Assembly: GCA_947501445.1 (NCBI GenBank)
Contig: CANMVS010000025.1
Coordinates: 1 to 64,000 of the forward strand
Source of the DNA: an uncultured Rhizobiaceae group bacterium
GTDB lineage: Bacteria; Pseudomonadota; Alphaproteobacteria; Rhizobiales; Rhizobiaceae
Length of the DNA stretch: 64,000 nucleotides
Direction of reading: 5' to 3'
The notes beneath the pieces are model-generated. The model had not been told where the DNA came from. It saw only the letters and a list, made by a program, of their open reading frames with translations, and did no database searches. Of the stretch, positions 1 to 64,000 are shown piece after piece (within the stretch, counting starts at the first letter, position 1; each line of letters begins with the position of its first letter). Both the position numbers and the translations under genes were made by a program.

Positions 1-92
1 TGCCATCCCGATCTTACATGACAAGGCAGACGCCAATTCATAACTGGCGCCAGCCGCGCGGGACATAGGGTCTAGCAAGTCAGATCCAGTTC

Positions 93-788
93 CTATGTGC
101 GTGCGGCTTCGAACCGTGCCCAGGCATCTTCAAAGGCAGAAAAGTCAAATCCATCCGCCTTTGCCGCGTCCAGGACAATTTTTTCCGTATCGAGCAGTTT
201 GGCGATTGCGGCTTCAAGCTGTGGCAGAATATCTGCAGGAACCTTGACTGCACCATGTCGGTCCGCGTGGATCACATCACCTTCACAGACCTCAAGTCCA
301 AAAACATCTACCGGTGTTCCGATTTCCTTCACATGAACGAAGGCGTGGCTTGGTCCTATCGAGCCTGCCACGACCGGAAAATTCTGCGGCAAGTCGCCAA
401 GGTCACGCATGACGCCATTGGTCAATGCGCCCGAAAGGCCGAGGCCTTTGTGAACTGTGGTGTTGATTTCACCCCAAAAGGCACCGACGCTGTTTGGATA
501 ATCCATGTCCTCGATCACTGCCACTGACGGATCAGGGCCTTCTGACATATGTTTGTAGTAGGCCATACGTCGCTCCTTGATGACAGCGGCGGGCTCTTCG
601 GGCGGATTGATGGCTGCGATCCTGGCTGTGCGGGCGTAGCCGACAACAGGGGGATCGTCAGGTGCAGAACACAACATGGTGCCACGGGTAAAATCGCCAA
701 ATCCACGTTTGCCCTGGGCAACCTCGATTGCATTGCACACGGTTGGCGTATCGACGCTGCGTAGCAGTTTGAGTAAAGACGGGTTCAT
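93..788 (-). CDS. RraA-family / dimethylmenaquinone methyltransferase-like protein (possible aldolase/decarboxylase)
   Basis: 231-aa ORF; GALTNGVMRDL, GLEVCEGDVIHADRHGAVKVP motifs typical of RraA-like proteins; ATGA overlap with upstream gene. Confidence 0.8.
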   Translation of the reverse strand: MNPSLLKLLRSVDTPTVCNAIEVAQGKRGFGDFTRGTMLCSAPDDPPVVGYARTARIAAINPPEEPAAVIKERRMAYYKHMSEGPDPSVAVIEDMDYPNSVGAFWGEINTTVHKGLGLSGALTNGVMRDLGDLPQNFPVVAGSIGPSHAFVHVKEIGTPVDVFGLEVCEGDVIHADRHGAVKVPADILPQLEAAIAKLLDTEKIVLDAAKADGFDFSAFEDAWARFEAART

Positions 789-1480
789 GGAGTCTCCAGC
801 CAGCGGGCGAGGGCCGCTGTTGTGTCAGTCGGGTTTTCAAGCGTAGGCATATGTCCGGCGTTTTCAATGATGGTCAAAGTGCTTTCACGCAGCAGGTCAT
901 GCATCAACTCGTGCCGTTCCACCGGACAAAGAAGATCGTCACGGCCGCAAAGCACAAGTGCACGGCGTGAGTATGCGCGTAGCGTTACTGTCTGGTCCGG
1001 CCGGTCTCGCAGCGACAGTGATTGGTTTTCAAACACGTCCGGGCCCAGTTTTGTGGCCATGTCCATGCACAGATCAAGAATGGTGTCACGGTTCGGACCA
1101 TCGGTCAGATAGTTGGGCTTCATCTCGTCACGCATGACGCGTCTAAGATTGCCCGCTTTGACGTCATCGATCTGGGGGGCACGGGTTGCCTGCTTTTCAG
1201 GCGCTTCTGCCAGATGGTTTGTATCGAGCAGTGCCAGTCTTTCAACGCGTTCGGGTGCCTGACGAACAATTTCCATGGCAACGATGCCACCATAGGACAG
1301 GCCGGCAAGTGCAAACAGCGGCGGCGCCTGAGACAATATTTCCGCTGCCATTGCCGCCATCGTGCGATGGGTGTTCGCAGGTACGGTCATGATCGGGTAG
1401 TGCGCCGACAACGCATCAATTTGCGGGCCAAACAGACGTGCGTCGCACATCATGCCGGGTAGGAGCAGTAACGGTATCAC
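785..1480 (-). CDS. alpha/beta hydrolase
   Basis: LAGLSYGGIVAMEI nucleophile elbow, NAGHMPTLENP catalytic His region; likely GTG start at 1480 overlapping (GTGA) the upstream stop; the longer ORF start at 1585 is probably not used. Confidence 0.8.
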   Translation of the reverse strand: MIPLLLLPGMMCDARLFGPQIDALSAHYPIMTVPANTHRTMAAMAAEILSQAPPLFALAGLSYGGIVAMEIVRQAPERVERLALLDTNHLAEAPEKQATRAPQIDDVKAGNLRRVMRDEMKPNYLTDGPNRDTILDLCMDMATKLGPDVFENQSLSLRDRPDQTVTLRAYSRRALVLCGRDDLLCPVERHELMHDLLRESTLTIIENAGHMPTLENPTDTTAALARWLETP

Positions 1481-2604
1481 CTGCGCACTCCGGCAAGATT
1501 GGCACCCTGCGCCAGGGCGGCAAGTTTCGCGTAGGCAATGTCCGGATCGACGGCACCATATCCGGCGAATGTGCCAAATCCACAATCGCTGCCAGCAATC
1601 ACGCGGTCTTCGCCAACGATATCTGTAAACCGACGGACACGCTCAGCGACGAGTTCCGGATGCTCGACAAAATTGGTCGTCGTGTCCACAACGCCGGGGA
1701 CAAGGATCTTGTCATCGGGAATTTCGGCTTTGCGATCGCGAAACACTGCCCACTCGTGGGCGTGGCGCGGATTGGACGTCTCGAACAGCACATAGCGCGA
1801 TTTGCTGGACATCAGAGTTGAAAACACTTTGTCCATCGGGATGTCGCAGCAGTGCGGCCCCTCGTAGTTGCCCCAGCATATGTGCACACGCACCTTGTCC
1901 TGTGGGACGTTTTGCAGCGCATGGTTAAGCGCCTCAACATGGCTTTGGGCGATTTTCACGAATTCATCGTCAGTTAGATCTGCGAAAAGCATATGCCGTG
2001 ACAGAGCCAGATCGGGGCAGTCGAGCTGCAGGTCGAGCCCGGCTGCAACGATGGTTTCATATTCGTCTTTCATCGCGTCGGCCAGTGCTGCCAGATAGGC
2101 ATCACGGGTCGGGTAGAAATCATTTTGCAAAAAGAGGGAAATCACCCCAGGCGAGGCTGCATTCATGAATCCCCGCTCAACTCCATTTTGTGCCATAGCG
2201 GCCTTGAGGTTGTTGATATCCTTGCGCAGTTCTTCGTGACCTTTTGAGCGCACTTCACCCGTGCACATGGGGCGGGCATATTGCGGTGTGCCACCATCGT
2301 CAGCCAGCCGTTGCAAAAACCCCGGAAACATCTTCAGGTCGGCCGGTGCATTACGCGGGCTGTCACCTGAAAATCCGGTGTATCGATCCTTTACATAGGT
2401 CGCGTAGGAGATTTTCGATGTCTCCCCGTCACTGACGATATTGATGCCTGCTTCAACCTGTTTTTTTACTGTATGCGAAACGGCGTTGGTCATGCAGGCG
2501 TCGAATGCTGACGGGTCATAGGTTTCTTCACGTTCGCGCGCGAAGATAAAATCAACAACGTCCTGTGTACGCGGCAACGAGCCGACATGGGTGGTCAAAA
2601 CCAT
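1477..2604 (-). CDS. cobalamin-independent methionine synthase II (MetE C-terminal-like) family protein
   Basis: 375 aa; LTTHVGSLPRT N-terminus, VHICWGNYEGPH, GSDCGFGTFAGYG zinc-site region. Confidence 0.8.
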   Translation of the reverse strand: MVLTTHVGSLPRTQDVVDFIFAREREETYDPSAFDACMTNAVSHTVKKQVEAGINIVSDGETSKISYATYVKDRYTGFSGDSPRNAPADLKMFPGFLQRLADDGGTPQYARPMCTGEVRSKGHEELRKDINNLKAAMAQNGVERGFMNAASPGVISLFLQNDFYPTRDAYLAALADAMKDEYETIVAAGLDLQLDCPDLALSRHMLFADLTDDEFVKIAQSHVEALNHALQNVPQDKVRVHICWGNYEGPHCCDIPMDKVFSTLMSSKSRYVLFETSNPRHAHEWAVFRDRKAEIPDDKILVPGVVDTTTNFVEHPELVAERVRRFTDIVGEDRVIAGSDCGFGTFAGYGAVDPDIAYAKLAALAQGANLAGVRR

Positions 2605-2665
2605 GCGTTCCTCCCTTGTTCAAATGTGCACCATGTGCCGATGGTGTGTCTGTTCGTCTATCAGT

Positions 2666-3631
2666 TCACTCAGTCCAGGTTGCCCCGGCCGGGTCATCCG
2701 TTTCTGTTACGCGGTAGAGAGCAGCTTCGCCGGTCATCGATGGGGTGATGGCGTGGCGTTCACCGGGTTTGATCAGGCAGGTGTCTCCCGGGTTAAGCGT
2801 GCACTCTCCGTTCTCCCAGCGCAGCTTCCAGTGACCACGCACCGGCATCAGAACTTCATGTTTGCCCGTCTCGTACATCTCATCATCCAGTGAGCCACGG
2901 GTCAGGAAGTCGATTTCAAAACCGGGTCTGTCCTTTATCAGCGCGTCCTCACCGATGACTTTGGCGGGCCTGTCTGCTGCCAGTGCCATCAGGTCCCAGT
3001 AGCGCGCGACATAGTCGCGGATAACACCGTCAACGTGGACTTCGGGGTAGTTCTTCAATTGCTCATCCGTCAGTACAGGCATCGCTTTGACCCCATCAGG
3101 CAGGCTTGCGCCCTTTTTGGTGTCATAGAGCCGCCCGGTTTCAGCCAATACAAGACCGTGTTCGCTTGCATCTTCGATTACCTGTGGTGCCCAGGTGACG
3201 CCCCCGCCTGCGTCATCGCCACCCAGCACCGCCATGATCATTCCATAGTCTGTTCCGACGTTTTCGAAACCACGGAATATGCCGGTTGGAATATTGAAGA
3301 TGTCGCCTTCTTCGGCAATGAAAGAACCGGCTGTGCCCCAACGGCCCCAGAAGAACCGCCAACGCCCTTTCAGCACAAAAAATACCTCCGCCGTTGTGTG
3401 GCTGTGCAGCGAGTTGCGGCAATGGGGCGGTTGTCCCGCCGCGCCTATGTTGAACCCGATCGTGTCGGTGATGTGCACGTGCTGATCCGGGCTTTCGGAA
3501 ACACCACCGCCAATGATTGTAAAATTTTCCTTTTGATCACTGCCCGGCGTATGGGCGTCTATAAACGCTGTCTTGCACGGTTTCAGATCGCCATATCGGA
3601 CAATGCGGGATTCCATTTCCTGCGGTGTCAT
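2666..3631 (-). CDS. cupin-domain protein, likely bicupin
   Basis: 321 aa; HSHTTAEVFFVLKGRWRFFWG and GKHEVLMPVRGHWKLRWENGECTLNPGDTCLIKPGERHA motifs (two cupin segments). Confidence 0.75.
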   Translation of the reverse strand: MTPQEMESRIVRYGDLKPCKTAFIDAHTPGSDQKENFTIIGGGVSESPDQHVHITDTIGFNIGAAGQPPHCRNSLHSHTTAEVFFVLKGRWRFFWGRWGTAGSFIAEEGDIFNIPTGIFRGFENVGTDYGMIMAVLGGDDAGGGVTWAPQVIEDASEHGLVLAETGRLYDTKKGASLPDGVKAMPVLTDEQLKNYPEVHVDGVIRDYVARYWDLMALAADRPAKVIGEDALIKDRPGFEIDFLTRGSLDDEMYETGKHEVLMPVRGHWKLRWENGECTLNPGDTCLIKPGERHAITPSMTGEAALYRVTETDDPAGATWTE

Positions 3632-3695
3632 TTGCCTTCTTTCTACATGGGGTCAGGAGACCCGTTCAGGTGGTTGTGAATAATGAATTTTGTGG

Positions 3696-4673
3696 TCAAC
3701 CGGTCTGCATGAGAATCTGTTTCCAGATTGCCACTTCGTCATAGAGTGTGTGTTCACGTCGCAGGCCCCACGGGCCGAACTCGGCATGGCTCATGCCCAT
3801 CACGTAAACATCTGCGCCCGTTGGACGTCCGAACGCACCCCAACCGTCGTGTTTGCCTTGAAGCGTCCAGCGCAGGGCTGCCCGTGGTGGCATCATCGGG
3901 TCTTCGCGGCCAATCTGGTGATCGATGCTGAATTGCGCCGAGGGGAAAGACGACCGCAATCCAATCCAGAAACGGTCTACTTCAGCCCAGCTTCGCGCGC
4001 TGATGAGACCGGGATACTCGCCATGGACCGCGCGATCATATTTTTGTCTGATCACCGCGAGATCGGCATTCATTATCCTTGTCAGATAATCTGCGTATTG
4101 TGCGCCCCATGCATTGTCATTGCCGTGGCCGACGTAAGGTCCCTCGACATAGGTCGCAGGCGTCAGCGGTGGCTGGCAATTTGCCAGCCCACCCTCATCA
4201 TCGATATTTCTGTGCGCGGCTTCGCGTGCACTCAGTCCGAGCTGTTTTGCGATACCACCGTAATCGCGCACAAGCCATTCATCAGTGATCGTGTTGTTGA
4301 TGGCGTAACAATCGGCAATGGCGCGGAAGTGAAGTCTTTTGCCGGTCGCCGGGCCAAACATGCTTTCACCAAGATGGGTGCCAGTGCAGTAAAGGCGATG
4401 GGAACTCAGCATCCCTTCATCTTCGTTGCCTGACCAGATCACGTCTTCGCCCAAAAGCTCGCGATCAGGAAATTCAACCAGCGTGGCCATGGTTTTGGCA
4501 ATCACACCGGCATTGCCGCGGTAAGCGCCCATCGGCATGCGCAGATAGATATCCTTACCGTAATATTCGTGAAGCGTGGCAATGCCACGATCTTCCCAGA
4601 TCTCCCTGGTTATGCCCAGGATGTAGTCCGGGAAATCCTTGAACTTCGGGTCAAATCCCTTCATCCGATCCAT
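3696..4673 (-). CDS. SnoaL/NTF2-like (ester cyclase-like) family protein
   Basis: 325 aa; C-terminal ITDEWLVRDYGGIAKQLGL resembles the ENW..D....QLG motif of neighbouring SnoaL-like proteins; ATG overlaps the stop of the upstream LacI gene. Confidence 0.65.
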   Translation of the reverse strand: MDRMKGFDPKFKDFPDYILGITREIWEDRGIATLHEYYGKDIYLRMPMGAYRGNAGVIAKTMATLVEFPDRELLGEDVIWSGNEDEGMLSSHRLYCTGTHLGESMFGPATGKRLHFRAIADCYAINNTITDEWLVRDYGGIAKQLGLSAREAAHRNIDDEGGLANCQPPLTPATYVEGPYVGHGNDNAWGAQYADYLTRIMNADLAVIRQKYDRAVHGEYPGLISARSWAEVDRFWIGLRSSFPSAQFSIDHQIGREDPMMPPRAALRWTLQGKHDGWGAFGRPTGADVYVMGMSHAEFGPWGLRREHTLYDEVAIWKQILMQTG

Positions 4674-5704
4674 CCTTTCGGCAGACGTGCGGAGCCACGC
4701 ACGATGAGCGGTCCGTCAATGGCGACGCGCCGCGTTATGGCTTCCTGCGGATTTTCAATGTGTTCGCGCAAAGCTTTGACAGTTTCGTCGACCATCAGAT
4801 TGGCGCGCTGGCGAATGGTTGTCAGGTTATAGGCGAGCCAGGCGGCCGGAGGTACATCGTCATAGCCGACCACCGAGACATCGTCTGGAATTTTCAATCC
4901 CAGTTCAAAACGGATCACGTCCATGACGGCAATGGCCATATGATCATTGGCGACAAAGACAGCGTCGGGTCTTTGATCGTCCGGCACATCAAACATTTTT
5001 CGTGCAGCAATGCGTGTCTGTTCCGTTTGAAAGTCGCCAACCTGTCTTGCCGCAAGCGCGCAATCGGCTTCTTTTAATGCACTGATGAAACCAGCCTCAC
5101 GGTCGCGTTGGGTGGAAGCACCTTCCCATCCGGCGATGTAGCCGATCTTTTGATGTCTGCCGGCCAGCAAAAACTCCGCAACCTTACGCCCGCCTGCATA
5201 ATTGTCAGACGTGACCGAGGTGATGTCGTCAATGTCCTGGGACCGGTTGAACAGAACAACAGGAACACCAGCCGCATCACAGCGCGAGGCAATTTCCGAA
5301 GACATGGCAACGGAGGCAATCACGATGCCGTCGACCTGATAGTCGAGAATCTCGTCCATGACAGAATCGATATTCTCAATGGTCTCGGCAGCCATGAAGA
5401 CCAGGACGTGATAGCCGTGTTTTTGCAGTGCCTTGGACAGTTTTTCGATCGCAACAGGATAAAACTGATTTTCCAGATAGGCGACGACCAGGCCGATAAT
5501 CCGGCTTTTGCCTGATACCATGGCCCGTGCCAGGACATTGGGGCGGTAACCCAGTTCGCTCGCTGCTGCGCGCACCTTGTCGGCTGTTTTTTTGCTGACC
5601 GAAGCACCCGGCGTAAATACCCGGCTTACAGCGGATTGACTGACACCAGCACGTTCGGCAACCAATAAAGACGTGACTTTGTCTGCCATCAGTCTGCCGC
5701 CCAA
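4661..5704 (-). CDS. LacI-family transcriptional regulator
   Basis: HTH VTSLLVAERAGVSQSAVSRVFTPGASVSKKTADKVRAAASELGYRPN plus periplasmic-binding-protein-like ligand domain. Confidence 0.95.
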   Translation of the reverse strand: MGGRLMADKVTSLLVAERAGVSQSAVSRVFTPGASVSKKTADKVRAAASELGYRPNVLARAMVSGKSRIIGLVVAYLENQFYPVAIEKLSKALQKHGYHVLVFMAAETIENIDSVMDEILDYQVDGIVIASVAMSSEIASRCDAAGVPVVLFNRSQDIDDITSVTSDNYAGGRKVAEFLLAGRHQKIGYIAGWEGASTQRDREAGFISALKEADCALAARQVGDFQTEQTRIAARKMFDVPDDQRPDAVFVANDHMAIAVMDVIRFELGLKIPDDVSVVGYDDVPPAAWLAYNLTTIRQRANLMVDETVKALREHIENPQEAITRRVAIDGPLIVRGSARLPKGWIG

Positions 5705-5786
5705 CCTGCATCAAGCAACAACGATATGCCGATCACCGGTGTGCATTTGTCATTCAACCGAAGGAACGGTGTTCGTCGTCTTTTGT

Positions 5787-6842
5787 TCATGCGTGTATTC
5801 CCTTCAGCAATTCTGCCCGATCCAGATTGCGTGCCTTGTTGAACTCGCGCAGCCGCGCAAAAACATCGACACCCAATTGACGGTAAATGTCCAGCAGGTC
5901 GATAAGCACCCAATTTTCCCTGATAAGTCCCTCTTCAATACGCCAGAAATCAAGGCTGCGGATCGAAACAGCCTGACCATTCGGCGCAATACCAAGCCAG
6001 CCATCCCCGGTAAGGGTCTGTCGCATGGTGGGCCAGCCCGTCACCGCTGCATAGTTGCCGTCTCCAAAAAAATGCGCCGATATGCCCTCATTAGACTTAC
6101 CGCGGTCAGGCATTGCCCGCAGAAACGGAATCTGGTGCCAGTTCCGAAACCCTGCAATGCCACGCCCGGTCCCGATGCCTGCAGGCCCATACCAGTTCAT
6201 GCGCGGATGCCAGAAACGCTCCATCTCCATAACCTCGGGACCACCCTCGGCGGGATGTCTTTGCAGGTGTTCAATCATGTCAACGATGTGCTGACACGTG
6301 TCGGCGCTTGTGCGCGCCGGATGGGGAGATGTTTTCAACCCGTCCTGTGTCGCAGGTCCTGGAACATGCCATTCACGACCAAGGCTCGGCGACATTGGCC
6401 AGGCATTTGCCTGCATCATGAGCTCCGGAATGTCCCACAGCGCCTGCAATTCCACCATCTTGTCAGCTTCAAAGCGATAGAATTCGTGGAACCGCATATG
6501 CACCAGATGTCCGGTAGGGGCGATGTCGAGAAAGGGCGCTATGAATGTGCCAGTGTAGGTTCCACAACATCCAACCCAGTCATTGCCCTGATCATCTTTC
6601 CCGGCGATGACGATATGGTCCCGCCTTTCCATATCAGGCAACGCATCAAAAAGCGGCGCAAGGGCGGCTTCATAGTGCTGATCTGCGCCGTTGGTGTCGC
6701 CAAACGGGTGGCTGAGGCGGAAAAGCGTATCGGGTGTCGATAAGCGCTTTAGTTCCTTGCGTACCCGGGCCTCACTGAAGTCGTACATCGCCTGTCGAAG
6801 TGGTACAATCAGGGACTTCAGGTATGAGAAGCGGTCGATCAT
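5787..6842 (-). CDS. two-domain SnoaL/NTF2-like family protein
   Basis: 351 aa; [67 protein letters not shown] shared with ORFs at 8705 and 14218. Confidence 0.75.
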
Positions 6843-8167
6843 TCAGCAGCATCCCTGTGAGGGGCTGCACCGCCATATGGCACATTGATGCCGCCGTACC
6901 GCCGGACGCGGACATTACACTGCTCGGCATGGCCGACAAAACCTTCGAGCATGCACAGGCGTGATCCATATTCGCCGATCATGGTCGCTGCTGCGTCGGT
7001 TGTTACCTTCTGGTAGCTATGAGTCTTGAGAAATTTGCCGACCCACAGTCCACCGGTATAGCGGCCGGCCTTTTTTGTCGGCAGTGTATGATTGGTACCA
7101 ATAACCTTGTCGCCATTGGCTACATTGGTGCGTGCGCCCAGAAAAAGGGCACCGTAGCTGGTCATATGTTCCAAAAACCAGTCATCCCGGTCGGTCATCA
7201 CCTGTACATGTTCGCTGGCAATCTCATTGGCAACACTGAGCATCTCGTCATAGGTGTCGCACAGAATTACCTCACCATAATCCGCCCAACTGACACGCGC
7301 AGTTTCGGCTGTGGGCAGAATATTCAGCAGGCGGTCGATTTCGCTGAGTGTTCCTTCGGCCAGGTGACGCGAATTGGTCACCAGCACGGCCGGTGAATCA
7401 TATCCATGTTCCGCCTGACCCAGCAGATCAGTGGCGCAAAGCTCTGAATCCACGGTTGTGTCAGCGATCACCATTGTTTCTGTCGGACCGGCAAACAGAT
7501 CAATGCCGACCCGTCCGAAAAGTTGACGCTTGGCTTCTGCCACATAGGCATTGCCAGGACCAACCAGCATGTGAACCGGTTTGACGGTTTCAGTGCCGAT
7601 GGCCATTGCGCCGATTGCCTGAATGCCTCCCAGAATATAAATTTCGTGCGCTCCACCCAGATGCATGGCAGCAATGACCGCAGGGTTGGGTTTGCCCTTG
7701 AAGGGCGGCGTTGCCGCCACAATACGCGGCACACCGGCAACGGTGGCGGTGGCGACCGACATATGAGCGGAGGCCACCATCGGAAATTTGCCACCGGGCA
7801 CATAGCAGCCAACAGACTGAACCGGGATATTCTTGTGCCCGAGGATAACACCCGGAATTGGTTCCACCTCAATATCCAGCATGGAATCGCGTTGGGCCTG
7901 GGCGAAATTGCGCACCTGTTGCTGGGCAAATTTTATATCGGCCATTTCGCGGTCACTGACATTGGACATCAATGCGTCGATGTCTGACTGAGACAGTTTG
8001 AAAGATTGCGGTGAATAATTGTCGAATTTTTCGCTTAAATTGCGCACGGCCACATCGCCATGCAATTCGATTTCCTTCAAAATGCCTTCAACCGAGGAGC
8101 GGATTTTGGCATCATCCTCGGCCCGAACAGCCTCAGCTTTACCACGTTTCAGATACTCAATACCCAT
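6839..8167 (-). CDS. histidinol-dehydrogenase-family NAD-dependent dehydrogenase, HpsN (sulfopropanediol dehydrogenase)-like rather than biosynthetic HisD
   Basis: [81 protein letters not shown]; start MGIEYLKRG at 8167 preferred over the ORF-track start at 8248. Confidence 0.85.
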
Positions 8168-8171
8168 TTCT

Positions 8172-8708
8172 TCATCCTCGATTTGCAGGGTGGGGAGGTT
8201 GCTTCTCACCGCGATCAAAGGCTTCCCAGCCTTCGCCGTTGAAAACATCTACACCCAGTTGCGCAGCAACATGGGCAAAGTCCACGGTCACCCAGTTATC
8301 AACGATCTTGCCATCAACCACTTTCCAGAAATCCATGTAGCGGATTTCGACGCGTTTTCCGGTGGCGGCAATGCCCATGAAACTGCCTGAATGGGTGGCT
8401 TCCTGTCTGCCGAAGGCGGCGGCCCATTCGCCCATGTAGAGACGTGCTTCATCAATACAGACCTTGTCAGAAAAAGCCGCCTGAAACGGGCGCTGCCAAT
8501 TGTCCTGAAATTCCTGCAATCCGTTTTTTGTGCCGCAACCTTGATTGCCCATCCAACGGAAGTTATCGGCAAAGAACGTACCGATATCGTCGATGCGGTG
8601 ATCGTTCAGCCCATCAACCATACCCTCTATCACCGCGCGTGTGGCTGCGGTTTTTGACATATCCGTATCGCGGCTCAGCATTGCCTGCTCTGGTCTTGAT
8701 CCCTTCAT
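8172..8708 (-). CDS. single-domain SnoaL/NTF2-like ester cyclase family protein
   Basis: 178 aa; [53 protein letters not shown]. Confidence 0.75.
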
Positions 8709-9700
8709 GCCGCTTCCTCCAGATCGGCCAGAACATCAAATCCCATTTGCAAAAGAACATGTGGGATATCGACAAATACCCAGTTTTCCACGAGCAGGTC
8801 GCCCTCTCGACGCCACCAATCACACACACGCATGAAAAGCCGTTCGCCATGGGACGGTTGACCAAGAAAAGTCTTTGCCTGAACCGCATTGAGCGATGGC
8901 CATCCACCTGAGCAGATGTAGTCACCATCACCAAAACGGGTGAAGTGCTGCGTCTGGCTGCCGGGAACGGCCCCGCCGATCCATGCGCTGAACGTGTTTT
9001 CGAAAGGCACCTGAAAACCGGAAAAATTCTCCAACCCGACAAAACTGCCAAAGGCCGCCGGTCCGTACCAGTGCATGTTTTCGTGCCAATAGGGACGCCA
9101 GGCCTGGTTTTCTGTTGCAAGTCCGCGCAGCATGCTGGTGACCATCTCAAGCGACGAGGCACTGCGCTCCGCGGCATTGTGGTGCCAGATTAATCCGTCC
9201 TGAGACGCGGGACCGGGCAAATATCCCGTGTAGCCACGGTCACGGCCCGGACTATCGGTGATTGGCCATTGACCGGCAGCGATCATCAGCTCGGGAATGT
9301 CGAGAAAAATGTAGGATTCAACGACACGTCCCGCAACCATGCGATGAAATTCACCAAAACGCAGATACGCCATGGCGTTCGTCGGTTTGATCCCAAGCCA
9401 GGGATGTTTGAAATGACCGCAATAATAGCCGGTGCACGTCACCCATTCACTATCTTCATAGTCGCCACCAAATGCTATGTAGTCGCGTCGATGGAGGTTT
9501 TCAAAAGATTCAAGCAGTGGCTGGAGAAAAAGCTCTTTGTACTGTGCCGTGCCGACCATTGCGTTAAATGGGTGCACAATGTTGATCTTGGCATTGCTGT
9601 CGAAGAAACGCTCCACAGCAGCGCCGAACCCATCAGGTTGAGGATGGTGATAGGCTTCACAATAGGCCTTCAATGCGACTTTGTTGGGTAATATTGTCAT
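8705..9700 (-). CDS. two-domain SnoaL/NTF2-like family protein
   Basis: 331 aa; LRFGEFHRM, LDIPELMIAAGQWP, LPGPASQDGL, MHWYGPAAFGS, ENWVFVDIPHVLLQMGFDVL; 4-nt overlap with next gene. Confidence 0.75.
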   Translation of the reverse strand: MTILPNKVALKAYCEAYHHPQPDGFGAAVERFFDSNAKINIVHPFNAMVGTAQYKELFLQPLLESFENLHRRDYIAFGGDYEDSEWVTCTGYYCGHFKHPWLGIKPTNAMAYLRFGEFHRMVAGRVVESYIFLDIPELMIAAGQWPITDSPGRDRGYTGYLPGPASQDGLIWHHNAAERSASSLEMVTSMLRGLATENQAWRPYWHENMHWYGPAAFGSFVGLENFSGFQVPFENTFSAWIGGAVPGSQTQHFTRFGDGDYICSGGWPSLNAVQAKTFLGQPSHGERLFMRVCDWWRREGDLLVENWVFVDIPHVLLQMGFDVLADLEEAA

Positions 9701-9715
9701 CCTGTTTTCCCGCCA

Positions 9716-10618
9716 CTACCCTTTGACTGCACCGGCGGTCAGGCCAGAGACAATCTGGCGCTGAAAGACCATGACCATTACAAAAAGGGGCGCCGTAGCC
9801 GAAACAACAGCGGCCACCGCAAACATCACGTTCCCCTTCGTTTGTGTAGTGCCGAGAAAACTGGCGATTTTCGGAACCATGGTCTGGTTTTCCTTCGACA
9901 GGATCATCGCCGTTACCGCGAAATCATTGTATGCGAGCAGGAATGAGAACAGGCCCGTGGTGATCACGCCCGGCCACATCACCGGAATGATAACGTGACG
10001 GAAAGCCTGAAAACGCGTGCAGCCATCGACCATGGCACTTTCGTCCAGATCCTGCGGGATATTCTTGAAAAAGGAATGCAGCATCCACAGCGTGAACGGC
10101 TGGTTGATAGCAACGAGCACGATAATGCAGGTCGCAAGGTGACCCCACAGGTTCCAGCCGAAAAACACCGGCAGATAACCTGAAACCAGGGTGATCGGTG
10201 GCATGGCTCTGAAGATCAGCGCGGCGATCAGGAACCAGAATGCATAACGATAGGTTGAGCGAGCTAGGGCATAGCCACCGAGCGTTCCGAACGTCAGCGA
10301 AATAGTGACGACGAAGATACAGACCAGAACTGAATTCAATGCAGCGCGCCAGAATTCCTCTTTTATCCACGCCCCCTCATACCCGTCAGCGGTGAAGCTG
10401 CTGCCGGTCTCATTCTGCGTCAATGTTCCTGACAGGGCGTAGAACCAGTCTGCCTTGGAGAAGAAGTCGCCTTCGACTTTGAAAGAGCCCCAAAGGGTCC
10501 AAAGGAAAGGGAAAGCCGCCAGGATCATCCAAAGTGCCAGAACACCAAAGATCAGGATTTGGACGGCGGGTGGACGTTTCTTTGTTATGTCACTCATGGT
10601 GCACCTATTTCCGGCCAA
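9716..10618 (-). CDS. carbohydrate ABC transporter permease (MalG-like)
   Basis: six-TM hydrophobic profile, EAA-like loop DESAMVDGCTRFQAFRHVIIPVMWPGV. Confidence 0.9.
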   Translation of the reverse strand: MAGNRCTMSDITKKRPPAVQILIFGVLALWMILAAFPFLWTLWGSFKVEGDFFSKADWFYALSGTLTQNETGSSFTADGYEGAWIKEEFWRAALNSVLVCIFVVTISLTFGTLGGYALARSTYRYAFWFLIAALIFRAMPPITLVSGYLPVFFGWNLWGHLATCIIVLVAINQPFTLWMLHSFFKNIPQDLDESAMVDGCTRFQAFRHVIIPVMWPGVITTGLFSFLLAYNDFAVTAMILSKENQTMVPKIASFLGTTQTKGNVMFAVAAVVSATAPLFVMVMVFQRQIVSGLTAGAVKG

Positions 10619-11627
10619 AGTCGCGCCAGGTGCGGACCAGCACCGGTGAAAGGAGAATCGCGACGCCGATGATTGTCAGCACCGAGGTCGCTGCGGCTGA
10701 CGACAGTTGTCTCGTCTCGCCGCCAAGATCGTTGTAAATCGCCCAGGACAGGGAGGTTGCATGGGCGTTGGCTGCGAAACTGACAATCGGCTCAAAGACC
10801 CGGAAGTTGTCCATCAACTGCATCAGTGCGATGAATGTTGTGAGCGGTAGCAGGTGCGGAATGATGACATAGCGGATCTGTTCCCAGCGGTTGGCACCAT
10901 CGATGCGAGACGCCTCAAGCGTATCTTTGTTGACGGTTTGAAGCCCGGCATAATAGACAATAAAGGCAAAGGGTGCGGCGTGCCAAACGCCATAGACCAT
11001 CAGCATAATCCACATGAGTGGCGTCGAAGCCTTGACTGACAGGTCGGGATTGCCGGCCAGATATTGCAGGGCCGAGCCGATGATGCCGCGGGCGTCGACC
11101 ATCCAGAACAGGATAAGCGATCCGATCAGCGGCGTTATCATCATCGGCAATAGTGAAAAGAAAATCAGAGGCCCGCGAATTGCAGAGGCGGCACTGTTGA
11201 CGGCAACAGCAATGACGAAACCGAAAATGATGACCAGCGGTGTGACGACAAATGTGAAGGTGAGAGTGAATCCGAGTGCCTTGTAAAAAGGCAGGTTCAA
11301 CATTTGCGCGCCGAAATCGCGCCAATTGTCTGCTTTCTCCCAGGCGGAGCCGACCGCATCGACTGCAAGGTGGTTGCGGTCCCGATAGGTTGCCAAGCCT
11401 GCAAACTTTCCAAGTGGTTCAGCTTCCCTCAGTGCCGCGGTTGCCTCCTGATCGATGGCTGTTGCCTGCTTGCAACCGAAAGGACCACAATTTTCCACTG
11501 TCACGATTACCTGTTCGTGGGACACGTAGAACGACTGAACCACAACCGAGATTATCGGGAAAAAGATGAACAGCAGCATCGCAACAGAAGACGGGAGTAC
11601 GAACAAGAAAAACGCCTTGTGTTTCAT
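10605..11627 (-). CDS. carbohydrate ABC transporter permease (MalF/UgpA-like)
   Basis: EAA loop LEASRIDGANRWEQIRYVIIPHLLPL; start at MKHKAFFLFVLP (11627) preferred over the ORF-track 11759. Confidence 0.9.
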   Translation of the reverse strand: MKHKAFFLFVLPSSVAMLLFIFFPIISVVVQSFYVSHEQVIVTVENCGPFGCKQATAIDQEATAALREAEPLGKFAGLATYRDRNHLAVDAVGSAWEKADNWRDFGAQMLNLPFYKALGFTLTFTFVVTPLVIIFGFVIAVAVNSAASAIRGPLIFFSLLPMMITPLIGSLILFWMVDARGIIGSALQYLAGNPDLSVKASTPLMWIMLMVYGVWHAAPFAFIVYYAGLQTVNKDTLEASRIDGANRWEQIRYVIIPHLLPLTTFIALMQLMDNFRVFEPIVSFAANAHATSLSWAIYNDLGGETRQLSSAAATSVLTIIGVAILLSPVLVRTWRDFGRK

Positions 11628-11709
11628 TTGCGGATCCTCCGTTTTGGCGATGAGTACTGAATGCGAAGCTTCGAGGGCGACCCATGCCGCCCCCTTTATT
11701 GAAACAGAG

Positions 11710-12945
11710 TTACTTGAGGTAACCCTTTTCCCTGGCCGCAGCGGTATAGGCGGCTTCAATGTCGCTCAGCGTCTGCTCCGCGCTTTCCTTGCCCTGCATG
11801 AAATCAGCGATATTGTCGCCAAGTACGGTGTGCAGAAGTCCCTGATAAGGCAGCATTGGATAGGGCGTTGTCTGCATGTCGATCGCGCTGAAAACACCCG
11901 CATTGACTGGCGCAGGTTTGTACCCATCGATCATCCAGACCGCCTGACCCATGGTCTCGTCATTCAGGATTGCCGAACTGGTGCCATGTTTCATGGCCAG
12001 GAATGTGGCTTCGGCATCTTTGTCAGAGATGTTCTTTGCAACTGTCCAGCCGTCCCACCACAATGTCGAAGCGGGATGATTGCCACCACCGACAGTCATC
12101 GGTGCACTGACCTTGGTGTTGTTGTAAACCTCTGGCGTAGAGCCTTCCGCGTCCATCAACCGACCTGTACGTGAACCCCACATATTCATCAAAGCAACAT
12201 TGCCGGCTTCCCACTCCGCAGAGGTGGCGTTTGAATCATGGGTCAGAAAGTCGGGGTTCATATATTCCGATAGTGCCTTCATCATATTGAGCGTTGCAAC
12301 GCCCTTTTCGTTGTTGATGGCAACTTCCGCTGTGCCCGGTTTGTAGAATTCTCCACCATGGCCAAGATACATGTTGACAAATTCCTGGGCCAGGTTCCAG
12401 CCCGCTTGATAAGCGCCGCCTACCGGATTTTCGATTATGCCCTGTTCGCGTATCATTTTGGCAGCGGCCAAAAGTTCCTCATAGGTTTTTGGAGGTTCGA
12501 CACCAATTTTTTCAAGGATGTCACCGCGATACACGAGGTGTTGGGCATTGGCCATAAACGCCACAGCCATGACTTTACCGTCCACCGTGATTAACTGGTG
12601 TTTGGGAATGTCCTGACCGTGTTTGGCGACCAGGTCGTCGAGCGGACGAAGCACATCTTCATTGATCAGCGCCACAATGGATGAGTTTGCCAAAATGGCG
12701 GAAGTATATTCTGCCGGATTGCCCTGCATGCCCGCCAGATTGATCTTCTGGTGATCGGCAGTCAGGTTGGCTTCGGCTTCAATGCCTTCACAGGACGTCG
12801 CATTTTTGGCGACCGTCTGAATGGCGGGAAATTCGTTACCAATTATATTGAGACGCCCCGAGTCAATCGTGCATGCCGCGAAGGCTGCTGATGTGGAAAG
12901 CGCCACCGTTGCGGCGGTAATTATCGTCTTGAGAAACATATTCAA
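11710..12945 (-). CDS. ABC transporter extracellular solute-binding protein (sugar type)
   Basis: signal peptide MNMFLKTIITAATVALSTSAAFA followed by family 1 solute-binding-like sequence. Confidence 0.9.
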   Translation of the reverse strand: MNMFLKTIITAATVALSTSAAFAACTIDSGRLNIIGNEFPAIQTVAKNATSCEGIEAEANLTADHQKINLAGMQGNPAEYTSAILANSSIVALINEDVLRPLDDLVAKHGQDIPKHQLITVDGKVMAVAFMANAQHLVYRGDILEKIGVEPPKTYEELLAAAKMIREQGIIENPVGGAYQAGWNLAQEFVNMYLGHGGEFYKPGTAEVAINNEKGVATLNMMKALSEYMNPDFLTHDSNATSAEWEAGNVALMNMWGSRTGRLMDAEGSTPEVYNNTKVSAPMTVGGGNHPASTLWWDGWTVAKNISDKDAEATFLAMKHGTSSAILNDETMGQAVWMIDGYKPAPVNAGVFSAIDMQTTPYPMLPYQGLLHTVLGDNIADFMQGKESAEQTLSDIEAAYTAAAREKGYLK

Positions 12946-13017
12946 CTCCCTATTTCTATGGTGCGTATTACCCTCGCACCCAAGTGAATCCGGATATGGC
13001 CGGAAAGTTAAAGTGCG

Positions 13018-14070
13018 TTAGAGATTTATTCTCGCTCCCGAATTTTCTTCAAACAGATGGCAGATTGTCGGTGGTATTGAGATTGAAATTTCGTCGCCAA
13101 TCTCCGCCCGAAAAGATTTGTCCGCTTTGACGGACACCAAAGCACCGGCGACACGTACGGAAATCATCGTGGCATCACCAAGCAACTCCATGGTGTAGAT
13201 GGGCATATTGATCTGTCCTGTGCCGGCTTGTGCAAGCTGTCCATCTTCGGCACGGAACCCAAGAGTGACCTTACCATCCGGCGCACCGATGCCGGGAATC
13301 TCGGTATGCGGTGCGCGGAAGACGCCGTCTTTTACTTCACCCTCGATGAGGTTCATCGCCGGGTTGCCGATAAAGCTTGCGACAAAGCTGTTTGCGGGTG
13401 TGTCGTAAATATCCGTTGGACTGCCCACCTGCTGGACGACACCCTGTTTCATGACAACGACCCGATCGGCCAATGTCATCGCCTCGATCTGATCGTGGGT
13501 TACATAAATTGTTGTCACAGCCAGTTCGTGGCTGAGATTCTTGATCTGCGCCCGCGTGCTTACCCGTAATTTGGCGTCGAGGTTGGACAATGGTTCGTCC
13601 ATCAGGAATACATTTGGTTCGCGCACAATGGCACGGGCGAGGGCGACGCGCTGGCGCTGACCACCCGAAAGTTCAGCCGGTTTGCGATGAAGAAATTCGT
13701 CAAGTTCAACCATGGCTGAGGCACGCCGAACCTTCTGATCATGCATCGCAGGGTCAATGCCACGGACCTTGAGTGGGAACCGAATGTTTTCATAGACATT
13801 CATGTTCGGATAAAGGGCGTAGGATTGAAATACCATCGCCACATCCCGGTCCTTCGGGTCGAGGTCGTTGATCACTTTGCCATCAATGGTAATCTCGCCT
13901 TCGGTAATATCTTCAAGACCGGCAATCATGCGCATGGTGGTGGTTTTGCCGCAGCCAGAGGGGCCAAGAAGAACCAGAAATTCCTTATCGGCGATAGTCA
14001 GGTCAAAATTGTCCACGCCGACAAATGCCCCCCATCGTTTGCCAACATTTCGTAGCTGGATCTCGGCCAT
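13018..14070 (-). CDS. ABC transporter ATP-binding protein (MalK/UgpC-like, with TOBE region)
   Basis: Walker A GPSGCGKTTTMRMIAG, signature LSGGQRQRVALARA, Walker B VFLMDEPLSNLDAKLR. Confidence 0.97.
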   Translation of the reverse strand: MAEIQLRNVGKRWGAFVGVDNFDLTIADKEFLVLLGPSGCGKTTTMRMIAGLEDITEGEITIDGKVINDLDPKDRDVAMVFQSYALYPNMNVYENIRFPLKVRGIDPAMHDQKVRRASAMVELDEFLHRKPAELSGGQRQRVALARAIVREPNVFLMDEPLSNLDAKLRVSTRAQIKNLSHELAVTTIYVTHDQIEAMTLADRVVVMKQGVVQQVGSPTDIYDTPANSFVASFIGNPAMNLIEGEVKDGVFRAPHTEIPGIGAPDGKVTLGFRAEDGQLAQAGTGQINMPIYTMELLGDATMISVRVAGALVSVKADKSFRAEIGDEISISIPPTICHLFEENSGARINL

Positions 14071-14091
14071 TTCTTCCCCCAACGGAAAATT

Positions 14092-14107
14092 TTGAATACG
14101 CTTGCAA
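14092..14107. promoter_or_regulatory. imperfect LacI-type operator candidate
   Basis: TTGAATACGCTTGCAA, imperfect dyad with central CG, in the divergent promoter region upstream of the ATP-binding protein gene. Confidence 0.4.
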
Positions 14108-14146
14108 TAAGGGTAGACTCAAGTTGTAACTTCTGACAAGTGTTTT

Positions 14147-14162
14147 TTGCATACGTTTGCAA
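14147..14162. promoter_or_regulatory. LacI-type operator candidate
   Basis: TTGCATACGTTTGCAA, one mismatch from a perfect 8+8 palindrome, between divergent genes of the cluster. Confidence 0.55.
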
Positions 14163-14217
14163 AAAAAATTTCCCATACCGGGCAAGATCCGGTAATCGTT
14201 CGGAAAAAATAATTCAA

Positions 14218-15228
14218 ATGAGAAGACACATGATATCATTTCAGTCGGAAAAACAGCTTGTTCGCGATTACTACTCGGCTCTGGATTGCGCTGAGGCCGG
14301 ACAGATAGAGCAGGTGATCAACACCTTCACCACGCACAATTACCGGTGGCGCGGGTTTCATCCGTTCGACGAAATCAATGATGCAGTGGAAGTCGCGCAC
14401 CGGTTCTGGGTGCCCTTGCGTCTGGCGCTGACGCGGATGCAACGCCGCATGGATATCTTTATGGCCGGGCGCAACGAAATTGACGGGTTTGACAGTACCT
14501 GGGTCGTTTCGATGGGACATCTGGTCGGGCTGTTTGATCAACCCTGGCTGGGCATTAGGCCGACGCGGAAAATGGCCTTTCTGCGATATTGTGAGTTTCA
14601 TCGTGTTGAAAATGGCAAGATCGCCGAAACGGCTATGTATTTCGATGTACCGCATCTGATGATGCAGGCCGGGCTGCAGCCGTTTCCCCCGCAAACGGCG
14701 GCACATCTGGTGCAACCCGGTCCAATGACACACAACGGCCTGATGTTCGAACCACAGGATCCCGCTGAGGGCAAAAAGACACTGGCCGCCATCAATCATA
14801 TGATTGGCGACATTAAGGATTGGACCGGTGGCCGTGAGGAACCATTGATCAAAGAGCTTCAGCGAAGCTGGAATGACGATATGATCTGGTGGGGTCCGGC
14901 TGGTATCGGCGCGACCTACACAATTGAGCGATATGCGCAGCAGCACGCCGGCCCCTTTCGCGACGGCTTTGGTGAACGCACGTTCAATGGTCATATATGC
15001 CGACTTGCGGAAGGCGATTTTGGCGGGTTCTTTGGTTGGCCGAACCTGACGCTCATTCCGACAGGCGGTTTCATGGGCATGCCAGCGACTGGTAAACCAG
15101 GCGATATGCGGGTGATCGATATATACAGGCGTGCGGGTAACAAGCTGACTGAAAACTGGATATTCATCGACCTCCTGCATTTTTGGAAACAGCAGGGCGT
15201 TGACATATTGGTACGCAGCGCAAAATAA
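14218..15228 (+). CDS. two-domain SnoaL/NTF2-like family protein
   Basis: LRYCEFHRVENGK, FDVPHLMMQAGLQP, PGPMTHNGLMFE, MIWWGPAGIGA, ENWIFIDLLHFWKQQGVDIL; ORF-track start 14140 lies inside the operator, so 14218 is preferred. Confidence 0.75.
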   Translation: MRRHMISFQSEKQLVRDYYSALDCAEAGQIEQVINTFTTHNYRWRGFHPFDEINDAVEVAHRFWVPLRLALTRMQRRMDIFMAGRNEIDGFDSTWVVSMGHLVGLFDQPWLGIRPTRKMAFLRYCEFHRVENGKIAETAMYFDVPHLMMQAGLQPFPPQTAAHLVQPGPMTHNGLMFEPQDPAEGKKTLAAINHMIGDIKDWTGGREEPLIKELQRSWNDDMIWWGPAGIGATYTIERYAQQHAGPFRDGFGERTFNGHICRLAEGDFGGFFGWPNLTLIPTGGFMGMPATGKPGDMRVIDIYRRAGNKLTENWIFIDLLHFWKQQGVDILVRSAK

Positions 15229-15357
15229 CGTTTGATTTTGGCTTCGGGCGCACCAAACCTGTCAAATCAATGAACCTGGTATGAATATCCTATTCAGGTC
15301 CGTTTCAGACGATGTTTTCTAGTGTCTCCTCATTCAAACCTAATTTGGAGAGGGATT

Positions 15358-15630
15358 ATGAAAACATTACTCATCGCATCTGTTGCCATTGGTATTGGCG
15401 CTGGCTTTACGCTTATCGCACCCACACCTGCGCAGGCAGCCAAATGTCTTTATCAGGCCCATTACACCAATGGCGACTACGCCGGTGTTTATCAGGTCGG
15501 GCGCGCATTGAAAAAGAAGAAAGCCTGTAATCGTGCACGGCGCCAATGTGGTCGGAGCCTTGAACGGGCCAGCCGCAAGGGGAAAATCGGCCGTGGTGCA
15601 AGCTGCATCCGTATAACCAACGTGTACTAA
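15358..15630 (+). CDS. small secreted basic Cys-containing protein
   Basis: MKTLLIASVAIGIGAGFTLIAPTPAQA signal peptide, then Lys/Arg-rich mature protein with several Cys. Confidence 0.6.
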   Translation: MKTLLIASVAIGIGAGFTLIAPTPAQAAKCLYQAHYTNGDYAGVYQVGRALKKKKACNRARRQCGRSLERASRKGKIGRGASCIRITNVY

Positions 15631-15647
15631 GAATTTTTCGAATTGAA

Positions 15648-15680
15648 AGGCGCCCGGGCAGAGAATTGTTTCGGGCGTCT
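15648..15680 (+). terminator. stem-loop terminator after the small secreted protein gene
   Basis: AGGCGCCCG ... CGGGCGTCT (9-bp stem with one G-U) followed by TTGTTC. Confidence 0.6.
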
Positions 15681-15722
15681 TTGTTCGTGGATAGGGTTTG
15701 CCAGCTCGGGTCCATATTGGAG

Positions 15723-16622
15723 CTAAACTCTCTCCGACAGGCGGCGCTCCCTTATCCAGATCGTCAAACCCGCCGCAACAATGACCGCTGCACCGGCAAT
15801 CGTCCACACATCCGGCAAATGGTCGAAGACCAGATAGCTCCAGATCGTCAGATACAAAATAAAGGAATAGGCAAAGGGTGATAATGTGCTGGCCGGGGCG
15901 AAGCGATGCGCAGTGGTAAGCACCTGATGCCCAAGCCACCCCAGAAGCCCGAGTGCGATCATGATTGTCCAATCGCCTGTCGTCGCTGGAGTTTGCCATT
16001 CGTAAAGTGCAAATGGCAACAATATGATCGTGCCGACCGCGCCTGAATAGAATTGCATCGTGTCAGTCGAAACCACACCGGCCAGACGGCGTGTCAAAAT
16101 GGAATAGCCCGCAAATGAGCTTGCCCCGCACAACGACAGGAGCACCGCCCAGTGGAAGTTCTCATCAAAAGGACGAATAGCGATCAAAATTCCGGCGAAG
16201 CCGACGATGATTGCGGACCAGCGCCAGATACCAACGCGCTCACCCAGCAACGGCCCGGATAGGGCGCATATGATGATGGGTGCTGAAAACAGGATCGTTG
16301 ACGTCAGGGTCAGCGGGATGTAGCGCAACGCCGCAAAATTAAACACGGTCGACAGCATCAGCAGGGCGCCGCGAAACAAGAGCAGCGTTGAATTTCCCGA
16401 CTTGAAACGGCTTGTCTGGGCGCCATCACGTACCATTATCACCAGTGATATGGCAAAATGGCCGATGTACCGCATGAATGACAATTGCAGGGCTGGCAGA
16501 CCTGCGAGTGCCAGCCATTTGGCACCCGCATCAATAAAAGAAAAGCACAAATAGGCAAAGAGCATCATGACAATCGCAAGCAGCGGTCTGTCTATATTGG
16601 CTTTTACAACATCGCCCTTCAT
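15723..16622 (-). CDS. DMT-superfamily (EamA) transporter
   Basis: ten hydrophobic segments, EamA-like repeats. Confidence 0.9.
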   Translation of the reverse strand: MKGDVVKANIDRPLLAIVMMLFAYLCFSFIDAGAKWLALAGLPALQLSFMRYIGHFAISLVIMVRDGAQTSRFKSGNSTLLLFRGALLMLSTVFNFAALRYIPLTLTSTILFSAPIIICALSGPLLGERVGIWRWSAIIVGFAGILIAIRPFDENFHWAVLLSLCGASSFAGYSILTRRLAGVVSTDTMQFYSGAVGTIILLPFALYEWQTPATTGDWTIMIALGLLGWLGHQVLTTAHRFAPASTLSPFAYSFILYLTIWSYLVFDHLPDVWTIAGAAVIVAAGLTIWIRERRLSERV

Positions 16623-17518
16623 CGGCTGGCTTTGTCGTCAAACAGATCAGCGAAATAGTCTACCATTTGCGATACCATCTGATCACCGCGCCCTTCAGCC
16701 ATAGCCAGAGAGAGCGCCTGTTTGGCCGCGTGTGACATCAGGCTTGGAACACCGGCGTCATCGGCCATCGTGTTGTAATAGCCGACATCCTTGCGGGCAT
16801 TCTTGATTGCGAATGCCAGCATGTCGGGTTTTCCGTCGATGGCATAGGCTTTGACAAAATCCATCATGCCGGAATGAAGCGGACCGGCAGACATGATGTT
16901 GTAAACTGTTGCACGATCGACACCGGCCACATCAGCCATGGCAAAGGCCTCCGACATGGCGGTTGCGGTTGTCATGGCAAAGAAATTATTGATCAGTTTG
17001 ACGGTATTGCCAGCGCCCAGGGCGCCGACGTGAAAGACATTCTCCCCCAGCTCATCAAGCAATGGTTTGACGGCCTCAAAGACGGCCACATCACCGGCTG
17101 CCATGATGTTCAAAAGCCCGTCTTTTGCATGGGCTGGCGTGCGGCCAAGCGGTGCATCCATGTAGCCTGCGCCAACATTGGCTACCTTTTCACCCAGCAT
17201 GCGGGTTGATGCTGGCAGGGATGTACCAAAGTCGATGACATATTTGCCTGAGCTCAGCCCGGCAATAACACCGTCCTCGCCCAACATACGCCCTTCAACC
17301 GATGCTGACGTGTCAACACACAGCATGATGACATCGCTTGCCTGAGCCAATTGCCGTGCAGTGGTGTGTTCAACCGCACCGCGCGCGACAGCCGCATCGA
17401 CATTATCGCGGGAGCGGTTGGCCAGCACATTGAGTGCGTAACCTCTGCTCTGCAGACATTCCACCATGGCGATACCCATAAGTCCCAGACCAATGAATCC
17501 TATTGCGGGTTTGCTCAT
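16619..17518 (-). CDS. NAD(P)-dependent oxidoreductase, 3-hydroxyisobutyrate dehydrogenase family
   Basis: IGFIGLGLMGIAM, YMDAPLGRTPAHAKDGLLNIMAAGD, GAGNTVKLINNFFAM. Confidence 0.92.
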   Translation of the reverse strand: MSKPAIGFIGLGLMGIAMVECLQSRGYALNVLANRSRDNVDAAVARGAVEHTTARQLAQASDVIMLCVDTSASVEGRMLGEDGVIAGLSSGKYVIDFGTSLPASTRMLGEKVANVGAGYMDAPLGRTPAHAKDGLLNIMAAGDVAVFEAVKPLLDELGENVFHVGALGAGNTVKLINNFFAMTTATAMSEAFAMADVAGVDRATVYNIMSAGPLHSGMMDFVKAYAIDGKPDMLAFAIKNARKDVGYYNTMADDAGVPSLMSHAAKQALSLAMAEGRGDQMVSQMVDYFADLFDDKASR

Positions 17519-18399
17519 GTTTTGACTTTCCTGTTTTGCTGAATTTCATAGATGGAACCGGCTGACGCGGGTTGCGGCTGCGGGATACGGATGGGGATAT
17601 TTGCAAGGCGTGGCTGCAGTGTGGGCTCGCCACATAACATGCGCCTATCATAGTCCTCGATTGATTCAAACGGTGTCATGGACCCGGCAACCGGAAATGC
17701 ATCTGCGGCCATCATTTCAAAAAACAGCATCTGGCGATCGCGGTCAGACCTGTTGGGCGCTGAGCCGTGCAAAATGCGACCGTGGTGGATGGTGAGTGTT
17801 CCGGCAGGGCCACAAAGGGTGGTGATATCCTCATCACAATAACCGGTTTTGGCCAAATCCACGCTACCGGCAAATACGCCGTTGACATGGTGATCGAACA
17901 GTGGCCCCTGATGCGAGCCGGCAATAACCTGCAACGGACCATTGTCCAGTTCCATATCGTCGAACACAATGCCAACAGCCAGCACATCATCATTGGTGTG
18001 TGGATAAAAGGCGAGGTCCTGGTGCCAGTGAACCGGCGCACCATATTGCGCCTTTTTCATATTCAGTTTTGTGGTGTGCAAACGAACATTGGCACCAATA
18101 AGATCGCGAACCGGACCCAGAATCTGCTCGCTGCGCAACAGGGCGTTAAAAAATGAACTCTGCAAATCCGGGCGTTTGATCCGACGGATGCGCGGTGATG
18201 TGCGGGAATGGGTATCTTCAAGATCAATCAGATCATCGCTGGCATCAATTGTTGCAGCATGAAGGGACAGGCGGGCGATCTCATCATGGGCCTTAACAAT
18301 GATGTCGGAAGCCAGATGCCCCTCAAGAACGAGATAACCATTTTGGCCGTAAAAGTCCTTTTGGTTCGCGTTGAGATATTCCATCAATTTGGCTTTCAA
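17515..18399 (-). CDS. phytanoyl-CoA dioxygenase (PhyH)-family Fe(II)/2OG oxygenase
   Basis: HWHQDLAFYPHTNDDVLAVGIVFDDMELDNGPLQVIAGSHQGPLFDHH; TIHHGRILHGSAPNRS. Confidence 0.9.
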   Translation of the reverse strand: MKAKLMEYLNANQKDFYGQNGYLVLEGHLASDIIVKAHDEIARLSLHAATIDASDDLIDLEDTHSRTSPRIRRIKRPDLQSSFFNALLRSEQILGPVRDLIGANVRLHTTKLNMKKAQYGAPVHWHQDLAFYPHTNDDVLAVGIVFDDMELDNGPLQVIAGSHQGPLFDHHVNGVFAGSVDLAKTGYCDEDITTLCGPAGTLTIHHGRILHGSAPNRSDRDRQMLFFEMMAADAFPVAGSMTPFESIEDYDRRMLCGEPTLQPRLANIPIRIPQPQPASAGSIYEIQQNRKVKT

Positions 18400-18423
18400 T
18401 GATCAGACAGTTGTATGCGCGCG

Positions 18424-19377
18424 CTATGCGCAGGCGGGCGAGCCAGCTGACCAGCGATGGATGTTCACATGAGGCCTGCTCGCCAACTGGTCACGGGCCT
18501 GTTCCCATAATTGCTTCCACACCAGATGCGAGGTGACCACATCCTGAGGTACGGCTTTGCTTCTGGCGACAAAAGAGGGGAAATGCGCGCGTCCGGTGGG
18601 TTGCCCGGTGACATTGTAGCGCAGGTCAAATGACCAACGAAACCCATCGGTTGTGTTAATCCGTGAGGCGTGTGGTGTCAGTGGGTGAAAGATAACCACG
18701 CCGCCGGATTTAACCGGCAGTGGGCGGGCGGCAGTCTCGTCAATAAAACCATCTGCAATGGCAGTTTGGGTTTTCGGACAATGGGGTTTCATGCCATCAT
18801 GATGGGCACGGGGGATGACCTGGAGGCAGCCATTGTCCAGCGTCGCATCACTTACAGCGACCCAAACCGTCACCATATTGGTATTGTCGGCCTCCTCAAG
18901 CGTCACACCACGATCCTGGTGCCAATCGGTTGCGGTTATATGCGCGCGGACTTCATCGCCCTGCAACTGATCAGCGGGCGGTTTAATGCGCACATGCTGG
19001 ATTGGATTGGAGGTAATCTCCGGCCCGATGAGATCCTCAACCAGATCAAGAAGTGCAGGGGCCGTTACCAGATTAAATACCGCCTGTCCAAAATGCATCG
19101 GTGTATCGGCTTCTATTCTGTCGGCGGGAAGAGAGATATCCATCGGTTGAAACCAGTCGCACCCCGCGCGATAGGCTGCCAGCAACTTGTCCTCAAAACC
19201 TGCGGTCTCTAAGGCAGCCGCAACAAGCCCCTGCTTGCGCCACCCTTCATACAGAGTGTCCAGCAAGGCCGCATATTCCAGCCTTATCGGATCGAGCACG
19301 GCATGCTGATCGACAACATTTTCGACAACCAGATAGCCGTCCTTTTCAAAATCGCTTTTTTGCACTGAACTCAGCAT
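18424..19377 (-). CDS. phytanoyl-CoA dioxygenase (PhyH)-family Fe(II)/2OG oxygenase
   Basis: TDWHQDRGVTLEEADNTNMVTVWVAVSDATLDNGCLQVIPRAHHDGMKPH; VIFHPLTPHASRIN. Confidence 0.9.
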   Translation of the reverse strand: MLSSVQKSDFEKDGYLVVENVVDQHAVLDPIRLEYAALLDTLYEGWRKQGLVAAALETAGFEDKLLAAYRAGCDWFQPMDISLPADRIEADTPMHFGQAVFNLVTAPALLDLVEDLIGPEITSNPIQHVRIKPPADQLQGDEVRAHITATDWHQDRGVTLEEADNTNMVTVWVAVSDATLDNGCLQVIPRAHHDGMKPHCPKTQTAIADGFIDETAARPLPVKSGGVVIFHPLTPHASRINTTDGFRWSFDLRYNVTGQPTGRAHFPSFVARSKAVPQDVVTSHLVWKQLWEQARDQLASRPHVNIHRWSAGSPACA

Positions 19378-19437
19378 GTCAACGCACCTGATCTCTTGTG
19401 ACTTCCTGTATTGCGTTCAAGTTGTCCTGCTTTCTGC

Positions 19438-21066
19438 TCACAGGAACACTGTGGTAATTTCCGGCACTAGCAGGATCACCATCAGGATGAACAGCTGCAT
19501 GCCGATGAATGGCAAAAATCCGCGGAAAATATCCGGCAAAGTGATGTGTGGTGGTGCCACGGATTTCAGGTAAAAGGCCGCCGGGCCAAATGGCGGCGAG
19601 AGAAAACTGACCTGCATGTTGACGCAGAACAATATGCCAAACCACACGCGCACCATCGTTTGTGAATCCAGTCCGCCGGTCAGACCAAGTTCGTTGATGG
19701 GCAGCTTCAGAACGATTGGCAGGAAAACCGGCATGACCAGAAGCACGATGCCGGTCCAGTCCATGAATGCGCCCAGAAACAGGAAGATGACCATCATGAC
19801 AAGCAAGACGCCCATGGTTGGCAGATCATAGCCCACAATAAGATTGGCAACGAAGGTTGGGCCACCTGCGATCGTGTAGGCGCCCGCGAGCGCTGTCGCA
19901 CCAAAGGTGACCCAGATGATCGTCCCGGTGGATTTGAATGTCCGCATCGACGCTTCGCGCAGCAGATTGATTGAAAACTCGCCGCGGACCCAGATCAAGA
20001 ACAGCACGGCAAGCGAGCCCATGGCCGCTGCCTCCGTGATGCCTGTAATGCCGCCGTAGATCGACCCCAGAACAACAAATACAACCAGCAACGGTGCGAC
20101 CATACCCTTGCCGCGCGCCCATGCCTCCTTGGCAACACCCCAGCCCACACGGCCAAAGATATAGGCCGCACATACGGCAGCAATGGCCAGATAGGTCCAA
20201 AGGGTCGTGTTATCGATTAACACAGTGTTTTCATTGATCATCTTCGGATTGATCAGCGCGCCACCCTGCAGGTAGAACCAGCGAAGAACAACAATAGATG
20301 CACCGACACCCACCAGCAGGAATATCAGGGTGGAGCCGTAAAGCGCCTTTTCACGGCCGGTCATGTCATCGGGTGATGGTTCAGGCAAAGGGGCAAGGGA
20401 TGGGTTCAGACGGGTACGCACCAGGATGTAAATGATGTAACAGGCCGCCAGCATGAACCCTGGCAGGAAAGCAGCTTTGAAAAGCGCATGAATGGAGGTT
20501 TCAGTAATCAGCCCATAGAAAATAAGTACAATCGACGGGGGGATCATGGTTCCCAGCGAACCCGATGCACAAATTGTACCAATGGCCAGGTTTTGATCAT
20601 ACCCCAGACGCAGCATTTGTGGCAGTGCGATCAGGCCAAGCAGGACAACCTCGCCACCAATAATGCCTGACATTGCGGCCATGACAATTGCCATCAATGC
20701 GGTTACGACGGCAATTCCGCCGCGTGTGCGTGACATCCATTTGCTCAGTGATGAATACATATCGCGGGCGATGCCCGACCGTTCGAGCAATGTTGCCATG
20801 AAGATGAACAGCGGCACCGATATCAGCACATAATTGGTCGTTATCCCGTATAATCGCTGGGCCAGAATGTTCATCGGGCCAGAACCAAAGCTGCGTGTCA
20901 GTACGCCACTGCCGAAGCTCAATGGGTCAGTAATCAGTGTCGGTTCAAACTTGAGGACCAATACAACGACGGCGAGAAATCCCGAGGCAAATCCAAGCGG
21001 CATGCCAATGGCAAGCAATAAAAACATGCCAACCAGAAGGATCAGTGAAATGGTTCCAATATCCAT
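19438..21066 (-). CDS. TRAP transporter large permease (DctM-like)
   Basis: ICASGSLGTMIPPSIVLIFYGLITETSIHALFKAAFLPG and multiple TM segments. Confidence 0.95.
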   Translation of the reverse strand: MDIGTISLILLVGMFLLLAIGMPLGFASGFLAVVVLVLKFEPTLITDPLSFGSGVLTRSFGSGPMNILAQRLYGITTNYVLISVPLFIFMATLLERSGIARDMYSSLSKWMSRTRGGIAVVTALMAIVMAAMSGIIGGEVVLLGLIALPQMLRLGYDQNLAIGTICASGSLGTMIPPSIVLIFYGLITETSIHALFKAAFLPGFMLAACYIIYILVRTRLNPSLAPLPEPSPDDMTGREKALYGSTLIFLLVGVGASIVVLRWFYLQGGALINPKMINENTVLIDNTTLWTYLAIAAVCAAYIFGRVGWGVAKEAWARGKGMVAPLLVVFVVLGSIYGGITGITEAAAMGSLAVLFLIWVRGEFSINLLREASMRTFKSTGTIIWVTFGATALAGAYTIAGGPTFVANLIVGYDLPTMGVLLVMMVIFLFLGAFMDWTGIVLLVMPVFLPIVLKLPINELGLTGGLDSQTMVRVWFGILFCVNMQVSFLSPPFGPAAFYLKSVAPPHITLPDIFRGFLPFIGMQLFILMVILLVPEITTVFL

Positions 21067-21075
21067 GGTGCGTTC

Positions 21076-21873
21076 TTATTCTTCCGGTTTTGGCGGATTA
21101 CCCGTCAGGATTTCATCCGGTATATTGTCTTTTTTCAGTGCGGCAACTTCATCTTCGAGCTCGTCGCGATCGGACCAGGTTTTTGGTGTGCGATTGAAAT
21201 CGCGGACCAGACCGAACAGGACGATTGCGATGGAGCCAAGCAGGAATATGCCGATGCCGATTTGCCATTTGAGTGGCACGGCATTGCCTTCTGGCGGGAC
21301 GATATACAGCGTATAAAGCGCCGCCAGCGCCAGACCAACGATGAAGGTGGTCACCAGAATATCAAATGTTTTGCGGACCCACGCAACCGATGGCCAATCG
21401 CGAATGAGGTTGGAAACAACCTGCAAACTCAAGAACAGCATCATCGTTAAAATGAGGGGTTTGATGGTCGCCGGCAAAGGCGGATCAAAGGCAGTACCAA
21501 ATGCTTCCCAACGCCAGAATTTTGCATTGGCTTCGCCAAATCCGCCATAGATGACAGCCATTCCGAAAACGCATACGCAGATTGTGGATAATACGTCGAA
21601 GATGCGTCGCATCCATAGTGGGACCACATCATAGATTATAAAAATACGGATGTGACTGCGTTGCTGCATGGCATACAGGCCGGCGGACAAATAGATGCCA
21701 CCCGCGATCCACAACGACATCTCATTCACCCACAGGGTGGCTGCAGCAAAGAAATACCGCATGATAACTTCGTACAGGATTATCAGCACGATGAAGAACG
21801 GTGCCCACATCGCAATACGGCTGAAGCACCAGGTTAGCAGGTCGAGCGGGCCTGTACGATCATGTTCGATCAA
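21076..21873 (-). CDS. TRAP transporter small permease (DctQ-like)
   Basis: four TM segments, adjacent to DctM-like gene. Confidence 0.88.
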   Translation of the reverse strand: MIEHDRTGPLDLLTWCFSRIAMWAPFFIVLIILYEVIMRYFFAAATLWVNEMSLWIAGGIYLSAGLYAMQQRSHIRIFIIYDVVPLWMRRIFDVLSTICVCVFGMAVIYGGFGEANAKFWRWEAFGTAFDPPLPATIKPLILTMMLFLSLQVVSNLIRDWPSVAWVRKTFDILVTTFIVGLALAALYTLYIVPPEGNAVPLKWQIGIGIFLLGSIAIVLFGLVRDFNRTPKTWSDRDELEDEVAALKKDNIPDEILTGNPPKPEE

Positions 21874-22068
21874 TTCCGTGCTCCTCCCCAGAACAGTTCC
21901 TATGAACAGAGATCATCATTTCGCTCAGCCCGTCAAGCACGCCAGTACAGTGCATTAAGCAGCAATTATGCCGGAAAACGGGCTGTCACGTGTAAAACTG
22001 CCCACCTGTCAAAGGTCTGCAATTATACGCATGTGGCACCAGAGCAGACAGTCGCAGATGTTTGGAAA

Positions 22069-22095
22069 CGGAGGGAACCAGGGTGGTTCCCTCCG
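22069..22095 (-). terminator. hairpin downstream of the TRAP solute-binding gene
   Basis: CGGAGGGAACCA-GGG-TGGTTCCCTCCG, 12-bp perfect stem just past the dctP-like stop. Confidence 0.65.
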
Positions 22096-22103
22096 CTAAT
22101 TGG

Positions 22104-23129
22104 TTATTTACTCACCAGACCAAGCTGGGTGAGATATGCAACGTGACTGTCCACAAGCGCTTGGGCTTCCGGTGTTGTTGCAAATTCAGGCCATGCAGCC
22201 TGAGCGGCATCGCGGAATTTCTGGCGATCTTCCGGTGACCAGTCGTAAATTGTCACACCCTTTGCCTTGAGTGCTGCTGCAGCTTCGGCATTTTTCTTTT
22301 CAAATGTCAGCGCGGTGCGCAGAGCAAGTGCCATCATTCCGGTCGACATGATGCGCTGATGCGATTCAGGCATCGCATCCCACATGGCCTTGTTGCAGGC
22401 CAGGTGATCCGAAGGCATGGAATGGAAGCCGGGGAAATTGGTGTGCTGCACAATATCATAAAGACCAAGTCCAACGTTGTTGGCGAGACCGGATGCATCC
22501 GCACCATCAATAATACCCGATTCCAGTGCAGTAAAAATCTCGGTGAAATCCATCACAATCGGCTTGGCGCCAAGGTTTTCAAAGATTTTTGTTTCCATGC
22601 CGGGCGGTGAACGGAACTTCCAATCCTTGAAGTCATCGGCATTGCGGATTGGTCGTGATGATGCCAGGGATTCCTGTCCCGGTACCCACCAGCCGATCAG
22701 CTGCATGTCGTATTTGTTGTACAGGTTCTGAGCCGCTTCAAGGCCGCCACCGTAGTAGAGCCAGGACAACTGCTGATAGGGTGTGTCGTAGCCACCCATG
22801 ATATCACCAACAAACTGGAAGGCCGGGTTCTTGCCGGTCTGATAAGCGCCACCTGTCATGTCACAATCAAGAATGCCGGTTGCGGCGGCATCGAATGTTT
22901 CCGCCGATTTAACCACCGACGAAGAATAGAACATTTCAACCTTGATCTCATTGTTGGACATCACCTGGATATCATCAACAAATTGAGCTGCCAGTTTGCC
23001 CGATGGTGTTTCGGGGGCAAAATGTGTCTGGATGCGTAAGTTGGTGTCTACGGCAAAGGCGCTGCCTGCCACACCGGCTGCAACGGCGGTGCCGAGCAGG
23101 GCTGATGTCATTGTCTTTAACAGTCTCAT
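22104..23129 (-). CDS. TRAP transporter solute-binding protein (DctP/TAXI-like family 7)
   Basis: signal peptide MRLLKTMTSALLGTAVAAGVAGSAFA; KFRSPPGMETKIFENLGAKPIVMDFTEIFTALESGIIDGADAS. Confidence 0.93.
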   Translation of the reverse strand: MRLLKTMTSALLGTAVAAGVAGSAFAVDTNLRIQTHFAPETPSGKLAAQFVDDIQVMSNNEIKVEMFYSSSVVKSAETFDAAATGILDCDMTGGAYQTGKNPAFQFVGDIMGGYDTPYQQLSWLYYGGGLEAAQNLYNKYDMQLIGWWVPGQESLASSRPIRNADDFKDWKFRSPPGMETKIFENLGAKPIVMDFTEIFTALESGIIDGADASGLANNVGLGLYDIVQHTNFPGFHSMPSDHLACNKAMWDAMPESHQRIMSTGMMALALRTALTFEKKNAEAAAALKAKGVTIYDWSPEDRQKFRDAAQAAWPEFATTPEAQALVDSHVAYLTQLGLVSK

Positions 23130-23282
23130 GTGTTCCTCCCATTGAGGGGTCAATTCGGACAAGCCGGTAACCCATACTGTTTGAACCAATATCCAAGGTA
23201 ACGTTAGGTCTAGAACAGTCTCATACGCAACCCTTGAAATTCCGTTCGATATGAAGCTAACAAGCTCAAGAACCGATGACAA

Positions 23283-23316
23283 CAGATTTTCGAAATTATT
23301 TATTTTTTCGAAAATC
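23283..23316. promoter_or_regulatory. inverted repeat, candidate GntR operator
   Basis: AGATTTTCGAA-N12-TTCGAAAATCT perfect 11-bp arms in the TRAP/GntR divergent intergenic region. Confidence 0.5.
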
Positions 23317-23374
23317 TATTGAATAGATGACAGGCTTGGTTCAAGTTATGTGCTTGTGAGCATAAGGAAAAACG

Positions 23375-24061
23375 ATGCCGAAGACTGCGGAACTGGCTGA
23401 CATACCTTTAGGTGCGCATGTCACTTCCGCCGGACATGCCTATGAAATTCTCCGGGACGGCTTGATTTGGGGGCGGTGGAAGCCGGGTGAAAAGCTCAAA
23501 CCCCAACACCTGAAGACGGAGATTTCAACGACCTCCAGCGCTTTGCGTGAGGCATTGATCCGCCTGGCGGGTGAAGGTTTTGTCACCTTTGAGGAGCAGC
23601 GCGGGTTCAGTACCATCAGGCCAACACCATCCTCCTTTCTTGAATTGCGCCATTTGCGGGTATTGCTTGAGCTGGATGCAGCACGTCTTTCAGTGGAACG
23701 GGGTAATCTGGAATGGGAAACCAATCTGAGCGCCGCCCATCACCGCCTGATTTTTTTGGAAGACAAGATGCGCAGCTCAGATGACCTGCGCAGTTATATT
23801 AAATGGTGGTCGCGCTATGATGGGCAGTTTCATGAAGCACTGATTGCGGCCTGCGGTTCGGAACTGCTCAAACAGCAATTTCGTTCTATTTATGATAAAT
23901 ACCGTCTGCATGCCGTAACCGAATTGCGGACATTCGGATTTCGCGGTGAAACAACGACGCGCGAACACAATGACATTGTGACGGCCGCACTTGATCGTGA
24001 CGCAGATGCCTGCACGGCGGCCATAGAACGTCACGTCACAGTATACCGTGATGGCGACTGA
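23375..24061 (+). CDS. GntR-family regulator with FCD domain (FadR subfamily)
   Basis: winged-helix LKTEISTTSSALREALIRLAGEGFVTFEEQRGFSTI; FCD-like C-terminal domain. Confidence 0.92.
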   Translation: MPKTAELADIPLGAHVTSAGHAYEILRDGLIWGRWKPGEKLKPQHLKTEISTTSSALREALIRLAGEGFVTFEEQRGFSTIRPTPSSFLELRHLRVLLELDAARLSVERGNLEWETNLSAAHHRLIFLEDKMRSSDDLRSYIKWWSRYDGQFHEALIAACGSELLKQQFRSIYDKYRLHAVTELRTFGFRGETTTREHNDIVTAALDRDADACTAAIERHVTVYRDGD

Positions 24062-24256
24062 TCGCAGCGAGAATGCAAATGGTATGTCCTGTTCACGTGG
24101 CGTCTTGCTGTCAAAATGCGGTGCATTGTGCATTGTGGCTTGCCGAGTGACCGCAGATTGTGGCAGGCTTTTGTATGGACACGGGTTTGCTTGGACTGTT
24201 TCACGTTTTGCCACAAATGGGATAACGGTATCGGCCTTTGATTTCGTTGATGCAGT

Positions 24257-24290
24257 CAGGTTTTGCCGATTCCGTCGAGACCTGAATTGC
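24257..24290 (+). repeat. 34-nt imperfect palindromic repeat, copy 1
   Basis: caggttttgccgattccgtcgagacctgaattgc; 29/34 identical to copy at 28764. Confidence 0.6.
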
Positions 24291-24393
24291 TCTGGACAAA
24301 CTCGAACAGGTTTGAAACAAACGATATCATCGACAATATCAGAAAAATTGAAATTCTGTTAGATAATGCGCCCGCGAGGCGTTTGGAGGATTC

Positions 24394-25254
24394 ATGCAGT
24401 ATCACACGCCCGGCAGTTTTGATGATGCCGTTGAGCTTGCAGCCAATGCCGAAGGGATTACCCGCTTTCTGGCTGGCGGAACTGATGTTCTGGTGCAGTT
24501 ACGCGCTGATATCGTGACACCGGACATCCTGATTGACGTCAAGAAAATTGCGGGCGTGAGAGATATTACACGCGAAGATGGTGGCTGGCGCATTGGCGTT
24601 GCCGTGTCTGGCGCTGAAATGTCGGAGCACCCGTTGTTGCAAAAGGAATGGCCAGGCGTGGTCGAAGCCATGGATTTGATCGGCTCGACACAGGTGCAGG
24701 GCCGGGCGACACTGGTGGGCAATCTGTGCAATGGTTCACCCGCAGCAGACAGCGTCCCGGCAATGATTGCAGCCGGTGCCTGGGTGTCGGTTATCGGGCC
24801 GGATGGCACGCGCAAAGTGCCGGTTGAAGACATTCCAACAGGCCCTGGCCAAACAAGCCTTGCTAAGGGCGAATTGATCAACGCCGTGCACCTGCCGGAA
24901 CGTGGTGCTAATGGCGGTGACGCCTATTTGCGTTTTATCCCCCGCACTGAAATGGATATTGCCGTGGTCGGATGTGCGGTAAATCTGCGTCTTGACGGTG
25001 ACAAAATCAGCGAAGCGCGCGTTGTGCTTGGTGCTGTTGCCCCGACCGTTTTGTTGGTTGAAGACGCGGCAGCGGCAATTATCGGGTCAACCCTGGATGA
25101 AGCGGCGCTGGAGATATTGGCAGCAGCGGCCAGTGCAGCCTGCAATCCGATTGACGATAAACGCGGCACCATTAAATTTCGTACCCACGTTGCCGGAGTA
25201 CTGGCAAAACGTGCGGCAAAAATTGCCTATGAGCGTGCAGGAGCCTCCGTATGA
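24394..25254 (+). CDS. molybdenum hydroxylase FAD-binding subunit (CoxM-like)
   Basis: FLAGGTDVLVQLRADIVTPDILIDVKKI; RATLVGNLCNGSPAADSVP. Confidence 0.95.
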   Translation: MQYHTPGSFDDAVELAANAEGITRFLAGGTDVLVQLRADIVTPDILIDVKKIAGVRDITREDGGWRIGVAVSGAEMSEHPLLQKEWPGVVEAMDLIGSTQVQGRATLVGNLCNGSPAADSVPAMIAAGAWVSVIGPDGTRKVPVEDIPTGPGQTSLAKGELINAVHLPERGANGGDAYLRFIPRTEMDIAVVGCAVNLRLDGDKISEARVVLGAVAPTVLLVEDAAAAIIGSTLDEAALEILAAAASAACNPIDDKRGTIKFRTHVAGVLAKRAAKIAYERAGASV

Positions 25255-25730
25255 GCATGATACATGTAACCACAAATGTTAACGGCGATGATGTCGAGTT
25301 TTTGTGCGATCCGCGTGAAACCCTGTTGGATGTTCTGCGGGATAAATTGGCGCTGACCGGCACCAAGGAGGGGTGTGGGACCGGCGATTGCGGTGCCTGT
25401 TCAGTGACCGTTGATGATCGGCTTGTCTGTTCCTGCCTGATGTTGGGCGCTGAGGCCGAAGGTAAATCGGTTACCACCGTGGAGGGTATCGCTGATGGTG
25501 AGAACCTGCATCCGCTGCAGGAAAAATTCATCGAATATGCCGCGCTCCAATGTGGCATTTGCACCCCCGGAATTCTGGTTGCCACCAAGGCGTTGCTGGA
25601 AAAAAATCCTGACCCGACCGAAACCCAGGTTCGTTACTGGCTGGCCGGAAACCTGTGCCGCTGTACCGGTTATGACAAAATCATTCGCGCTGTGATGGAT
25701 ACGGCTGCAGATATGAGAAAGGCTTCCTGA
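25251..25730 (+). CDS. molybdenum hydroxylase [2Fe-2S] subunit (CoxS-like)
   Basis: GTKEGCGTGDCGACSV; QCGICTPGILVATKALL; LAGNLCRCTGYDKI. Confidence 0.97.
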   Translation: MSMIHVTTNVNGDDVEFLCDPRETLLDVLRDKLALTGTKEGCGTGDCGACSVTVDDRLVCSCLMLGAEAEGKSVTTVEGIADGENLHPLQEKFIEYAALQCGICTPGILVATKALLEKNPDPTETQVRYWLAGNLCRCTGYDKIIRAVMDTAADMRKAS

Positions 25731-27979
25731 TGGCTATGGATCACGACAAGACAAATGGTTTCAAGGTTGTCGGTACCCGTCCGAACAGGCCCGACGGGGT
25801 AGACAAGGTTACCGGCCGGGCAAAGTTCGGTGCCGATGCCTATGCCCCCGGCATGTTGCATGCGGCAATCGTGCGGTCACCCCATGCCCATGCCCGCATT
25901 TTGAGCATTGATACATCAAAGGCAGAAGCGCTGAGCAGCGTCAAAGCTGTCGTAACACGGGCGGATTTCGCCGAGGGCCTGACTGGTGAAAACTGGAATA
26001 TTCTCGAAAACGTCATGGCAGGCGACACTGCTCTCTATGATGGCCACGCTGTTGCTGCCGTAGCAGCAACCACGCCGCTGGCGGCGCGCGATGCAGCAAA
26101 ACTGATCAAGGTTGAATATGAGCCCATGCCCCACGTCACTGATGTGGACAAGGCGATGGCTGCCGATGCGCCGATTATTCGCGCGGGTGCTGCAGACAGT
26201 TCGGTTCCGTCCGGTCTGCACGCCAATGTTGTTCGCTACCATGAAAGTGGCCACGGCGATGTCGCGACAGGTTTTGACGAAGCGGATGTGGTGATTGAAG
26301 ACAGCTTCAAGACCGAGGCAACCCATCAGGGGTATATCGAACCGCATGCCTGTCTGGCCCAGCTTGGGCCGGATGGCAAAGGTGAAGTCTGGTGCTGCAC
26401 ACAGGGCCATTTCAACGTGCAGAAAGTTTGCGCTGCACTGCTGGGCACGGATTCCAGCCAGTTGCGTGTAACCGCATCTGAAATTGGTGGCGGCTTCGGC
26501 GGCAAGACTGTGGTCTTCATAGAGCCCGTCGCACTGGCACTTTCCCGCAAGGCCAGCCGGTCAGTCAAACTGGTGATGAGCCGGTCTGAGGTATTCCGTG
26601 CAACCGGCCCGACAGCCTCAACGTCCATGGACATCAAAATCGGCATGACCAGGGAAGGCAGGATCACAGCGGCAGAGGGCATATTCCGATTGCAGGGTGG
26701 GGCTTTTCCCGGTGCACCCATGGAATTTACCGCCATGTGTGCCTTTGCACCCTATGATTTGAATAATGTTCGCCAGATTGGCTATGACGTCCTGTCCAAT
26801 CGTCCGAAACAGGCAGCCTATCGGGCACCCGGCTCACCGATGGCAGCTTTCGCGGTTGAATCGGTCGTTGACGAATTGTGCAAGAAGCTTGGTCTGGATC
26901 CGCTTGAAGTGCGCCTGATGAACGCATCAAAAGAGGGAACCAAGGCCTCCTATGGGCCGCGTTTTGATCGCATCGGTCTGGTGGAGACACTGGAAGCTGC
27001 AAGAGATCATCCCCACTATTCGGCACCTTTAGCCGAAGGGCAGGGGCGTGGTGTTTCGTGCGGGTTCTGGTTTAATCATGGTGGCGAAACGTCGGTTTCT
27101 CTTGCACTTTCTGAAGATGGGACTGCGGCTTTGTCTGTCGGAACACCGGACATTGGCGGTTCGCGGGCCGCATTGGGACAGATGGTTGCCGAGGAACTGG
27201 GCATACCTTACGAGAAGATCCGTACCACGATCGCCGACACGGCCACCCTTGGCTACAACGAGATCAGCCACGGATCACGTGTGACCTATGCCAGTGGTCT
27301 GGCTGCCATCAAGGCATCACGTGATGCTGTGCAAAAACTTTGCGCCCGCGCCGCAGCCAAATGGGGCATTGATGAAGAAGCCGTGGTTTGGGAAGACGGT
27401 TATGCGAAACCATCCGGCCCCAACGCTGGCAGCTTTGAACCGATTTCGCTGGCTGAGATTGCCAGTACCATGGGGCAGACCGGCGGTCCGATTGCCGGCC
27501 ATTTTGAAGCAACACCTGAAGGGGCAGGCGTGAGCTTTGCCACCCATATTGTTGACGCCGAAGTCGATGACGAAACCGGTCAGACAAAGGTCGTGCGCTA
27601 CACGGTTGTTCAGGATGCCGGTAAGGCTATTCATCCCACCTATGTTGAGGGGCAGTTTCAGGGCGGTGCTGCGCAGGGCATCGGTTGGGCTTTGAACGAG
27701 GAATATATCTACGGTGAAGATGGCCGACTGCAAAATTCCATTTTCCTGGATTATCGCATTCCGGTGGCTTCGGATTTGCCAATGATCGATACGGTTATTG
27801 TCGAGGTTCCAAACCCCGGTCATCCCTACGGTGTGCGCGGTGTGGGTGAAACATCCATCTGTCCGCCGCTGGCGGCCATCGCCAATGCCGTGTCGAATGC
27901 GGCGGGTGTGCGTTTGAAACACCTGCCCATGTCGCCACCACGCATTCGCGAAGCGCTGGATCAGCAGGCAAATGGTTGA
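25730..27979 (+). CDS. molybdopterin-binding subunit of xanthine dehydrogenase-family oxidoreductase (CoxL-like, not form I CODH)
   Basis: GGGFGGKTVVFIEPVALALSRK, AYRAPGSPMAAFAVES, GVGETSICPPLAAIANAV; lacks AYRCSFR. Confidence 0.95.
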   Translation: MAMDHDKTNGFKVVGTRPNRPDGVDKVTGRAKFGADAYAPGMLHAAIVRSPHAHARILSIDTSKAEALSSVKAVVTRADFAEGLTGENWNILENVMAGDTALYDGHAVAAVAATTPLAARDAAKLIKVEYEPMPHVTDVDKAMAADAPIIRAGAADSSVPSGLHANVVRYHESGHGDVATGFDEADVVIEDSFKTEATHQGYIEPHACLAQLGPDGKGEVWCCTQGHFNVQKVCAALLGTDSSQLRVTASEIGGGFGGKTVVFIEPVALALSRKASRSVKLVMSRSEVFRATGPTASTSMDIKIGMTREGRITAAEGIFRLQGGAFPGAPMEFTAMCAFAPYDLNNVRQIGYDVLSNRPKQAAYRAPGSPMAAFAVESVVDELCKKLGLDPLEVRLMNASKEGTKASYGPRFDRIGLVETLEAARDHPHYSAPLAEGQGRGVSCGFWFNHGGETSVSLALSEDGTAALSVGTPDIGGSRAALGQMVAEELGIPYEKIRTTIADTATLGYNEISHGSRVTYASGLAAIKASRDAVQKLCARAAAKWGIDEEAVVWEDGYAKPSGPNAGSFEPISLAEIASTMGQTGGPIAGHFEATPEGAGVSFATHIVDAEVDDETGQTKVVRYTVVQDAGKAIHPTYVEGQFQGGAAQGIGWALNEEYIYGEDGRLQNSIFLDYRIPVASDLPMIDTVIVEVPNPGHPYGVRGVGETSICPPLAAIANAVSNAAGVRLKHLPMSPPRIREALDQQANG

Positions 27980-28217
27980 AGTAACCCTTTGGTCCGGTCT
28001 GAAGTCCTTCACAGGTGGGCAGCAAACGGTTGAGGTTGAAGCAAAAAATGTCGGCGAGCTGCTTGAAGCACTCGCAGACAAATATCCCGCGCTACAGCCG
28101 ACTATCGAGGCAGGCGTATCTGTGGCGGTGGATGGCAAAATCATCGCCAGCAGTCTGACCGAACCGATAAACGCTGATAGCGAAGTCTTTTTGTTGCAGC
28201 AATTGAAGGGCGGCTAG
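27972..28217 (+). CDS. MoaD/ThiS-family ubiquitin-like protein
   Basis: 81 aa ending in LKGG; overlaps stop of the molybdenum subunit gene. Confidence 0.85.
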   Translation: MVEVTLWSGLKSFTGGQQTVEVEAKNVGELLEALADKYPALQPTIEAGVSVAVDGKIIASSLTEPINADSEVFLLQQLKGG

Positions 28218-28223
28218 AGCCAA

Positions 28224-28257
28224 AAACACTTCTGAGTGATTAACCTCAGAAGTGTTT
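28224..28257 (+). terminator. terminator-like hairpin after the MoaD-like gene
   Basis: AAACACTTCTGAG-N8-CTCAGAAGTGTTT, 13-bp perfect stem. Confidence 0.7.
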
Positions 28258-28316
28258 GTTCCAGGCCATTCAATCCCGTAGCATTCTTACTCTTCTGATT
28301 TGAGTAAGGTGCTGCA

Positions 28317-28757
28317 ATGATTTTACATCGTCAGACTTGTCAGCTGCCCACAAGGCTAACTCTGGTGTGCCTGCTTTTGCTTGGCTCACTGACCAACGCC
28401 CTGGCCGCACAGATCATGACGGCACAGGAGGCGTCAAAACTGTCGCAAACCGGTGAAATCCTGTTGATTGACATTCGCCGGCCGGAGGAGTGGAAACAGA
28501 CAGGCGTTGCGCAATCGGCGGTTCTCAATTCCATGCATGAGCCGGGATTTATTGCGCGTCTGGATATCCTGACAAAGGGCGACAAAAGCCAACCCGTGGC
28601 GCTGATTTGCGCGCGGGGAAACCGTTCCACCTGGCTGACCGGTGAACTGGAAAAACGTGGATATGAGAATATTATCAATGTGACCGAGGGCATGCTGGGC
28701 AGCAACGATCAAAACGGCTGGCTGCGCGCGCAATTGCCGATCCGCAAAATTGAATGA
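28317..28757 (+). CDS. secreted rhodanese-like domain protein
   Basis: signal-like N-terminus, LLIDIRRPEEW, ALICARGNRSTWLTGELEKRGY active-site Cys loop. Confidence 0.85.
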   Translation: MILHRQTCQLPTRLTLVCLLLLGSLTNALAAQIMTAQEASKLSQTGEILLIDIRRPEEWKQTGVAQSAVLNSMHEPGFIARLDILTKGDKSQPVALICARGNRSTWLTGELEKRGYENIINVTEGMLGSNDQNGWLRAQLPIRKIE

Positions 28758-28763
28758 CGCATC

Positions 28764-28797
28764 CAGGTCTTGCCGGTTCCGTCAGAACCTGAATTGC
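28764..28797 (+). repeat. 34-nt imperfect palindromic repeat, copy 2
   Basis: caggtcttgccggttccgtcagaacctgaattgc; direct orientation relative to copy at 24257. Confidence 0.6.
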
Positions 28798-28990
28798 CAT
28801 AAATAGGCTTTCTGCGCAATTTGTGAGTTTCTCCACAGTCAATTGCAATCAAAAAATGCACCCTGCGCCCGGGTTGGTTCTCTTCGGTTTTTCATTGGGG
28901 ATCAACCAGATTGTGACCGCCTGTCAATTGCGGTCCCATTGGGGTGAGCGTGACGATTACTTGCCACACAATTGCCCTTGATTTCGTATA

Positions 28991-29016
28991 TCAACATTGG
29001 TGTTACCCAATGTTGA
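28991..29016 (+). repeat. perfect inverted repeat / hairpin
   Basis: TCAACATTGG-TGTTAC-CCAATGTTGA, 10-bp arms, ~175 bp upstream of the TPP-enzyme gene. Confidence 0.6.
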
Positions 29017-29191
29017 GCGTTCCAGGGGTGGGTTCTGGCTCGATCTTTCCATATCGCGGTGTGATGGCGGGTGGGTTCGATTTTCAGATAAATTTCCACT
29101 CATGTGCGTACCAAAAATCATTGGGACTGGCATATCTGTGGCGTGATCAAAACGAGGAATAAATAGACGAAGCTAGCGATGGAGACTGACC

Positions 29192-30922
29192 ATGCGTGTT
29201 TACGAAGCAGTCGTTGCAGCCCTTGAGTCAATTGGCGTTGACGCTGCCTTTGGCGGTGCCGGGGAAAATGCCGCCGGAATGATGTTGGCGCTTGATAAAT
29301 CAGATCAGATCCGACCAATCATCGCAAAAAACGAACAGGGTGCAGCCTTCATGGCCTGCGGTTATGCCATGTTCACCGACAAGCTGGGCGTATGTTTTGC
29401 AACAGCAGGTCCTGGTGCCTTCAATCTGATTTCAGGACTGTGTGTTGCACTGACGGATTCTTATCCCGTGCTTGCGGTGACCGGTTATTCAACGGTTGCC
29501 TGGGATGGCAGGGGAACGCTGAATGAAACATCGGGGCTGTTTCGCACACCAAATTCAGCCATGATGTTTGATGCGGTTACCAAGAAAGATCCGGAAACCG
29601 GAGAGCCGGCCAATTACCTGGTTACCAGCGCTGATGATCTCATGCCGACTTTGCAAAAGGCAATCGAGGTGGCCTATTCCGGGCGACCTGGCCCTGTTCA
29701 TGTTGCTGTGGCCGAGGATATCACCGATCCCGCCATCAAGGTGAGCAATTTCAGTCCACTGCGCATTCCATTTGACCCGGTCAAACCCGATCAGGCCCGT
29801 GTGGACGGGGCTGCGACACTTCTTGCCGCCACAATCAACGAAGGAAAGCGGGTTGTGCTTCTTTCCGGATTTGGCGCCATATTGAGCGGCGCCAATGAGG
29901 CGGTGCTGGCATTCGTCGAGCGGTTCCAAATCCCTGTGGTGACCACCATGGATGGCAAGGGGATTGTCGACGAGGAGCACGATCTGGCCATCGGTCTTTA
30001 TTGTGACAGCGGTCACAAGGCCGCCTGGGAGATATTTGACAGTGCAGATGTTATCATTGCACTGGGCAATTCCTTCGCCCAACACGCGACATTTGATTTC
30101 AGCGATAAGCTGTTTGACGAACGGGCGCTGGTTCACATCAACATCGACGCCGCCGAGATTGACAAGGTCTATCGGGCTGATCATGCCATCATCTCTGATG
30201 CAAAACTTGCGATTGCGGCCTTGCACGAGGCTATGGATGATCGTGTTGGTCCGGTGGCTGCTCAGGATTATCGCCCGAAGGACTATGACGAGCGTTTTAT
30301 CATTTCGCCCACACCCAAACTTCATCCCGGCAGAATGGTTCAGGCCATTTCGCGCATGCTGCCGGATCGCGGGGTTGTTCTGGCGGATGCGGGTGCCCAT
30401 GCCGCCTGGTGCGGATACTACCTTGAACTGAACGAAGGGCAGAATTTTCGCAAACCCGGCACCTATGGCCCGATGGGCATAGCGGTCAATGGCGCTTTGG
30501 GCGTGAAATATGCCGATATGGATCGCACGGTTGTTGCTGCCGTTGGGGACGGTTCGTATCTGATGTCGGGCTTTGAGCTGATGACTGCAGTTCAATATGA
30601 CATCCCGGTCATCTGGGTGATTTTCAACGACCGGGAATTCAAGCTCATCAAGCTCTATCAGATCGCTGCGTTCAGGCGCTGTGGTCTGGTTGAATTCGAC
30701 AATCCGGACTATGCCGCCTATGCGCGCGCCTGCGGTGCACAAGGTTACACGGTTGACCGACTTAACGAATTCGAAGACGTCTTCGCCACCGCGCTTGCAT
30801 CACGCAAACCGACACTCATCGATGCAAGAATTACCCGCCTGGCGCTGCCAAACTACAGTCCCGATCCCGATGGGATCCTCTCGGCGATATTTGATCGTGT
30901 GAGAGAACGGTTCGGGGCCTGA
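29192..30922 (+). CDS. thiamine pyrophosphate-dependent enzyme (acetolactate synthase large-subunit-like)
   Basis: 576 aa; KNEQGAAFMACGYAM, ATAGPGAFNLISGL, AVGDGSYLMSGFELMTAVQYDIPVIWVIFND TPP motif. Confidence 0.9.
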   Translation: MRVYEAVVAALESIGVDAAFGGAGENAAGMMLALDKSDQIRPIIAKNEQGAAFMACGYAMFTDKLGVCFATAGPGAFNLISGLCVALTDSYPVLAVTGYSTVAWDGRGTLNETSGLFRTPNSAMMFDAVTKKDPETGEPANYLVTSADDLMPTLQKAIEVAYSGRPGPVHVAVAEDITDPAIKVSNFSPLRIPFDPVKPDQARVDGAATLLAATINEGKRVVLLSGFGAILSGANEAVLAFVERFQIPVVTTMDGKGIVDEEHDLAIGLYCDSGHKAAWEIFDSADVIIALGNSFAQHATFDFSDKLFDERALVHINIDAAEIDKVYRADHAIISDAKLAIAALHEAMDDRVGPVAAQDYRPKDYDERFIISPTPKLHPGRMVQAISRMLPDRGVVLADAGAHAAWCGYYLELNEGQNFRKPGTYGPMGIAVNGALGVKYADMDRTVVAAVGDGSYLMSGFELMTAVQYDIPVIWVIFNDREFKLIKLYQIAAFRRCGLVEFDNPDYAAYARACGAQGYTVDRLNEFEDVFATALASRKPTLIDARITRLALPNYSPDPDGILSAIFDRVRERFGA

Positions 30923-31004
30923 GGTATCAGCCTCAATTCAGCATAGCAGATAGAATGGTGTGCATTTGGCACACGAAATTATCGGTTCACCAACGGAGGG
31001 GCGA

Positions 31005-33806
31005 ATGTCGAGCTGGAAGGAAGAATACAAAGGGGGGTCTGCCGAGGCAGAGCGCGTGGAATTTGAACAATTGACGCAACTGATGCTCGACGCGCAATTG
31101 AAGTCCCGCAAGGCGGCAGGTGCCAGGCATGTCGATCGGGCGTTTCATGCAAAATCCATCGCCGCGTGCGGTGGTGCGCATTTTCGATTTGCCGATGATC
31201 TGCCGGATGACCTGCAAATCGGATTTGCGCAACCGGGACAGCAGTATGAAGCCCAAGTTCGCATTTCCAATGCGGCTTCCTCAGCCAAGCCAGATGACGA
31301 AAAGGATTTGCGCGGTCTGGCGGTGCGCATTCGGGTTTCTCACGACGAGCACCACGACCTGCTGGCAACAAATTTCCCGATACCCCACGCACGTGATGCC
31401 CGCCAATTTGTACTCTTTGCCCACGCGGTCGCCGGAGGGCGTTTGTCACGCATCAAGGGGATATTGAAGCTCTTTTTTCAACTGGGGCCGGCGGAAACCG
31501 TTCGCATGTTGAAAAACATCCGATCTGCCTTGCACACATCCGAAAGTCTGGCGATGGAATCCTACTGGAGCCGCGGAGCCATTCGCTGGGGTGATGAGGC
31601 TGTACGCTATATTTTCAAACCGGTTGCGGATGTTGCGCCGCTGAAAGACAGTTTTTCCGGAGCAGGGCATCTTGGTGCCGAATTCATGACGCGCCAGATG
31701 CGCGGCGATATTGAATTTGATCTTTATGTCCAGCGTTTCATCAATGAAAAATCAACGCCGATCGAAGACGCCGCTGTTGAATGGAGCGAGAGCGTATCCG
31801 CACCTGTTCACGTGGCGACACTTGTTCTGCCGCAGCGGGATTTGAGCGCTGTGGATGCGCGCGCCGAGCAGCGCGTGATCAACGACATGGGGTTCAATCC
31901 ATGGAATACGACGGAAGAGTTCCGGCCTCTGGGCCATCTCAATCGGGCAAGAAAGGCTGCTTATGATGGCTCGTTGGCCCATCGTCAGACGCGCCGGTTC
32001 AAGGAGCCGAGACCACCCATTCAAAATCGTATTTTCGGCACGGCAGCACGCTCCATTTTGCGCACCATCAATCGCTACCGCCCCTGGCATCGCCTTCCAT
32101 TGCTTGTCAGTCTCCTGAATCTCGATGCATTACGTCATGACCTGCGGGTTCATAATCTGCTTGACACCGAACCGCGCGAGGCACCACCGCAGGCCCGAAA
32201 TATTCCGGCGCAAACAACTGATGATGCGCGCATGTATCGCTCATATGAAGGCAGCTCAAATGATTTGAGTGCACCTGACATGGGAGCTGTCGGCCAGACG
32301 TTCGGGCGCAATATGCCAGCGCAGGAGCAATCCGTTGATGATCCCAATCCGGTAACGGTCTGCCGGGAGCTGATGGATAGAAAGACATTCATTCCGGCGA
32401 CAATCGTCAATGTTCTTGCTGCAGGCTGGATCCAGTTCCAGGTTCATGACTGGGTGGCCCACGCGCGTCACAAGCTCGGCGAAAAGGATTTGATTGTCCC
32501 GATACCGGACAAATATCCGCCCTTTGCCAATACGCCAGAAGGTGAAGCCGAACGGATGATGCGTATTGCCGGCAACATTCCTCATCCAAACGCGACAGGT
32601 GACGGCATCTTGTTTGCCAATGCGTCGTCACATTGGTGGGATGGATCGCAAGTCTACGGATATGATGCCAAGAACGCCAGGAAGCTGCGCGAGGGCGCCA
32701 AATTGCGCCTTGATGAAAATGGCTATCTGCCGGAAAATATCCATGGTTTCGAAATGACCGGCTTTAATGAAAGCTGGTGGATGGGCCTGAGTGTTCTGCA
32801 CACGTTGTTTGCCCGTGAACACAATGTTCTGTGTGATGAGTTGCAAAAGGCCTATCCGACCTGGGATGACGAGCGGACATACCAGACGGCACGGTTGATC
32901 GTATCGGCGCTGATCGCAAAAATTCATACCGTCGAATGGACACCGGCAATTTTGGCAACCGAAGCGCTGGACATTGGCATGAAGACCAACTGGTATGGGC
33001 CGCCCTCCGGTGACTGGTTAACGAAGCTCGGCATATGGCTGACCGATACCCATGCGCTCAAAGGCATCCCGCAAACGTTGCCTGACCACCACAGTGCACC
33101 CTATTCGCTGACAGAGGAATTTGCCACGGTTTACCGCATGCATCCGCTTATTCCGGACGACTACATTTTCTATAATTTCGAAACAGGCAAAGAACGCAGC
33201 CGCAAAAGCTTTACTGAAATTCAGGGCGCCATGTCGGACGATGAGTTCAGAAAACTTGGCATGCGTGATGCGCTTTATTCGTTCGGCATTGCGCATCCCG
33301 GTGCCATCACACTGCACAATTTCCCCCGCACGCTGCAGAATTTCCACCGTGAAGGCGAAACGATTGATCTTTCCGTCGTTGATATTGTGCGCACCCGCGC
33401 CCGTCATGTGCCGCGCTACAATGAGTTTCGTCAAAAGCTGCATATGCCTGCCGTGCGTGATTTTGATGAGATGACCGCCAGTCAGGAAACAAACCGCAAG
33501 CTGCAGGAAATCTATGGCAAGGTCGATAATGTTGATACCGTCGTCGGCTTGCTGGGTGAGAACCCGCCGGATGGATTTGGTTTCAGCGATACGGCCTTTC
33601 GTATCTTTATCCTCATGGCTTCGCGCCGGCTGCAAAGCGACCGCTTTTTGACAGTTGATTTCCGTCCGGAAGTCTATTCACCGCTCGGTATGGACTGGAT
33701 CGAAAACAACACGATGACGAGTGTCATATTGCGTCACTGTCCGGAACTGGCGTCGGTCATTCCCAAAGGTGGCAATGCTTTTGCGCCGTGGCGCCCGATC
33801 TATTGA
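31005..33806 (+). CDS. fusion hemoprotein: catalase-like N-terminal domain + animal-heme-peroxidase/alpha-dioxygenase-like C-terminal domain
   Basis: N-term ATNFPIPHARDARQFVLFAHAVAGG and FRPLGHLNRARKAAYDGS (catalase-like); C-term IQFQVHDWVAHARHK, SSHWWDGSQVYGYD, REHNVLCDELQKAYP, EFATVYRMHPLIPDDYIF, PGAITLHNFPRTLQN (alpha-DOX-like). Confidence 0.8.
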   Translation: MSSWKEEYKGGSAEAERVEFEQLTQLMLDAQLKSRKAAGARHVDRAFHAKSIAACGGAHFRFADDLPDDLQIGFAQPGQQYEAQVRISNAASSAKPDDEKDLRGLAVRIRVSHDEHHDLLATNFPIPHARDARQFVLFAHAVAGGRLSRIKGILKLFFQLGPAETVRMLKNIRSALHTSESLAMESYWSRGAIRWGDEAVRYIFKPVADVAPLKDSFSGAGHLGAEFMTRQMRGDIEFDLYVQRFINEKSTPIEDAAVEWSESVSAPVHVATLVLPQRDLSAVDARAEQRVINDMGFNPWNTTEEFRPLGHLNRARKAAYDGSLAHRQTRRFKEPRPPIQNRIFGTAARSILRTINRYRPWHRLPLLVSLLNLDALRHDLRVHNLLDTEPREAPPQARNIPAQTTDDARMYRSYEGSSNDLSAPDMGAVGQTFGRNMPAQEQSVDDPNPVTVCRELMDRKTFIPATIVNVLAAGWIQFQVHDWVAHARHKLGEKDLIVPIPDKYPPFANTPEGEAERMMRIAGNIPHPNATGDGILFANASSHWWDGSQVYGYDAKNARKLREGAKLRLDENGYLPENIHGFEMTGFNESWWMGLSVLHTLFAREHNVLCDELQKAYPTWDDERTYQTARLIVSALIAKIHTVEWTPAILATEALDIGMKTNWYGPPSGDWLTKLGIWLTDTHALKGIPQTLPDHHSAPYSLTEEFATVYRMHPLIPDDYIFYNFETGKERSRKSFTEIQGAMSDDEFRKLGMRDALYSFGIAHPGAITLHNFPRTLQNFHREGETIDLSVVDIVRTRARHVPRYNEFRQKLHMPAVRDFDEMTASQETNRKLQEIYGKVDNVDTVVGLLGENPPDGFGFSDTAFRIFILMASRRLQSDRFLTVDFRPEVYSPLGMDWIENNTMTSVILRHCPELASVIPKGGNAFAPWRPIY

Positions 33807-33846
33807 ACCAACGTTTTTCACACGCAGTCCATCACGGAGAGATGCA

Positions 33847-35217
33847 ATGGTTGATCATCCCGGTTTAGACGCATTTTTGAAACAGCCCCTTTCGCGCACG
33901 CTGTGGGGCAGACGAACCCGGCGCGTCAGCCGCGGCAGCGATGTTGAAGCGGGTTCGATGACCTATAAATCGTCCAATGAGCGCGCACCGCTGTGCGCGC
34001 TTGAGGAGGCTATTCTGATTGCGGCAACGGGTGCTTCGGGCCTCACCATGCCCGATCGACCCTTTGCCGATCCAAAAACCGGTGATCCGATCATGGCAAA
34101 GCCGAACCTGATGATGCAGGGCCGCACCGCCGGTAGTCCGGATAATGCGCAGGGCACGCACTTTTTCATGATCAACGACAGCGGCACCTATTTTCTGCGC
34201 CGCATTGAGCCTTTGGCGGCAGGGGTGGATGGCTGGACACCTGAAATTCTGATCGAGCGTGCCGAACGCACAAAGGTCAAGGTTCTGGACCGCCGCATAG
34301 ATGTGCCCGGAGATGATCGCGATTTTCCTGCCTATCTGGATTCAAACCGGTTTCTGTCCAACCTGCCGGGGACGACCATATTCTTTCCGGTCGTTGATCT
34401 GTCCCATCAATATATCAACGGTTTGATGTATCTTTTGACCCAGCCTGAAAAAGCGCGACCCGCCTTCGTCGATGACCGTAATTTTTACCAGCCTGCGGGC
34501 ATCAAGAAATGGATCAAGAGCGGTTTTTTGAACGAAGACATTAAAGTACCGCTCGGACTGATCAAGCAAATGCGCACGCAGATTGAAGCCGACCTGCTGG
34601 TGCAGAACCTGTTCCTTGTCACAGAAGCATTGGGCCTTGGTGGATGGATACACGGATCCATATCGCCACCGGTGCTGATGGGAGACCCCAAGTTTCGGGA
34701 TCGCTATGGCAATATGCTGGATTTTGATTACCAGTCACCACCCTGGAAACTGATGGATATTCTGCGTTGGCATACGCTGCCGATCAAAAAGATGGAGCAC
34801 ATTCGAACTCATGCAACGAGCCTGCGGCACAAGGGCGAATATCTGATCAAGGCGAAATGCCCACCCAATTATGATTCAATGTCTGAAGCTGTCGATACCG
34901 TTATGGCCGGCAAATTCGGACCGGAAGGCATCTATAAGGATACAGATCTTTTCAAGCACATTTACAAGGAAGATTATGGTGATCGCTACCTGGCTGAGGC
35001 GGCAGAATATGGTGGCGAGGTTGTGGAATGTGTTCGGGCAATATGTGATTATATCTACGATACCCATGGTCGGTTTCCGGCCCATTGCGATGCTATCGAG
35101 GCACCCGGAATCTGGCTGCAGACGCATCACATAGAAGAAGAATATTATGATCGCTTCTTCAAGAACGGCAAGACAGATGTCCATGCGGCCCATGACAGCC
35201 GCTGGCATGCGTCTTGA
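33847..35217 (+). CDS. conserved protein with nitroreductase-like features
   Basis: 456 aa from 33847; LCALEEAILIAATGASGL and LLVQNLFLVTEALGLGGWIHGS resemble nitroreductase-fold segments; ORF-track start at 33721 overlaps the upstream gene. Confidence 0.5.
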   Translation: MVDHPGLDAFLKQPLSRTLWGRRTRRVSRGSDVEAGSMTYKSSNERAPLCALEEAILIAATGASGLTMPDRPFADPKTGDPIMAKPNLMMQGRTAGSPDNAQGTHFFMINDSGTYFLRRIEPLAAGVDGWTPEILIERAERTKVKVLDRRIDVPGDDRDFPAYLDSNRFLSNLPGTTIFFPVVDLSHQYINGLMYLLTQPEKARPAFVDDRNFYQPAGIKKWIKSGFLNEDIKVPLGLIKQMRTQIEADLLVQNLFLVTEALGLGGWIHGSISPPVLMGDPKFRDRYGNMLDFDYQSPPWKLMDILRWHTLPIKKMEHIRTHATSLRHKGEYLIKAKCPPNYDSMSEAVDTVMAGKFGPEGIYKDTDLFKHIYKEDYGDRYLAEAAEYGGEVVECVRAICDYIYDTHGRFPAHCDAIEAPGIWLQTHHIEEEYYDRFFKNGKTDVHAAHDSRWHAS

Positions 35218-35232
35218 GTGAGGCATTATTAG

Positions 35233-35245
35233 TTGACTCAGTCAA
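35233..35245. promoter_or_regulatory. MarR-type operator candidate
   Basis: TTGACT-C-AGTCAA perfect palindrome ~40 bp upstream of MarR-GNAT start. Confidence 0.5.
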
Positions 35246-35255
35246 GTAACTGACG

Positions 35256-35288
35256 CATTCTTCAATCCGCATAAAGGATTGAAGAATG
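35256..35288 (+). promoter_or_regulatory. perfect hairpin enclosing the start codon of the MarR-GNAT gene
   Basis: CATTCTTCAATCC-GCATAAA-GGATTGAAGAATG; 3' arm contains the ATG at 35286. Confidence 0.6.
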
Positions 35289-36218
35289 AGTGAAGCCGAG
35301 ACAATTGATCAACAGGCATTGGCAGTACGGGCCTTCAACCGTTTTTACACACGTCAGATCGGCCTGCTTAATGAAGGGCTGTTGAAAAGCCGGTTCTCGT
35401 TGACCGAAGTGCGGGTTCTTTACGAACTGGCGCATCGCGATGATCTGAGTGCCAGCGATATCATCAGTGATCTCGGATTGGACGCCGGATATCTCAGCCG
35501 TCTGCTGAAAAAATTTCAGTCCAGCGGCCTGATTGTTCGCTCACCCTCACCGCGCGATGCAAGGCAGTACATTCTGAATCTCACGCAAAAGGGCAGGGAC
35601 GTCTTCGCGCCTCTCAATCAGACGTCGGCAGAGGAGATCACTGCAATGCTGTGTGACCTGCGTCCATCAGACCGGGTAAAAATGTTGCAGGCTATGGAGA
35701 CGATACAGGAGCTTTTGTCACCGGAACCAGCCGATAAAGGAAGCTTTCACTTACGCCCATTGCAAAGTGGAGATATTGGTTGGATAGCCCATCGTCAGGG
35801 CATTTTATACGCCCGTGAATATGGATTTGATGCCACATTCGAGGCGCTGGTGGCGCAAATCGCAGCAGATTTCGTCGATAATCATAATCCGAGCGCCGAA
35901 CAATGCTGGATTGCCGAGCGCAATGGGGCGATCCTCGGCAGCGTATTTGTCGTGCGCCAATCGGACACGGTTGCCAAATTGCGGCTGCTGTATGTTGAGC
36001 CACTGGCCCGGGGGCTGGGGCTTGGTGGTGCACTTGTTGATCAATGTATCGAATATGCCCGTGCGCGGGGCTATTCTACATTGACATTATGGACAAACGA
36101 CAATCTGGATGCAGCCATCCACCTTTATCAGACCAGGGGTTTTATCCTTGATCGCGAGGAAAAGCACAATTCATTCGGCTGCGATCTTGTGGGCCAGCAC
36201 TGGAATTTGCAGCTTTGA
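35286..36218 (+). CDS. MarR-type HTH fused to GNAT N-acetyltransferase
   Basis: N-term winged helix LGLDAGYLSRLLKKFQSSGLIVRSPSPRDARQ; C-term LYVEPLARGLGLGGALVDQCIEYARARGY. Confidence 0.92.
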   Translation: MSEAETIDQQALAVRAFNRFYTRQIGLLNEGLLKSRFSLTEVRVLYELAHRDDLSASDIISDLGLDAGYLSRLLKKFQSSGLIVRSPSPRDARQYILNLTQKGRDVFAPLNQTSAEEITAMLCDLRPSDRVKMLQAMETIQELLSPEPADKGSFHLRPLQSGDIGWIAHRQGILYAREYGFDATFEALVAQIAADFVDNHNPSAEQCWIAERNGAILGSVFVVRQSDTVAKLRLLYVEPLARGLGLGGALVDQCIEYARARGYSTLTLWTNDNLDAAIHLYQTRGFILDREEKHNSFGCDLVGQHWNLQL

Positions 36219-37087
36219 ATAATGCTGAGCGAAGGCTGGCGCTCGCAGCTGCAGCCACAACCGCCATTCTGGTAGGTGCCACATTTGTCGCTACACGATT
36301 TGTCGCAACGCAAATCGAACCGGCATCGCTGGCATTTCTTCGTTACTTTATCGCCCTGTTATTTCTGGGGCCCTTTGCCTATTTCAGCGGAGCGCTTTCC
36401 ATTCGGCGCGATGACATCGTTCCTGTGGTGATATTGGGTGTTTTTCAGTTCGCTGTTGTTATCATCCTGCTCAATTTCAGCCTGTTGCACCTGCCCGCCT
36501 CGCGCAGCGCACTCCTGTTTGCGCAGTTGCCATTGTTGACCATGGTAATTGCAGCTCTGATGGGCCGCGAGCGTTTGACCATGGTCAAATCCTTGGGCGT
36601 CATATTAACAGTTATCGGTGTCAGCATAACCCTGGGCGAGCGGCTTGTGGAGGGTGCTGTGCCATCCGAGTGGATCGGTGCGGCTGCCGCATTGGCAGCT
36701 GCAGTGTTCGGTGCCGGTTGTTCGGTTTTGTTTCGCCCCTATCTGCAGCGCAACTCCACGGTCGCAGTTGGCACATTGTCGATGTTGGCTTCGGTTCTGT
36801 TTCTGGCGGCACCGGCAGGGATGGAAGGTTTTTTCGCGGGTCTTCCCAATTTTGATCCGCTGGTATGGGCAAATATTGTTTTCATTGGTCTTGCTAGCAG
36901 CACCGGCTTTGTTATGTGGCTTTGGTCGCTCAAAATTGTAGGACCAACGAATGTGTCAGTCTTCTTTGCCCTCAGTCCCGTCACAGCCGCCCTGTTGGGT
37001 GTTGCCCTCTTGGGTGAAGCCTATTCGGTGTCAGGCTTCATCGGTCTCGTAACGGTTGTCACCGGTATATGGGTCGCGGTTCGTTAG
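36215..37087 (+). CDS. DMT-superfamily (EamA) transporter
   Basis: ten TM segments, TTG start overlapping upstream stop. Confidence 0.88.
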
Positions 37088-37566
37088 GGGGTTGCATTGG
37101 TTGCTGGAACCTCGATATCAAAATGCATGACGTCCTCACGGGTACCAAGCTTTGTATAAAGGGCAATAGCAGGGTCATCACCATAATCGGCCTGCACAAA
37201 AATCACATAGGCCCCAAGTGAGGAGGCGATGGCCTGCAACTGTGCAACGAGCGCCGTTGCAATCCCCTCACGACGGCATTGTGATGCCACAGCCAGATCA
37301 TAAATATAGACTTCACTACGCTCCTGTTCGAATTTGTGCAGCACATAGGCTGCAAGACCACCAACCACCTCCTCGCCTTTAAGGGCCGCCAGAGCGATGA
37401 ATGTATCGCTGCCAAGAAGCCGCCGGCACCATGTTTCGCCCGGGCGATGACGGTTATAGTGTTCGTCATCCTCAAAGGCCTGCGCAAACACGGACAGCAT
37501 GCCGTTCAAAATCGGTACGTCGTCAATAGTGAGTTGCTGAATGTGGTAGGAAGGTGGAACTGTCAT
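37084..37566 (-). CDS. AAC(3)-I-like aminoglycoside N-acetyltransferase family GNAT protein
   Basis: [54 protein letters not shown]...[37 protein letters not shown] closely resembles AAC(3)-I. Confidence 0.82.
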
Positions 37567-37673
37567 GTCATGAGGAAGCCTTGTCGAGAGTGAGTTGATG
37601 TCAGCAATATTAGAAGAAATCGGAAGAAACGCCATAATGCGCGCTTTCCGTGTTCATTGGGTCGTTGGATGAA

Positions 37674-38165
37674 ATGAACTTACGGTCTGAAAATGCCTCG
37701 CTTGCCGAGCTGCGTATTCTGCCAGCAGTTACCCGTGACGTGGATCTGGTCGTAAAAATCAGCGCTGAGGCTTACACCAAAATCTACAACGATGTGATTG
37801 GTGCTGTTCCAAAACCTGCATACGAAAACTATGCTCCGCGCATAGCGCGATCCGAAGTGTATCTTGGGTACATTGGCAGTGAAGCCTGTTGTGTTCTGGT
37901 TCTGGAAAATCAGCACCCAACACTTCTGATATACAGCGTCGCTGTCTGTCCCCGCTGGCAAGGGTGTGGATTTGCCACGCAGCTGCTGAACTTTGCATGC
38001 AGGTTTGCGTTTGATAATGGTTTTGCTGCCGCTGCGCTTTATACCAACATCAAGATGCTCGCAAACATCAGGCTCTATGAGCGTTGCGGATTTATTCCGC
38101 AGGGCTCTCGTCCACACCCGACGCGGGCAGATGAAATGCTGTTGGATATGCTCAGGAAAATCTAG
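37674..38165 (+). CDS. GNAT-family N-acetyltransferase
   Basis: IYSVAVCPRWQGCGFATQLLNFACRFAFDNGFAAAALYTN...LYERCGFIPQG. Confidence 0.85.
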   Translation: MNLRSENASLAELRILPAVTRDVDLVVKISAEAYTKIYNDVIGAVPKPAYENYAPRIARSEVYLGYIGSEACCVLVLENQHPTLLIYSVAVCPRWQGCGFATQLLNFACRFAFDNGFAAAALYTNIKMLANIRLYERCGFIPQGSRPHPTRADEMLLDMLRKI

Positions 38166-38655
38166 CAGCGGTTATCGGGTTCTGTATTTTCTCACTTCTG
38201 CGCTTTCCTGCCGACATTGGGTTGATTTAGAGAGGGTCAATGAATGTCACCTGGACTGATCATTGAGTTGCCCAATTGGACATCGTACTTCCAGTCTGTT
38301 TCATGGCCTGTCGCTCTACGAACCCATTTTGAATATGCGATCAATGTGGTGGTGCCCAAGCTGGATACACCGGAAGATTAGGCCACCTGCACCGAGGCGT
38401 ACTTTTATGTGTCATACATCAAACGATTTGAAAGTCTGGGGGTGTTGCGGTAATTTACGGTCCTCAATGAGGAAGCGAGATGAATTGTAAAGACGTTGCC
38501 TTCAGATGAATCCCGCAGGATACCAACGCCTAAGCAACCTTAAAAGATGTGCTAAATCAACTGTTTTGGTCATTTTCTGCAAAAAATCCCGGTCTGTTCA
38601 TTTGCCATTCAGGTGAAAAAGACCTATATTAGATACTTGGAATGGAGTAACAGTC

Positions 38656-38748
38656 ATGAAAAAATTTGTGCTTTTGGGCATGATGTATGTTTTGACATTT
38701 GTTGCCACACATAGTGCGTTGGCTAACCCGGATTTAATTCTACCCTGA
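38656..38748 (+). CDS. tiny signal-peptide-like ORF (30 aa), possible remnant
   Basis: MKKFVLLGMMYVLTFVATHSALANPDLILP*; classic signal peptide with almost no mature part. Confidence 0.3.
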   Translation: MKKFVLLGMMYVLTFVATHSALANPDLILP

Positions 38749-38796
38749 TTTTCGGAACACTGTGCGATTACGTGGGATTGAACTTGCTCTGTTGTT

Positions 38797-40929
38797 TTAG
38801 TTTCGCTTATCCAGGACATTTTCCAAAACATTGATTCTAGCTTCGAGATCACGTTGGAGCCATTCAGCATGTGATGATTGGAACCGTTGATGCGAGTTGT
38901 TTTTCCTTCGAGCGTTTTTCTCCTGTTCAGCATGACCTGCAATCAGTGAAGCTGCAAGGCGGTAGGCACTTATTGCAGTCTCCAATTTGTCTTTCAGCCA
39001 GATTCTATAATTGTCGCCAATAGGCCGTTTGAACCGTACCTTCTGGGTTTGTGCCATACCATAGGATCGAAGGTTTTCTGCACGCGATGCATCATATCTG
39101 GATTTTCCACCGCGAGCCTTCAGATACACCCACAAGCAGGACGTATCCGCATTAACCAGTTCTGCCAGAATTCCGTCGACCCTTGGGGCCAGAGTATGCT
39201 CATAATCCGCATGACCAATACCCCTGGAAGCCAGAACGGAGATTGTCGACTGATATGCTGCCAAAAGGAGTAATTGCGAGGGCTTGTAATCGGCCTCAGC
39301 TAGCAGTGAGCAACGCGTAGTGATGGGGTGACGCTCGAAACTGGCTGCATTGATCGTCTGGTCAGAGACCCTGTCAAATGTTGGCAGTTGAAGATAAATT
39401 GATCGCTTTCGAATGACCGGAATTTGTTCAAATCTTCCAATATATGTGTTGAGTTGCCTGATATTCTCTTCCAGAACCACATCAGTGAAACTTCTGATTT
39501 CCGGATCCCTTGCCCACGCATCATAAATTGCGGATTGTATTGAAAGTGCCCGAAATTCCATCCAGAACCTGAGGCTGTCGACGTTCGGTGTTCTGCCGCC
39601 GTTACTTTGCATGGATGTGGAGATCCATTTATCCAAAACGCCGATTGCAACAGGGTATTGCTGATCAAGCGCCAGCAAAGTGGCATATAAAATCGAAAAA
39701 TAGGGACGCTCTTGCATTTCATTACTAAAGGGATAATAGAAGAAATTGCCGGGCATCTCGCTAAATTGCACACCAAAGATACTTCTTTGTGATGGGGGGT
39801 GCAATTCTGACATGGCTGCTCTGAGTTGATTGCATTTGCCTTCATACTGAGGGAAGGTGTGTACATAGTTTTTAAGCCCATCTGATATCTGGAATATATG
39901 TTGGCGCAGGGGATAATAAGCAACTTCCATTCCAATATGGTCACCCGTCCGATTGTTTATAGCCGCAACCAGCGGTATTAGGCTTCGAACATGTTCCCGA
40001 AATGGTGTTTTGTTTCCATCAGCATATTTGCTGTAGGCAAGACATCGTGCAAAATGCATCAGAGGCGCTATGTTTCTGGCAACGTCGTTGAGTTGCTCAA
40101 GCTTCTTGCAGCGTGGCTCCTTTTGCCCCCCCGCATCGTCGAAACATTGAAAAGCGTGGCGGGCATAATCATAATCTCTTTTTGCTAAAGCGCCCACGGA
40201 AGCAAGGTAAAAAGCACCAAATGAGCCGTCGTATTTGTATTCACTGTTTCCCCGTAGTCTGTTTATGTCGAGTGTCCGCTCTTCTCGATTCAGAACTGCC
40301 TGTGTCTGGTTTTGCAGTTGAAATTTCACCACAGGCGAATCAACCTGAAATCCGGAAATCAGTTCCTGGATCGAAAATGTGGTTGTTCCCAATATGAATA
40401 TGATTGCCAGCAGGCCTCCTTCAAGCTTTTCAACGAAAGTGAGTGAGGGAGCAGGATCGCTTTTGGCAGAGGGTTCGAAAACCTCTGTTACCTTTTCAAC
40501 GACCCGCCCCTGTTGGTCGGTATGAACTTCCTTGACGGTTTTCTTCACCGAAGGGGCTTGTGACGCGGATTTTGTCGCTTTCAGCCCATCCCGACGGTAA
40601 ATACGCGTTAGCCAGATTGCCGAAAGGAATCCGAAAATTAATCCGAGGGCCAGACGGTTGAAAAGTGGTCCGGTCACAATGTCGTAGGTTGAATACAGAT
40701 AGTTAGTTGGTTTGATTACTTGCAACGTTGAGACGTATACTGCCAGACAAATTGCGATTAGAATTACTATTGTTACCACCCAAACAACTGCCTCACGACT
40801 GAGATACAAACGGGAATTTCTCAGTGAAATCAAAATTGATCCTGTTTTATCTGATCGATCTGAATGCAGGAATATCAGCACATAGGATAGGCATAGCGAG
40901 GCAATTGATGAAACGATGAATATGATCAC
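38797..40929 (-). CDS. orphan predicted membrane protein, 710 aa, function unknown
   Basis: long ORF with three hydrophobic N-terminal segments, then a large soluble region; no family recognised. Confidence 0.7.
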   Translation of the reverse strand: MIIFIVSSIASLCLSYVLIFLHSDRSDKTGSILISLRNSRLYLSREAVVWVVTIVILIAICLAVYVSTLQVIKPTNYLYSTYDIVTGPLFNRLALGLIFGFLSAIWLTRIYRRDGLKATKSASQAPSVKKTVKEVHTDQQGRVVEKVTEVFEPSAKSDPAPSLTFVEKLEGGLLAIIFILGTTTFSIQELISGFQVDSPVVKFQLQNQTQAVLNREERTLDINRLRGNSEYKYDGSFGAFYLASVGALAKRDYDYARHAFQCFDDAGGQKEPRCKKLEQLNDVARNIAPLMHFARCLAYSKYADGNKTPFREHVRSLIPLVAAINNRTGDHIGMEVAYYPLRQHIFQISDGLKNYVHTFPQYEGKCNQLRAAMSELHPPSQRSIFGVQFSEMPGNFFYYPFSNEMQERPYFSILYATLLALDQQYPVAIGVLDKWISTSMQSNGGRTPNVDSLRFWMEFRALSIQSAIYDAWARDPEIRSFTDVVLEENIRQLNTYIGRFEQIPVIRKRSIYLQLPTFDRVSDQTINAASFERHPITTRCSLLAEADYKPSQLLLLAAYQSTISVLASRGIGHADYEHTLAPRVDGILAELVNADTSCLWVYLKARGGKSRYDASRAENLRSYGMAQTQKVRFKRPIGDNYRIWLKDKLETAISAYRLAASLIAGHAEQEKNARRKNNSHQRFQSSHAEWLQRDLEARINVLENVLDKRN

Positions 40930-41118
40930 GGCCTGTCCCCCTGCCTGAATGTCGTGTGTAGCATTTTACCCCGTCGGTGGAGAAAACAGTGTGATGTAGC
41001 TCACAGAGTATTTCTGCCTGTCTGCATGTCGATCCCAGCAGCAACATCCATGTATTTTTGGCGCATGCTTTTGAACATATGCAAGCGCCAATTGCCCCAT
41101 CGGAGCGATGGTTCCAAT

Positions 41119-42246
41119 CTATTTGGGGCTGGTCTTCTTGACCGAACGAATGAGTTTGCCGAATTGCCGGTCTTTGTGTCTGCGTTCGGCCAGGGACGCT
41201 GAATTGAAGCGGTTTTCAGCCATGAGCTTGCGCCACCGCTGCAATCGGTCTTCATCAATGATGCCCTCAGTGATAGCGTTGATAACCGCACAACCCGGTT
41301 CACTATCGTGCTTGCAATCGGAGAAACGGCAGCCATCGGCAAGGGAGGTAATATCGGCAAAGACATCATCCAAACCACTGCCGGCATCGGCAATCTGCAA
41401 TTCACGCATACCCGGCGTATCAAGCACCAGCGTGCCATTGGGCATGTTGTATAACTGACGGTGCGTGGTTGTGTGGCGGCCCTTTGCATCATCTTCCCGA
41501 ATAGCCTGTGTGGCCACTTTTTCCTCACCGGACAGGGCGTTGACCAAGGTAGACTTGCCAACGCCTGAGGAGCCGACAAAGGCCAGCGTATTGCCGGGTC
41601 TGCACCATGGCGCGAGGCGATCACCGGCATCGCTGTGTCGGGCGTCTAGCAGCAATACCTGTGCGGTTCCGGCAATGCTCTGCGCCTGTGTGTGATAGGA
41701 CGTTGTGTCTTCTGCCAGATCCGCTTTCGTCAGGACGACAACGGGTTCGACCTGCGCTTCCAGAGCAAGCGCCAGATAGCGTTCCAGCCGCGCCATGTTG
41801 AAATCCTGATTGCACGAGGACACAATAAACAGCGTGTCAACGTTCGCGGCGATCAACTGCACCTGCCGTGCAGAGCCCGGCGCGCGGCGTTTGATCAGGC
41901 TTTTACGGGGCAACACTCGTTTTGGGCGTTCACGTGCGCGATCCAGCAGCAGCCAGTCACCGACTGTTGCCTGTTCTTCAATCGGCAGGTCTGGTCCATT
42001 GGGCGGTTTTATCAGCGCCTGCAACCCATCACCTCTTACCTGCAATCCGTTGCGGTGAACGCCAAAAACCCGAACAGGCGGATATTGGGTCAATTCATCC
42101 ACATCGACGAGTTGGGCAAATGTGTTTTGCCAACCCAGTTTTTGCAATTGGTTTTCCTGTGCTTTGGCCACTGCCGGGGCACTGCCCAGAATTGCGGACC
42201 AATCTTGTGTTTTTTTCATCATTCGTCTCTTTATATGTATGATCAC
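41119..42246 (-). CDS. rsgA: ribosome small subunit-dependent GTPase A
   Basis: circularly permuted GTPase: VVLTKADL, FVGSSGVGKSTLVNAL, DAKGRHTTTHRQLY, LDTPGMRE, zinc-binding C/H cluster. Confidence 0.95.
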   Translation of the reverse strand: MIIHIKRRMMKKTQDWSAILGSAPAVAKAQENQLQKLGWQNTFAQLVDVDELTQYPPVRVFGVHRNGLQVRGDGLQALIKPPNGPDLPIEEQATVGDWLLLDRARERPKRVLPRKSLIKRRAPGSARQVQLIAANVDTLFIVSSCNQDFNMARLERYLALALEAQVEPVVVLTKADLAEDTTSYHTQAQSIAGTAQVLLLDARHSDAGDRLAPWCRPGNTLAFVGSSGVGKSTLVNALSGEEKVATQAIREDDAKGRHTTTHRQLYNMPNGTLVLDTPGMRELQIADAGSGLDDVFADITSLADGCRFSDCKHDSEPGCAVINAITEGIIDEDRLQRWRKLMAENRFNSASLAERRHKDRQFGKLIRSVKKTSPK

Positions 42247-42294
42247 AGCGCAAAAGCCGATCGGCGACAGTGCCGCTGCTTTTGTTGCTCAAAT

Positions 42295-42735
42295 CTATGG
42301 AAGCTGAAGTTTGAGAACCCGTTCGCCGCTGGGTGCATGAAGCGCGTTGCTCACATGTTCAAAGCCGTAGGCTTCATAAAACCGGCGACCGATGGCGTTC
42401 CTTTCGAACACCTCCACGCTCAGGCTTTTGCGTTCCGGTCGCACATGATCAACCATTGCGCGACCAAGGCCTTGCCCATGAAAGTCCGGATGAAGAAACA
42501 GGCCACCGATTTCATCGTCAACCATGGCAATGAAGCCGACAGTGCTGCCGTCCAATACGGTAACACTGGTCTGTGCATGCACCAGATAGATGTGGCGCAT
42601 GCTATCGGCTTCCTGATCCAGGAACGATTGCGGCAAAAAGGAATGGGCGTGCGCACTCGCTGCACGCCAGATGTCAACGAGGTTATCTGCGTCGTCAGAT
42701 TTATAAGGTCTGATCATTGTCAGAGATTCTTTCAT
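42295..42735 (-). CDS. GNAT-family N-acetyltransferase
   Basis: GGLFLHPDFHGQGLGRAMVDHV...NAIGRRFYEAYGFE. Confidence 0.88.
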   Translation of the reverse strand: MKESLTMIRPYKSDDADNLVDIWRAASAHAHSFLPQSFLDQEADSMRHIYLVHAQTSVTVLDGSTVGFIAMVDDEIGGLFLHPDFHGQGLGRAMVDHVRPERKSLSVEVFERNAIGRRFYEAYGFEHVSNALHAPSGERVLKLQLP

Positions 42736-43016
42736 GTCCGTGCTGCCGAGGGTCTCGGTCAGCGTCGTGTCAGGGGATGTTGAAAATCAGGCACAGATAA
42801 CCTCGCGCGCAATAATGGGCTGCCGGTCTCTGTGTGCTTTTCATGGGGCGGCCTCTTTGCCACCCGGCCTTAACGGGACATAAAATCTCCAAGTTTGTTG
42901 TCCTCAGATAACACCGCTCGTTCAGGCGATCAAGAGGTGAGCTGGATTGTCCGGCCACAACGCAAGCATGGTTGACGCACCATACTGCGTGTGCGCCCTG
43001 TCATTGCTGCAGCGCT

Positions 43017-43595
43017 TCAGAATCCGGTATTGATGAGTTGAACCCTGCGATTGACGGCTGCATCAGGATTGGCAGGGTCACGTAACTGTTCCTCGCCAAC
43101 GCCGACGGCTTCGACACTCTTGGGTGGCACCCAGAATGTTGTGATCAATACTTCGCGTACCGCATCTGCTCGGCGTTGCGACAGTTCCAGATTGTACTCG
43201 CGCTTGCCCTTGGCATCCGTATGTCCAACGATAATAAATTTCTGATCCAGCAGATAGGGCGTGTGGAGCGCATCGGCGATTGCGCCAATCGTCTCGTAGG
43301 AATCCGGTTTGATGCGATCAGAATCGAAGTCAAAATTGATTTCAACGTTGAACTGCCGCAGATTCTCGAGCAGATTGACCATCGGCACACCCTTTGGTGC
43401 GTTTTCGCCCGGGTTTCTTTTGATGTTCTGCAATGCAAGCGCTCGAATATCGTTCGGGTTGAGTGTCGCCTGCTGTTCCACACCGCGCAGTGATTCAACA
43501 ATTTGCGTATGGGAAATTTTGGTTTGTGCTTCAGCCGCAGCAAAAGCGAGCGGCATGCTCAATGTAAGCGCCAGTAACTGAATGCTGTTTTTCAT
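43017..43595 (-). CDS. OmpA-family protein
   Basis: signal peptide; NFDFDSDRIKPDSYETIGAIADAL, IIVGHTDAKGKREYNLELSQRRADAVREVL. Confidence 0.92.
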   Translation of the reverse strand: MKNSIQLLALTLSMPLAFAAAEAQTKISHTQIVESLRGVEQQATLNPNDIRALALQNIKRNPGENAPKGVPMVNLLENLRQFNVEINFDFDSDRIKPDSYETIGAIADALHTPYLLDQKFIIVGHTDAKGKREYNLELSQRRADAVREVLITTFWVPPKSVEAVGVGEEQLRDPANPDAAVNRRVQLINTGF

Positions 43596-43629
43596 TTTGC
43601 GACCTTTCAAGGACCGTGTGAGTGGAAGG

Positions 43630-44049
43630 TCAGCGATATCCAGCGTCGGTAATGACCTGTCCGCAGGCTTTGCTCAATTTGCGTTTGTTCAAAAGGCACT
43701 GCAATGTGTAGCCCTTGCCCCTTGTCGTGCTTGGGCACAACCGCTTGGCATCCCCGCGACATATTTTGGCAGCGGAATCCTGTGCTGCGTGTCGCTCAGC
43801 CAGCAGAACATAGACCCGAACATAATCGATTGCACAGGTTGCCGATACTTTGGAGGCATTGTCTTGAAGGCAGCTTTGAATGCGATTATTGCCCAGTTTG
43901 ACATTCTTGCAGTATTTCTGAATGTCCTTGCCACAACTCGTAGAAAGGATGCGTATAGCGTCCGCGTACCCCAGAGTTTGTGCGGATGCTGATCCAACTG
44001 TTAAAAGTGCGGTCAGGCCGATGATGATGATGCGAATAAGGTTTTTCAC
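43630..44049 (-). CDS. secreted cysteine-rich repeat (GLG1-like) protein
   Basis: signal peptide KNLIRIIIIGLTALLTVGSASAQ; repeated CGKDIQKYCKNVKLGNNRIQSCLQ / CRGDAKRLCPSTTRGKGYTLQCLLNKR; GTG start likely at 44049. Confidence 0.75.
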   Translation of the reverse strand: MKNLIRIIIIGLTALLTVGSASAQTLGYADAIRILSTSCGKDIQKYCKNVKLGNNRIQSCLQDNASKVSATCAIDYVRVYVLLAERHAAQDSAAKICRGDAKRLCPSTTRGKGYTLQCLLNKRKLSKACGQVITDAGYR

Positions 44050-44331
44050 GCTTGGTACACTCCATGTGCACATATCTTTCATTCTTTTTCATATTTATTC
44101 AATAGTGATTTGGTGATTGAGCAAAACTTGTCGGGGATATGTTTAAATTTTCAGGTAAAAACCCCATGGCTGAAATAATAATGTGAATTTACCTTGCTCT
44201 CATTGGTGCATTTACACGAATATCGAATTCCGGCTGCTGTATGAGGTTGGAGGTACGCATGGTTTGACTGAAGCGGTGCCACAATGGTGTAATCCCATGC
44301 TCAAGAGAGCCGGGTTCACGCTGATGTCAGT

Positions 44332-44751
44332 CTAGATCTGCAGGCCATTTGCAAGATCGGCAACGGTGTGCTGGCCCAGTTGTTTCACCAGCGTCTCTTC
44401 TGCGCAATTTAACGCCTCATCAAGATGAACAGCGACAACTCTTTCAATATCGCATTCAATCGGATTGTCTTCGCCGGTAGGAGCCGGGCGCAAAAAGCGG
44501 TCGCCCAGAGCCAGGTAGATATCAGCAATGGTGATCGCATCGGCCTGTCGCCCCAGCTTCCAGCCGCCGGCATGTCCCTTCTCCGACAATACGATGCCAT
44601 TGCTTTTGAGTGCGCCCAGCACCCGGCGTACAACGACGGGGTTGGTCCGCGCAAAGCCTGAGAGCGTATCGGATGTCAGTGGCTCGTCGGGACGAACGGC
44701 CATGTGGCCGAGTAAATGCAGCGCGACTGAGAACTTGCTATTTCGCTTCAT
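44332..44751 (-). CDS. Rrf2-family transcriptional regulator
   Basis: KFSVALHLLGHMA...RTNPVVVRRVLGALKSNGIVLSEKGHAGGWKL. Confidence 0.92.
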   Translation of the reverse strand: MKRNSKFSVALHLLGHMAVRPDEPLTSDTLSGFARTNPVVVRRVLGALKSNGIVLSEKGHAGGWKLGRQADAITIADIYLALGDRFLRPAPTGEDNPIECDIERVVAVHLDEALNCAEETLVKQLGQHTVADLANGLQI

Positions 44752-44768
44752 GTAACTTACATAGTTGC
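44752..44768. promoter_or_regulatory. candidate Rrf2 operator dyad
   Basis: GTAACT-tacat-AGTTGC (one mismatch) in the 45-bp divergent intergenic gap. Confidence 0.45.
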
Positions 44769-44796
44769 GTGAAATGGTTCAAACAAGGAAATTCCC

Positions 44797-45708
44797 ATGC
44801 CACATGTTGATGTTGCTATCATTGGTGCCAGTTTTGCAGGAATTGCTGCTGCGCTGCAACTGGCTCGCGCCAGTCGGCGTGTGAAACTTTATGACACCGA
44901 CGCAACCCGTAACCGTTTTGCCGGTTCAGCCCATGGTTTTATTGGCCACGACGGGCGCCCACCACAACAGTTAAAGGCGCTGGGTCTGAAAGATCTTGGC
45001 GTCTATCCAACTGTAGAACTGGTGCCACAGGCAGTCAGCAGGATATCAAAAAACGGAACGGTTTTTGAAGTGGAGGCCAAAGGTTCAGGATGCACAGCAG
45101 ACCGGGTCATTCTGGCCTATGGCGTGCGCGACATTCTGCCGGACATTCCAGGAATGTCGGAGGCCTGGGGAGAGGGGGTTGTCCATTGCCCCTATTGTCA
45201 TGGTTATGAGTTGCGGGGCAAAAGACTTGGCGTACTCCATACCAGTGACATGTCCATCCACCAATTGCAGGTGCTTTCCGACTGGAGTGATGATCTGGTC
45301 TATTTCACCAATGGCAACACCATTGATGACTGTGCATTGAACGATATCAGGGCGCGGGGTTACACGGTGGTGGGTGACGTGGTTACAAGCCTTGCACTTG
45401 AGGGGAAACAGGTCAGGGCCGTTGTTCATCGGGGCGGCGTGACAGATGTTGCTGCTTTGTACATCATAACAGCGACTGTGCCATCGTCTTCGCTTGCTGC
45501 AGATTTGGGTTGTGAATTTGATCAGGGGCCATTTGGCCCGTTTGTAGCAGTGAATGGATCTCAGCAAACTTCGATAGATGGTCTCTATGCTGCCGGTGAT
45601 CTCACCCGGCCGAAGCACAATGCGACATTTGCTGCGGCTGACGGTGTGAATGCAGGTATCAGCACGCACCAGTCGCTGCTCGCAGAAAAATGGGCTGCCG
45701 GACGGTGA
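44797..45708 (+). CDS. FAD-dependent, thioredoxin reductase-like oxidoreductase
   Basis: VAIIGASFAGIAAALQLARASRRVKLYD, CPYCHGYELRGKRLG, GLYAAGDLTRPKHNATFAAADGVNAG. Confidence 0.93.
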   Translation: MPHVDVAIIGASFAGIAAALQLARASRRVKLYDTDATRNRFAGSAHGFIGHDGRPPQQLKALGLKDLGVYPTVELVPQAVSRISKNGTVFEVEAKGSGCTADRVILAYGVRDILPDIPGMSEAWGEGVVHCPYCHGYELRGKRLGVLHTSDMSIHQLQVLSDWSDDLVYFTNGNTIDDCALNDIRARGYTVVGDVVTSLALEGKQVRAVVHRGGVTDVAALYIITATVPSSSLAADLGCEFDQGPFGPFVAVNGSQQTSIDGLYAAGDLTRPKHNATFAAADGVNAGISTHQSLLAEKWAAGR

Positions 45709-45715
45709 GGCATTC

Positions 45716-45741
45716 GCCCTTTCGTCAATCAGCGAAAGGGC
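45716..45741. terminator. bidirectional terminator-like hairpin
   Basis: GCCCTTTCG-N8-CGAAAGGGC between convergent genes. Confidence 0.7.
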
Positions 45742-45776
45742 AGGCCTGTGCAGCAGATTTTCAGTTCAGCAGCCTG

Positions 45777-46988
45777 CTAGACACTCTCGGGCGTGGGCAG
45801 TTTGTTTCGCCCACGCAGCGTAACCAGCAGCCACAAGAGGCAGCCCACCAGAACCGGCAGTGTTGCATAGGGCACGGCCGCCCAGTCCAAACCCGCAATC
45901 ATGGCACCAGAGCCAAATGAGGTAATCGTTGCCACCAGCGCGACAAGGGTTTCATTGAGGCCCTGCACAGGACCGCGTTCGCGTGCAGATACTGATGCGC
46001 CCAGCAGACTGGTTGATCCGATGTAACCAAAATTCCAGCCAAGGCCCGACAAGGCCAGCGCCGCATAAAAGTGCACAAGACTGGTGCCGGTGATCGCGGT
46101 TACAGACGCTGCCAGCAGCAGCACCATACCGCAGGCAATGATCCGGGTGGCACCAAAGCGATTGATCAACCGGCCCATGAAAAAACTGGGCGCAAACATC
46201 GCCACAACATGCCATTTGATGACATCGCCCGCTTCGAAATCGCCAAATCCGCAAATGATCATTGCAAGGGGCGTCGGGGTCATCAAAAAGATCATCGCGC
46301 CCTGCGTTGCTGCCATACACACGATCGCAGTTGCCACCGGTGCGCGCCGCAATGTTCCCAGAACGGCACGCCGGTCCACGGGGCTTTCGTCGTTCTCGGC
46401 AATTGACTTGTCAATTTTCAGGAAGAGCAACGGTATGGCGCCAATCAGCGCTGTGACCACGATGGCAACATAGGCACCGGCAAAGGGAACCGCAGCAAAA
46501 CCATCTTTGGCCAGTTTGAAAATTTCGGGGCCGAGAAAGGCAGCAAGCAGGCCTGAACCAAGGGTGAGCGATATGGCTGTCGCCTGCCACGAACCGGCAA
46601 CGATTTCACCCGCGGCAAACCGGAAATAGGCAAAACAAACGAGCGCTGATCCAAAAAGTGCATGGGCAACCAACAACAGCATGAAGCTTGCATTGAACAT
46701 GGCGACAGCGCCTGACAACCCGGCTATCATTGCCAGTGCTGCCCCCAGCAGAAATCCGGCACGGCGTCCGTGACGCGCCATAATCATCGACATGGGCGCG
46801 GCCGATACAAGGCCGGCAAGAACCTGGATGGAAGGGGCGAGTGTCGCCATGGCGGGTGTCGGCGCAAGCTGCAGGCCGACAAGTCCCCCCAGAATAATCA
46901 GCATTGGCATCATGGCGCTCAAAATCACGTTGGCGCTCAACAGTAAAACCAGATTTCGGCTCTGGGTGGCTGTGAGGTCGTTGGGCAT
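45777..46988 (-). CDS. MFS transporter
   Basis: ~12 TM segments, MIMARHGRRAGFLLG loop. Confidence 0.9.
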   Translation of the reverse strand: MPNDLTATQSRNLVLLLSANVILSAMMPMLIILGGLVGLQLAPTPAMATLAPSIQVLAGLVSAAPMSMIMARHGRRAGFLLGAALAMIAGLSGAVAMFNASFMLLLVAHALFGSALVCFAYFRFAAGEIVAGSWQATAISLTLGSGLLAAFLGPEIFKLAKDGFAAVPFAGAYVAIVVTALIGAIPLLFLKIDKSIAENDESPVDRRAVLGTLRRAPVATAIVCMAATQGAMIFLMTPTPLAMIICGFGDFEAGDVIKWHVVAMFAPSFFMGRLINRFGATRIIACGMVLLLAASVTAITGTSLVHFYAALALSGLGWNFGYIGSTSLLGASVSARERGPVQGLNETLVALVATITSFGSGAMIAGLDWAAVPYATLPVLVGCLLWLLVTLRGRNKLPTPESV

Positions 46989-47086
46989 GAAACATACTTT
47001 CCGTCAGCGATACCTGGGGATCAGGAATTGACTTTTGAACCTTAAGCGCATTGGATGTTGGCGAAAATGTCAATTGAGTATCAAAA

Positions 47087-48064
47087 ATGGACAATATGGA
47101 AATGCCGCGCGTAATCGATGTGCTGCTGTTTGACGGCGTGAACATTCTGGATGTTGCCGGACCAGTGCAGGCTTTCGATGTTGCAACAGGCAGGCAGGGC
47201 AAAAAGGCCTATTCTCACCGCTTTGTTTCCATGGATGGTCAATCTGTCAAAGCAAGCTGCGGCCTGACCATGGGCTGCGATGCGCGCCTGAGCGCGGGTG
47301 CCCGTGAAACCGATCTGATTGTGCCGGGTGGCGATGTGGCACCATCAATGAGGAACCCGGCTCTTTTGGATATCATTCGACAGCGTTTTGATGCCGGCAA
47401 CAACAGCCGACTGATTTCCATTTGTTCCGGTGCACTTATTCTTGCAGCGAGCGGTGTGCTTGATGGCTGTGAGGCGACCAGCCACTGGTCAAGAGCACAA
47501 CAGGTTGCGGTCGAGTTTCCGACGGTTCGCTGGAATTTCGATCGCATCTTTACGCTGTCGGATCGTATTTACACCTCTGCCGGTGTTTCATCCGGCATTG
47601 ATTTGGCCCTGGCAATGATCGGTAATGATCTCGGGTCCCTGGCTGCACGCGCTGTCGCGCAGGAGTTGGTCGTCTACCTCAGGCGCACCGGTGGTCAGAG
47701 CCAGTTCTCCGAATTGTTGCAGGCCCAGTTCACCACAGATGAGACCTTGACACAGTTGATTGACCGGATTGTCAACGAACCGGGTCATCCATGGCAATTG
47801 GAGGACCTGGCCGCTGCCGCGCATATGACGCCCAGAACATTGAGCCGCAAATTCCACAAGGCATTTGGAACGCCGCCTGTTCATTATGTGGAAAAAATCC
47901 GAGTGGCCCGGGCACGCAGCCTGTTGGATGAGAATGTGCCGCTGAAAACCGTTGCCGGCCTGTGTGGTTTTGGGGATGTTCAGCGCATGCGCCGCGGTTT
48001 CAAGCGCCAGCTTGGGGTCGGCCTGGCGGATTATGTTGCTCACTTCTCCCCATCAATCCACTAG
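47087..48064 (+). CDS. GlxA-type AraC-family regulator (DJ-1/PfpI-like + HTH)
   Basis: ISICSGALILAASGVLDGCEATSHW; AAAHMTPRTLSRKFHKAFGTPPVHYVEKIRVARARSLLDE. Confidence 0.95.
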   Translation: MDNMEMPRVIDVLLFDGVNILDVAGPVQAFDVATGRQGKKAYSHRFVSMDGQSVKASCGLTMGCDARLSAGARETDLIVPGGDVAPSMRNPALLDIIRQRFDAGNNSRLISICSGALILAASGVLDGCEATSHWSRAQQVAVEFPTVRWNFDRIFTLSDRIYTSAGVSSGIDLALAMIGNDLGSLAARAVAQELVVYLRRTGGQSQFSELLQAQFTTDETLTQLIDRIVNEPGHPWQLEDLAAAAHMTPRTLSRKFHKAFGTPPVHYVEKIRVARARSLLDENVPLKTVAGLCGFGDVQRMRRGFKRQLGVGLADYVAHFSPSIH

Positions 48065-48501
48065 CCGCCCATCTGTGCAAGTACCACGGTTGATTGCACG
48101 TCTCCGACATCTGGCATCTGACTGATCTCGTCGAGCAGTTGCGTCAGGCGCTCGGACGTTGCGGTTTCAACGATCACCACGGCATCTGTGGGGCCCGCCG
48201 TTGAGTAACATTGGATCGTCTCGACCATTGCCTGCAGACGTTTCAAAACCGGCGCACAGGAACGGCTGTCAATCCTGATCGACAGGATCGCCCGGGTAAC
48301 GTTTTCCTGCGCAGTTGTATTGATGATGGCCTGATAGCCGGTGATGATGTTTTGTTGTTCGAGCTTGTAAATGCGATCCTGAACGGCGGTGCGAGACAAT
48401 CCAAGCTCTTTACCAAGCGCTGTTGCAGATTGTCTGCCGTTGGCACGCAGCAGTGCCAGTAGTTTTCGATTGGTTGGATCAAGATGGCCGTCGAAACGCA
48501 T
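48061..48501 (-). CDS. Lrp/AsnC-family regulator
   Basis: LDPTNRKLLALLRANGRQSATALGKELGLSRTAVQDRIYKLEQQNIITGY. Confidence 0.95.
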   Translation of the reverse strand: MRFDGHLDPTNRKLLALLRANGRQSATALGKELGLSRTAVQDRIYKLEQQNIITGYQAIINTTAQENVTRAILSIRIDSRSCAPVLKRLQAMVETIQCYSTAGPTDAVVIVETATSERLTQLLDEISQMPDVGDVQSTVVLAQMGG

Positions 48502-48617
48502 GATCTAATTCCGATGATTGGGCGATTTGCCGGTCAATACGTCAATCCGCAACTTGTTTCAGACCTGCCGATCATATGTTCTACACTTATCATTTCATCG
48601 GTGTGAAGGACAATTGC

Positions 48618-48929
48618 ATGCAACGAATTCAACCGACGCAATTTACCGGCAAAACCCCATGGGAAGCCCTGGACATTGAGCGGATCAACGGCGTTACCAT
48701 TCGTCTGCACTGGGCAGATGAACCCTATATCTGGCACGTGAATGATGGACCGGAAGTTTTTGTTGTGCTGGACGGCCTGGTTGATATGCACACACGCGAT
48801 AAAGATGGAGAGAAAATCTGGCCCCTGGCAACCGGCGATATTTTTCACGCGGTGGATGGGGATGAGCATGTGGCTCATCCTAAAGGTCAGGCGCGCGTAT
48901 TGGTCATTGAAATGGCAGGGAGTGTCTGA
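48618..48929 (+). CDS. cupin-domain protein
   Basis: GPEVFVVLDGLVDMHTRDKDGEKIWPLATGDIFHAVDGDEHVAHPKGQARVLVIE. Confidence 0.85.
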   Translation: MQRIQPTQFTGKTPWEALDIERINGVTIRLHWADEPYIWHVNDGPEVFVVLDGLVDMHTRDKDGEKIWPLATGDIFHAVDGDEHVAHPKGQARVLVIEMAGSV

Positions 48930-49039
48930 GTGCTGCATTGTCAGTTTGATGTGATACAGATTGTCGGGCGTTCGCGAAAAGACGTTCTAAATGGCCTGGG
49001 TCCATTGAACCTTTAGGCCAGATTGTCTAGCTCATCGGT

Positions 49040-49744
49040 ATGACCAAAGATGCACCCTATGACGCATTTGCCCTGTCCTATGCGCAGGACAATGAGAAAA
49101 ATGCTTTCAATGCCTGGTATGAGCGACCGGAAGTGCTTCGCCTGCTGGGCGATGTTGCCGGCAGCCAGGTGCTTGATGCCGGGTGCGGCGCTGGCGCCCA
49201 CAGTGCGGCACTTGTCGAGCGCGGTGCAACCGTCACCGGTGTTGACCAGAGCCTTGGCATGCTTGAACTTGCGCGTAAAAGGCTTCCCGATTCGGTGCGC
49301 CTTGAACAGGCTGATTTGCGTGAGCCATTGATGTATGCCGATGGCCAATTCGCCAAAATCCTTGCTTCGCTGGTCATGCACTATCTTGAAGACTGGAAAA
49401 TTGCTCTGGATGAATTCCATCGCGTTCTTGCCCCTGGTGGTGCATTGGTCATATCCACCCACCACCCCTTCATGGATTTCATCGTGTCAAAGGGGGAAAA
49501 CTACTTTGCGACCTATGAGTTCGAAGATTACTGGGTAAAAAACGGTCAGGACATCTATCTCAAATTTTGGCACCGGCCGCTTCAAGCCATGTTGGACGCT
49601 TTGCACGACAGCGGTTTTGTGCTGGATTCACTCACGGAACCTTTGCCCGATGAGACGGCGAGGACGCTGTTTGCCGATGATTTCAAGCTTCTTTCCACCC
49701 AGCCGCGGTTCATATTCTTTCGGGCCCTGAAGCCACTTATTTGA
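49040..49744 (+). CDS. class I SAM-dependent methyltransferase
   Basis: VLDAGCGAGAHSAALVERGATVTGVDQSLGML. Confidence 0.93.
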   Translation: MTKDAPYDAFALSYAQDNEKNAFNAWYERPEVLRLLGDVAGSQVLDAGCGAGAHSAALVERGATVTGVDQSLGMLELARKRLPDSVRLEQADLREPLMYADGQFAKILASLVMHYLEDWKIALDEFHRVLAPGGALVISTHHPFMDFIVSKGENYFATYEFEDYWVKNGQDIYLKFWHRPLQAMLDALHDSGFVLDSLTEPLPDETARTLFADDFKLLSTQPRFIFFRALKPLI

Positions 49745-49755
49745 TGGTGGAATCA

Positions 49756-49778
49756 AAATGGGCCCAAATGGCCCATTT
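49756..49778. terminator. bidirectional terminator-like hairpin
   Basis: AAATGGGCC-CAAAT-GGCCCATTT between convergent genes. Confidence 0.7.
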
Positions 49779-49801
49779 CCAATTACCGTATCATTCAGGT
49801 T

Positions 49802-50512
49802 TTACGCTTCGGCATATTCATCTTTCAGCCTTAGCCATGCCATCGGCATGTCATCGCCCGCCTCATCACGGCCCTTTGGCACTAGATCCAGATAATGATA
49901 ACCGGCATTCAGCATATCCAGACCGCGGCTGTAGGTCGAATAGGTGTGATAGATCTTACCGTCTTCGCCCTTGCAGAAAACACTGATGCCGGGTGCTTCG
50001 TCTGCCGGGAAAGTGCTGGGGCGATAGTTATAGTACAATGCGTCTTTTTCGCGCGCTTCGGCAGTGAATGAAACGTCAAAATCGTAGTTGAAGTCGCTGT
50101 CCAGCGAAGACGCCCACTCAAAATGCCATCCCATGCGCTGTTTGAATGCATCAAGTGTCGCCAAAGGGGCACGTGAAACCGCAACAAGTGTCACGTCGCG
50201 TGCGGCCAGATGCACAACATTACCATCAAAATTATCAGCCCAGAAAGAGCAGCTCTTACAGCCAGCCTGCCATTCAGGGCCATACATGAAATGATAGACA
50301 ACCAACTGACTGTTGTCGCCAAACAGATCGCCAAGTGATTTGGGGCCTGCATCTGTTTCGAAAGTATAATTCTTTGTGACTTCAACCCACGGCAGGGCGC
50401 GGCGTTCACTGCTGAGCGCATCACGCTCCCGGGTAAATTCCTTTTCCCGTTCGAGCAAAGCCACACGCTGCTTCAACCATTCCTCACGCGATACAACTGC
50501 ATGCTGTTCCAT
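49802..50512 (-). CDS. DUF899 thioredoxin-like family protein
   Basis: YHFMYGPEWQAGCKSCSFWADNFDG...GISVFCKGEDGKIYHTYSTYSRGLDMLNAGYHYLDLVPKGRDE. Confidence 0.9.
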   Translation of the reverse strand: MEQHAVVSREEWLKQRVALLEREKEFTRERDALSSERRALPWVEVTKNYTFETDAGPKSLGDLFGDNSQLVVYHFMYGPEWQAGCKSCSFWADNFDGNVVHLAARDVTLVAVSRAPLATLDAFKQRMGWHFEWASSLDSDFNYDFDVSFTAEAREKDALYYNYRPSTFPADEAPGISVFCKGEDGKIYHTYSTYSRGLDMLNAGYHYLDLVPKGRDEAGDDMPMAWLRLKDEYAEA

Positions 50513-50526
50513 AGCGATTTCTCCTG

Positions 50527-50970
50527 TCAGAATAATTTTTCAAGGCAATTGAAACTGGAATTCCAGCCCATGCCGTGGTTGTCCCGGTTTGCCACTTCAG
50601 CAAATGAGCGCTGGTCGAGCGTCATGTGGGTTCCACCATCAACAGCGGTGAAGGTGACGGTTATTTCAGTTTCCTCGCCGCGTGAGCCGTCTTCCTGTAT
50701 CCAGGCCCAACTGAACACGAGGCGATTTGGGCGCTCGATTGTCTTGTAAACGCCACTGCAGATAACCTCGCCACCATCGGCGTTGCGCATGGTCGTCTGC
50801 CAGCTGCCGCCCTCACGAACATCCAGCGTATGATCGGGGATACTCATGCCCTCAGGCCCCCACCACTGGGTCAGCAATTCCGGCTTGATCCAGGCGTCAA
50901 ACAGCTTGTGCGGGGTCGTCGCAAAAGTTCGTTCAACCACCAGAACCTGATCATCAATCACGGTTGTCAT
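50527..50970 (-). CDS. SRPBCC/AHSA1-like protein
   Basis: VERTFATTPHKLFDAWIKPELLTQWWGPEGM. Confidence 0.92.
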   Translation of the reverse strand: MTTVIDDQVLVVERTFATTPHKLFDAWIKPELLTQWWGPEGMSIPDHTLDVREGGSWQTTMRNADGGEVICSGVYKTIERPNRLVFSWAWIQEDGSRGEETEITVTFTAVDGGTHMTLDQRSFAEVANRDNHGMGWNSSFNCLEKLF

Positions 50971-51289
50971 TTTCTTTTTCCTCCTGCTGAATTACCTTTT
51001 CCAGGCGATCGAAAGATGTTTGCCAGAAGCGGCGGTAGCGGGCGATCCAGTCATCAAGACTGCGCAAACTTTGCGGGCGCACACGAAAGGAACGAAATTG
51101 CCGGTCGATACGACGTTCAATCAACCCGGCCTCTTCAAGGACCTTCAGGTGACGTGAAACCGCAGGTTTGGAAATGTTGAACGGCTCTGCCAGTGAACCG
51201 GCAGTCTGGTCACCGCGCTCGAGAAGTTGTTCGACAATGGCAAACCGTGTCGGGTCCGACAAAGCCGAGAATATGGTTTGTACACTCAT
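50954..51289 (-). CDS. ArsR-family transcriptional regulator
   Basis: IFSALSDPTRFAIVEQLLERGDQTAGSLAEPFNISKPAVSRHLKVLEEAGLIERR. Confidence 0.95.
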   Translation of the reverse strand: MSVQTIFSALSDPTRFAIVEQLLERGDQTAGSLAEPFNISKPAVSRHLKVLEEAGLIERRIDRQFRSFRVRPQSLRSLDDWIARYRRFWQTSFDRLEKVIQQEEKENDNRD

Positions 51290-51309
51290 TATTTACCTCA
51301 TTCGTTAAA

Positions 51310-51323
51310 TAACAAATATGTTA
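51310..51323. promoter_or_regulatory. candidate ArsR operator
   Basis: TAACA-AATA-TGTTA dyad plus GTTAAAT direct repeats just upstream of arsR start. Confidence 0.45.
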
Positions 51324-51517
51324 AATTAAGGGTGATGTCAAGCGCAAGAACACTGTTGCATGCTTCAATTTTATTCATGCGTGAATTGAGATGGAGACCT
51401 TGCACAGTTGGTTAAGCGGTGCGATAGGACGCCAGTTATGTTTCCAATTGAAGGACCGGAACGCTGTCCGCATCCACCAATTCAGAAATTTCAGTTTACA
51501 GACTGGCTGCAGGTGGC

Positions 51518-52645
51518 TTGATTGCCATGGCAGTTGCCATGGGATTTGGCCGTTTTGTCTATACGCCTCTTCTACCAGACCTCATGGAAGGCCTGCACCT
51601 GAGCCCTTCGCAGGCGGGGCTAATCGCCTCATCAAATTACGTCGGATATTTGCTGGGGGCCATTCTGGCTTCCTACAGCTGGGCAGCGGGCAAGGAGCGG
51701 TTGATTGTTATAGCAGGTCTTGCTGCAACAACGCTTTTGTTACTGGCTATGCCATTTGCACATGATGTTATCGCGCTATCAATAATTCGGTTCTCGGCAG
51801 GTATCGCCAGCGCATTTGTCATGATTTTTTGCTCAACCATCGTATTCAGCCACTTTGATGCAGCCGGTCGCAATGACCTGCAGGCTATCCATTTTGGCGG
51901 CGTTGGCATTGGTATGGCCCTGTCTTCCGCCCTGGTTATTGCGCTGGTGGCCTATAAGGCGGACTGGCAGTCCGGATGGTATGGTGCCGGTGGCTTTGCA
52001 CTGTTGGGTACCTTGATAGCTGCGATGCTGTTGCGCGCAGATCCGCTGAGAAATGGCGCCAGCAAACGAGAGCCGGCTTTGATCTGGGATCGCCGGTTGG
52101 TATCCATCACCATAGCCTACGGTCTCTTCGGTCTTGGCTACATCGTTACGGCAACCTTTTTGGTCGCCATCGTTCGCGGCGGGCAGACCCAGTCAGTGCT
52201 TGAAGGCTGGGTCTGGCTGGTGACCGGATTGATAGCAGTGCCATCTGTTTTGATCTGGGGCTGGGTTCGCAGACGGTTCGGCCTTGTGACGACATTTATT
52301 GCGGGCTGTATTGTTGAGGCGATTGGGGTTGCGGCCAGTGTTCTGCTGCCCTTGCCGATCGGCCCATTCATTGGCGGTCTTCTTCTTGGATTTACCTTCG
52401 TTGCCGTGACCGCCTATGGTTTGCAGATTGGCCGTGTTCTCGCGCCACAGTCGCCCAGAAGAGCACTGGCCATCATGACAGCGGCCTTTGGAACCGGACA
52501 AATTATTGGACCATTGATTGCCGGTTATCTGGCTGACCTGTCCGGCAATTACACTTCTGGCAGTCTGGTGGCCGCATTGGCTCTTGTGGTCTCGGCACTT
52601 TTCGCCATGATGGCCAGCGGTCACGATAAGGGCACACAAAAGTGA
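51518..52645 (+). CDS. YbfB/YjiJ-type MFS transporter
   Basis: MGFGRFVYTPLLPDLMEGLHLSPSQAGLIASSNYVGYLLGA; start codon uncertain. Confidence 0.88.
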   Translation: MIAMAVAMGFGRFVYTPLLPDLMEGLHLSPSQAGLIASSNYVGYLLGAILASYSWAAGKERLIVIAGLAATTLLLLAMPFAHDVIALSIIRFSAGIASAFVMIFCSTIVFSHFDAAGRNDLQAIHFGGVGIGMALSSALVIALVAYKADWQSGWYGAGGFALLGTLIAAMLLRADPLRNGASKREPALIWDRRLVSITIAYGLFGLGYIVTATFLVAIVRGGQTQSVLEGWVWLVTGLIAVPSVLIWGWVRRRFGLVTTFIAGCIVEAIGVAASVLLPLPIGPFIGGLLLGFTFVAVTAYGLQIGRVLAPQSPRRALAIMTAAFGTGQIIGPLIAGYLADLSGNYTSGSLVAALALVVSALFAMMASGHDKGTQK

Positions 52646-52762
52646 TATGGAAGCTCCACGTTTTGGGCATAAATATCACCACGATGGATTATACAGTCGG
52701 CTGCTTTGGGCGAAATGTTGTCGAAAACAAAATAAAAACGGCTAACACAGCGAGATCGCGAA

Positions 52763-54052
52763 TTGTTCAAATCATTCTTTCCTAATCCCAAGTGGTTTTT
52801 TCTTTCAGCAATAGCCTGGTCACTATCGTGTGCTCTGGTCTGGTATGGTTTCGGAACAGAAATTGGCACTGCAATCGGGTTTGAATTCGCTGCACCGGAT
52901 GCGCCACCTGTCGTCGGCATTCACTATTTCTGGACGCAGAGTTTTTTGTGGTTTTACATCTATTATGCCGTGACAGCGCTGTTGTTTGCAGGGTTCTGGT
53001 ATTGGCTTGAACCGCATCCCTGGTACCGGTGGTCCGTGCTGGTTTCGGCCTTCATTTTGTTTTCGACTTATTTTTCTGTACAGGTTTCAGTGGCGCTCAA
53101 CAATTGGCGCAGACCGTTTTTTGATGATGTGCAAACAGCACTTGGCGGCAGTGACGAAATAACGGCGGGCCGGTTCTATACGCTGATATTGGTGTTCTTT
53201 TTCATTGCGACCATGGCCATTACAGTAGCGGTCATAACGCGCTTTGTCGTCAGCCATTATATTTTCCGCTGGCGAACCGCCATGAATGACTACTACATGT
53301 CCAAATGGGCGGACGTGCGTCATATTGAAGGTGCGTCACAGCGTGTTCAGGAAGACACGATGCGGTTTGCCGGCATCATGGAAAGTCTTGGCGTCAGCAT
53401 GGTCGATGCCATCATGACCTTGTTTGCCTTTCTTCCGGTTTTGTGGAGCCTGTCAAGCTATGTAACAGAGCTTCCAATCGTCGGAGAAATTCCCGCGCCA
53501 TTGTTTACAGCCGCTATATTCTGGGCTTTGTTTGGTACTGTGCTGCTCTCTGTAGTTGGCATCCGTCTGCCTGGTCTGGAATTCAGGAACCAACGTGTCG
53601 AGGCAGCATACCGTAAGGAACTGGTCTATGGTGAAGATGACGCCGAGCGTGCCCAGCCACCCAAGGTAACCGAGCTGTTTGCCAATGTGCGAACCAACTA
53701 TTTTCGCCTTTATTTCAACTATATGTATTTCAATGTCGCCCGTTATTTCTATCTGCAGACGGACAATATTTTTTCCATCATCATTCTCATTCCCACCATT
53801 GCGGCTGCAAAAATTACATTCGGCCTTATGCAGCAGATACTGGCCGCCTTTGGGCAGGTGAGTTCATCCTTTCAATATCTGGTGTATTCCTGGACAACCA
53901 TCGTTGAACTGATGTCAATCTACAAACGGCTTAAAACGTTTGAGGCTGCAATCAGCAATGAACCATTGCCTGACATCGATGCGGAATTTCTCTCACGTAT
54001 TGATTCCACGCTTGATCCGAATGTATCCGATATCAAAACGGAAAAACCGTAA
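52763..54052 (+). CDS. sbmA: SbmA/BacA-like peptide transporter
   Basis: [68 protein letters not shown]. Confidence 0.92.
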
Positions 54053-54103
54053 CACACACTGATTCCAACACAGAGCAATAGGCCTGTATCAGAAGTTTTG
54101 TTG

Positions 54104-54133
54104 CGCCTGACTTTCTCCTGAGAAAGTCAGGCG
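54104..54133 (+). terminator. hairpin downstream of sbmA
   Basis: CGCCTGACTTTCT-CCTG-AGAAAGTCAGGCG, 13-bp perfect stem. Confidence 0.65.
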
Positions 54134-54259
54134 TTCGTTGCCAAAACGTGTTATGGCGCTTGAAAGGTGATCGGAATTGTCGCGGGTACTGTGATAATCA
54201 GCACTTCAAATTGGGTTCGATAGCGCCTATATCTGCGGTTGCGCATCTCATGAACAATC

Positions 54260-55228
54260 ATGTCTGTGTTTGGGGAACTGAATCTGATGGACACCAAGGT
54301 TCAACGCAAGTTGACGACGATCCTTGCGGCTGATGCTGCCGGCTACAGCAGCGCGATGGATGCCGATGAGCTGAGTACGCTTGAGGCATTGCGCGCCGCG
54401 CGTGATGTTTTTTCCAAATTCATAACCCGGCACAACGGCCGTATTGCCAATATGGCCGGTGACGGACTGATTGCGGATTTCCCGTCTGTTGTCGAAGCAG
54501 TTCAATGCGCCATCGAGGTGCAGAGCGAGCTTGATGATGAAATCAAACAGGGTGGTCTGCGCTTTCGCATCGGTGTTCATCTTGGTGATGTTCTGGTGGA
54601 TGGTGATGATCTGTTGGGCGAGGGGGTTAACCTGGCTGCCCGGTTGCAATCAATGGCTGAGCCCGGCGGTGTGCTCGTCTCTCAGCAGGTCTATGATCAG
54701 GTTCGATCAAAACTGTCTGTCGGGTTTGAATATCTGGGCGAAAAACGTCCCAAGAATTTTTCTGAAGACGTTCCCGTCTATTGTGTTGCATTTGGCGATG
54801 CTGAAAACCGGACAACTTTTGATCAACATGCATTTGGGCGCAATGCATCAAAATCGGCACCCACCGCACGGCCGGAAGCCGCGCCTGACCATGACACACA
54901 GCCGGACGATGATTTGCGTCACAAGGTTATCCGCCATGCGAAAATTCTGGGCTCAATCTGGATTGGTCTCCTGGCAATCAATCTGCTGACAGGAGCCGGT
55001 TTTTGGGTTCAATGGCCAGGCCTTGCCATGTTGGCAATATTGGCACTTGAAGCATCACCCTTACTGGTAGCCGGCAGATTTGAAAAGAACACCGCACGTG
55101 TCGCTATCACCATTGCCGTCCTGACGCTGATCAATCTGTTTTCCTGGTCAGGAACATTATGGGTTATCTGGCCCGCTGGCGCGCTCATTGTTGTAGAAGT
55201 TATCCGCCAGATAAACAGCAAGAAATGA
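54260..55228 (+). CDS. class III adenylate/guanylate cyclase-domain protein with C-terminal TM segments
   Basis: LTTILAADAAGYSSAMDADE...IANMAGDGLIADFPSVVEAVQCAIEVQ...RIGVHLGDVLVDGDDLLGEGVNLAARLQ. Confidence 0.9.
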   Translation: MSVFGELNLMDTKVQRKLTTILAADAAGYSSAMDADELSTLEALRAARDVFSKFITRHNGRIANMAGDGLIADFPSVVEAVQCAIEVQSELDDEIKQGGLRFRIGVHLGDVLVDGDDLLGEGVNLAARLQSMAEPGGVLVSQQVYDQVRSKLSVGFEYLGEKRPKNFSEDVPVYCVAFGDAENRTTFDQHAFGRNASKSAPTARPEAAPDHDTQPDDDLRHKVIRHAKILGSIWIGLLAINLLTGAGFWVQWPGLAMLAILALEASPLLVAGRFEKNTARVAITIAVLTLINLFSWSGTLWVIWPAGALIVVEVIRQINSKK

Positions 55229-55246
55229 TCTACAACAAAACCGGGT

Positions 55247-56245
55247 TCAGGCGCCGCCGTCGCCCTTTTTTTGTCTTTTGATTGCCTCCTGATAGGAAAT
55301 GCAATCGACATCCTCCCTCAGGCACACATCACTCACCAGTCTTTCCATGGCACGCCAGTAGGCACCGCCATTCATTTCCACAAAGTGAAATCCGATTTGC
55401 AGCGGTTTGCGTTGTCCATTGTACTGGCTGTCAAATGCGCGGCGAAATGCCTGATAGGTCCGCTCTTCAAAAGCTGCGCTGCGGGCACGATTTTCCAGAC
55501 CACCGGAATGGCGCACAAACAGATTGTAATCCATGGCGATGATACGACGGTTGGCAGGCCCTTCGGGGATTAACGGCAGGTCAAAAGTACTGAAATCTTC
55601 ATAATAGCGGGGCGATACGGGGCCGCGCGAAACGCCGCTCGCATCATAGGTGTAGCCGGTCTGTTTCAACGCAGCCGTCAAATTGCCATTTGTCGAAAGA
55701 TAGGGCGCGCGAAACCCGACAATTTCACTGTCCACAAACCGGCGCCATTGTGCTGGTTCGAAATCGCCCGCTTTGATACCCGTCCAGGCGTTTGCAAGAA
55801 TAGTGTCAAAAGCTTCAAATTCGGCGACCCAGTCATTCCTGCTCCAGTTCTTGCCATCGAAATGGCCGCACCCATGGCTGGCGATCTCGTGGCCATTTTC
55901 GCGTGCATTCCAGATATATTCCAGCCGTTGCCTGACATCATCCCGGTTTTCACCGAACCCGACATTGGAGCGCCCGCTACGCTGACCGGGCGCGCGGTAA
56001 TCAAGACGCTGGTCTCTTGTCATGGCGAATGTGCAGGAAAGAAAATAGGTGAATTTGGCACCTGTGCGGGCGGCAATGGAAAGACTTTTCTCCCATAGAG
56101 AATTGTCATGGGCGCCGTCAAAGGAGATGATCAGCAGCTGTTTTTGCGCGCTATCGCCTGATCGGGCGAACGGCGCCATCGAACTGATCATGATTGCGGT
56201 TGCAATCAGCAGGTGCGGTAGCGACTTTAATTTTCTTCGCATCAA
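55247..56245 (-). CDS. polysaccharide deacetylase-family protein, secreted
   Basis: signal peptide; IISFDGAHDNSLW, NGHEIASHGCGHFDG. Confidence 0.82.
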   Translation of the reverse strand: MMRRKLKSLPHLLIATAIMISSMAPFARSGDSAQKQLLIISFDGAHDNSLWEKSLSIAARTGAKFTYFLSCTFAMTRDQRLDYRAPGQRSGRSNVGFGENRDDVRQRLEYIWNARENGHEIASHGCGHFDGKNWSRNDWVAEFEAFDTILANAWTGIKAGDFEPAQWRRFVDSEIVGFRAPYLSTNGNLTAALKQTGYTYDASGVSRGPVSPRYYEDFSTFDLPLIPEGPANRRIIAMDYNLFVRHSGGLENRARSAAFEERTYQAFRRAFDSQYNGQRKPLQIGFHFVEMNGGAYWRAMERLVSDVCLREDVDCISYQEAIKRQKKGDGGA

Positions 56246-56419
56246 GTGGGACCTGATTAATTTTCGGTTCTGGCGCTTGCATTCCTGTCAAACTGCTACG
56301 GACGGCAAATTACACAATTCACGCATATATTGCAGGCATTCATAATTTAGTGAAGAGACTAACGTGGATCAGCCCGCTTGTTGGATGAATTTGGATCACT
56401 TTGGTGTGTGGAGAATCAT

Positions 56420-56752
56420 TCAGGAAGCACAGGCCACACATTTCTCGGCCATTGGGTCTATTTCAAGGCGACCATCGGGGATCTCCGCATCACATTCTGT
56501 GCAATATCCGTAATCTTCCTGTCGGATGCGTCGTTCGGCCATTTCAATGCGCAACAGATCACGCTGCCGCTGGCGTTCTTGAGCTTCTGCCATCGCTTGC
56601 TGTTGCATGGAATCCATGCGCGATAAACGACCGACAGCCTGCTGATCCAGCATTACTGTGGAACGTGCTTCTTCCGAGAGCTTCGACATTTCCTCAAGCT
56701 CTGTGCGGCGAGCCGCAAGGCGCTTTCTTGCAATTTCAAGATCAATAGCCAT
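56420..56752 (-). CDS. TraR/DksA-family C4 zinc-finger protein
   Basis: RRIRQEDYGYCTECDAEIPDGRLEIDPMAEKCVACAS. Confidence 0.93.
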   Translation of the reverse strand: MAIDLEIARKRLAARRTELEEMSKLSEEARSTVMLDQQAVGRLSRMDSMQQQAMAEAQERQRQRDLLRIEMAERRIRQEDYGYCTECDAEIPDGRLEIDPMAEKCVACAS

Positions 56753-56957
56753 GTTGGTATGCTAGGTCTGCAGTTGAACGGATGCAAGGCCGGTCTGAAC
56801 GTGTGTTTTTTGCTTTTTATTGCAACAGTATGAAAGCACAATGCGGATTCGTTGTCCGGACTGAGAGGCTTGCTGCCTGCGCGTGCGGGACGAGGAAACT
56901 TGGCACTAGCCGTGCGTATTTGTGCAACGGCCTGCGCAACTGGAAAGAGGAGCAAAT

Positions 56958-57542
56958 ATGGTCTGGCTGATATTGGGTATCGTGGTTTTTCTTGGCATAC
57001 ATTCGGTCAGGATTGTCGCACCGGCGATGCGACAGCAGATAATAGCGCAAAGAGGTGAGGGGTTCTGGAAGGGCAGCTACTCACTGATATCCATCATTGG
57101 CTTTGTGATCATCATTTGGGGCTTTTCACTGGCACGTCTGGAAGGGCCGCAGCTTTTTATCCCACCTGTTTGGGGGACCCACGTTACGCTTTTGCTGATG
57201 TTGTTTTCTTTTATTTTGCTGATGGCATCCAACCTGCCGGCTGGCAGGATTAAGGCGGCAACAAAACATCCCATGCTTGTGGCGATCCAGCTTTGGGCTT
57301 TTGGTCATCTGCTCGCCAACGGTGATCTGGCATCCGTTATCCTGTTTGGCAGCTTTTTGGTGTGGTCAGTGTTCGACCGGATCTCTGAAAACCGGCGCGT
57401 GCCTGCCGATGACCCTTCGTCAAAACCGGCCCCCGCCATTCGCAATGATGTGATTGCCATCGTTGTCGGCGCTGTAATCTATGTATTGTTTGTGTGGAAA
57501 CTTCATCTTTGGCTCATTGGTGTTGCACCTGTTGCCGTGTAA
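56958..57542 (+). CDS. NnrU-family membrane protein
   Basis: LGIHSVRIVAPAMRQQI...KHPMLVAIQLWAFGHLLANGDLASVILFGSFLVWSVFDRIS. Confidence 0.92.
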   Translation: MVWLILGIVVFLGIHSVRIVAPAMRQQIIAQRGEGFWKGSYSLISIIGFVIIIWGFSLARLEGPQLFIPPVWGTHVTLLLMLFSFILLMASNLPAGRIKAATKHPMLVAIQLWAFGHLLANGDLASVILFGSFLVWSVFDRISENRRVPADDPSSKPAPAIRNDVIAIVVGAVIYVLFVWKLHLWLIGVAPVAV

Positions 57543-57679
57543 ATGACAGTGAATTCGTCAAAATTGACATTTCCCCTTACATGCGCCGTAAAATCGGCTA
57601 CAAGGCCGCCTGAAACAATAAAAATGTGCCTGGACCTGTTCCGGCACGGAGCTGAGGGCCGGCAAAGCCGGTAGCATAT

Positions 57680-58354
57680 ATGTCAGACGATAGTTTTATC
57701 CGTGAAGTAGATGACGAGCTGCGCTCCGACAGGATGCGCGGTGTCTGGTCCAGATTTGGCAAATACATCATTGCTGCCGCAGTCCTGGTTGTGCTTGGTA
57801 CCGCCGCTGACCGCGGCTACGACTATTGGAAAAAGTCCCAGGCATCCAAATCAGGTGATGCCTTCCTGGCTGCCTTGACATTGGCACGCGATGGCCAACA
57901 GGATCAGGCCCTTGCTGCACTGAGGCAACTTGAGCAAAACGGGTTTGGTGCCTATTCGGTCCTGGCGCGCATGCGTGCTGCAACCGTCCTTGCTGATCAG
58001 GGTGATTTTCAGACTGCTATTTCGGATTTTTCCACCATTGGAAATGACAATGGTGTACCCGCCGCGATACGCGACATTGCCCGAATTCGCGCAGGCTACC
58101 TTCTCGTCGACCACGGCTCTTACGAAGATGTTGCGACACAGGTTGAAGTTTTGAGCGGTGGCGACAACCCAATGCGTCACTCAGCCCGCGAAGCCCTTGG
58201 CCTTGCTGCATGGAAAGCCAATGATTTTACCCGGGCGCGAGAATGGTTCGATTTGATAGCAGGCGATAATGGTGTGCCGGGCGGGATTTCCCAAAGGGCC
58301 GGTGTCATGCTTGATATTATAACTGCCAGCGGAAAGGCCGGAGCGCAGTCCTGA
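57680..58354 (+). CDS. YfgM-like / TPR-containing membrane protein
   Basis: FIREVDDELRSDRMRGVWSRFGKYIIAAAVLVVLGTAADRGYDYWK; directly upstream of der. Confidence 0.9.
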   Translation: MSDDSFIREVDDELRSDRMRGVWSRFGKYIIAAAVLVVLGTAADRGYDYWKKSQASKSGDAFLAALTLARDGQQDQALAALRQLEQNGFGAYSVLARMRAATVLADQGDFQTAISDFSTIGNDNGVPAAIRDIARIRAGYLLVDHGSYEDVATQVEVLSGGDNPMRHSAREALGLAAWKANDFTRAREWFDLIAGDNGVPGGISQRAGVMLDIITASGKAGAQS

Positions 58355-58393
58355 CGGATCTGCGCTGGCCGTCAACACGACGAGGATGCCCGC

Positions 58394-59806
58394 ATGAGTT
58401 TTACTGTAGCCATCGTCGGGCGACCCAATGTTGGAAAATCGACCCTTTTTAACCGCCTTGCCGGCCGCAAGCTTGCGCTTGTTGATGACACACCCGGCGT
58501 TACCCGCGACCGGCGTCCTGGCGACGCGCGGCTGGTTGATCTGAAATTTGGCATCATCGACACGGCCGGTCTGGAAGAAACCGGACCGGATACACTCGAA
58601 GGCCGTATGCGCGAGCAAACCGAAGCGGCGATTGATGAAGCCGATATCACACTGTTTGTCATTGATGCAAAACTTGGTCTGACGCCAGCAGATGAAACCC
58701 TGGCAACGATCCTTCGAAAGCGCGGCAAACCAGTTGTTCTGGTGGCCAATAAGGCAGAATCGCGCGGTGCTGAGTCCGGTCTTTATGATGCCTATCGGCT
58801 GGGGCTGGGTGATGCCTGTCCGATTTCAGCTGAGCACGGGCAGGGCATGCTGGATTTGCGCGATGCCATCGTTGGGGTGATCGGCGAAGAGCGTGCCTTT
58901 GCAGATAGTAATGAAGAGGCAGAGACTGACGTCGAGCTTCTGGAAGAAATCGACGAAGATGCCATTCCGGAATATGACAATACCAAACCTTTGCGTGTTG
59001 CGATTGTTGGCCGGCCCAATGCGGGTAAATCCACACTGATCAACCGATTTTTGGGACAGGAGCGATTGCTGACCGGGCCTGAGGCTGGCATCACCCGCGA
59101 TTCCATTTCGGTTGAGTGGGAATGGCAGGGCCGCAAGATCAAGATGTTCGATACGGCCGGTATGCGCCGTAAATCACGCGTTCAGGAAAAACTTGAGAAA
59201 TTGTCTGTGGCGGATGCTTTGCGGGCAATCCGGTTTGCAGAGGTCGTGGTCATTGTGCTTGATGCGGATATTCCGTTTGAGAAACAGGATCTGCAGATTG
59301 CCGACCTTGTTATCCGTGAAGGCAGGGCACCCGTTATCGTTTTCAATAAATGGGATATGATCGAAGACCGCCAGGAAGCACTGACCGACCTTCGTGAAAA
59401 GACAACCCGCCTGTTGCCTCAGGTGCGCGGCATTCGCGCAGTACCCGTCTCCGGTCTGACAGGTGATGGTCTTGAAAACCTGATGAAGAATGTCATTGAG
59501 ACGCATAAAACCTGGAACCAGAGAATTCCCACTGCCAAGCTGAACCGCTGGCTGGATATGATGCAGGTTCAGCATCCGCCACCGGCCGTTTCGGGGCGTC
59601 GAATTCGCATGAAGTACATGACGCAGATCAAGGCCCGTCCGCCCGGCTTTGTCATTTCCTGTACACGCCCCGAGGCCTTGCCGGAGTCATACACCCGTTA
59701 TCTGATTAATGGCATGCGGGAAGATTTCAATCTGCCGGGTGTGCCGATCCGCATCTCGATGCGCAAGGGTGACAACCCGTTTGCGCCAAAGAAGAAGCGG
59801 CGTTAA
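58394..59806 (+). CDS. der: ribosome biogenesis GTPase Der (EngA)
   Basis: two GTPase domains: [14 protein letters not shown] and [16 protein letters not shown]-like C-terminus. Confidence 0.99.
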
Positions 59807-59996
59807 CGCATAGGTTGCTTGCCGGTTTTGCGGCCAGGAATGCCTCTATTGGGGGCATGTGCCTGTACATTCGCGTCAGTGTCTCAACCGTGAAACAATT
59901 CTTTATCGCTTGACCACAATTAGTTGCTGCTGTGCCCAATTAACGCTCCATAAAGGTTAATAGTCCATCATCACTGACAAATGTGTTTCAGTCTGT

Positions 59997-61193
59997 GTGC
60001 TGTGGAGTAGAGTATTGCGTTCAAGTTTAGTCTCTTTTGGCCAACGTGCGGCTGTTGACCGTCGTTGGTGCGCACCCGTCCTGTTCGGGGCCGCCGCATT
60101 TTTCGTTTCCACATCGACCATTGCCTATTCAGACATGGCCAGTCTTATGTCTGGCGCCCAAAGCGGCAAGGCACGCTGGCAGACCTATCTGGTGGATGCA
60201 CCAGCCGGTTCAATCCACTCGGTTGAAATGGCGTTCCTGGATCAAACCACAACAGGTTCGACACTGGATGGAGCAGGGATCAAAACGGCAGATGGCAAGA
60301 CCGTCGCCTTTCGTGCAAAGCGTACAGCCAAAAACACAACGCCGGATGAGCAGCGCGTAACCCGGAACCAAAAGCGAGGCCGGGTAACTTCGGTACTGCC
60401 TGTTGCACCGCCGAAGGATTTTTCTGCCGGATCCGTCCTTGAGCGCTCCAGCATGATCTTAAAACCCACCGATGCCGAACACACGGAAATGACCTTTGTC
60501 AAACCGAGTATCAAAGGCAAGGAAGTTGAAATCGCGACTGCATTTCACCGCCGGCCCAGCGATAATGGCAATTCGGGCCTGCCTGTTATGCTGGCAAGTC
60601 TTGTAACCAATGACACGCCGGATATTTTGGCAACAGCCTATGCGCCGGTTGAACCCGATTATGCAAGCAAGTCACCATTTTCGTCGCTTTTGAAAGATGA
60701 GAAAAAACAGGGACGTTTCTTCCCACCCATCCCCAAAAACGATCACGCCTGGGCCGGAGACGCCTTGCCTGCCTATGTTTTTTCGTCCCGTGAGCAACAA
60801 TGTCTGGCGTCAGGTATCTATTTTGAAGCCCGCGGAGAACCGGTGAAGGGCCAGGCCGCCGTGGCGCAGGTCATTCTCAATCGTGTCAGAAACCCTGCCT
60901 ATCCAAACCGTATTTGCGGCGTGGTTTATCAAAACAAACGCTGGCGCAACCGCTGTCAATTCTCATTTGCCTGTGATGGTGTGCGGGACCGTGTTCATTC
61001 GAAGAAGAACTGGTCGGTTGCCACGGATGTGGCCATGGCGGTAACAGCCGGAAAAATCTGGTTGGATCAGGTTGGATCCTCCACCCACTACCACGCGGTT
61101 TATGTGCGGCCAAAATGGGCCCGCTCCATGAAGCGGGTTGGCCGAATTGGCCTGCACATTTTCTACCGCACCTATGGTGGCGGCTGGAGCTGA
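59997..61193 (+). CDS. cell wall hydrolase (SleB-like)
   Basis: [64 protein letters not shown] start tentative. Confidence 0.92.
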
Positions 61194-61207
61194 AGCAAAC
61201 AGAAACT

Positions 61208-61663
61208 CTAGGTTTCAATCTGTGCATCGGGTTGCATTCGAAACCCGACCGCAAGTCGGTTCCAAACATTGATGGTTCCGATCGCAACAGTTAGTTTGGT
61301 GCATTCCTCATCGGTGAAATGGGCGCGCAGTTCCTGGTAATCTGCATCTGGCGCGCCGGTCGCACCGAGGTTTGTCAGCGCTTCGGTCCAGCCAAGCAAT
61401 GCGCGCTCCCTGGGGGAATAGATGGCAGCTTCCCGCCAGACACAAACCAGCGCAATCCACTGTTCGCTCAGGCCGTCCTTTCGGGCTTCTCTCGTGTGCA
61501 TGTCAACGCAATAGACACAGCCATTGATCTGTGAGGCACGAAGCTTCAGCAGATGGATGAGATTTGGATCGAGACCGGATTTGGTTGAGACATAATTTTC
61601 AAGTGCGAAAACGGCCTGAATGGCGTCGGGTGCGGCATTTACATAGTCAAGTCGGGTTTCCAT
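61208..61663 (-). CDS. carboxymuconolactone decarboxylase / AhpD-like protein
   Basis: LKLRASQINGCVYCVDMHTREARKDG CxxC motif. Confidence 0.95.
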   Translation of the reverse strand: METRLDYVNAAPDAIQAVFALENYVSTKSGLDPNLIHLLKLRASQINGCVYCVDMHTREARKDGLSEQWIALVCVWREAAIYSPRERALLGWTEALTNLGATGAPDADYQELRAHFTDEECTKLTVAIGTINVWNRLAVGFRMQPDAQIET

Positions 61664-61691
61664 GGACGTTCCTTTTGCCTGTTCAACAATG

Positions 61692-62189
61692 TTAATCTGA
61701 GTGACGCATATGCTGTTTCATGAAGGCACAACCACGAGTTTCGATTGACCCGTCGTCATCCGCCATAACCTGCATATTCAGTTGTGCTATTGTCACGCTG
61801 CGCAATTCATTTCTGTAGGCGCGTTCCGCCTGCAGCATGGCTGCATTGATCTGGCAGGGTGCTGCAAAATATTTCGCCGCCAGCGGGTTTGGGCCATTTT
61901 GGCGGATCTCCCTGCAGCGAAATGCCGGTTCCGGTCCCTCCACGGCAAGTACGATATCGAGCAGTGAGATATTGTCTGCTGACTGGGCGAGGCGATAACC
62001 TCCCTGCGGACCCGGTACCGAGTGAATGATGCCCGCTCTTGACAGGGATTGAAGGTGTTTGAGCAGGTAGCTCGTCGACACGCCATGATACTGTGCCAAA
62101 GCGGCTGCCGATAACAGTCCGGCTTCGGGCAGTGCCGATAACATTGCTACCGCGTGGATCGCCTGTTCCACACCATCTCCAAGTTTCAT
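61692..62189 (-). CDS. Rrf2-family transcriptional regulator
   Basis: MKLGDGVEQAIHAVAMLSAL...GVSTSYLLKHLQSLSRAGIIHSVPGPQGGYRLA; start at 62189 has an upstream GGAG. Confidence 0.93.
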   Translation of the reverse strand: MKLGDGVEQAIHAVAMLSALPEAGLLSAAALAQYHGVSTSYLLKHLQSLSRAGIIHSVPGPQGGYRLAQSADNISLLDIVLAVEGPEPAFRCREIRQNGPNPLAAKYFAAPCQINAAMLQAERAYRNELRSVTIAQLNMQVMADDDGSIETRGCAFMKQHMRHSD

Positions 62190-62206
62190 TATCTGCTCCA
62201 TTCGAA

Positions 62207-62229
62207 TCGTAGATAAAAATTATCCACGA
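62207..62229. promoter_or_regulatory. candidate Rrf2 autoregulatory operator
   Basis: TCGTaGATAA-AAA-TTATCcACGA, 9 of 10 arm positions paired, 18 bp upstream of start. Confidence 0.5.
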
Positions 62230-62323
62230 ATAGAATAGAAGTCAAGCTGCCTTGTTTGCTGGCCATGTTCAGCCAGTCCTTCAGGAAACAATATTGTATG
62301 ATTTGATGGAATGAATGCGGCGT

Positions 62324-62773
62324 CTAAAAGTCAAAATATCCGGCCGCGCGGCCCGCGTGATGAGCTGCGTCCGACAGTCTTGTTTCCTGAATATGCAGCC
62401 ATTTGAAGGGCTGCTGTCTTGACAGAAGTGCTGTTGTAAACCGCCCGTTTTCGCCACTTTCTGATGCGGTCGAGCCGCTTTGCCACTCGGTATATGTAAC
62501 GAGTAAATGCTCGGGCATGCGGTGTTTGATTTCAACGTCACAAATCCGGATGCGGAAATCACTGTTTATGCCATGCGCTTTTTGAAAAGCCACCGTCAGG
62601 TCCGCCAGGCCAATGGCATTGCCATCGGGTGGCATCATCAGCAATTCGGCGTGAAGGTGAGAAAGAAAACGGGCCTCCAGACTTTCCCTTGCCGCCACCC
62701 CGGCGTACCAGTCGACAAAAAAAGCGTGGAGCTCCTCGATTTCAATACGAACCTCGTTCAATAGATTATCCAT
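62324..62773 (-). CDS. small NTF2-like/uncharacterised protein
   Basis: 149 aa; general NTF2/DUF4440-like pattern only. Confidence 0.5.
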   Translation of the reverse strand: MDNLLNEVRIEIEELHAFFVDWYAGVAARESLEARFLSHLHAELLMMPPDGNAIGLADLTVAFQKAHGINSDFRIRICDVEIKHRMPEHLLVTYTEWQSGSTASESGENGRFTTALLSRQQPFKWLHIQETRLSDAAHHAGRAAGYFDF

Positions 62774-62938
62774 GGTTGCTCCATTGTTTATTCAGATTGT
62801 CTTGTCGCCAGACCGCAAATGAGCCTGGCATTGAGGGCCCATAACAGGGTCAATGTCCCGAAACCTTTTTGCCAACAGTAACCGGACAGAGCCCTGATGC
62901 CAGCGTTACACGCCTAATTCACATCATTATTGTCCATA

Positions 62939-63241
62939 TCAAGCATCATTTTTCAGGGGCCATCCTTGTGTCGCCGGTAACTGAGAGCCAGCCAGCCGGC
63001 CGGCGCCTCCACCGGTATCACCTGTGACCTTGTCAGTCATTTCAACATCAAAATGGCTGATAACCTGTGCAAAATCGCCCCGGACATTGATGTGTTCAAT
63101 GTCAAAGCCGGATTTGAAAGTCGCGGCCGCAATTGGCGGACCGTATTTGTCTGCAATGGCCTGTATGTCTTTGATGGAAGGGCTGGCAATGGCACAAAGG
63201 ACAGAATTGACCGCGACATTTGACCTGCTCAAAACGGCCAT
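62939..63241 (-). pseudogene. possible truncated NTF2-like (DUF4440-type) remnant
   Basis: ORF resembles the middle of small NTF2-like proteins; upstream in-frame reading hits TGA at 63272-63274; abnormal C-terminus. Confidence 0.35.
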
Positions 63242-63397
63242 ATTTGGTTCGTAGATGCGCCGGGTATTTGATCATTCGTGATCAGAATTTGTTTGCGGGA
63301 AATCATCAAACCATATGGAATGTCCCTGCTTCGGAAGGAATTTTTCTGTGATCGATCGCCGGGCAATCTGTTCAGGGTCTAATAACAGGGGTTAGTG

Positions 63398-64000
63398 ATG
63401 GCAAAATGTAATATTTGCGGTGGCAATGCCTTTCGCCCCGGACCTTCAGGCAGGATGACAAAAAACGGTCAGGCGCCGCGCTGCGTTGGATGCACCTCAC
63501 TTGAACGCCACCGTATTATTCGTCAGGTCTATGATGCGTTGCCCGATACTTTGCTGGGCGATAGTGCAGCATTGCAGTTTTCCAGAGACATCGCCGCACC
63601 ACGGGAGCGGTTTGGTTCCTTCGAAATTTCTGTATTCGAGGAGGAAAACAGCCTTGATCTGTGCCGTATCGACCGTCCCGATGACAGCTATGACTGGATC
63701 GTTGCCAATCATGTTCTTGAACATGTTGAGGATGATTTTGCCGCTATGGAGGAGTTGTTTCGCATTCTCAAACCGCAAGGCGTACTGCAGATTACCGTAC
63801 CGGTGACGGCATTTTGTGTCGAAACATTTGAGCTTGGGCGCGCGGCCCCGGAGAGCCATTATCATTGGCGTGGCTATGGCAGCGATCTGCCGCTTCGATT
63901 CTCTCAACAGTTGAAAGACCGCTTTGGCCTCTCGGTGATCGGCACGGACAAAATGACGGACCGGTGGGATGTGGTCTATGCCTTTACCCCAAGTCACACG
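63398..64000 (+). CDS. class I methyltransferase-type protein with N-terminal zinc-ribbon-like Cys motif, truncated by window edge
   Basis: ATG 63398: MAKCNICGGNAFRPGPSGRMTKNGQAPRCVGCTSLERHR...DSYDWIVANHVLEHVEDDFAAMEELFRILKPQGVLQITVPV; no stop before window end, hence absent from the ORF track. Confidence 0.8.
   Translation, partial: MAKCNICGGNAFRPGPSGRMTKNGQAPRCVGCTSLERHRIIRQVYDALPDTLLGDSAALQFSRDIAAPRERFGSFEISVFEEENSLDLCRIDRPDDSYDWIVANHVLEHVEDDFAAMEELFRILKPQGVLQITVPVTAFCVETFELGRAAPESHYHWRGYGSDLPLRFSQQLKDRFGLSVIGTDKMTDRWDVVYAFTPSHT

Follow-up and report, generated by a model that had tools for sequence, protein, structure and literature searches.

The open reading frame at 31005-33806 of the window, the 64,000-nucleotide stretch of DNA analyzed here, encodes a real and conserved bacterial enzyme, a single chain that carries a small catalase-like heme domain and a fatty-acid alpha-dioxygenase (alpha-DOX) of the plant type. 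Its probable role is to form a fatty-acid 2-hydroperoxide and then act on it. Our preferred reading, to which we would give a probability of roughly 55% on the residues and gene context described below, is that it is a two-heme enzyme with two functions in bacterial fatty-acid alpha-oxidation, whose catalase half would divert the 2-hydroperoxide formed by the other half. The features on which the analysis bears are these.

29192-30922, + strand: thiamine diphosphate (ThDP) enzyme of the acetolactate-synthase superfamily (PF02776/PF00205/PF02775), 82 nt upstream of the fusion.
31005-33806, + strand: catalase-related/fatty-acid alpha-dioxygenase fusion of 933 aa (single open reading frame, GGAGG, PF00199 and PF03098, conserved elsewhere).
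31005-31994, + strand: catalase-related half, approximately residues 1-330, with distal His48, Asn123 and the proximal ligand motif Arg316-x-x-x-Tyr320 (alignments, 3e4w, Foldseek).
32058-33803, + strand: alpha-dioxygenase half, approximately residues 352-933, with distal His481, His641, Thr646, catalytic Tyr710, proximal His713 and Arg875 (4kvj/4hhr, residue mapping).
33847-35217, + strand: conserved 456-aa partner protein outside the Pfam and NCBIfam families, 40 nt past the fusion stop, with its own start and ribosome-binding site.

The frame opens at an ATG at 31005, with a GGAGG motif immediately 5' of it, and runs through 933 codons to the stop at 33806. The initial annotation had placed a single reading frame of about 934 aa there, and every peptide that it quoted is present in the translation. 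Pfam locates PF00199 (Catalase) at residues 41-143 (37.8 bits; cut-off 25) and PF03098 (An_peroxidase) at residues 411-917 (330.9 bits, 1.8e-98). The second match covers profile positions 1-524 of 530, and the core of the heme peroxidase-cyclooxygenase superfamily is thus present. Both domain names first proposed, a catalase-like and an alpha-dioxygenase-like half, proved correct by these matches and by those to the plant alpha-DOX and to 3e4w.

A scan of 85,462 species genomes for the window protein found 26 loci, a census that is a lower bound because it relied on exact peptide patterns and a single query. The hosts are Ruegeria, Salipiger, Alloyangia, a Bauldia MAG, an alphaproteobacterial MAG and many Streptomyces, and plasmid records add fusions from Phyllobacterium, several Rhizobium and Nonomuraea. 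Together with four plasmid loci that we examined, this makes 30 related loci, the window's own locus being counted apart. The fusion is full length in 29 of the 30, spread over alphaproteobacteria and actinomycetes: of the 26 genome loci, 25 have the two-domain frame uninterrupted, as do all four plasmid loci, the sole exception (L040) carrying a frameshift within the DOX half. The 29 intact loci rule out a frameshift or assembly artefact that joins two reading frames, the danger that the initial annotation had named, and the phyletic survey that it proposed finds the fusion, in the 26 genome loci and the plasmid loci, natural and conserved. In a tree, all 18 fused DOX halves used fall on one side of a single branch with 100/100 support; the standalone DOXs and the plant sequence lie outside this branch, with long branches that leave the exact sister group unsure. 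The fusion looks rare: a sample of 387 genomes from the class has it in the window's own genome and in no other. Some bacterial alpha-DOX-like genes stand alone, with no annotated catalase gene beside them, and alpha-dioxygenation can therefore do without the second domain.

The closest solved structures to the C-terminal part are the plant alpha-dioxygenases 4kvj (333 bits, 2.7e-98) and 4hhr (325 bits), with a match that spans nearly the whole length of the plant protein; the standalone Calothrix sp. PCC 6303 DOX shares 45% identity with this half. Thirteen substrate-channel positions of the rice enzyme, as given in PMC8720084, were mapped through a phmmer alignment, on which M325, A331 and F549 were placed by eye. 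Eleven of the 13 are identical in the fusion (L53, R57, H311, W315, T316, the catalytic Tyr 379, F549, F552, I553, A556 and R559), with M325 and A331 replaced by L655 and T661. Rice His311, Thr316 and Arg559, the carboxylate/alpha-carbon residues (PMC8720084), are kept as His641, Thr646 and Arg875, and Tyr710 (catalytic), His713 (proximal) and His481 (distal) align with their rice counterparts. All six residues are invariant among 22 aligned fusions. The AlphaFold model has a pLDDT below 50 over most of this half, so its assignment rests on sequence. By its active-site residues and homology, the C-terminal half is a fatty-acid alpha-dioxygenase. A 10S-DOX identity was considered and rejected: the fusion has GFGFSDTAFRIFILMASRRLQSDRF in place of ARxIGxDAFxQA, the terminal motif of the Nostoc linoleate 10S-DOX (PMC13049297).

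The N-terminal half is modeled well (pLDDT about 80). A profile of the catalase halves, searched against solved structures, gives 3e4w, a 33-kDa catalase-related protein, as its best match (108.7 bits). Foldseek ranks the same structure first (probability 1.00, TMt 0.73); catalases of full length come lower in its list, as does 1u5u, the coral allene oxide synthase (TMt 0.61). The half has the catalase fold. The AlphaFold and Foldseek check suggested earlier for each half thus succeeded for the N-terminal one, while the model of the DOX half was mostly too poor for it. The distal His48 and the RxxxY pair Arg316 and Tyr320 are invariant across the alphaproteobacterial and Streptomyces fusions among the 22 aligned. 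Heme ligands are therefore kept in both halves, and their loss from one of them, which the initial annotation had taken as fatal to its proposal, is not seen in any of the 22. At the distal position 123, the same alignment has Asn in the window, the alphaproteobacteria and Nonomuraea and Ser in every Streptomyces row except L031, and lineages may therefore differ in their catalase-like site.

Conservation differs between the halves, as identity to the window fusion across loci is 46-65% for the catalase half and 58-74% for the DOX half. This faster divergence would fit a degenerate domain kept for folding or oligomerisation, in a protein that works as an ordinary alpha-DOX. The invariance of His48, Arg316 and Tyr320 argues against such a purely structural role, which we consider very improbable.

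The residue that adjoins the distal histidine bears on the type of chemistry. The window has Phe at position 47, and the 22-fusion alignment as a whole has Phe or Ile there. The coral allene oxide synthase has Thr beside its distal His, and this feature of the catalase-related allene oxide synthases is absent from the aligned fusions. The analogy to allene oxide formation drawn in the initial annotation does not carry over: a 2-hydroperoxy acid decarboxylates to the Cn-1 aldehyde (PMC9305512), and coral-type chemistry is not expected from it.

Alpha-dioxygenases generate a 2(R)-hydroperoxide by way of a tyrosyl radical, and spontaneous loss of CO2 gives the Cn-1 aldehyde (PMC9305512). In the mechanism that we favor, His641 and Arg875 of the alpha-DOX half would bind a free fatty acid, the Tyr710 radical would abstract the C-alpha hydrogen, and addition of O2 would yield the 2-hydroperoxy acid. 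The catalase-related half, with its Tyr320-ligated heme and distal His48, would then receive the 2-hydroperoxide and decide its fate. As the aldehyde forms without a further enzyme and the second heme site is invariant, we infer a fate other than simple decarboxylation. The diversion would most likely be a peroxidase-type reduction to the 2-hydroxy acid or a dehydration to the 2-oxo acid; a tightly controlled cleavage of the 2-hydroperoxide is a further possible outcome. The 456-aa protein, possibly a flavin protein, might act as redox partner or in the following step, and the ThDP enzyme, where present, might act later on the aldehyde or the 2-oxo acid. The analysis itself shows which domains are present, their active-site residues, the conservation and the gene context; heme occupancy, the transfer of the hydroperoxide in cis, the product and all roles of the neighbors are what we infer here. 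If this mechanism is true, the fusion would be a self-contained bacterial alpha-oxidation enzyme that passes its 2-hydroperoxide straight to a second heme.

Related catalase-like domains are found with another partner as well. A single open frame combines a catalase-like with a LodA-type (lysine epsilon-oxidase family) domain in each of two further genomes from the class of the window (L016, 1-2481, - strand; L017, 1294-3804, + strand), so the catalase-like domain is not dedicated to fatty-acid hydroperoxides. A known member of the LodA family makes H2O2. Such pairings lend some weight to a view of the catalase half as a peroxide-tone module that scavenges or meters H2O2 and stray hydroperoxides, in which case the product would simply be the Cn-1 aldehyde; the module would shield the alpha-DOX from self-inactivation and control its H2O2-dependent activation. 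That H2O2 activates alpha-DOX, and that its product decarboxylates without a further enzyme (PMC9305512), is consistent with this role. The LodA fusions, however, have Phe at the position of the distal His48 in the alignment and may not be a catalytic parallel. Moreover, at about 330 aa the domain of the fusion falls far short of a full catalase in length, and its nearest solved relative is a small catalase-related protein, not a true catalase. We judge a role in peroxide control rather unlikely on this balance, and keep diversion of the 2-hydroperoxide as the preferred reading.

Two neighbors of the fusion escaped the initial annotation: a homologue of the 456-aa gene lies downstream of the fusion in 29 of the 30 loci, and the ThDP gene belongs to the cassette in 11. 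The 456-aa protein of the window has no match in Pfam or NCBIfam, its AlphaFold model has a pLDDT of 42.5, and a PDB profile search with the family gave no match. Against the nitroreductase family PF00881, the window protein has no match and no family member exceeds the 23.5-bit cut-off; sub-threshold matches occur in 13 of 21 members (best member E = 0.0038), and those inspected singly score 12.9-16.6 bits over about 25 residues. This weak signal is a hint that the protein is perhaps a flavin protein, and we make no assignment. Among 299 genomes sampled across the phylum, the 456-aa profile matched only the window's genome. The neighbor represents an uncharacterised protein family that accompanies the fusion across two phyla. 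The fusion and the 456-aa gene of the R. phaseoli-type plasmid are separated by a gene for a RoxA-like cytochrome c and by a small reading frame, an arrangement seen on the Rhizobium sp. N731 plasmid at L046:10822-13081, where the small frame has no Pfam family. The ThDP and 456-aa genes of the Phyllobacterium plasmid (L044:6192-7900 and 10910-12263) are both frame-split, by decay or sequencing error.

The ThDP enzyme is absent from 19 of the 30 loci, and in S. melanogenes its gene lies downstream of the 456-aa gene. The catalytic Glu (E48), G452-D453-G454 and N479 are invariant in the 11 orthologues, as befits the superfamily. BbmA and CsmA are the closest solved ThDP enzymes, BbmA (8xod, 246 bits) being the nearest. 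No close orthologue was found elsewhere in eight Streptomyces genomes that have none at the locus, one of which has a distant 32% match. The neighbor counts and these absences make the fusion and the 456-aa gene the core of the cassette, with the ThDP enzyme as an accessory.

This distribution bears on a reading in which the catalase half resembles a hydroperoxide lyase and speeds the decarboxylative cleavage to the Cn-1 aldehyde, from which the ThDP enzyme, with pyruvate, would form a long-chain acyloin. The precedent is a catalase-related protein of Nostoc, a specific hydroperoxide lyase for 10S-HPODE (PMC13049297), and the placement of the ThDP enzyme in the acetolactate-synthase superfamily suits the second step. 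But the cleavage is already spontaneous, and most Streptomyces cassettes are without a ThDP enzyme, so a lyase role that feeds it cannot be general. We think this proposal unlikely. An equally doubtful extension of the preferred reading would make the fusion the core of an undescribed bacterial lipid-signal or specialised-lipid pathway: the catalase-like half would convert the alpha-DOX 2-hydroperoxide to a 2-oxo acid or a 2-hydroxy acid, the next step would fall to the 456-aa protein as a new flavoprotein family, and carboligation by the ThDP enzyme, where present, would give a long-chain acyloin.

Several other genes lie around the cassette or its relatives. A patatin-like phospholipase gene is located upstream of the cassette in Phyllobacterium (L044:3361-5880) and R. 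jaguaris (L047:2986-5649), and could provide free fatty acid; a patatin-like phospholipase is also found on a plasmid of Calothrix sp. PCC 6303 (L048:12162-13740), close to a standalone alpha-DOX-like gene. On a plasmid of Streptomyces sp. NBC_00069 (L049:1-7800), a standalone DOX lies near an annotated benzoylformate decarboxylase (a ThDP enzyme), an FAD-linked oxidase, a cytochrome P450 and an alpha/beta hydrolase. Upstream of the cassette in the window, three reading frames at 24394-27979 resemble a molybdenum hydroxylase set, the large subunit being confirmed by Pfam, and are preceded by a GntR regulator (23375-24061). They were rejected as members of the system, as the large subunit is matched in none of the related fusion loci. 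Just past the 456-aa gene, a single reading frame (35286-36218) combines a MarR-type regulator with a GNAT acetyltransferase domain, and farther away (5787-9700) a histidinol-dehydrogenase family gene stands between two reading frames that each match SnoaL-like domains.

In the openly licensed literature searched we found no description of an alpha-DOX/catalase fusion, which is weak evidence of absence. The survey in PMC8720084 cut N-terminal extensions before tree-building and leaves catalase unmentioned; such fusions may therefore have been in that survey, undiscussed. The initial annotation had inferred a domain pairing different from that of the known fusions. What looks new here is the alpha-DOX as partner, its covalent linkage and the conserved 456-aa neighbor; the arrangement in general is already known from Nostoc, where a catalase-related lyase, the product of a separate gene, cleaves the hydroperoxide made by a linoleate 10S-DOX (PMC13049297).

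Comparison with known systems places the fusion among several related solutions. The plant and cyanobacterial alpha-DOX (4kvj and 4hhr, rice/Arabidopsis; CalDOX and LepDOX, PMC8720084) share its sequence, the catalytic Tyr, both His and the equivalents of His311, Thr316 and Arg559, but have no known catalase-like domain attached and no described 456-aa or ThDP partner. The Nostoc punctiforme pair of 10S-DOX and catalase-related 10S-hydroperoxide lyase (Brash et al. 2014, per PMC13049297) likewise couples a heme dioxygenase of the COX superfamily to a catalase-related protein; there the genes are separate and the dioxygenase is a 10S-DOX, whereas the window has a fused alpha-DOX that lacks the 10S terminal motif. 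The term "fusion" is used for a cyanobacterial enzyme in PMC11719350, where PMC13049297 has "a separate gene". An unfused, Nostoc-like arrangement is also seen on the Paracoccus yeei plasmid pTT13-1 (L051:4106-8579), with RoxA-like cytochrome c, catalase-family and DOX genes in tandem; this DOX has the 10S-DOX-like terminal motif RMVALDAFSQA, in an alphaproteobacterium.

The closest solved relative of the N-terminal half, the 33-kDa catalase-related protein of M. avium subsp. paratuberculosis (3e4w/3e4y), is a stand-alone protein, unlike the fused domain here. It has peroxidase activity with organic hydroperoxides. The catalase-related allene oxide synthase/lipoxygenase fusions (coral 1u5u/3dy5; Anabaena, Acaryochloris) have the same order, an N-terminal catalase-fold domain that processes the hydroperoxide and a C-terminal fatty-acid dioxygenase. 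In them, polyunsaturated fatty acids are oxygenated by a non-heme lipoxygenase, in contrast to the heme alpha-DOX of the window, whose 2-hydroperoxide cannot yield an allene oxide as theirs does. In the fungal DOX-CYP fusions (linoleate diol synthases, 9-DOX-AOS), too, the hydroperoxide of a heme dioxygenase is transformed by another heme enzyme fused to it, but they are eukaryotic, of other regiochemistry, and their second domain is a C-terminal cytochrome P450. With the fusion described here, the catalase-related/dioxygenase theme, in which lipoxygenase and 10S-DOX are the earlier partners, gains a third kind of dioxygenase.
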